A stretch of 25,655 nt of DNA from a virus, in IMG/VR virus record IMGVR_UViG_3300010157_000224, positions 1-25,655 of that record, one strand, 5' to 3'. This document shows, piece by piece, positions 1-25,655 of the stretch. Position numbers and translations under genes: made by a program. Within the stretch, counting starts at the first letter, position 1. Each line of letters begins with the position of its first letter. The notes under the pieces were generated by a model that was given only the letters and a program-made list of their open reading frames with translations, ran no database searches and was not told the origin of the DNA.

Positions 1-72
1 AAAGCAGAAATGGATTGGGAATATGCTGAAATTTGTGCTTGTAATATGGCAGATAACTACTATAACGATTAA
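1..72 (+). CDS. C-terminal end of an unidentified protein (partial)
   Basis: Frame 1 is open from the window edge to a TAA at 70-72 and encodes 23 residues, with two cysteines spaced C-x-C and an acidic, Tyr/Asn-rich tail. A terminator-like hairpin follows directly, which supports this as a real gene end. The gene begins outside the window and nothing can be said about its function. Confidence 0.6.
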   Translation, partial: KAEMDWEYAEICACNMADNYYND

Positions 73-111
73 TCCCCCCAAATAGGGATGCGACTATTCA
101 ACGCATTTTTT
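72..111 (+). terminator. Rho-independent terminator, with a competing upstream stem
   Basis: ATGCG (88-92) pairs with CGCAT (102-106) around a 9-base loop and is followed by a T run through 111. An earlier stem, ATCCC (72-76) with GGGAT (85-89), overlaps it by two bases, so the two stems cannot both form in full. It sits right after the stop codon at 72 and would end the upstream transcript. The stem is only five pairs, so strength is uncertain. Confidence 0.5.
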
Positions 112-131
112 CTTAACTTTATAATTAAAAA

Positions 132-329
132 ATGGAAAACTTAACCGAAACGGAAATTGCATGCGATTGGATTATCAAGGCTATTAATAGCAGCAATAAT
201 AGATTCCATGTAGAAGCTTGCGATAAATTGATTAGTCTATTTGAAGTTCGTTATCCGCTTGCTAAAGACCATGTTAATAACTTAATGATGATTCTATTGG
301 AAAAACAAAATAGTATTTACTACTTTTAG
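132..329 (+). CDS. Small hypothetical protein, 65 aa
   Basis: The protein is acidic at its start (MENLTETE) and predicted helical, with no signal peptide or membrane segment. It is preceded by an A-rich leader and no Shine-Dalgarno sequence, as expected in Bacteroidetes systems. It is the first gene after the terminator at 72-111, so it may open the early gene block. I do not recognise the family. Its frame and tight spacing to the next gene argue that it is expressed. Confidence 0.6.
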   Translation: MENLTETEIACDWIIKAINSSNNRFHVEACDKLISLFEVRYPLAKDHVNNLMMILLEKQNSIYYF

Positions 330-365
330 GTTTCCAATTTAAAAACCATAAAAATTTACCAGACC

Positions 366-791
366 GTGCAGATTAAATCTCAAATTTTTGCAAATGAAGA
401 TTCCGATAACAATATCTTGTATTTAAGGGTATTTTATGACGAAAATGAAGTCAAGGTAGGTGCTACCATTCATTTGAAGTTACAAGCCGAAAATAGGCAA
501 CGTATGATTGGTGATTACTATTTTGCCGATAGCACCATTTATCTTAAAAGGGATTCAAGCAATCACTTTTTTAAAAAGACCAAATCCTATGGGTTTAATT
601 GGAATATCATTAATGATGATTTCCTACAAATTAAAAATATTCACCTTACCATTGATGAAACTAGCTATTTCTTTCCCAAGTCTATCCTTGAAAGCAAAGG
701 TCATTTTATGAACTTTAAGCAAGTAGGGTTCGAGTTACAAAAATTTCTACCATTTGAATTTATCCAACAATTTAAAATAACAAAACCATGA
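366..791 (+). CDS. Hypothetical protein, 141 aa, GTG start
   Basis: The frame has no ATG between the preceding stop (327-329) and codon 47, and the sequence before that ATG looks like normal protein with alternating charged and beta-prone segments. I therefore take the GTG at 366, which lies behind an A-rich leader containing AACCATAAA. The 3' end overlaps the next start (ATGA, 788-791), indicating translational coupling. There is no membrane segment, cysteine cluster or recognisable motif, and the function is unknown. Start confidence is lower than gene confidence. Confidence 0.65.
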   Translation: MQIKSQIFANEDSDNNILYLRVFYDENEVKVGATIHLKLQAENRQRMIGDYYFADSTIYLKRDSSNHFFKKTKSYGFNWNIINDDFLQIKNIHLTIDETSYFFPKSILESKGHFMNFKQVGFELQKFLPFEFIQQFKITKP

Positions 792-976
792 AGAGTTACC
801 AACCAACCATTGACCTTTTAGAAGAAAAAGGTTACACTTTTTTGAGTCAATACAAAGCCTATTCATACATCATTGATAGGTATGAAATTTGGTTTAAAGA
901 CGAAGATAATAGTCTTATACTAGAAGTTTGGAAAGATGACACTTGTACTATTTATAAAGAAGTTGAAACTATATAA
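788..976 (+). CDS. Small hypothetical protein, 62 aa
   Basis: The start overlaps the previous stop by four bases (ATGA) and is preceded by AAAACC, the leader motif seen at many starts here. The product is small and acidic, aromatic-rich in the middle (repeated Tyr and Trp) and predicted to be a beta-hairpin-like fold. It has no membrane segment. I do not recognise it. The next gene begins two bases after the stop. Confidence 0.65.
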   Translation: MKSYQPTIDLLEEKGYTFLSQYKAYSYIIDRYEIWFKDEDNSLILEVWKDDTCTIYKEVETI

Positions 977-978
977 CT

Positions 979-1329
979 ATGAAAGCTGCATCAAACATTG
1001 TAAGTGGAATACTATCCATCAAACAAGCCTACGACCATTTTGAAGTATTTGGGTTGCAACACCCCGATAGTAAAGGTCAAAAGTTGTTTTCTAACTATGC
1101 AAACAAACTACACTGGATATACAAGGATATGTTAACCAATCCATTGTTGCCCGAAGAAGTACGTCAAGGCATCAAAAAGGAGTGGGAAAGTGATAGCTTT
1201 ATAGTTCCTGCAATTACGGAGAAAAGTGCGTTATTAAAGCCAGAGCAAAGGGAAATGATTGAAATGGTCATTGATGCTATGCTATGTGGGGAAGAAATTA
1301 ATATTATTGATAATCAAGAAATAAAATAA
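979..1329 (+). CDS. Hypothetical protein, 116 aa
   Basis: A soluble, mostly helical protein. The N-terminal half holds SIKQAYDHFEVFGLQHP, and the C-terminal half ends in an acidic tail after LLKPEQREMIEMVIDAM. It belongs to the tightly packed early block, with two bases between it and the upstream stop and three before the next start. I know of no function. The style resembles accessory proteins that sit in Bacteroidetes phage replication regions, but that is an impression rather than a match. Confidence 0.65.
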   Translation: MKAASNIVSGILSIKQAYDHFEVFGLQHPDSKGQKLFSNYANKLHWIYKDMLTNPLLPEEVRQGIKKEWESDSFIVPAITEKSALLKPEQREMIEMVIDAMLCGEEINIIDNQEIK

Positions 1330-1332
1330 CCA

Positions 1333-1731
1333 ATGAAACAAACAAATTTATTCGGAAGCGAATTTTTGCAAGACAAAAGTGAAAAGAAATATAGCACTAA
1401 AATAGAAGCTCCAATTTACGAGCCTAAAAATGCTAAACCACATTTACTTGAACTTGTAGATAAATCAAGGACACAAAGACGTATTAGAGAGATTGAACAA
1501 TCCAACTTACCAATGGATGAGAAAATGTTTTTGATTGATGCCGCTAGAAGGCACAATGTTTTTAACTATGAAAAAATTGCCGATTACTATGCACAAGCTA
1601 GCCCCGAAATGCAAAGACTAATGGAGAACTCCGCACTAGTGATAATAGATTTTGAAAAGGCTATTCAATATGGTTATGTAAAACTTTGTGATGAAATTAG
1701 AAACCAATACCTAGAAGATTATGGAGAATAA
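1333..1731 (+). CDS. Hypothetical protein, 132 aa, with N-terminal QxxLF
   Basis: The start follows AAATAACCA directly. Residues 3-7 read QTNLF, which fits the bacterial sliding-clamp-binding pattern QxxLF in an exposed N-terminal position. The rest is helical and charged (RTQRRIREIEQS near residues 46-57; EKIADYYAQASPEMQRLMEN in the second half). The last 11 bases overlap the glycosyltransferase gene that follows. I do not recognise the family. The clamp link is inference from the short motif only. Confidence 0.7.
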   Translation: MKQTNLFGSEFLQDKSEKKYSTKIEAPIYEPKNAKPHLLELVDKSRTQRRIREIEQSNLPMDEKMFLIDAARRHNVFNYEKIADYYAQASPEMQRLMENSALVIIDFEKAIQYGYVKLCDEIRNQYLEDYGE

Positions 1732-2545
1732 TGAATTTGCTGTTTTTATCATGGTACATGGTAGACCCGATAAAATGTGGACTTATAGTACATTAAGAAA
1801 ATGTGGTTATACTGGTAAAATATTCATTGTAGCCGATGATATGGATGAAACTATAAACGAGTATAAAAAAAAGTATGGCGATGAGTTGTTGGTCTTTGAT
1901 AAAAAAGCCGCTGCTAAAGAAATGGATTCGGGTGATAATAGTGGAGATTTGAGAAGCACTTTATTTGCTGCCAACAAAATATTTGATTTAGCAAAAGAAA
2001 ATGGCATAAAATATTTTTATATTATGTGTGATGACTATTACTATTTTGGATATAGATACTTAACTGGTGCAAAAATCATAAAGAACCTTGATAAAGTATT
2101 TAGTATAATAGTTGATTTTTATAAATCCACAAATACAAAAACTATTGCTTTTTCGCAAGGTGGTGACCATATAGGCGGTTTTGCTAGCATTAAGTTAAAA
2201 CGTAAAGCAATGAACTCTTTTTTATGTTCAACCGAGCGACCATTCAAGTTTATGGGAAGGATGAATGAAGATGTAACAACCTATGTTAATCTAGGTGGAA
2301 AGGGAGATTTGTTTTTTACTTTTACTAATTTGCAACTAGACCAAAAAGACACACAAGTTGAGAAAAAGGGTTTAAGCGAATTGTATATTGATAATGGAAC
2401 TTATAAAAAATCATTCTTTTCCGTTATGTATAACCCATCATGTGTTAAAGTAAGCATGATGAATGCTACCAACCCTAGAATACATCATTCGGTTAAATGG
2501 ATTAACACTACACCAATGATTATTGATGAAAAATATAAAAAATAA
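1721..2545 (+). CDS. TET-associated-type glycosyltransferase (TAGT-like), 274 aa
   Basis: The N-terminus has the pattern VHGRPDK (12-18) ... LRKCGYTGKIFIVADD (25-40), then a possible metal/nucleotide-sugar site CDDYYYF (103-109) and GRMNEDVTTYVNLG (179-192). This combination is what I know from the TAGT family, a GT-A-like fold found in phages and in eukaryotes next to TET/JBP dioxygenases, and proposed to glycosylate oxidised bases in DNA. No TET-like or base-hydroxymethylating gene is visible in the window, so a role in DNA hypermodification is inferred from family membership. It overlaps the upstream gene by 11 bases and sits in the early block, away from the other glycosyltransferases, which fits a DNA rather than envelope substrate. 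Confidence 0.62.
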   Translation: MENNEFAVFIMVHGRPDKMWTYSTLRKCGYTGKIFIVADDMDETINEYKKKYGDELLVFDKKAAAKEMDSGDNSGDLRSTLFAANKIFDLAKENGIKYFYIMCDDYYYFGYRYLTGAKIIKNLDKVFSIIVDFYKSTNTKTIAFSQGGDHIGGFASIKLKRKAMNSFLCSTERPFKFMGRMNEDVTTYVNLGGKGDLFFTFTNLQLDQKDTQVEKKGLSELYIDNGTYKKSFFSVMYNPSCVKVSMMNATNPRIHHSVKWINTTPMIIDEKYKK

Positions 2546-2548
2546 CCA

Positions 2549-2812
2549 ATGACACCTAAAGAAAAAGCAAAGGAATTAGTTGCTAAATTCAATAAAACAA
2601 TACCTATTGATACAAATAATGTACCTAATCTTTCTGCTATTAAAAAATCATACGAAAGACATAATAAAGAATGTGCTTTAATATCAGTAGATGAAATGAT
2701 TGAACAAAATGGAGAGCTTTATCTAAACTCACTTGGAGATAAAACAATTGCTTTTTATAAAGCTAAAAATGCTTATTTATTTGAAGTTAAACAAGAAATA
2801 AATAACCTATGA
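2549..2812 (+). CDS. Small conserved-type phage protein, 87 aa
   Basis: Preceded by AAATAACCA. The N-terminal helix (TPKEKAKELVAKF), the segment CALISVDEMIE and the end EVKQEINNL form a pattern I associate with small phage proteins of unknown function in Bacteroidetes phages. It is soluble with no cysteine cluster. The stop overlaps the next start by four bases (ATGA, 2809-2812). No function can be assigned. Confidence 0.7.
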   Translation: MTPKEKAKELVAKFNKTIPIDTNNVPNLSAIKKSYERHNKECALISVDEMIEQNGELYLNSLGDKTIAFYKAKNAYLFEVKQEINNL

Positions 2813-3000
2813 TAAACAAAGATAATATGGAAGAGCAACCAATGCCAAAACCAATAACAAGAGTAGAGGTTATTAATCATGCTAAGAATGATAAACCCAT
2901 TGGTAGATTATTGACTTTATATAAAGAATTAGGTGATTTTAACTCAGTTGAATTATGTTACCAAGATGGAGGTAAAACATTAAAAATATTTTTACATTAA
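2809..3000 (+). CDS. Small hypothetical protein, 63 aa
   Basis: The start is in a four-base overlap with the previous gene and behind AATAACCT. A second ATG at 2827 would give a 57-residue protein and cannot be excluded. The core ITRVEVINHA ... PIGRLLTLYKELGDF ... GGKTLKIFL predicts a small alpha/beta fold of two strand pairs and one helix. I associate it with accessory genes of Bacteroidetes phages. Function unknown. Confidence 0.68.
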   Translation: MINKDNMEEQPMPKPITRVEVINHAKNDKPIGRLLTLYKELGDFNSVELCYQDGGKTLKIFLH

Positions 3001-3012
3001 AACAAATAACCT

Positions 3013-3348
3013 ATGAACCAACCTAGTGTTATGGAAATTGTTAGTAATAGTCGATGGATGGTCTACCATGCACTAGATGAATTTGAATTTAATGAAGACA
3101 CTCCAGTACACACTATTTTTGAAAGGATTTTAGTAAATGTTGCTGCTAGTTATAGTTATACTTGGAGAGATATTTATAGCACATCAATTGCAAATAGAGA
3201 AAAATATGCAGCTAGAGTCATATCTATGATATTGATTTATAGAGCTTTGAAAGAGTTTGCTAAAATTAAAGATAGAGCAGATATTATAAGCCTACTTGGT
3301 AGATTTAATTTTGATATTATGATGTCATATTATAAAAGAATGTTTTAA
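3013..3348 (+). CDS. Hypothetical helical protein, 111 aa
   Basis: Starts behind AAATAACCT. All-helical prediction, with conserved-looking aromatic and arginine positions (SYSYTWRDIYS in the middle) and a basic C-terminus. No membrane segment or cysteine motif. It ends the first tightly packed run, and 41 AT-rich bases follow before the next gene. Unrecognised. Confidence 0.65.
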   Translation: MNQPSVMEIVSNSRWMVYHALDEFEFNEDTPVHTIFERILVNVAASYSYTWRDIYSTSIANREKYAARVISMILIYRALKEFAKIKDRADIISLLGRFNFDIMMSYYKRMF

Positions 3349-3389
3349 ATTTACCGCCCCACACCTTCCTTATTAAAAAAAATCAATCA

Positions 3390-4286
3390 ATGGCAACCAA
3401 TAAAAGACAACCAAATGTAAAGGGCATAAAGCTTTACAATCTTTTATTGAAGGAATTAGGAGAAATTAATAAGCTATCACCAGAGAAGCAACAATTATCA
3501 ATACAAGCTAGAAGGAAGATAGTTAGCAAGGAGCTATACCCAAAATACAAAGCACTTGATAAATACAATATAAGGTCGGTAAAAGCAGAGCTAAAAGGCA
3601 TTGTAAAAAAGCTAGCACCCGTTGAGATTTGTAACCCAATATATTTGCCCGAAGCTTATTTAAGTTTTGTTGAATACTATGAGATTGATAACCACATTAG
3701 AACTGTGCTACCCGATTGCTTGAATGTTCGTGTCAATGCTGGTGATATTGGTAAAACAAAGATATTCAACACAAAAGGTTATGTTTACTATGATGATGGT
3801 GTAAGGAAGATTATTGAGAATATAAGAACTTTTTTAAAAGACAATGGTAGTGGTAGAGCATATTTTGATGGTATCGTTAAACTAAAGCACAATAAGCCTA
3901 ATAATGGCAATGCTAACAACTACTTTGTGGATTATGTACTATTCATTGGTAACGAACCTTCGGCAAGTGAACAAGGTGCAAACGTAGTGCTAGATAAAAC
4001 ACAACAAAAAAAATCTAATAAAGTATTTGATTACATAGTCGACAAGTTTGATATACTAGAGAAAGAGAAAAAGAAAAGAAAGAGAATTAGAAAAAAGAAA
4101 GCCGAAGTAGAGAAGGCTAAAAGACCCGAAGAGCAAATAAAAAAAATCAATGAAAATATTGCAAAAGCCATAAATTCGTTTAGGGATTTATTAAAATCAA
4201 ATATTATCACTAAAGCGGAATTTGAGCAACGTAAAACCGAATTGCAAAATCAAAAGAAAATAGCCATTAACAAAATCAAAAAATAA
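3390..4286 (+). CDS. Conserved-type phage protein with basic coiled region and SHOCT-like tail, 298 aa
   Basis: Three parts are visible. Residues 1-75 are helical and basic. Residues 80-190 look like a mixed alpha/beta domain (CNPIYLPEAYLSFVEYYEID; DCLNVRVNAGDIGKTKIFNT; GRAYFDGIVKL). Residues 222-245 are almost pure Lys/Arg/Glu, suggesting a nucleic-acid-contacting coiled coil, and 263-286 (FRDLLKSNIITKAEFEQRK) resemble a SHOCT short C-terminal domain. I think I have seen the central domain in other Bacteroidetes phages without a known role. Lying directly upstream of the ParB-like and polymerase-like genes, it could be a DNA-binding partner; this is inference. Confidence 0.7.
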   Translation: MATNKRQPNVKGIKLYNLLLKELGEINKLSPEKQQLSIQARRKIVSKELYPKYKALDKYNIRSVKAELKGIVKKLAPVEICNPIYLPEAYLSFVEYYEIDNHIRTVLPDCLNVRVNAGDIGKTKIFNTKGYVYYDDGVRKIIENIRTFLKDNGSGRAYFDGIVKLKHNKPNNGNANNYFVDYVLFIGNEPSASEQGANVVLDKTQQKKSNKVFDYIVDKFDILEKEKKKRKRIRKKKAEVEKAKRPEEQIKKINENIAKAINSFRDLLKSNIITKAEFEQRKTELQNQKKIAINKIKK

Positions 4287-4321
4287 GTTTTTAACCATTA
4301 ATTAAACCATAAAAAAAAAAC

Positions 4322-5086
4322 ATGAAAAATGTAAAATTCGCACATCAAGCAATGAGTGCCACCACTAAAGTAGTAGGTCAAATTTTTCAAACTACTAATT
4401 ACAATTTATTTAAGTTAAGGAGCGACAATCGTGATGTTAAAGAAAACATCGTTAAGGAACGTATGATTAGCATAAACGCATACGGGCAACGAGATACCAT
4501 TAAATGCTCAAAGGATTATGTGGTTAGCGATGGTCAACATAGACTAGAAGCTTGTAGAAGGCTTGGAATACCAGTTAGATATTCATTTGAAGAAACACCA
4601 TTGAATACCCAACAATTAGCAGATTTGCAGACAGAGAGTTCAAAATGGAAAGCAATTGATTATACTAAAAGTTACATAGTTAGTGGTAACGAAAACTATA
4701 TCCAATATGATAAATTCATTAAAACATATAAAGAGTTTCAACACTCTACCGCACTATTGATTTTAAGTAATGCTACCAAAAGAAATGGTGTATATGAACA
4801 AGCATTTAAGGATGGTTTTTTTAAAGTAACCAACTCTTTAAGAGCATATAGAAATGCTGATATATTAAGAAGTTTGGGTATATATTATAAAGGTTACAAT
4901 AAGCAAGGGTTTGTGGTAACAATTCTTACAATGGTCAATCACAAAGAATTTAGCCTTGAAAGATTGATGCGTAAAATGCCTAAACGATGTAGGAGTATTC
5001 AAGATTTTAGCAAAACCGAAGACTATCTAGAAGTTATGCAAGATTTGTACAATTGGAAAGAACCTAAAAAAGTGTATTTCATTTAA
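4322..5086 (+). CDS. ParB/Spo0J N-terminal-domain-like protein, 254 aa
   Basis: The diagnostic segment is VVSDGQHRLEACRRLGIPV (residues 67-85), matching the ParB box (DGxHRxxA) that binds CTP in classical ParB and forms the active site of ParB-like nucleases. Residues 100-254 are helical with several aromatic patches, and no clear HTH sequence was located by eye. It is preceded by AAACCATAAA then A-rich sequence before ATG. It is followed 12 bases later by the polymerase-like gene, and the two may be co-expressed. Phage ParB-like proteins can act in partition, regulation or as nucleases; the sequence alone does not decide. Confidence 0.75.
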   Translation: MKNVKFAHQAMSATTKVVGQIFQTTNYNLFKLRSDNRDVKENIVKERMISINAYGQRDTIKCSKDYVVSDGQHRLEACRRLGIPVRYSFEETPLNTQQLADLQTESSKWKAIDYTKSYIVSGNENYIQYDKFIKTYKEFQHSTALLILSNATKRNGVYEQAFKDGFFKVTNSLRAYRNADILRSLGIYYKGYNKQGFVVTILTMVNHKEFSLERLMRKMPKRCRSIQDFSKTEDYLEVMQDLYNWKEPKKVYFI

Positions 5087-5098
5087 AAAAAACCATAA

Positions 5099-5854
5099 AT
5101 GCCGAATCCAAAAGGTTACACCATAGTAGCTGACGAATCTAAAAAAAGGATTTTTGACAAACTTAAAAGACAAAAGGGAACTGCCTATTATCGGCAAGGT
5201 TCTTTTAGTGATGAAATAATTTGGCAAAATAGAAGATTCGTGTTTCCTAGCCCCAAGAAGTCCGTATCGGATTCAATGTGGGTATTTAGGTCGGTTCAAA
5301 GTGATGTACGTCATTTCCTTAACTACAATCGCATTAAAGAGCAAGATAAACTACCAGTCAACTATTGGAATCCTAATTTTCAAACTTACAAAGGTAAAAT
5401 TACGGCTACCGACCTAGACCATGCTTATTGGCGAATAGCTTTCCTTATTGGTGCTATCACCGAGAAAACCTACAAAAAGGGTTTATTGATAAAGGATAAG
5501 TCTATTAGATTGGCAGCATTGGCTAATTTAAGTAGTTCTAAGGACTATCAAGTGGTAGTTGATGGTATTGTAACGCAAAAGACAGTTTCGCTTAAATACG
5601 ACCCTTATTTACACAAAGTCTACAATAACATTCGATTCACTTGTTATGCACACATGATGACAATGGTAGAAATGTTAGGAGATGAATTTATATGTTATAA
5701 AACCGATTGCATATATTACAAGGATAAAAAAGAAAATAGGGAACTAGTGCAAGTGTATTTGGATTCGGTAAGTATGGAATGGAAACAATTAATTGAGCCT
5801 ATTAGACCAAAAAAAGAAGAGTTATCGGACTCAAATCTAATAACTCTTCCATAA
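5099..5854 (+). CDS. Stand-alone family B DNA polymerase palm-like protein, 251 aa
   Basis: Three ordered motifs resemble a family B polymerase palm. TATDLDHAYWR (102-112) fits motif A, D-x-x-S-L-Y, with D105 as the metal ligand. KSIRLAALANLSSSK (134-148) could be a degenerate motif B. EFICYKTDCIYY (196-207) fits motif C, Y-x-D-T-D-S, keeping the second aspartate (D203) and replacing the first with lysine. The helix before motif C (RFTCYAHMMTMVEML) matches in position the phi29-type polymerase helix. There is no room for an exonuclease or a full thumb, since normal family members have more than 500 residues. It follows a ParB-like gene and precedes RecT and a nuclease. Family resemblance was judged by eye. 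Activity is not established, and it may be a primase-like, terminal transferase-like or degenerate protein. Confidence 0.62.
   Translation: MPNPKGYTIVADESKKRIFDKLKRQKGTAYYRQGSFSDEIIWQNRRFVFPSPKKSVSDSMWVFRSVQSDVRHFLNYNRIKEQDKLPVNYWNPNFQTYKGKITATDLDHAYWRIAFLIGAITEKTYKKGLLIKDKSIRLAALANLSSSKDYQVVVDGIVTQKTVSLKYDPYLHKVYNNIRFTCYAHMMTMVEMLGDEFICYKTDCIYYKDKKENRELVQVYLDSVSMEWKQLIEPIRPKKEELSDSNLITLP
5816..5849 (+). other. Perfect 10-bp inverted repeat at the 3' end of the palm-like gene
   Basis: GAAGAGTTAT (5816-5825) is the exact reverse complement of ATAACTCTTC (5840-5849), with a 14-base loop. It lies inside the last codons of the palm-like gene and is not followed by a T run, so it is not a standard terminator. 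It could be an mRNA-stability or processing hairpin, or an operator-like site. Confidence 0.5.
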
Positions 5855-5891
5855 AAAGTAAGACAAGGAGCTTATAAAAGAAATCAAATAT

Positions 5892-6347
5892 ATGAAAAAA
5901 ACTTTTCGTAGCCATGTTTTTGATACTTTTTGCGAACAACTTGAAGAGTTGCATCCAGACTTATCGGAAGCCAAACGTAGGTCTATAAGTACACAATTAA
6001 CTAGCACTTGTATTGCTTTATTGGTAGAAAATGGTCAAAGATTGAGAGAGTTAATTGCAACTACTGTGCTTGAATATGAGCAGCATCGTAACATTTTTCA
6101 AGAACATATAACTTTCATAAAGGATAATAGTAAATTACTAACCGACCACATGATTAAAGAAGGTTTTGTTACACTAGATTATGATAGTGTCAAAAAAGTA
6201 AAATACCTTAAATCAAGAACCACTGTTGTTAGTAATATGTGTACCTTTTTAAATAAATTAAATATTAAAGTATTAGACTTTTACAAGAGAGTGTATAAAG
6301 TTGATATGAATGACCATGAACAAGCTAAACAAACTACTTTATTTTAA
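5892..6347 (+). CDS. Helical hypothetical protein ending in QTTLF, 151 aa
   Basis: The protein is predicted all-helical and soluble, and the last five residues are QTTLF, which fits the sliding-clamp-binding pattern QxxLF at an unstructured C-terminus. The N-terminal part (FCEQLEELHPDLSEAKRRS) resembles nothing I know. An AAGGAG at 5865-5870 lies too far upstream (about 21 bases) to act as a Shine-Dalgarno sequence. Its place directly after the polymerase-like gene makes a replication role reasonable but unproven. Confidence 0.68.
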   Translation: MKKTFRSHVFDTFCEQLEELHPDLSEAKRRSISTQLTSTCIALLVENGQRLRELIATTVLEYEQHRNIFQEHITFIKDNSKLLTDHMIKEGFVTLDYDSVKKVKYLKSRTTVVSNMCTFLNKLNIKVLDFYKRVYKVDMNDHEQAKQTTLF

Positions 6348-6364
6348 TTTTTAAATATAATCGA

Positions 6365-6679
6365 ATGGAATTTTTCTTAAATCAAAAGAGCCTACCAATG
6401 ATACGAAAATGTATCAATTGCAGAGCATATATAAAAGACTATAAGGCTTGTGGACTAATGTTTGTTTATAACGCATACGACTACCAAAAAAAAATATATA
6501 TGAACACTGGCGATAATCTTTATTGCCCTAGACACACCTTTAAAAATGAAGACGTGCTAGAACAAGAAGCGGTAGTGGTAGAGTTTGATAGCATACAAGA
6601 TGCAATGGAAGCAATAAACAAATCAAAAGACGTTAAAGAACATAAAAAAGGCTACTTTATAGACGATGATGATTTTTAA
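6365..6679 (+). CDS. Putative zinc-binding hypothetical protein, 104 aa
   Basis: The N-terminal half carries CINC (16-19), a further Cys (ACG, about residue 29) and CPRH (about 54-57), a C-x2-C ... C-x2-H arrangement that could bind zinc. The C-terminal half is acidic and ends in IDDDDF. The last codons overlap a short membrane-protein gene in another frame (6666-6812). No known family recognised. Confidence 0.65.
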   Translation: MEFFLNQKSLPMIRKCINCRAYIKDYKACGLMFVYNAYDYQKKIYMNTGDNLYCPRHTFKNEDVLEQEAVVVEFDSIQDAMEAINKSKDVKEHKKGYFIDDDDF

Positions 6680-6812
6680 TAAAATATTTCGTGTACTATT
6701 TTTTTTCACAATAGGTGTTCCAATAGGTATTATTTTGTACCTTTTCGGTGGAATAACTTATAGTATTCTAATAACCATTAATAAAATCATCAAACACACA
6801 AAAAAATCATGA
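6666..6812 (+). CDS. Very short membrane protein, 48 aa
   Basis: An ATGATG at 6666 opens a frame of 48 codons ending in TGA at 6810-6812, which overlaps the nuclease start as ATGA. It begins inside the last codons of the upstream gene. The product has one or two hydrophobic stretches (FRVLFFFTIGVPIGIILYLF, residues 8-27, then GGITYSILITI) and a basic tail, so it is probably a membrane peptide with a cytoplasmic Lys-rich end. Exact coupling at both ends is the main support. Its role is unknown; a holin- or toxin-like peptide or a small regulator is possible. Confidence 0.6.
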   Translation: MMIFNKIFRVLFFFTIGVPIGIILYLFGGITYSILITINKIIKHTKKS

Positions 6813-7609
6813 AAAAACCAAATCTCTCTCAATCCGTTTTAAAAGACTACGTTGACTACTACGACCCAAATACCAATGGTTGCGGTAAACAATTATGGTA
6901 TAGGCATTTTGAAAAAATTGCCACCCCACAAAGCGATGTACAAAAACTAGGTGTTTACTTTGAATATCTAGCCACTGGCTACCTTCGTGAAGGTGAGCCA
7001 ATACCAGAGCCACAAATGGTTTATAAAGGAACGGCAAAGGAAAAATTAGCTGCCGATTACGAAAAAGTGCATGAATCGGTTTTACTCTACAATAAAATGA
7101 TTGAAGAGCATGGTATCGAAATTATTACTAAAGGTGAATATATGTTTCACAATGGTTGTAGTGGTATCTCCGATTTAAGAGCAAAATTTGATGGTGAAGA
7201 ATGTATCATTGATTTGAAGTACACATCCCTATTTGACGATAAATTCAGCGAATATGGATGGCACACTGAATCATTAATCTACAAGCCTAAACTTTTATTG
7301 CAACCAACACACTACAAATACTTGGCAAAGAATATTTTAGGTATTGATGATATACCTTTTTACTACTTTATTTTCCATTCAAAAGACCCAGAGAAGGCTA
7401 AAATAATCAAGGTAAACATTGATGAAGCACATATACAACTACACGAGCAATCTTACGTTAATAAGATGAAAAAGTATATTGACTTTCACTACGAAAACCC
7501 CGATAAACTAGAAGCTAGACCTTCTTATTTAAGATGCAAAGAATGTGCTTTTAAAGATATTTGCCCTAATAAGACTAGTGTACCATTAATCGAAGAAATC
7601 TATTATTAA
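6809..7609 (+). CDS. PD-(D/E)XK nuclease with four-cysteine cluster (Cas4/RecB-like), 266 aa
   Basis: The order of motifs matches Cas4/RecB-type exonucleases: Cys25 (GCGKQLW), an acidic residue in the first helix (YFEYLATG, E52), GISDL with D122, the core IIDLKYTS with D135 and K137, QPTHY (165-169, the QxxxY motif), and C243-x2-C246-x5-C252 near the C-terminus. The four cysteines are arranged as in iron-sulfur nucleases of this group. It most likely resects DNA ends to make single strands for RecT, encoded just downstream, analogous to lambda Exo/Beta or RecE/RecT. The start shares ATGA with the upstream mini-gene. DNA polarity cannot be read from the sequence. Confidence 0.85.
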   Translation: MKKPNLSQSVLKDYVDYYDPNTNGCGKQLWYRHFEKIATPQSDVQKLGVYFEYLATGYLREGEPIPEPQMVYKGTAKEKLAADYEKVHESVLLYNKMIEEHGIEIITKGEYMFHNGCSGISDLRAKFDGEECIIDLKYTSLFDDKFSEYGWHTESLIYKPKLLLQPTHYKYLAKNILGIDDIPFYYFIFHSKDPEKAKIIKVNIDEAHIQLHEQSYVNKMKKYIDFHYENPDKLEARPSYLRCKECAFKDICPNKTSVPLIEEIYY

Positions 7610-7728
7610 TGTTTAAATACAAGTGCTATCTCTGCAATCAAATAGTTTATCTGAAACAAAATTTCAAATGGGTAAAGTATTATTGCGAAGTGAAACAAAG
7701 ACACACTAAATTATATAGAACAAAATGA
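7609..7728 (+). CDS. Very short cysteine-containing protein, 39 aa
   Basis: The start shares TAATG with the nuclease stop, and the TGA at 7726-7728 overlaps the next ATG (ATGA), so the frame fills exactly what would otherwise be a gap. The product begins MFKYKCYLCNQIVYL, with C-x2-C at residues 6-9, a further Cys at 26 and a His at 32, in a very basic peptide (many Lys/Arg). It could bind zinc and nucleic acid. No family known. Confidence 0.55.
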   Translation: MFKYKCYLCNQIVYLKQNFKWVKYYCEVKQRHTKLYRTK

Positions 7729-7988
7729 AAAATCAAAGAACAAAGTTCGATTTTAGCGAAGAAAATTTTGAAATAGAAGATGGTATTTTTGTTGACTACT
7801 CCTATGATGTAGAAGGTGGTAGTAGAATCGAAGAATGTCATGGTACACACTTTTTTGACGAAAGTGAAATAACCGATTTTAGAATTGATAAAATAAAAGT
7901 AATGATAGGCAATGATTTTGCACTTATTAATCTTACGTCTTTATCGGATGAAATGGTATCTTATATTCAATCAAAACTAATTTTTTAA
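7725..7988 (+). CDS. Acidic hypothetical protein, 87 aa
   Basis: Coupled to the mini-gene upstream by ATGA. The protein is strongly acidic (FSEENFEIEDGIFVDYSYD in the first third) and predicted mostly beta, ending in a short helix. There is no signal or membrane segment. Acidic small phage proteins are sometimes DNA mimics or inhibitors, but nothing here shows that. The next gene begins two bases after the stop. Confidence 0.62.
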   Translation: MKNQRTKFDFSEENFEIEDGIFVDYSYDVEGGSRIEECHGTHFFDESEITDFRIDKIKVMIGNDFALINLTSLSDEMVSYIQSKLIF

Positions 7989-7990
7989 AA

Positions 7991-8215
7991 ATGAACAAAT
8001 TAAAATCAATCCTTAACAATTTATTTCTTATTCCATTCTTTTTTTTCAATCTTTTATTGGGAATTTATTATGCTATTAGCACTAGAAAAGAAAAATTGGA
8101 TATTAATGAAAAAATGAACGGCTATTTTGAATATGCTACTAATTTTTTCCCTTATGGTGAGCATATTTCTGCTATCACTTGGATAATTATACTAATAAAA
8201 CTTACTTTTTTTTAA
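7991..8215 (+). CDS. Small membrane protein with two hydrophobic segments, 74 aa
   Basis: Hydrophobic segments at about residues 10-30 (FLIPFFFFNLLLGIYYAI) and 58-74 (ISAITWIIILIKLTFF) flank a charged loop, so both ends probably lie on the same side of the membrane. It ends immediately before the RecT leader. Size and topology would fit a holin-like or superinfection-exclusion protein, but there is no supporting motif and its place beside recombination genes is not typical for a holin. Confidence 0.6.
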   Translation: MNKLKSILNNLFLIPFFFFNLLLGIYYAISTRKEKLDINEKMNGYFEYATNFFPYGEHISAITWIIILIKLTFF

Positions 8216-8237
8216 ACCATAAATTAAACCATTAACA

Positions 8238-9119
8238 ATGTCAAAAGAACCATCAGCACAACTAGAGTTAACTAGTGAAACACCAATGGCGGTTGAGCCA
8301 AAAAAGAATCTTACTCCTATTCAGCTATTTGAGAGCCATTTACAACGATATGAGAGTTCGGTGCTTATAGACTTACTATCGGAGCATCACATCAAGCCTG
8401 CGGCTTTTAAACAGATAGTTTTAAAAGAAATTAAAAAGAATCCTAAACTACTAGAAGCTTTCGTTGCCAATCCTTCAAGTATGTTTGCTAGTATCTTCGC
8501 TGGTGCTGAAATTGGGCTTATCCCTTCCGATATGCTTGGCGAATTTTACCTTATCCCTAGAACTATCAATAACAAACCAACAGTTACGGCTTTAATCGGA
8601 TATAAAGGACTAGTTAATATCCTTCTTCGTAGTGGTGATGTTACTAGAATACACACCGAAATAGTTTATGAAGGTGATGAATTTCAACCTATCTATGGTC
8701 TAGTTCCTAATATCATTCACGTTCCAAATTTTAATGTACCTAGAACAAATGATAAAATCACGTTTGTTTATTCGGTGGCTAAATTAAAAAATGGTGAGTT
8801 TCAATTTGTGGTGCTATCAAAATCTGATATTAAGGCTATTCAATTAATGAGCAAATACACCAATGATTTGTATTTCAATGATAAGAAAGACCCAATGAAC
8901 TGGATGATAAAGAAAGTTGCAATTATGCAATTATCTAAAATGCTACCAAAAGACTATCATGGCAAACAAGCGGTTGAAATGAATAACCAACTAGAAGGTG
9001 GTGCTATGCTTACCCTTGATGAAGATAATAAGGTTGTAATTGTAGACGGCAAACGAATCGCTGCCACTAGGCAATCTACAATGGCTGGCATTAACGAACT
9101 ACCAGATATTCCCGAATAA
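8238..9119 (+). CDS. recT: RecT family single-strand annealing recombinase, 293 aa
   Basis: Hallmarks of RecT are clear: FAGAEIGLIPSDMLGEFYLIP (split as residues 87-107, with AxxxGLxP and the downstream YLIP), then IGYKGLVNILLRSG (120-133), VYEGDEF (143-149), NIIHVPNF (158-165), and a late W-x2-KK-x-AIMQLSKMLPKD segment. RecT binds single-stranded DNA and anneals it to complementary strands, here presumably after resection by the nuclease upstream. The length is close to that of the E. coli Rac RecT (about 270). The first 22 residues are a flexible, acidic leader. Two AAACCAT-like elements precede the ATG (AAACCATAAATTAAACCATTAACA). Confidence 0.92.
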   Translation: MSKEPSAQLELTSETPMAVEPKKNLTPIQLFESHLQRYESSVLIDLLSEHHIKPAAFKQIVLKEIKKNPKLLEAFVANPSSMFASIFAGAEIGLIPSDMLGEFYLIPRTINNKPTVTALIGYKGLVNILLRSGDVTRIHTEIVYEGDEFQPIYGLVPNIIHVPNFNVPRTNDKITFVYSVAKLKNGEFQFVVLSKSDIKAIQLMSKYTNDLYFNDKKDPMNWMIKKVAIMQLSKMLPKDYHGKQAVEMNNQLEGGAMLTLDEDNKVVIVDGKRIAATRQSTMAGINELPDIPE

Positions 9120-9126
9120 TAAACTT

Positions 9127-9318
9127 ATGGAAAATACACACATTTCAGATTGCAAAAAACATAAATGGGTAATAAACGTAGTTACGGCAACAAATAATGA
9201 CCGAACTACAACCCTATGTGTTTATTGCGGAAAAGAAAAGACTTTGATAGATATTTTAGACTTGGATAACGAGCCAAATATCATACCTAATATAATAGAT
9301 AACCTACCTAAAAATTAG
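9127..9318 (+). CDS. Small zinc-finger-like protein, 63 aa
   Basis: Contains Cys9, His12 (CKKHKW) and later CVYC (residues 31-34), a possible C/H...C-x2-C metal site. The C-terminus is Asn/Pro/Ile-rich and probably unstructured. It is the last gene of the plus-strand block and its stop codon overlaps the end of the minus-strand glycosyltransferase gene by 11 bases. Function unknown. Confidence 0.62.
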   Translation: MENTHISDCKKHKWVINVVTATNNDRTTTLCVYCGKEKTLIDILDLDNEPNIIPNIIDNLPKN

Positions 9319-9319
9319 G
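9307..9319. other. Short hairpin containing both convergent stop codons
   Basis: CCTAA (9307-9311) pairs with TTAGG (9315-9319) around AAA. The plus-strand TAG at 9316-9318 and the minus-strand stop at 9308-9310 both lie inside it, so one tiny inverted repeat serves two gene ends. No T run follows on either strand, so it is probably not an efficient terminator. Confidence 0.35.
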
Positions 9320-10123
9320 CATTAAATATTTGTCTATTAAATCCATACTAAATTTTGGTTCATAATTGAGTATGTAATTATAATAAATATCAAATAGTTC
9401 GCCCAACCTTTGTTCACTCCATAATTGAAGCTCTCCATTGCAAATGTCAGTGGATGCTTCTTTATGGTTGGCAAAATTGTTCGGATTATCTATATCACCA
9501 GATTGTTTATGTTGTGCGTTCATAGCAGCACCATCATTCCAATTGAAACAATAAGACGGCAAATAAATAGAATCGTTTTCATTTAGTTCCTTGTTATCAC
9601 GCATCTTGGTGTACCATCCTAGACCTTCCTTTCCTGTTTCTAAAAGATAACCATACTCCCTAACTTTTTTCATATCACAAATTACGGATGCTTCCAAAGT
9701 ATTTTTTACTAGACGAAGACTATCACCCGAATAAAAGAATGATTGCTCTGGCTTGAATGATGGTAATCCCGTTTCCATTATCCTATCAATGCCTTGTCTA
9801 ATAAAATACTGCAAGAAAATGTCATCATCATCCCACGTTATTGTATAATCACCCGTTGCATGAGTTAAAGCATCCCTACGAATTGCACCTACATTTGTAT
9901 ATGGCTCATTTGTTATATAGTCAATGTTACAATTATATATTATTACATTTAAACTTTTCATCCTTTCATCTTCCATGTATGGATTTTCAAAGTCCGTATT
10001 AAATATAATTAGTTCTTTTTCCCCTTTATAGTCTTGTGCTAGAAAACAATTCAAAGCCCTTTCTACACACTTAAATCGTTTGTAGGTACACATAACTGCT
10101 GAAACTTTTGGTAATTTAGACAT
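9308..10123 (-). CDS. Family 2-type glycosyltransferase, 271 aa
   Basis: GT-A fold: the N-terminal Rossmann-like half begins VSAVMCTYKRFKCVERAL (7-24), and the nucleotide-sugar/metal site ITWDDDD sits at 95-101. The region NVGAIRRDALTHATGDY (77-93) matches the family 2 pattern of small residues and a helix before the acidic site. The enzyme would transfer a sugar from a nucleotide donor to an unknown acceptor in the cytoplasm. It overlaps the end of the next glycosyltransferase gene (10116-10811) by eight bases. It is last in a four-gene minus-strand glycosylation/methylation cluster. Confidence 0.85.
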   Translation of the reverse strand: MSKLPKVSAVMCTYKRFKCVERALNCFLAQDYKGEKELIIFNTDFENPYMEDERMKSLNVIIYNCNIDYITNEPYTNVGAIRRDALTHATGDYTITWDDDDIFLQYFIRQGIDRIMETGLPSFKPEQSFFYSGDSLRLVKNTLEASVICDMKKVREYGYLLETGKEGLGWYTKMRDNKELNENDSIYLPSYCFNWNDGAAMNAQHKQSGDIDNPNNFANHKEASTDICNGELQLWSEQRLGELFDIYYNYILNYEPKFSMDLIDKYLMPNF

Positions 10124-10811
10124 CGTTGAAATTTTCTTTTAATTTATGTTGAATCGTATATTGTGTAATAAAATGAGTATCATGGTTATCTAGGTAGTAT
10201 TGTTCTTCTTCATCAAGGTTTTCTAAATCAAGATACCATCCATGATGTCTGCAAATCATATCTTCTCTTCCTAATCTCAAAGATTTGTAACAATTATCTC
10301 CAAAATTCCTCATCATCGCAAATGTAGTATCTGTATCTGCTTTGTACAAATAATCAAACATTTCACTATCGTGTTTTTCAAGCCACCATCTTGATTCATT
10401 ACGAATAACTTGATTTTTATACCTATAATGGTCAGGCAAATCATCTATGTGAATTGCGAGGGCTATTTTATCGAATGAACTTTGCCAATTAATTTGATTG
10501 TACATTATCATTTTCCAAAACTTAGGGAAGTCATTAGGTAAAACAATATCTGAATCGGTATAAATAAAGTATTCACCCAATTCTTTATCCAATTGTGTAG
10601 CCCATAAAGCAAGGTGTCCTTCGTTTTTATTAAACCTTATATCTACTAACTTTTTGATAGAATCATACCATTTTAGCAATGGTGGATAGGTAGAACCATT
10701 ATCTATAATAATGATTTGCTCACTAGGATTTAAAAATAATAAATGCTCTACCATTGTTTTTGTGGTAGTTAATCTATTACGATTGTTTATTACTACTTTA
10801 ATAGTTGACAT
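10116..10811 (-). CDS. Family 2-like glycosyltransferase, 231 aa
   Basis: The protein starts STIKVVINNRNRL, then EQIIIIDNGST (31-41) for nucleotide binding, KNEGHLALW (62-70), and the DxD site YTDSDIVLP (84-92). The second half has many Trp, Tyr and His residues and an acidic tail. I use the ATG at 10811, which gives the usual short lead into the first strand; two earlier ATGs (10820, 10835) would overlap the methyltransferase gene further. The gene is translationally coupled at both ends. Acceptor and sugar unknown. Confidence 0.82.
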   Translation of the reverse strand: MSTIKVVINNRNRLTTTKTMVEHLLFLNPSEQIIIIDNGSTYPPLLKWYDSIKKLVDIRFNKNEGHLALWATQLDKELGEYFIYTDSDIVLPNDFPKFWKMIMYNQINWQSSFDKIALAIHIDDLPDHYRYKNQVIRNESRWWLEKHDSEMFDYLYKADTDTTFAMMRNFGDNCYKSLRLGREDMICRHHGWYLDLENLDEEEQYYLDNHDTHFITQYTIQHKLKENFNDV

Positions 10812-11298
10812 AGTATCCATATTTTTCATCCCCAAATAACAAACGCATCATTGGGTATCGTTCTAAAAATATTTCTGGTGTTAAATCAGGTTGGTGGTGC
10901 GTTTCATAAATGTTGCCAAACTCTTCACCTTGCTCATATAAATAAGGCACTGCTACCAAAGTTTTAATACCTAACTCTTGAATATTGTCTAGTAATTTAG
11001 TAGACTCTTCAATTGTTAAGTGTTCTAGTATGTCACCCATTATAATATAATCATAGTTCGAATAATCAAAATCTAAAATTGATATTCTAAATAGGTTATT
11101 ATATAAATCATAAAGATTGAACATTGAAAAATAGTTCTCAAATATCTCTACCCCATCCATATTATTGAAATGGTCTTTTAGTAGTCTACTATAAGTACCA
11201 GCACCACATCCTACGTCTAGGATTGCAATATCTTTTTTGAATGTTTCAATTAAATGTTGTCTTACTTCATTTTTAAATTCTCCGTAACTATATGGCAT
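10798..11298 (-). CDS. Class I SAM-dependent methyltransferase, 166 aa
   Basis: The SAM-binding motif I is IAILDVGCGAGTY (24-36), followed by motif II-like GVEIF (49-53) and IIMGDILEHL (85-94), as in UbiE/ubiquinone-like small-molecule methyltransferases. The protein is short (166 residues) and lacks any target-recognition domain, so it is unlikely to be a DNA methylase. Small sugar methyltransferases often accompany glycosyltransferases, and its overlap with a family 2 enzyme (10811) supports methylation of a glycan; that is inference. Confidence 0.82.
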   Translation of the reverse strand: MPYSYGEFKNEVRQHLIETFKKDIAILDVGCGAGTYSRLLKDHFNNMDGVEIFENYFSMFNLYDLYNNLFRISILDFDYSNYDYIIMGDILEHLTIEESTKLLDNIQELGIKTLVAVPYLYEQGEEFGNIYETHHQPDLTPEIFLERYPMMRLLFGDEKYGYYVNY

Positions 11299-11344
11299 AT
11301 TGTTATTTTTTTAATCCAAATTTAATTTAATGATTATTTTTAAT

Positions 11345-12547
11345 TTAAACTTCCCATTTTAATTTAGGACAAGCATTTAGGTTTTTAGGAGAAAAAACTT
11401 TCCCTTTAGTGCTACACCCACATTCGCTACAATAACTTACTACCGCATCCACCCAAAATTCACAACCCATGCAAGTCTTTAATCTTATTTCTGCTATTTC
11501 CTTTTGCTCATCGCTAGGATTCATTGCCGTAGCAAATGATAAGATTATTTCTTTCACTTTATTCATAGTAGCCAAACAAGTCCTTTTACCAGTTTGCTTT
11601 ACCATCTCAAAGTATTTATAACTAGCCGTATCTTTTTTATAGTCCTCTTCAATACCATAAGGTAACTTATCTCTATAATTAGCTTTATAAAATAAGTCTT
11701 TTGCTAGTGCATCGGTAACACCAGCATTGTGAAATATATAAACTTCATTCCACTTTTTTTCTGAATCGGTAGCCCAACAAAAGTCCATTTCGTCAATGAT
11801 ATGTGTTTCAAAACCTTTAAGCCAAGAATTCCAAAGTACCGACCACATATCTGCACACCAAATTTGAAGTTCATGATGTGTTGGGTCTGCTTGTTGTTTT
11901 TTAACATTGAGCATAGTAATATCGTGAAATAGCTTTTCTGCATCTTTTTCTACTTTATCCCAAAATTCATAATCCACCCCTTTAATGATATATTGACAAC
12001 CACCACTTTGATTTTGCTTTTGTTTGACTAACTCTTCGCTTATGCCAACAATCTCACACATAGCATCAATAACGTCTTGACCTTTTGAAATGATATAATC
12101 GTACCCTATATAACTTTTAGTGTCGCTAACGTACCAATTAGTGTCATTTTGAGCATATTTATGTATGAAATTTGGGTATTTAGTAAATACTATATCGCAA
12201 TCATGGTAGAATATAGTCGTATTGGCAATGTATGGTAGTTCTTTGTAGTGTTGTTTGATTAAATTAGGTCTAATAGAAGATATGTAACTAATTGGATATT
12301 GCCTACCATCTTCATAATAGTAGAATTGCACCGCATTAGGGTACTTTGTTTCAAAGTAATTATCCAATAAAAATATTTCGTCTAGTTTTTTCTTGTGGTC
12401 TTTTTCGTTGGTATTATAAGCGAAAAGCACATGAATTTCAAATTCGTTTTGAAGATTAAGGGAAATGAAATTATTTAGCATGACTTCAACTTGCCAAGCA
12501 TAATAACGAATTGATGGTTGCACACACATCAAAATAGGTTTATTCAT
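11345..12547 (-). CDS. Glycosyltransferase with C-terminal zinc-ribbon-like module, 400 aa
   Basis: The first ~300 residues look like a GT-A domain with a DxD site, YHDCDIVF (114-121), preceded by IANTTIF, and a long variable middle. The tail holds C359-x2-C362, C373-x2-C376-x-C378 and C393 in a small ribbon ending CPKLKW, suggesting metal binding. Preceded by a leader with AAACCATAAAAA. It is the first gene of a minus-strand glycosylation block, separated from the stalk gene upstream by a hairpin. A zinc-ribbon tail on a glycosyltransferase is unusual, and the fusion could tether it to a partner or substrate. The function of the tail is unknown. Confidence 0.72.
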   Translation of the reverse strand: MNKPILMCVQPSIRYYAWQVEVMLNNFISLNLQNEFEIHVLFAYNTNEKDHKKKLDEIFLLDNYFETKYPNAVQFYYYEDGRQYPISYISSIRPNLIKQHYKELPYIANTTIFYHDCDIVFTKYPNFIHKYAQNDTNWYVSDTKSYIGYDYIISKGQDVIDAMCEIVGISEELVKQKQNQSGGCQYIIKGVDYEFWDKVEKDAEKLFHDITMLNVKKQQADPTHHELQIWCADMWSVLWNSWLKGFETHIIDEMDFCWATDSEKKWNEVYIFHNAGVTDALAKDLFYKANYRDKLPYGIEEDYKKDTASYKYFEMVKQTGKRTCLATMNKVKEIILSFATAMNPSDEQKEIAEIRLKTCMGCEFWVDAVVSYCSECGCSTKGKVFSPKNLNACPKLKWEV

Positions 12548-12569
12548 TTTTTATGGTTTTTTTTATTAT

Positions 12570-12599
12570 AAGGGAGTACCAAAAGTACCCCCTTTTTTT
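12570..12599. terminator. Intergenic hairpin between the stalk gene and the glycosyltransferase block
   Basis: GGGAGTAC (12572-12579) and GTACCCCC (12585-12592) form a stem with loop CAAAA; AA and TT flank it. Read on the plus strand the stem has one A-C mismatch and is followed by a T run (to 12599). Read on the minus strand, where the genes lie, the same position is a G-U wobble, so the stem is complete, but only an A-rich tail follows. It therefore looks like an RNA hairpin separating two minus-strand transcripts, or a terminator acting on antisense transcription. Confidence 0.5.
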
Positions 12600-12616
12600 A
12601 TTTTATAGCATTAGGA

Positions 12617-13639
12617 TTAACAAATAGTTCCCGTTGCAGTGCCTAATGTGTTTCCACTTAAATTGTATTCGGGGAATCCACCACCACTTGCATCACTTCT
12701 ACAATAAGTATATCCACTTGGATTAGTATAAGGTATAGTTAATGCGTTATCGGTAAATAATTGCGTTCCAACTGTGAATGGTTGTGTAACTCCACCCCAA
12801 TATAAAAATTGTTGTGGTGAAGCATTATCACAAGCATTATTAAACCCTGTTGAAGGAGCAGTACCAAACCAAACATCACCACTAAATACAATAATTGCAG
12901 CAGTTGTTGTGCTTGTAGTCGTACTCGTTGTAGTTGTAGATGGAGTAGTCGTAGTGCTAGTTGTTGTACTTGTTGTTGGTGGCGGTGTTGTTGTGCTAGT
13001 TGTTGTACTAGTTGTTATACCTCCTGTTGTCGTGCTTGTTGTCGTACTTGTAGACGGGGAAGTAGTCGTTGTACTAGTTGTACTAGTTGTTATACCTCCT
13101 GTTGTCGTACTTGTAGTTGTACTTGTAGATGGTGAAGTCGTAGTGCTAGTTGTTGTACTAGTGGTAGACGGAGCAGTTGTCGTGCTTGTCGTTGTACTAG
13201 TAGAAGGTGCAGTGGTTGTACTTGTCGTTGAACTAGTTGTAGATGGAGCAGTAGTCGTACTCGTAGTCGTACTCGTAGTTGTTGAAGACAATGTACCACA
13301 AAGACTTAAAGTTGAATAAACACATTTATCATCTACCACATAAACAAAAGTATTACCAGCAACAACTTCGAAACAAAAAAAGCCACATCCTATGGATGAA
13401 CTAGTTGCGTTCAAAACCAAAAGCAGTCCACTTAAAGTTCCATTAAAAGTAAAGTTGTTGATATTTCCATTTATAACAATGCTTCCAAATCCACAAGAAA
13501 GGCTTTGAGAAGTTATATTCCAAGAATATTTAGTCGTAGCATTGATACTAGGAACATTATTTTGAAACATTGGTATTGTAAAATCACAATTCGTTGCATT
13601 TGTTAGCACAAATTGGATAAGTTCTTTTTTCGTTGGCAT
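12617..13639 (-). CDS. Threonine/serine-rich stalk protein (putative virion surface protein), 340 aa
   Basis: Three parts. Residues 1-116 are a beta-rich, Asn/Thr-rich domain with several Cys (SLSCGFGSIVINGNINNF; CGFFCFEV). Residues 117-246 are a low-complexity stalk made of TTSTTT units separated by APS, SPS, GGI or PPP. Residues 247-340 are a Cys/Gly/Tyr-rich domain (ALTIPYTNPSGYTYC) of the kind seen in phage and bacterial surface adhesins. The ATG at 13639 follows the upstream stop by five bases. Such mucin-like spacers lift receptor-binding tips from a surface and are typical O-glycosylation targets, and the glycosyltransferases beside it make glycosylation plausible. No signal peptide; consistent with virion assembly in the cytoplasm. 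Confidence 0.75.
   Translation of the reverse strand: MPTKKELIQFVLTNATNCDFTIPMFQNNVPSINATTKYSWNITSQSLSCGFGSIVINGNINNFTFNGTLSGLLLVLNATSSSIGCGFFCFEVVAGNTFVYVVDDKCVYSTLSLCGTLSSTTTSTTTSTTTAPSTTSSTTSTTTAPSTSTTTSTTTAPSTTSTTTSTTTSPSTSTTTSTTTGGITTSTTSTTTTSPSTSTTTSTTTGGITTSTTTSTTTPPPTTSTTTSTTTTPSTTTTSTTTSTTTAAIIVFSGDVWFGTAPSTGFNNACDNASPQQFLYWGGVTQPFTVGTQLFTDNALTIPYTNPSGYTYCRSDASGGGFPEYNLSGNTLGTATGTIC
12901..13290 (-). repeat. Imperfect tandem repeat encoding the Thr/Ser stalk
   Basis: About 390 bases read (plus strand) as degenerate GTTGT-, GTACTAGTTGT- and GTCGTACTTGTAGT-like units, encoding Thr/Ser runs on the minus strand. Codons vary between neighbouring units (ACT, ACA, ACG, AGT), so the repetition is stronger at the protein than the DNA level. 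This suggests selection for composition and length rather than recent slippage, although slippage could still change length in multiples of three. Confidence 0.75.
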
Positions 13640-13644
13640 AAATA

Positions 13645-14139
13645 TTAGTCTTTGTCTATTATATAATTGCAATAATCTTCAAAAAAGTTAATGCCTTCCA
13701 ATTCTTCTATATCTTGAAAAGCATTAGTCATAGTTGCATCTAAAGCCGAAGCCATATATTCAATATCTGCAAAGAATTTAAAATAAACAACACTATTTTT
13801 TAGTAAATCAAACGTCAATGAAGAAAAACCATTAAAAAAAATTTCAGCCGAATCGGTGTCATAATATATCGATGGTTGATATTGATATGAGTCTACTACA
13901 AATGGTAAATAGGTTTGTACTTCATTACCAGCGGCATCAAAGTTATTATAAGCAATTGCTTGACTAATTTGGGGATAGTTGTTGGCGGACATATAAAAAA
14001 ATTCAGCACCATATACTTGTGTACCCAAACTTTGTAAAAATTGACTATAAGTAATACCTACTCCACTAACACTTAAGGGCATAGATACACTTATAACTGG
14101 TGTAATTGTATTCGTAACAACTGGTAAATAACTAGCCAT
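13645..14139 (-). CDS. Hypothetical protein, possible structural protein, 164 aa
   Basis: Aromatic-rich, low in charge and mostly beta: SYLPVVTNTITPVISVSMPLS at the N-terminus, then many Tyr and Phe. An acidic helical C-terminus (AFQDIEELEGINFFEDYCNY) ends in IIDKD. It lies one gene from the membrane-protein run and next to the stalk gene, with the stop and the following start five bases apart. The composition and place fit a small virion protein, but I know of no family. Confidence 0.62.
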   Translation of the reverse strand: MASYLPVVTNTITPVISVSMPLSVSGVGITYSQFLQSLGTQVYGAEFFYMSANNYPQISQAIAYNNFDAAGNEVQTYLPFVVDSYQYQPSIYYDTDSAEIFFNGFSSLTFDLLKNSVVYFKFFADIEYMASALDATMTNAFQDIEELEGINFFEDYCNYIIDKD

Positions 14140-14141
14140 AA

Positions 14142-14459
14142 TTACATGATTTTATTGCCATCTAAATCGGCAGCGAACAACTTGCCCGTACCCTTATCGG
14201 TGTAAACTCTCATTGAATATTGTTTTGCAAACTCACCATTCATTTCGTCTAAAAATGCTTTTGGCTCACCAGCATTGCTAGCATCACTATAAGCCTTGAT
14301 TACAATAGCCGCATTTCTTTTATCGGTCATTGTTGATTCTTTAGGCTTTGACTTGCTTACTTTGTTCTTTCCTCCAAATGGTCTAATTTTCTTAAATGCT
14401 ATAAATAGCAAAAAACCACCACCAAATATTAATATTGCCTTCTTTAATTCGGTATTCAT
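14142..14459 (-). CDS. Single-pass membrane protein with soluble C-domain, 105 aa
   Basis: One membrane segment near the N-terminus (AILIFGGGFLLFIAF, residues 8-22), then a basic linker (RPFGGKNKVSKSKPKE), then a soluble alpha/beta domain (NAAIVIKAYSDASNAGE; AKQYSMRVYTDKGTGKLFAADL). The C-domain probably lies on the side of the basic linker (cytoplasmic by the positive-inside rule, or virion-internal). Overlaps the next gene upstream by one base. Function unknown; one of a run of small membrane proteins. Confidence 0.68.
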   Translation of the reverse strand: MNTELKKAILIFGGGFLLFIAFKKIRPFGGKNKVSKSKPKESTMTDKRNAAIVIKAYSDASNAGEPKAFLDEMNGEFAKQYSMRVYTDKGTGKLFAADLDGNKIM

Positions 14460-14818
14460 TATTTATACTTTTTATAAATGTAAAATCCAACCCCAGCTAA
14501 CAAAACAAAACTAATCAAATAAAAAGTTCCAGCTTTTACTCCCATTACATAATCTTCTTGTAACCTCGCCTTTTTGCTAGTATTAAGTATATCTAGTGCA
14601 TTATTTGTTTCTTTTGGTGTTATTACACCCTTTTTTTGCATTAAACTATCTAATAAACCTTGTAATGTTTGTTGGTTTTTAGTCAAAACATCAGTAACAA
14701 CTTTACCATATTGCCCCTTACTTAAACTATCACTTACATTAGAAAGTTCAGATTTTACTTCATCAAGAAGCAATCCTTTTTTCTCTGGAGTTAATATTGT
14801 TCCTTTTTCGATTGCCAT
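14459..14818 (-). CDS. Tail-anchored small membrane protein, 119 aa
   Basis: The first ~90 residues are soluble and helical, with heptad-like spacing of Leu/Val and Gln (LLDEVKSELSNVSDSLSKG), probably a coiled coil. A single hydrophobic segment (YLISFVLLAGVGFYIYKKYK) is at the extreme C-terminus, with two Lys after it. It is therefore a tail-anchored protein. Neighbours on both sides overlap by a base or abut. I do not recognise a family. Confidence 0.65.
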   Translation of the reverse strand: MAIEKGTILTPEKKGLLLDEVKSELSNVSDSLSKGQYGKVVTDVLTKNQQTLQGLLDSLMQKKGVITPKETNNALDILNTSKKARLQEDYVMGVKAGTFYLISFVLLAGVGFYIYKKYK

Positions 14819-15177
14819 TATTTATTGCTTTTTCCTATTAATAATACACCTAATATCGTTACTGTTCCTGCAACTATACCAACTGTCAATAGTGTTTTTT
14901 TAGTCTTTTCTTTTTCGGTTGCCACATTACTAATACCCGTTACCCTAGCCGCATTTAATGTGCCTAAAGTATTGGCAATGATAGTATTTCGAGCTTCCTC
15001 CGAACTAGCTTCCGTTAATTGCTTACTTAATAATGCTTGTTGGTCAAAACTTAAAGAAGCTAGATTTTGTTCGTAATTTCTTTTTTTGGTAGCGGCAGCA
15101 TTGCTACTAATTGCACTACCTACACCTGTGGCAGCAGCAACGGCGGCAGTTCCAACACTTATCGCAATCATTGTCAT
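14818..15177 (-). CDS. Small membrane protein, paralogue of the 15610-16029 product, 119 aa
   Basis: Shares an ordered series of motifs with the product at 15610-16029: QNL..LS.DQ, SSE..R, AN.L..L...R...I, then a basic linker and a C-terminal membrane segment (LLTVGIVAGTVTILGVLLI). An Ala/Gly-rich N-terminal segment (IAISVGTAAVAAATGVGSAI) is a second possible membrane helix. It starts in an ATGA overlap with the cupin gene. The duplicated pair straddles the cupin, suggesting an old tandem duplication. Function unknown; a virion-membrane or lysis role is possible. Confidence 0.66.
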   Translation of the reverse strand: MTMIAISVGTAAVAAATGVGSAISSNAAATKKRNYEQNLASLSFDQQALLSKQLTEASSEEARNTIIANTLGTLNAARVTGISNVATEKEKTKKTLLTVGIVAGTVTILGVLLIGKSNK

Positions 15178-15608
15178 ACTTCAATATTTTTAATGTTTTC
15201 TAATAAAGGGTTATCATGTTTTTCAACTAATCTATCTACCAACGTATCTATATCTTCACAATTATCACTATTCAAATGGTATGTTGACCAAACACAATCT
15301 TCCTCAATAAATAAAATACGTCTAGTTCCAGCTTTTGTGATACCAGTATAAGGTGCTTCATATTCAACCCACTCTCCACCATCAATCGAAACCTTAACCC
15401 TTCCCTTTGATATGGTAAAAGGATGATTAGTTAAATGTATTCTACTAGTTATTAATGTGCCTTGTGGCATAAAAATCTCACGAATATACATCCCTTCCGT
15501 AAACCTATGAACCAAAGGACACTCCACTTGCGGTAAGTTTTCTAACATAGCCGCTTCTAGCTCGTTAATTATACCATCATTTTGTCTTACTAAAACTTCG
15601 GTACTCAT
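15174..15608 (-). CDS. Cupin-like (RmlC-fold) protein, 144 aa
   Basis: A central beta-barrel: REIFMPQGTLITSRIHLTNHP (43-63), then TISKGRVKVSI (65-75), AGTRRILFIEED (93-104) and VWSTYH (106-111), the usual strand order of small cupins. His58, His62 and His111 could coordinate metal, and the hydrophobic TYHL end is typical. Cupins of this type are frequent in phage late regions, without a known role; virion decoration is one idea. It sits between two paralogous membrane proteins. Confidence 0.72.
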   Translation of the reverse strand: MSTEVLVRQNDGIINELEAAMLENLPQVECPLVHRFTEGMYIREIFMPQGTLITSRIHLTNHPFTISKGRVKVSIDGGEWVEYEAPYTGITKAGTRRILFIEEDCVWSTYHLNSDNCEDIDTLVDRLVEKHDNPLLENIKNIEV

Positions 15609-15609
15609 T

Positions 15610-16029
15610 TTATTTCTTTTTTAAAACTATAATCGCTATAATTCCTATTGCTATTACACCAAATATTGATGCCGCAACGATTATATTAGTCCTTGCTGCT
15701 TTACCCTTATTATTATAATCACTTGTAATTACGTCTATTCTCTTTAAAGATAAATCTGTTAATACGTTTGCTACTAATTTTTGTCTTTCGGCTTCGCTAC
15801 TAACATCCAATAAAGCGGCATCTAAAGCTTTCTTTTGGTCAACACTTAACAAATCTAAATTTTGACTAAACTGCCTACGCAAATTAGCATTGGTAATTCC
15901 TCCAATAACTGTGGCAACAGTTCCACCAACTTGGGCAACAACATCACCTACGGCACTTATTATGTTCGCCGTATTTGCTGCCTTTGATGCGGCTGATGCT
16001 CCCTTTGCGGCTGATGCTGGTGCTGGCAT
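15610..16029 (-). CDS. Ala-rich small membrane protein, 139 aa
   Basis: The N-terminus is Ala/Ser/Gly-rich (PAPASAAKGASAASKAANT) and low-complexity, followed by a mildly hydrophobic stretch (IISAVGDVVAQVGGTVATVI), a soluble helical segment (QNLDLLSVDQKKALDAALL) and a C-terminal membrane segment (IIVAASIFGVIAIGIIAII) ending in KKK. It shares the helical core with the 14818-15177 product, which marks them as paralogues. Start shares TAATG with the upstream stop. Family unknown. Confidence 0.66.
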   Translation of the reverse strand: MPAPASAAKGASAASKAANTANIISAVGDVVAQVGGTVATVIGGITNANLRRQFSQNLDLLSVDQKKALDAALLDVSSEAERQKLVANVLTDLSLKRIDVITSDYNNKGKAARTNIIVAASIFGVIAIGIIAIIVLKKK

Positions 16030-16478
16030 TAGAATGGTAATTTATTAATGTCCGTTAATGTTAACCCTGTGCTTGTCGGTGCTGCAATATTCTTTGGAAC
16101 TACTTGACCATTAGATATAACTAAACCATTTAACATGGCTATTTTGTTAATGTCTTCGGTGCTATCAATAGTTTTTTTACCTAATATTTTCATAATAGCC
16201 GCTTCGGTTTCTGCACCAAATTTACCATCTGCACCAAATTTAGGTAGGTTTATCTTAGTAATTGCTTGTTGAACAAGTTTAACCAATGCACCAGCACTAC
16301 CTTTTCTTAAAGGGAACACATTTGTATTACTTGGAGTTGTGCTAGTTGTGGTAGTACCATTTCCACTAGTATCAGCATTGCCTTTAGCATCTAAAACACT
16401 ATTAGTTTTTTTAAATGGATTAATGATTACAAGTAATCCGATAACCCCGATTGAAATTGGTAGCCAATATTTTTTCAT
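16029..16478 (-). CDS. Membrane-anchored peptidoglycan-binding-domain protein, 149 aa
   Basis: A signal-anchor segment at residues 4-20 (YWLPISIGVIGLLVIIN), then a Thr/Ser linker with TTTTSTTPSN, then a peptidoglycan_1-like repeat (FPLRKGSAGALVKLVQQAI ... FGADGKFGAETEAAI, about 55-95). The domain binds cell-wall muropeptides but does not cut them. A lysis or virion-entry role is likely, for instance anchoring a particle or lysis complex to the wall. No catalytic residues for an endolysin are visible. It lies downstream of the coiled-coil/TM gene at 16478-16750. Confidence 0.82.
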   Translation of the reverse strand: MKKYWLPISIGVIGLLVIINPFKKTNSVLDAKGNADTSGNGTTTTSTTPSNTNVFPLRKGSAGALVKLVQQAITKINLPKFGADGKFGAETEAAIMKILGKKTIDSTEDINKIAMLNGLVISNGQVVPKNIAAPTSTGLTLTDINKLPF

Positions 16479-16750
16479 TATTTTGTTATTAAAAGTTTTA
16501 CTAATTCAAATATTACCGCAAATGCACCGCCACCAACGAAGGAAGCTCCTATTAACTTATTTTTAAAGTTTTTATACTTTTCGTTTTCGTTTTCTAAATA
16601 TTTAACTCTATTTATTATTCCCTTTTGGTCGAAATCTTCATTTCCTATAATAACATCAAATATCTTATCAATTTTCTTATGTAATTCTTGTAGGGTATCT
16701 TCCACAATGTTTAGTCTTTCAGTTACAAGGCTATCTGATATGGTACTCAT
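16478..16750 (-). CDS. Coiled-coil protein with C-terminal membrane segment (holin/hemolysin-accessory-like), 90 aa
   Basis: Residues 1-62 are a strongly heptad-patterned coiled coil (VTERLNIVEDTLQELHKKI), and 65-87 form one membrane segment (LIGASFVGGGAFAVIFELVKLLI). This coiled-coil plus C-terminal TM layout resembles XhlA-type hemolysin-accessory or holin-associated proteins. It is the first gene of the 16750-12617 run and overlaps the peptidoglycan-binding gene by one base, which favours a lysis or membrane-attachment role. The evidence is by layout only. Confidence 0.68.
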   Translation of the reverse strand: MSTISDSLVTERLNIVEDTLQELHKKIDKIFDVIIGNEDFDQKGIINRVKYLENENEKYKNFKNKLIGASFVGGGAFAVIFELVKLLITK

Positions 16751-16808
16751 TATAACAAAATTTTACTATAAAAATAATATTTTTTTGGATAGTAATACAT
16801 TTTAATTG

Positions 16809-16845
16809 AAAAACCGCCTAGAATTTAATCTAAAGCGGCTTTTTC
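16809..16845 (-). terminator. Rho-independent terminator after the small protein gene
   Basis: On the minus strand AAAAAGCCGC (16844-16835) pairs with GCGG then TTTTT (16817-16809), with TAGA/TCTA pairs nearer the loop and one bulged G. The T run directly follows the GC-rich stem. It begins at the stop of the 17054-16845 gene and closes the DUF6165-like/kinase transcript, so the 16750-12617 block needs its own promoter. Confidence 0.75.
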
Positions 16846-17054
16846 TATATAATCGGGGGGTATTTTCTTCCTAAAGATATGTTTTTTTGGAATCTTATAT
16901 CCTTGTTTGATAAAGTCCATATTTCACCATTATCTAAAGCACAAGTAAAGAGTAAATGATGCTCTTGGGTATAATCTATCACCAAAAAAGCATATCCTTC
17001 CATGCCATCGCTTAACCTAAGTATTGGTATCATTGGATTTAACTGGAGTATCAT
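16845..17054 (-). CDS. Small conserved-type phage protein, 69 aa
   Basis: Starting at the ATG at 17054 the protein begins MILQLNPMIPILRL, then EGYAFLVIDYTQEHHLLFTC and LDNGEIWTLSNKDIR, ending KNISLGRKYPP. I know this arrangement from small phage proteins of unknown function with a five-stranded beta fold. Earlier in-frame ATGs reach back to 17093 but add sequence inside the kinase gene, so I prefer 17054. The gene overlaps the kinase by 38 bases and ends at the terminator. Confidence 0.72.
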   Translation of the reverse strand: MILQLNPMIPILRLSDGMEGYAFLVIDYTQEHHLLFTCALDNGEIWTLSNKDIRFQKNISLGRKYPPII

Positions 17055-17508
17055 AATAAAATTTTGAGTAAAATTCATATACCATTGATACACAATCTTC
17101 TATACTAATTGAAGAAGTATTCAACATCATTAAGTTTTTGATTTCAACACTAGGAGTTTCAAATTCTACATGGAAATTTTCTCTACCCCTAACTCCAGTG
17201 TATTTAAGATATACCCAAAGTATTTTTTGAGTAGATATTGATTCTAAATACTCTCTAGCTTCTACAAAAGGATAGATAGCACTAACAATAACATCATGGT
17301 ATTTACTAGCTAAAAAGGTACTTATATCGCTAATTCTATTCAAATTCTTAATCCTACCTTCTTTTGAATAGTCGGTATTCTTGAAAATTACTCTTATTTC
17401 ATCACCATCAATAATAGGGGCAGTGCTAGTATGAAATATCTTTTTTTGAAACTCTTTTGCTAGTGTAGTTTTCCCACTACAAGGTTGACCGATAAATACA
17501 ACTATCAT
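17017..17508 (-). CDS. P-loop kinase related to adenylylsulfate kinase, 163 aa
   Basis: Walker A GQPCSGKT (7-14), then IDGDEIRVIF (33-42), the APS-kinase-like DYSKEGRIKNLNRISDI (46-62) and VIVSAIYPFVEARE (73-86) follow in the order seen in CysC. The classical reaction phosphorylates APS to PAPS, the donor for sulfation. Relatives in phages and glycan clusters may phosphorylate other small molecules, since the C-terminal part (from ~110) differs from CysC. It overlaps the DUF6165-like gene upstream by four bases. It may prepare a modified sugar or sulfate donor for the glycosyltransferases nearby; this is inference. Confidence 0.8.
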   Translation of the reverse strand: MIVVFIGQPCSGKTTLAKEFQKKIFHTSTAPIIDGDEIRVIFKNTDYSKEGRIKNLNRISDISTFLASKYHDVIVSAIYPFVEAREYLESISTQKILWVYLKYTGVRGRENFHVEFETPSVEIKNLMMLNTSSISIEDCVSMVYEFYSKFYYDTPVKSNDTNT

Positions 17509-17891
17509 AATAAATTTTTATATGACTTTTCTTCGGTCAATTCCGAGTTGTAATAAATGTTTATTTCTTTTTTTATTGCAGCCCTTTCGTCATTAAGCTT
17601 ATATACACTTTGTGCTAGTTTGATAAATTCAAGTCCAAAATCACCCACTCTATCCAAGAATCGTATTTCATCTTCAACACCCCATAATTCTACATTGATT
17701 TCTAATAAAGCTTGGTAGTATTCGTTAGTTTCATCAATACCATAATTTTCTAAAAGACTTTTTCTTACTAGCCTAAATTCTTTATTAATATTGACTAATT
17801 TTTCTACATCTTGAATCATTTTAAGCTTAATGTCAAGGATGGTTGCTTTATCTAGGGCTTCGCCTACACTTACTTTAATGGTCATTTTCAA
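17505..17891 (-). CDS. DUF6165-like protein, 128 aa
   Basis: The start TIKVSVGEALDKATILDIKL followed by MIQDVEKLVNINKEF matches what I remember of the DUF6165 family, helical proteins often found near glycosyltransferases. No catalytic motif is evident. It heads a three-gene minus-strand unit with the APS-kinase-like gene (four-base overlap). It probably assists glycan or sugar-nucleotide handling; no biochemical role is known to me. Confidence 0.6.
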   Translation of the reverse strand: MKMTIKVSVGEALDKATILDIKLKMIQDVEKLVNINKEFRLVRKSLLENYGIDETNEYYQALLEINVELWGVEDEIRFLDRVGDFGLEFIKLAQSVYKLNDERAAIKKEINIYYNSELTEEKSYKNLL

Positions 17892-17956
17892 TAATTTTGA
17901 ATGTAAATATAATCGTTTTACTTTATTTCATTAATTTTATCGAAATAAAAAAAACC
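17892..17956. promoter_or_regulatory. Divergent promoter region between the kinase block and the glycosylation operon
   Basis: 65 AT-rich bases separate the minus-strand start at 17891 from the plus-strand start at 17957. On the plus strand TAATTTTG at 17892-17899 matches the Bacteroidetes -7 box TAnnTTTG exactly, but no TTG is at the right distance upstream. On the minus strand TATATTTA is a one-mismatch -7 candidate. Both transcripts must start here or nearby, since both genes are first in their block. Confidence 0.4.
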
Positions 17957-18925
17957 ATGAAAAAAGTTTGCCTTGATTTAAGCGAGTGCAATGGATTGGG
18001 AGATTTGATTTGTGCCACCCCAACCATTAAAAAACTATCTCAATCATACGAGCAAAAGATTATTGTATTATCTAAAATGCCAGAACTATTTAAGTGCAAC
18101 CCAAATGTGGAAGCTAGTTATAAGGCATCATCAATAGATTGGGATTATTTTAATTCGAACTACATCATGCACAATTCATTCTATAATGTAGGTAAGAAAA
18201 ATGAACGTGGGATAGAATACAAGCATAATGTTATGGATATAAGACAATTCCATGCCATCAATCTTGGTTTCATGCTAGGTCAAGATGAGTTGCAATGCGA
18301 GTATCATCCAATTACGGAATTGGCTATACAATTACCCGAAAAGTATGTATTGATACACCCAGTTACTAGTTGGGGAAGTAGAACTTGGTCTTTAGAAAAT
18401 TGGATTGGTCTAACTCAAAAAATAAACGAAATGGGTTATGAAGTTATTGCAATAGGTAAAGATTCAAGTGAAACGGGTTTCTTTAATGTACAAAAACCTG
18501 TTTTTGATTTGCAAATTGCAAACCGATTAAACCTAATGAATAATACTAGTATATCCGATTGTTGGCATTTAATGAAAAAAGCACAAGCCTTCGTTACTAT
18601 GGATAGTGGGTTATTACACCTTGCTGGTACTACGGATGTGACTATCATTCATTTAGGTTCTTCCATAAAACCCGAATTTAGAATACCATATAGAAGAAAG
18701 AGTGGACAAGAGAGTAGGTGTACTTATTCTGATAATAAATTAACTTATCAATATGTTCGTGGTGGTTGTGGATTAGAATGTGCATCTAATATGAAATATG
18801 CACTTGAATATTGGGATGACATAAATAGTGTACCACCATTAATAGGTTGTTTAGAAAAAAAGCCAACGTACGAGTGCCACCCTACTTTTGAACAAGTATA
18901 TGAAGTCTTAAAAAATAATATATGA
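17957..18925 (+). CDS. GT9 (ADP-heptosyltransferase-like) glycosyltransferase, 322 aa
   Basis: The N-terminal GLGDLICATPTIKKL (13-27) is the GT9 signature, followed by VLIHPVTSWGSRTWSLENW (131-149) and VTMDSGLLHLAGT (213-225), the donor-binding end. I use ATG 17957, preceded by AAAAAACC, since the extra 20 residues upstream are AT-rich leader with no GT9 counterpart. The tail has Cys271, 275, 298 and 307, a possible metal site echoing the iron finger of the fourth gene of this operon. Donor is ADP-heptose or a related sugar by family. It shares ATGA with the next gene. Confidence 0.82.
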   Translation: MKKVCLDLSECNGLGDLICATPTIKKLSQSYEQKIIVLSKMPELFKCNPNVEASYKASSIDWDYFNSNYIMHNSFYNVGKKNERGIEYKHNVMDIRQFHAINLGFMLGQDELQCEYHPITELAIQLPEKYVLIHPVTSWGSRTWSLENWIGLTQKINEMGYEVIAIGKDSSETGFFNVQKPVFDLQIANRLNLMNNTSISDCWHLMKKAQAFVTMDSGLLHLAGTTDVTIIHLGSSIKPEFRIPYRRKSGQESRCTYSDNKLTYQYVRGGCGLECASNMKYALEYWDDINSVPPLIGCLEKKPTYECHPTFEQVYEVLKNNI

Positions 18926-21612
18926 AAAAAATTCTAGTTATAAGTCCACATTTTTCTACTGGTGGTGCTCCTAGTTGTACTTTAAATAAGATAAAATTAC
19001 TACAAAGTGAATTTGAAATTAGAGTAGTTGAATATGCTTTTTTAGCTTGGCAATTTGTGGTGCAACGTAATAGAATCATAGAACTAGTAGGTAAAGATAA
19101 TTTCTACTCTTTAGGTGAAAATAAATTCAATGAATTAATTACTATCATTGAAATTTTTCAACCCGATTGTATATTGATGGAAGAGTTCCCCGAAATGTTT
19201 TGTGAATATGGAATATGCCAATATTTGTATAGAAATGATAAACCATACACCATCATTGAAACTACACATGATAGTAGCTTCAACCCTAAAAATAAAGTAT
19301 GGATGCCTAATAAGTTTGTTTTTGTTAGTCCTTATAGTGCATTAAAATACAACCATTTAGATATACCATACGAAATTATAGAGTACCCAGTGGATTTAAA
19401 GGAATGTGTAGAATCATCGAAGGCAAAACATATTTTAGGATTAGAATTAGATTATAAACACGTTGTTATTATAGGTCTATTTACCCAACGTAAAAATCAA
19501 GGATATGCTTTTGAAATCGCTAGAAATCTACTAGACCATAAAATAAAATTTCATTTTTTGGGTAACCAAGCAGGAAATTTTCAAGACTATTGGCAACCAT
19601 TAATGAATAATAAGCCAGATAATTGTATTATTTGGGGTGAAAGAAGTGATACCAACACTTTTATTGAAGCATCAGACTTATTTCTATTCCCATCCAAAGG
19701 AGATAGGGGAAACAAAGAATTAAACCCAATTGTAATTAAGGAATCATTGGAATGCCAGCATCTACCTAAATTAATATTTAACCTTGATGTTTATCTAAAT
19801 AGGTATGATAACTACCATAACGTATTTTATTTAACGGGAGATATTAATCAAGACACAAACAAGGTTTTAGAATTAACAAATGCAAAACAAAAAATTAACC
19901 AAGACGAGTTAATTATAATAGGTACTTATCCTAATCTTAAAAGTAGGGTGCAACTTACAAAGGATACTATCAATAGTTTGAAGCCTTTGGGAAAGAAAAT
20001 AATGCTAGTTAGCCATTACCCAGTGGATTTGGAAACTCAAAATATGGTGGATTATTATATCTACGATGCAGAAAACCCACTAACCTATCATTCATACTAT
20101 ACAAAGTTTTATAATTACCAGAATGATTATGAAGCCGAAATAAACATCAATGGTTTAAAAAATAGTAATCAATCATTGACTGTTTTAACCAATATTTTTA
20201 ATGGTGCAAAAGCAGCTAAGGATTTAGGATATAAAAGATTTTTTTATTCTACATACGATGTGGTGGTACATGAAAAAGACTTACAAGTAATTGAAGAATC
20301 TTTTGACCTTGTAAATGAATACGAAACCGCATATTTGGCATCATTAAATACCCCTTTTGGGAAAGGTATTCAAACAAACGGGATGACTTTCAATACAGAT
20401 TTCTTTTTAAAAGAATTTCATGATGTAAGGCATCAAGATGAATATAATAAAATTTGTAACGAAATTGGTTGCCAAAATTTTTTAGAAGATTACTTTATTA
20501 AAGTAATAAATAGATATAGAACGGATATAAATAAGAGTGATGTTACAATTATAAACAATCAAGAAGAAACTTTTTTAACCCATAGTGGACTTGGGGTAGC
20601 ATCAAATAGTGAATACTATTCTATTTTACCAATAGCAGGAAAGAAGAATAAGTATATGTTCTATTTCTTTACTTACAATATAGATAGTAGGGTTATTTGG
20701 GTTAATATTGACAATTATTCGCTTAAAATTGATATTGAAAAAACAAAAGAGTTTAAATATGAATTTGAATACACTGGCAACAATGTAATTGAAATGCTTT
20801 TCCATGACGGGAATACTATATACAAAACGGAAAGGTTTGAAATGAATCCATCTACCATTGAAAAATATCAAAACACTGGTAAGTTCACATGGAAAAACCA
20901 AAAAACAAAAATTAAATTAGTACACATACAAACTACCATTCAAGATGAAAGGGAACAAAAAAGTAAAGAATCAATCAAACAAGTCGAAAAGTATGGTATC
21001 GAATATATCCAGCACATTAACGAACCTTACAATGATATTCCACCAAAACATAACTGTCAAAGACCCACTTGCGTTTCAATGGACTTGTTCGATGAAGCAA
21101 CCATTCAAATACATGGTACTGCGTTGACACCTGCCCATTATGGTTGTTATGAAGCTTTTAAAAATGCAATTTTATCAGAGTTTTATGATTGCGATTTTTT
21201 AATCGTTTGTGAAGGTGATTGTTTATTGGAAGTAAATCCAATAGATTTTACCAATAAAGTATATCAAGTTAGTAGACTATGCAATGAAAACAATATTGGT
21301 TATTTTAGTTTTGGTGATACAAAAACACTAGAGCATGGATGGTTACAATCGCCAGTAATTGAAACAATACCTAATCAAGATTTGCTATTCATTACGAACC
21401 ATATTATTGGATTGCAATGTATTATGTTTCCAAAATTTACATCCGATTGGCTAAAACATCAATTAAGAACCCAAAAGTGGGATGCTAGTGATATGCTATT
21501 CAATATTATTTTCCAAAATTCTAACTATAAAATGGGAATACTACATAATAGAATTACCACACAAATTGAAGGTTATAGTCTAATAGATAAACAAGAAAAA
21601 CAATTCTTATGA
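18922..21612 (+). CDS. Multi-domain glycosyltransferase, 896 aa
   Basis: Residues 1-320 resemble a GT-B (GT4-like) domain: ILVISPHFSTGGAPS (4-18), IGLFTQRKNQGYAFEIA (184-200), EASDLFLFPSKGDRGNKEL (249-267). Residues 328-540 resemble a GT-A-like nucleotide-sugar domain (IIIGTYPNLKSRVQLT; FFYSTYDVVVHEKD). Residues 570-660 look like a beta-sandwich. Residues 664-896 resemble GT25 (LTPAHYGCYEAF, 735-746; FLIVCEGDCLLEV, 759-771). It could attach several sugars in series without release. It is coupled to genes on both sides by ATGA overlaps. The order of domains is mine by eye; the middle one is least certain. Confidence 0.72.
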   Translation: MKKILVISPHFSTGGAPSCTLNKIKLLQSEFEIRVVEYAFLAWQFVVQRNRIIELVGKDNFYSLGENKFNELITIIEIFQPDCILMEEFPEMFCEYGICQYLYRNDKPYTIIETTHDSSFNPKNKVWMPNKFVFVSPYSALKYNHLDIPYEIIEYPVDLKECVESSKAKHILGLELDYKHVVIIGLFTQRKNQGYAFEIARNLLDHKIKFHFLGNQAGNFQDYWQPLMNNKPDNCIIWGERSDTNTFIEASDLFLFPSKGDRGNKELNPIVIKESLECQHLPKLIFNLDVYLNRYDNYHNVFYLTGDINQDTNKVLELTNAKQKINQDELIIIGTYPNLKSRVQLTKDTINSLKPLGKKIMLVSHYPVDLETQNMVDYYIYDAENPLTYHSYYTKFYNYQNDYEAEININGLKNSNQSLTVLTNIFNGAKAAKDLGYKRFFYSTYDVVVHEKDLQVIEESFDLVNEYETAYLASLNTPFGKGIQTNGMTFNTDFFLKEFHDVRHQDEYNKICNEIGCQNFLEDYFIKVINRYRTDINKSDVTIINNQEETFLTHSGLGVASNSEYYSILPIAGKKNKYMFYFFTYNIDSRVIWVNIDNYSLKIDIEKTKEFKYEFEYTGNNVIEMLFHDGNTIYKTERFEMNPSTIEKYQNTGKFTWKNQKTKIKLVHIQTTIQDEREQKSKESIKQVEKYGIEYIQHINEPYNDIPPKHNCQRPTCVSMDLFDEATIQIHGTALTPAHYGCYEAFKNAILSEFYDCDFLIVCEGDCLLEVNPIDFTNKVYQVSRLCNENNIGYFSFGDTKTLEHGWLQSPVIETIPNQDLLFITNHIIGLQCIMFPKFTSDWLKHQLRTQKWDASDMLFNIIFQNSNYKMGILHNRITTQIEGYSLIDKQEKQFL

Positions 21613-22634
21613 AAATTTGTCAAGTAATAAGTAGTAACATACCTATCAAGCCAACTGGTGAAAGGGGCTGGGGAGCTTTAGAATTGATAATAGATGAATA
21701 TTCTAAAGGATTTAGAAATTTAGGACACGAAGTAGATATAAAATACTTAAATGAAGTAAGTATTGGTGAATATGATATAGTACATATCCACGTTGCTAAT
21801 TTAGCCGTAGAAGCAAGTAAAAGGGGATTGCCATATATTTATAGCACACATGACCATCACTCATTTTATTACGGGAAAGATAGTTTTAATTATAATGAGC
21901 AACTTGAAGCAATAAAAGGTTCAATATTTTCTATTTGTCATGCCGAATATGTGGTAGACTACTTTGATGGAACGGATAAGTTGTTTTTTGTTCCACATGG
22001 GGTAGATACTAAATACTATTTGCCAATAATTAATCCCATAAAACATAAATTATTAGTTTGTGCTAATAATGGTCTTGCAGGTGATTATGGATTTGATAGA
22101 AAAGGTTTTAGGGTTGCAATTGAAGCCGCTAAAGAATTGGACTTGCCTATTACAATAGTTGGTGCTAATGCTAATACAAAATTTTTTGAAATACACAAAG
22201 ATTTGCTTGAATATGATGAATTAATAGTAATAGATACCAACCCAACGGAATCGGAGAAATTAAAAATATTTCAAGACCATACAATATTCTTACACCCCTC
22301 TATGTTAGAGTATGGGCATCCTAATCTTACCCTTTTGGAAGCGGCTAGTTGTTGTTTGCCTATCGTTGGTACATACAATGGTACAAATCATTTTTGGGGT
22401 ATGTGGGTGATACCAGAGATAACTACCAATGCAGTGGTGCATGGTATCAAAGAAACTATTAAAACTTACAACCAAAGGTTAAGTGAATTATTAGAATTTA
22501 GAAAAAAACTTGATTGGAGTTTTATTTGTGAAAATGTTGCTAGAAAATACGATGATTCATTATGTACACAACATTATAATAGCGATACAATTAGACTTAA
22601 ACATAGTGCTTGTATAAATAAAACATTAAAATAA
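21609..22634 (+). CDS. GT-B fold glycosyltransferase (GT4-like), 341 aa
   Basis: The N-terminal half starts MKICQVISSNIPI with the glycine-rich ERGWGALELII (18-28) and IVHIHVANLA. The C-terminal half has FFVPHGVDTKYYLP, FDRKGFRVAIEAAKEL and HPSMLEYGHPNLTLLEAAS, the E-x7-E donor-binding pattern of GT4, then GTYNGTNHFWG. It is a cytosolic sugar transferase with unknown donor. The C-terminal ~40 residues diverge. It starts in a four-base overlap with the large glycosyltransferase, and its stop abuts the next start. Confidence 0.82.
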   Translation: MKICQVISSNIPIKPTGERGWGALELIIDEYSKGFRNLGHEVDIKYLNEVSIGEYDIVHIHVANLAVEASKRGLPYIYSTHDHHSFYYGKDSFNYNEQLEAIKGSIFSICHAEYVVDYFDGTDKLFFVPHGVDTKYYLPIINPIKHKLLVCANNGLAGDYGFDRKGFRVAIEAAKELDLPITIVGANANTKFFEIHKDLLEYDELIVIDTNPTESEKLKIFQDHTIFLHPSMLEYGHPNLTLLEAASCCLPIVGTYNGTNHFWGMWVIPEITTNAVVHGIKETIKTYNQRLSELLEFRKKLDWSFICENVARKYDDSLCTQHYNSDTIRLKHSACINKTLK

Positions 22635-23741
22635 ATGATAACATATAACCTTAACCATGTAAATGGACTATTTTTTGAATTACTTACCGATGAAGGAAAA
22701 AATAGGGAGTATGACGTATCTTTTATAGACAATAGCAATTTTGAAAAAAATACTATTTACGAAAGTAAAATGAAGGTTAATACATGGGTAAGATTAGATA
22801 GAAAATACCTATCCGATATATCCATAGTTGTATCATTTCAAGGTAGAACTATCACTCAAATAAATCTTTTGATAGAAATTATCAATAAAAAAGTGTTTAT
22901 AAACTTTGAAAGCTCGTCTTTGGGTGATACGATAGCTTGGATGCCTTATTGTTTGGCAGTTAAAAAAATGTACCTATGTGATGTGGTTGTTTCTACTTTT
23001 CACAATTATTTATTTGAAAAAGAATATCCAGAGCTAACATTTGTTGGTAGGGGTGTGGTAGTGAATGATATTTTTGCCATGTTTGAGCTAGGATGGTTTT
23101 GGGATAAAGCAAAAGAGCCAGTCAACCCAATAATGATACCATTACAACAGACGGCTTGTAATATTTTAAACTTACCATACCATGAAATTAAACCTAAAAT
23201 AGATTTTACCCCTACACAAAGACCTATTGAAGATAAATATGTAGCCATAGGCATACATTCTACATCAAGATTAAAGTTGTGGGATTATTGGCAGGATGTG
23301 GTGGACTATCTAATTGATAAAGGTTACAAAGTGATAGAAATTTCAAAAATAGATAAAGACCATAAATCATTCTATACCCAACCACAACTAACAAATATTA
23401 TACAACTTGAAAATACTTCAATGGTTAATACAATGAATGTGATACATCATTGTGAATACTATATAGGTCTTTCTAGTGGCTTATCTTGGCTTTCTTGGGC
23501 TTTAAATAAACAAGTGGTAATGATTGCCAACTTTACCAATAAGAGTCATGAATTTCAATCTAATTGCATTAGAGTAACTAGTGATAGTGTTTGTAATAGT
23601 TGTTGGAATAATCCTATGTTTAAATTTGATAAATCAAACTGGGAATTTTGCCCCGAACATGAAGATACTCCTAGACAATTTGAGTGTCATAAAAGTATTG
23701 GTAGTAATTATGTTATTGAAAAATTAAATAATATATTATGA
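22635..23741 (+). CDS. Autotransporter-heptosyltransferase-like (BAHT/TibC family) enzyme, 368 aa
   Basis: After an N-terminal beta domain (1-88), the GT9-like core starts NFESSSLGDTIAWMPY, then AIGIHSTSRLKLWDYWQDVV and YIGLSSGLSWLSWAL. The tail has C320-x2-C323-x15-C339-x11-C351 (SVCNSCWNNPMFKFDKSNW onward), the iron-finger of TibC-type enzymes, which transfer ADP-heptose to serines of autotransporter strand-loop-strand motifs as a ring-shaped dodecamer. Such an enzyme in a phage implies protein O-heptosylation; candidate acceptors include the Thr/Ser-rich stalk proteins at 12617-13639 and 24745-25068. Its start directly abuts the preceding stop and its end overlaps NinG. Confidence 0.8.
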   Translation: MITYNLNHVNGLFFELLTDEGKNREYDVSFIDNSNFEKNTIYESKMKVNTWVRLDRKYLSDISIVVSFQGRTITQINLLIEIINKKVFINFESSSLGDTIAWMPYCLAVKKMYLCDVVVSTFHNYLFEKEYPELTFVGRGVVVNDIFAMFELGWFWDKAKEPVNPIMIPLQQTACNILNLPYHEIKPKIDFTPTQRPIEDKYVAIGIHSTSRLKLWDYWQDVVDYLIDKGYKVIEISKIDKDHKSFYTQPQLTNIIQLENTSMVNTMNVIHHCEYYIGLSSGLSWLSWALNKQVVMIANFTNKSHEFQSNCIRVTSDSVCNSCWNNPMFKFDKSNWEFCPEHEDTPRQFECHKSIGSNYVIEKLNNIL

Positions 23742-24292
23742 ATAATTCCACAATAATTAATAAAAAAAAGAGATGTAAAAGTTGTGGTAAAATTGACTAC
23801 ATTTTTTCAAAAGGTGAATGTAAGCAATGTGCTATTGTGTCTACCACTCAAAAAAGAGTTGAAAAATACGAACTAGAACAAGGAATTGAACTGGATGAAT
23901 CACTACAAAATCTAATAAATGATTTAGATATAGTATTTAGTAGGTACATAAGGATTAAATATAGCGATAACGATGGTAATTCAGAGTGCTTTACTTGTAG
24001 TAAAAAGGGACATTATACGACCTTACAATGTGGACATTTTATACCTAGAGCAAATTTGGGAACAAGATTTTTGGAACAAAATACTAGACCTCAATGTAAA
24101 ACTTGCAATGAGTATAAAGACGGAAATATTGAAGAATACACAATACGATTAGAAAACGAAAACAATGGTATCACAGATTGGTTAGCAGAACAATCAAGGC
24201 AAGTATATAAGCCTACTAGGGATGAAATCAAACAAATGCTTTTTGAATATAGACATAAGCTAAATATCATTAGTGCCAAACTAAAAAATTAA
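23738..24292 (+). CDS. ninG: NinG (Rap)-like Holliday-junction/recombination nuclease, 184 aa
   Basis: Begins KKRCKSCGK with C13-x2-C16 and C28-x2-C31, a zinc ribbon, then C84-x2-C87, and the NinG signature LQCGHFIPRANLGTRFLEQN with C120-x2-C123 (QCKTC). Lambda NinG/Rap cuts branched DNA during phage recombination, and the HNH-like CGH motif holds the metal. Its start shares ATGA with the glycosyltransferase before it, so it is translated as the last gene of the glycosylation operon, which is odd for a recombination protein. A clear intrinsic terminator follows. Confidence 0.88.
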   Translation: MNNSTIINKKKRCKSCGKIDYIFSKGECKQCAIVSTTQKRVEKYELEQGIELDESLQNLINDLDIVFSRYIRIKYSDNDGNSECFTCSKKGHYTTLQCGHFIPRANLGTRFLEQNTRPQCKTCNEYKDGNIEEYTIRLENENNGITDWLAEQSRQVYKPTRDEIKQMLFEYRHKLNIISAKLKN

Positions 24293-24327
24293 AAAAGTAT
24301 AGAACAATTAAGTCCTATACTTTTTTT
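24291..24327. terminator. Bidirectional terminator between convergent genes
   Basis: AAAAAAGTATAG (24291-24302) is the exact complement of CTATACTTTTTT (24315-24326), with a T run on either strand. It lies between the NinG stop (24292) and the stop of the minus-strand gene at 24334, so it can end both transcripts. Confidence 0.85.
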
Positions 24328-24333
24328 AAAATA

Positions 24334-24672
24334 TTATTTTAGTTGTCCAGCTAAATCTACTATTGTTTGTGAAACTACACCCCATTTGCAATTTTTGAAT
24401 AGTTCTTTAAGTTTGTCAAAATCGGCATCTTCAAGTTCAAAAGTTTCATTAACTAATAAGTAACCTTCTTCACTAGGCAAATATTCTTTTGTAAATATTT
24501 CCTTATGAGCATCTAATTTCTCTAAAAGTCGTAGTCTTTTAATCATTTCATCTACATCAAACCCACCTTGCACTGGGTTATTAATAGCCGTTTTTAAAAG
24601 TTCATAGGTGTTAAAAAAAACATCTTGACCATTTAATTTCTCTTTTCTAATGTTTAATTGAATTGTTTTCAT
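24334..24672 (-). CDS. Hypothetical protein with own promoter, 112 aa
   Basis: Soluble and helical, acidic in the C-terminal half (NETFELEDADFDKLKELFKN), with a central KRLRLLEKLDAHKEIF. No motif or membrane segment. It is a monocistronic minus-strand gene with its own Bacteroidetes-type promoter (24693-24724), leader AAATAACCA before ATG, and a shared terminator. A stand-alone, separately promoted small gene in a phage is often an accessory or regulatory gene, but no function can be given. Confidence 0.65.
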   Translation of the reverse strand: MKTIQLNIRKEKLNGQDVFFNTYELLKTAINNPVQGGFDVDEMIKRLRLLEKLDAHKEIFTKEYLPSEEGYLLVNETFELEDADFDKLKELFKNCKWGVVSQTIVDLAGQLK

Positions 24673-24685
24673 TGGTTATTTTTTA

Positions 24686-24724
24686 GTTTATGCAAATGTA
24701 AAATTTAATTTATCTATATCACAA
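24686..24724 (-). promoter_or_regulatory. Bacteroidetes-type promoter for the 24672-24334 gene
   Basis: On the minus strand TTG (24724-24722), 21 bases, then TACATTTG (24700-24693) matches the Bacteroidetes -33/-7 consensus (TTTG/TAnnTTTG) fully at the -7 box. The predicted start is near 24686, giving a leader of about 14 bases that includes AAATAACCA before the ATG. This is the best promoter in the window. Confidence 0.65.
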
Positions 24725-24730
24725 TTATAA

Positions 24731-24746
24731 AAATTATATATAATTT
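24731..24746. other. Perfect 16-bp AT palindrome beside the promoter
   Basis: AAATTATATATAATTT is its own reverse complement. It spans the stop of the 25068-24745 gene and lies 7 bases upstream of the -33 box of the adjacent promoter. It could be an operator or a weak terminator followed by TTATAA. Confidence 0.35.
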
Positions 24747-25068
24747 ATTTTATAGTTGTGGTAGACGTTGTTGTAGAAGTAGTTGTACTTGGTACTGGTG
24801 GTACATAATCTCCTATGATTGTAAGGTTAAGAACTTGTGGTGATGCAGCCCAACTATAAGCATATTCATCATTATTACCCCATGATTGATATGCTGCTCC
24901 TGTCATATCAATATTACCACTAGCACATACTCCCATATTTTCATCTAATAAAGCATAGTAGAATCTAGAATACTTAAATAACTCTCCACCAATAGGGTAA
25001 AGATTAAAGATAGTTGCCGTTACTGATTTTCCGTTTACCCAACTTTGGATAGGAGAAATTAATTTCAT
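24745..25068 (-). CDS. Small phage virion-type protein with Thr/Ser tail, 107 aa
   Basis: From the ATG at 25068 the protein begins MKLISPIQSWVNGKSVTAT, then FYYALLDENMGVCASGNIDM and YAYSWAASPQVLNLTI. I associate this arrangement with a small beta-sandwich protein often found next to tail-fibre genes in Bacteroidetes phages. The tail, PSTTTSTTTSTTTIK, repeats the stalk-like motif of the 12617-13639 protein. An earlier in-frame ATG at 25128 would overlap the tail-fibre gene and add a Lys/Ile-rich leader with no counterpart in the family. Confidence 0.7.
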   Translation of the reverse strand: MKLISPIQSWVNGKSVTATIFNLYPIGGELFKYSRFYYALLDENMGVCASGNIDMTGAAYQSWGNNDEYAYSWAASPQVLNLTIIGDYVPPVPSTTTSTTTSTTTIK

Positions 25069-25081
25069 AATTTTTATTTTT

Positions 25082-25655
25082 TTATGGTGAAGTTGAAGAT
25101 AAGTTAATATAATAATCTGTTCCGTCAATATTTACTGTCCAATATCCTGCTGCTCCTACTGCTAAACCTGTTTGTACTGCTCCAAATTTCATTGTTCCTG
25201 CTGATGCGGTTATTGGTGCTTCTGTTTTTAATGTAAGTGTTTGGAATTTACCATCTTTTACCATTCTGAATTTCTCTACATCATTTGATGGAAGTGTTCC
25301 AAAGGAGTAAATTATATCTCCATTATTTTGGTTACTAACAATCATTTTATTGGCTGTGTAACCTGCTGTTTGTTGAACACTTACTATTAAATCTCCTGCT
25401 GCTGATAGATTTGAATAATCTGTTGATGCTCCTGCTGCTGCAAACCATCCTATTCCGTATGTTGCATTTTTTACGTTTAATCCATTAGAAGTACCATTTA
25501 TAACTACGTTACCACCTGTTGTTACACTACTAGAGAATGTAGCTGCTCCTGTGGATGCTATGCGTAACGCTTCAGTTAAAACATTTGAACTGTTAGTTAC
25601 ATACAATCTAAATTCAGTTTCTGCACTTGCTGCATAATTACTATATGCTCTTAAA
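25082..25655 (-). CDS. Tail-fibre-like protein, C-terminal portion (partial)
   Basis: The minus-strand frame is open from the window edge (25655) to a stop at 25082, so the N-terminus lies outside. The sequence is Gly/Ser/Thr/Asn-rich with regular beta spacing (GAATFSSSVTTGGNVVING, then FRMVKDGKFQTLTLKTEAP), ending GYWTVNIDGTDYYINLS. Such repeats are typical of trimeric fibres that bind receptors. A TTG at 25606 could be read as a start, but the frame continues upstream with fibre-like sequence (RAYSNYAASAETEF). It is followed by the small virion-type gene. Confidence 0.78.
   Translation of the reverse strand, partial: LRAYSNYAASAETEFRLYVTNSSNVLTEALRIASTGAATFSSSVTTGGNVVINGTSNGLNVKNATYGIGWFAAAGASTDYSNLSAAGDLIVSVQQTAGYTANKMIVSNQNNGDIIYSFGTLPSNDVEKFRMVKDGKFQTLTLKTEAPITASAGTMKFGAVQTGLAVGAAGYWTVNIDGTDYYINLSSTSP

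Follow-up and report, generated by a model that had tools for sequence, protein, structure and literature searches.

A candidate minimal family B-like polymerase palm encoded beside a basic partner protein in an uncultured virus lineage

The stretch of DNA analyzed here (the window) is the 25,655-bp IMG/VR virus record IMGVR_UViG_3300010157_000224, a genome fragment that encodes on its plus strand (5099..5854) a 251-aa protein, here referred to as POL, belonging to a new, previously unnamed protein family. A palm fold is well supported for POL by structure prediction, its residues and gene context resemble those of family B DNA polymerases, and a gene for a basic partner protein, here referred to as PART, lies upstream of it everywhere. 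We read POL as a minimal family B-derived polymerase that may start protein-primed replication together with PART at the ends of linear genomes, and give this reading a probability of about 0.45. A preliminary description made from the sequence alone had proposed the single-domain palm; protein-primed initiation, the partner gene and the inverted genome ends were absent from it and are added here.

The open reading frame agreed with that description in sequence, length and neighboring genes. A first scan of IMG/VR with a degenerate motif C pattern (Y-x-TDCIYY) recovered 21 true full-length homologs, alignment-based scans extended the set to 52 distinct POL sequences, and a later scan added one more (L250), so that 53 distinct homologs are now at hand, all of them uncultured-virus sequences. 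The aligned homologs measure 233–260 aa and L250 is 228 aa; identity to the window POL is 25–65% where compared. The 52 full-length homologs, dN/dS values of 0.015–0.16 in 12 close pairs and the invariance of D105, K134 and D203 (52/52) together place the open reading frame beyond chance. Because every homolog is a complete short open reading frame and the flanking genes are unrelated, the idea that POL is a full-length polymerase cut short by a frameshift or truncation was rejected. Three further candidates were discarded as chance matches, namely L024 and L025, which fit the motif pattern, and L066 on a Chloroflexi genome contig, which is a cytochrome c oxidase II. No relative of the family was found in Pfam, PHROGs, NCBIfam or PDB sequences, and single-sequence searches with POL against GenBank phages, plasmids, IMG/VR and GTDB returned zero matches. 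Since GenBank phages held no homolog of either the window POL or the divergent members tested, the carriers of POL are uncultured as far as these collections show. The most divergent member, L085, is 25% identical to the window POL and is encoded on a 146-kb contig (G023); its motif A, YDINHAYW, is the nearest to the PolB consensus, and a DnaB helicase gene lies about 6 kb from it.

AlphaFold2 prediction from the single POL sequence was uninformative (pLDDT 36), whereas prediction with 52 homologs gave a confident model (pLDDT 84.9, pTM 0.72). In this model, an N-terminal alpha/beta region of about 95 aa (5099..5383, plus strand; conserved F63, V66 and N91) precedes the motif A strand (residues 101–106), which is followed by the motif B helix (134–145), a beta hairpin, a long helix (169–196), the motif C hairpin (197–208, with strands 197–201 and 204–208) and a last strand (228–232) carrying K229-Q-L. 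When the model was compared with the PDB by Foldseek, the best 50 matches were polymerase-type entries, mostly of family B (Pol alpha, Pol II, Dpo1, KOD/Tgo variants and Pol epsilon or replisome entries), the remainder being reverse transcriptases, TERT and one herpes helicase-primase entry. Scores were modest (E values from 8e-4 to 0.09), with low TM-scores of 0.2–0.5. Among viral models in BFVD, the top matches included divergent family B polymerases at a probability of 1.00 and also several UL8-type subunits of herpesvirus helicase-primases. The proposal of a family B-like single-domain palm is thus supported by the confident model, the Foldseek matches and the order of the motifs; the predicted fold is palm-like rather than another fold, and unrelated families gave no clear match. 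The suggested lack of an exonuclease and a thumb likewise agrees with the model, where the stretch ahead of motif A spans only about 95 residues and about 20 follow K229-Q-L. The N-terminal region is too short for a 3′-5′ exonuclease domain, and the 251 residues leave no room for that domain, a thumb or the TPR1 and TPR2 subdomains.

Profile comparison was less decisive. An hhalign alignment of the POL family with 14 phage family B polymerases brought motif C into register and scored above 100 column shuffles, but the same profile set against 58 gene clusters from the same genomes gave equal or higher scores for unrelated genes, among them those for glycosyltransferases and RecT. No match was obtained when the POL family was aligned with the phi29 or PRD1 polymerase singly. 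As the profile similarity is not significant against these genome-wide controls, homology of the POL family to family B rests on structure together with the motifs and their order. POL is like a protein-primed family B polymerase in context and residues, yet lacks the full pair of motif C aspartates, an exonuclease, a thumb and a significant profile match.

The family alignment was then used to assess the conservation of active-site residues. Motif A, T104-D105-L-D-H-A-Y110-W-R-I-A114 (5408..5440, plus strand; D105 codon 5411–5413), is present as originally read, with D105, A109, W111 and A114 each conserved in 52/52 sequences and residue 110 being Y or F in all 52. Motif B had been placed at residues 143–148 (NLSSSK), a segment that proved not to be conserved; the conserved element is instead the preceding helix K134-x2-R137-L-A-x-L141-x2-L144-[G/S]145 (5498..5533, plus strand; S145 in the window), which coincides with the predicted helix 134–145. 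Here K134 is invariant (52/52), R or K occupies position 137 in 51/52 and the L-[G/S]145 ending is kept, with G in 41/52; the N and Y of the PolB motif B (Kx3NSxYG) are missing in the family. Motif C forms the hairpin Y200-K201-T-D203-C-I-Y-Y207 (5696..5719, plus strand; K201 codon 5699–5701, D203 codon 5705–5707), in which D203 and C204 are invariant (52/52). The observation that the second aspartate of this motif is kept and the first replaced by lysine turned out to describe a trait of the family: position 201 is K in 34, R in 15, N in 3 and D in none of the 52 sequences, a count in which the first scan pattern also admitted D, E, N, T or A at this position and all 21 true matches had K, while later patterns favored K or R. 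Finally, K229-Q-L (5783..5791, plus strand), lying on the predicted strand 228–232 and with K or R at its first position in 52/52, is a candidate counterpart of KxY, the motif with which the palm ends.

In the RB69 polymerase, the catalytic triad consists of D411, D621 and D623, and the D411A variant is dead (PMC3792054); family B polymerases share D623 and Y416, which are D458 and Y254 in phi29 (PMC3799440). By motif alignment, D105 and D203 of POL would correspond to D411 and D623, K201 would stand at the position of D621, and Y/F110 at that of Y416 (phi29 Y254). One of the three catalytic aspartates is thus lost in POL and the other two are invariant.

PART (3390..4286, plus strand) is a basic protein of 298 aa (pI 9.8) with a SHOCT-like C-terminus and is a candidate terminal protein. 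Each of the 52 loci, as well as that of L250, has a PART-type gene just upstream of POL, and the PART homologs are about 300 aa in length with a pI of 9.4–10. Residue T123 hardly varies in the PART alignment. The match of the PART C-terminus to Pfam SHOCT was below the cut-off, and no relation of PART to known terminal proteins was detectable. PART was also considered as the missing exonuclease, an idea that was dropped as motif and profile support were both absent. In the window only, a ParB-like gene (4322..5086, plus strand; phrog_12305, E = 2e-30) lies between PART and POL, and elsewhere one or two small open reading frames intervene in a few loci. Downstream of POL follow, all on the plus strand, a gene at 5892..6347 whose synteny holds across the subclade nearest to the window (cluster 24, 11 loci), a small gene at 6365..6679 (cluster 17, 14 loci), and, in the same module, a Cas4/exonuclease-like PD-(D/E)XK nuclease gene (6809..7609; Pfam PDDEXK_1, E = 1.5e-4) and a gene for a RecT single-strand annealing protein (8238..9119; Pfam RecT, E = 3e-27), each found in 38/52 loci. 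Elsewhere in the window, positions 1721–2545 encode a TAGT/phrog_842 glycosyltransferase (Pfam E = 1e-31) of the type that glucosylates modified DNA bases, and positions 12617–13672 encode a protein with long Thr/Ser-rich repeats (TTSTTTSTTT...), overlapped by a long antisense open reading frame.

Inverted terminal repeats (ITRs) were found in 5/35 related contigs and direct terminal repeats (DTRs) in 0/35. The 74.1-kb contig G006 has an exact ITR of 653 bp, and G010, G017, G019 and G021 have ITRs of 123–127 bp, a length typical of assembler overlaps and therefore implying longer true repeats; G016, another record of the virus represented by G017, extends the G017 repeat to at least 489 bp. 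End sequences of the relatives' contigs are also similar to both ends of one another's contigs. The contigs closest to the window (G001, G002 and G004) showed no complete ITR, and their cross-end similarity was limited to 73 bp at 77%. Across the whole of IMG/VR few contigs have ITRs, 624 against 15,211 with DTRs, and metagenomic ITRs can be artefacts (PMC8116208). Among 20 control contigs (18 tailed relatives of Flavobacterium phages and 2 others), 0 had an ITR and 1 had a DTR, a difference from the 5/35 that is not significant at these numbers (Fisher p = 0.17, computed with a denominator of 43 in place of the 35 distinct contigs), and our argument consequently uses the IMG/VR-wide ratio of ITRs to DTRs. 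In 22/23 contigs the POL cassette lies at a distance of 1–24 kb from one end of the contig and is oriented inward, the exception being the L032–L034 subclade (G005). The window contig is a fragment, and inverted ends of its own virus are what we infer from these relatives. Contigs G006 and G008 both begin with CAGTAT, possibly a shared true terminus, although two cases are compatible with chance.

A search for other replication genes with Pfam models found PF03175, PF00476 and PF07733 in 0/23 contigs of 53–146 kb, which may be incomplete, and PF00136 in 0/50 contigs; control genomes were positive in each search, although in the case of PF03175 their scores fell short of the curated cut-off. 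The POL-bearing contigs thus contain no Pfam-detectable PolA, PolB or Pol III, and they may encode a polymerase that has diverged beyond the reach of Pfam models. A DnaB-type helicase was present in G023 only (1/23). All 23 larger contigs (G001–G023) encode a P-loop ATPase of about 275 aa (GKKGVGKS, LLLIEDIN) that by eye resembles HerA/FtsK-A32 packaging ATPases, and the common tailed-phage terminase phrog_2 was found in none of them. This ATPase, the absence of phrog_2, the inverted ends and many small membrane-anchored proteins suggest a large, perhaps tailless, uncultured virus lineage. Its hosts are probably Bacteroidota. Adjoining the ATPase is a conserved family (A7; L102:17051-17839 and homologs) of about 230–260 aa, beta-rich by eye and a candidate capsid protein, for which no database match was found. 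Other genes observed in these genomes were a 1229-aa polyvalent protein (G006:C1:56003-59692) with matches to ART-PolyVal ADP-ribosyltransferase, DUF5661 and acetyltransferase, a conserved AAA+ ATPase (L105:14093-15451) matching the PHROG 'porphyrin biosynthesis' (CobS-like), and a conserved gene adjoining the latter (L105:15451-16998), one homolog of which weakly matches DUF7192.

The closest parallels to this arrangement are the protein-primed polymerases of phi29 (p2), PRD1 (P1), Cp-1, Av-1 and asccphi28. These share with POL, in the same order, the motif A D-x2-[SH]-A-[YF], a motif B K/R helix ending in L-G, the second motif C aspartate and the K of KxY; in all five the terminal-protein gene lies directly upstream of PolB, as PART precedes POL, and phi29-type phages resemble the POL viruses in their linear genomes, inverted ends and a polymerase gene near the genome end. 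Known protein-primed polymerases use thumb, exonuclease and TPR subdomains. In contrast, POL is less than half the length of the phi29-type enzymes, lacks an exonuclease, a thumb and room for TPR1 and TPR2, has K, R or N in place of the first motif C aspartate, is missing the N and Y of motif B and shows no significant sequence similarity to them, and the POL viruses have genomes of 53–146 kb compared to 12–20 kb in phi29-type phages. The halosphaeroviruses SH1, PH1 and HHIV-2 are similar to the POL viruses in having a linear genome, inverted terminal repeats and no recognized polymerase gene, but they are archaeal, have genomes of about 30 kb and possess demonstrated terminal proteins. To our knowledge, no mini-palm has been reported from them.

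Given the ITRs, the constant basic partner and the lack of a Pfam polymerase, the genomic context points to protein-primed initiation. We infer catalysis by POL, a terminal-protein role for PART, protein priming and hand-off, in a scheme that would run as follows. POL may be a drastically reduced, family B-derived DNA polymerase, consisting of a palm with a short motif B helix and without exonuclease or thumb, in which D105 and D203 probably bind the catalytic metals. It would probably attach the first nucleotide or nucleotides to a PART hydroxyl group at the ends of the genome, with elongation carried out by the POL–PART complex or handed off to a host polymerase, while the nuclease and RecT may support recombination.

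The residues that speak against an active POL are the first motif C aspartate, a member of the RB69 triad (D621; PMC3792054) that is K, R or N in POL, and the missing N and Y of motif B. It is conceivable, if rather unlikely, that POL is instead a catalytically inactive family B palm serving as a scaffold that binds PART, the DNA ends or a host polymerase, in the manner of UL8 in the primosome of herpesviruses. Such a role would fit the replacement at position 201 in 52/52 sequences, the lack of a thumb and exonuclease and the herpesvirus helicase-primase subunits among the BFVD matches, and there is precedent in UL8, an inactivated family B polymerase of a kind that often remains in replication complexes (PMC8187027, PMC4304020). 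Both UL8 and the chordopoxvirus protein F12 are, like POL, divergent family B palms occurring as non-canonical viral proteins. However, they are much longer, and the motif A aspartate and/or the second motif C aspartate, invariant in POL, are lost there: UL8 has lost both of these and KKRY, and in F12 most catalytic residues of the palm are gone (PMC8187027, PMC4304020). POL, by comparison, keeps D105, D203, Y/F110, K134, R/K137 and K/R229 across 25–65% identity. Without metal binding, the invariance of the two aspartates would be difficult to account for, and these aspartates, together with the Y/F110 gate and the basic residues at 134, 137 and 229, argue against a simple dead relative. On the basis of the alignment, their conservation where UL8 and F12 have lost them favors D105 and D203 as retained metal binders, but is no proof of catalysis.

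POL could also be active as a primase or as a short-patch or terminal transferase-like palm that makes RNA or DNA primers or patches ends as in linear Streptomyces replicons, with a host replicase performing all genome synthesis. Its small size without processivity parts, the 22/23 contigs lacking a DnaB-type helicase and the lack of a Pfam polymerase are in line with this, and for the halosphaeroviruses, with terminal proteins and no known polymerase, a host polymerase with end patching has been suggested (PMC3622292). We regard this as improbable for POL, as the constant PART and the inverted ends fit protein priming more simply and Y/F110 resembles the sugar gate of a DNA polymerase, not a ribonucleotide-accepting site. 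A function outside replication (in RecT recombination, packaging, regulation or host takeover), with the palm likeness distant or convergent, would agree with the adjoining nuclease and RecT genes and with a profile similarity to family B that is not significant against controls; it seems very improbable in view of the confident palm-like model, the top PDB matches, which are all polymerase-type entries, and the finding that residues of active-site type are the most conserved in POL.

Within the preferred reading of POL as a minimal polymerase that initiates on PART, the strongest form would be that this palm-only protein of about 240 residues, with a K/R-T-D motif C and priming on PART, is the only polymerase encoded by the members of a large, uncultured phage lineage whose linear genomes measure 60–100 kb, and so the smallest family B-type replicase and a new form of protein priming; we consider this version doubtful. 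If POL is active, it would reveal the degree of reduction that a family B polymerase tolerates while still being able to initiate DNA synthesis, and would indicate that a pair of catalytic aspartates can be enough when a basic residue replaces the third of the triad. The PART–POL pair is small and thus directly testable. An active POL would also offer a candidate answer to the question, raised for halosphaeroviruses (PMC3622292), of how ITR viruses that have terminal proteins and no recognized polymerase replicate their genomes, and small palm proteins without database matches may be worth seeking in those viruses as well.
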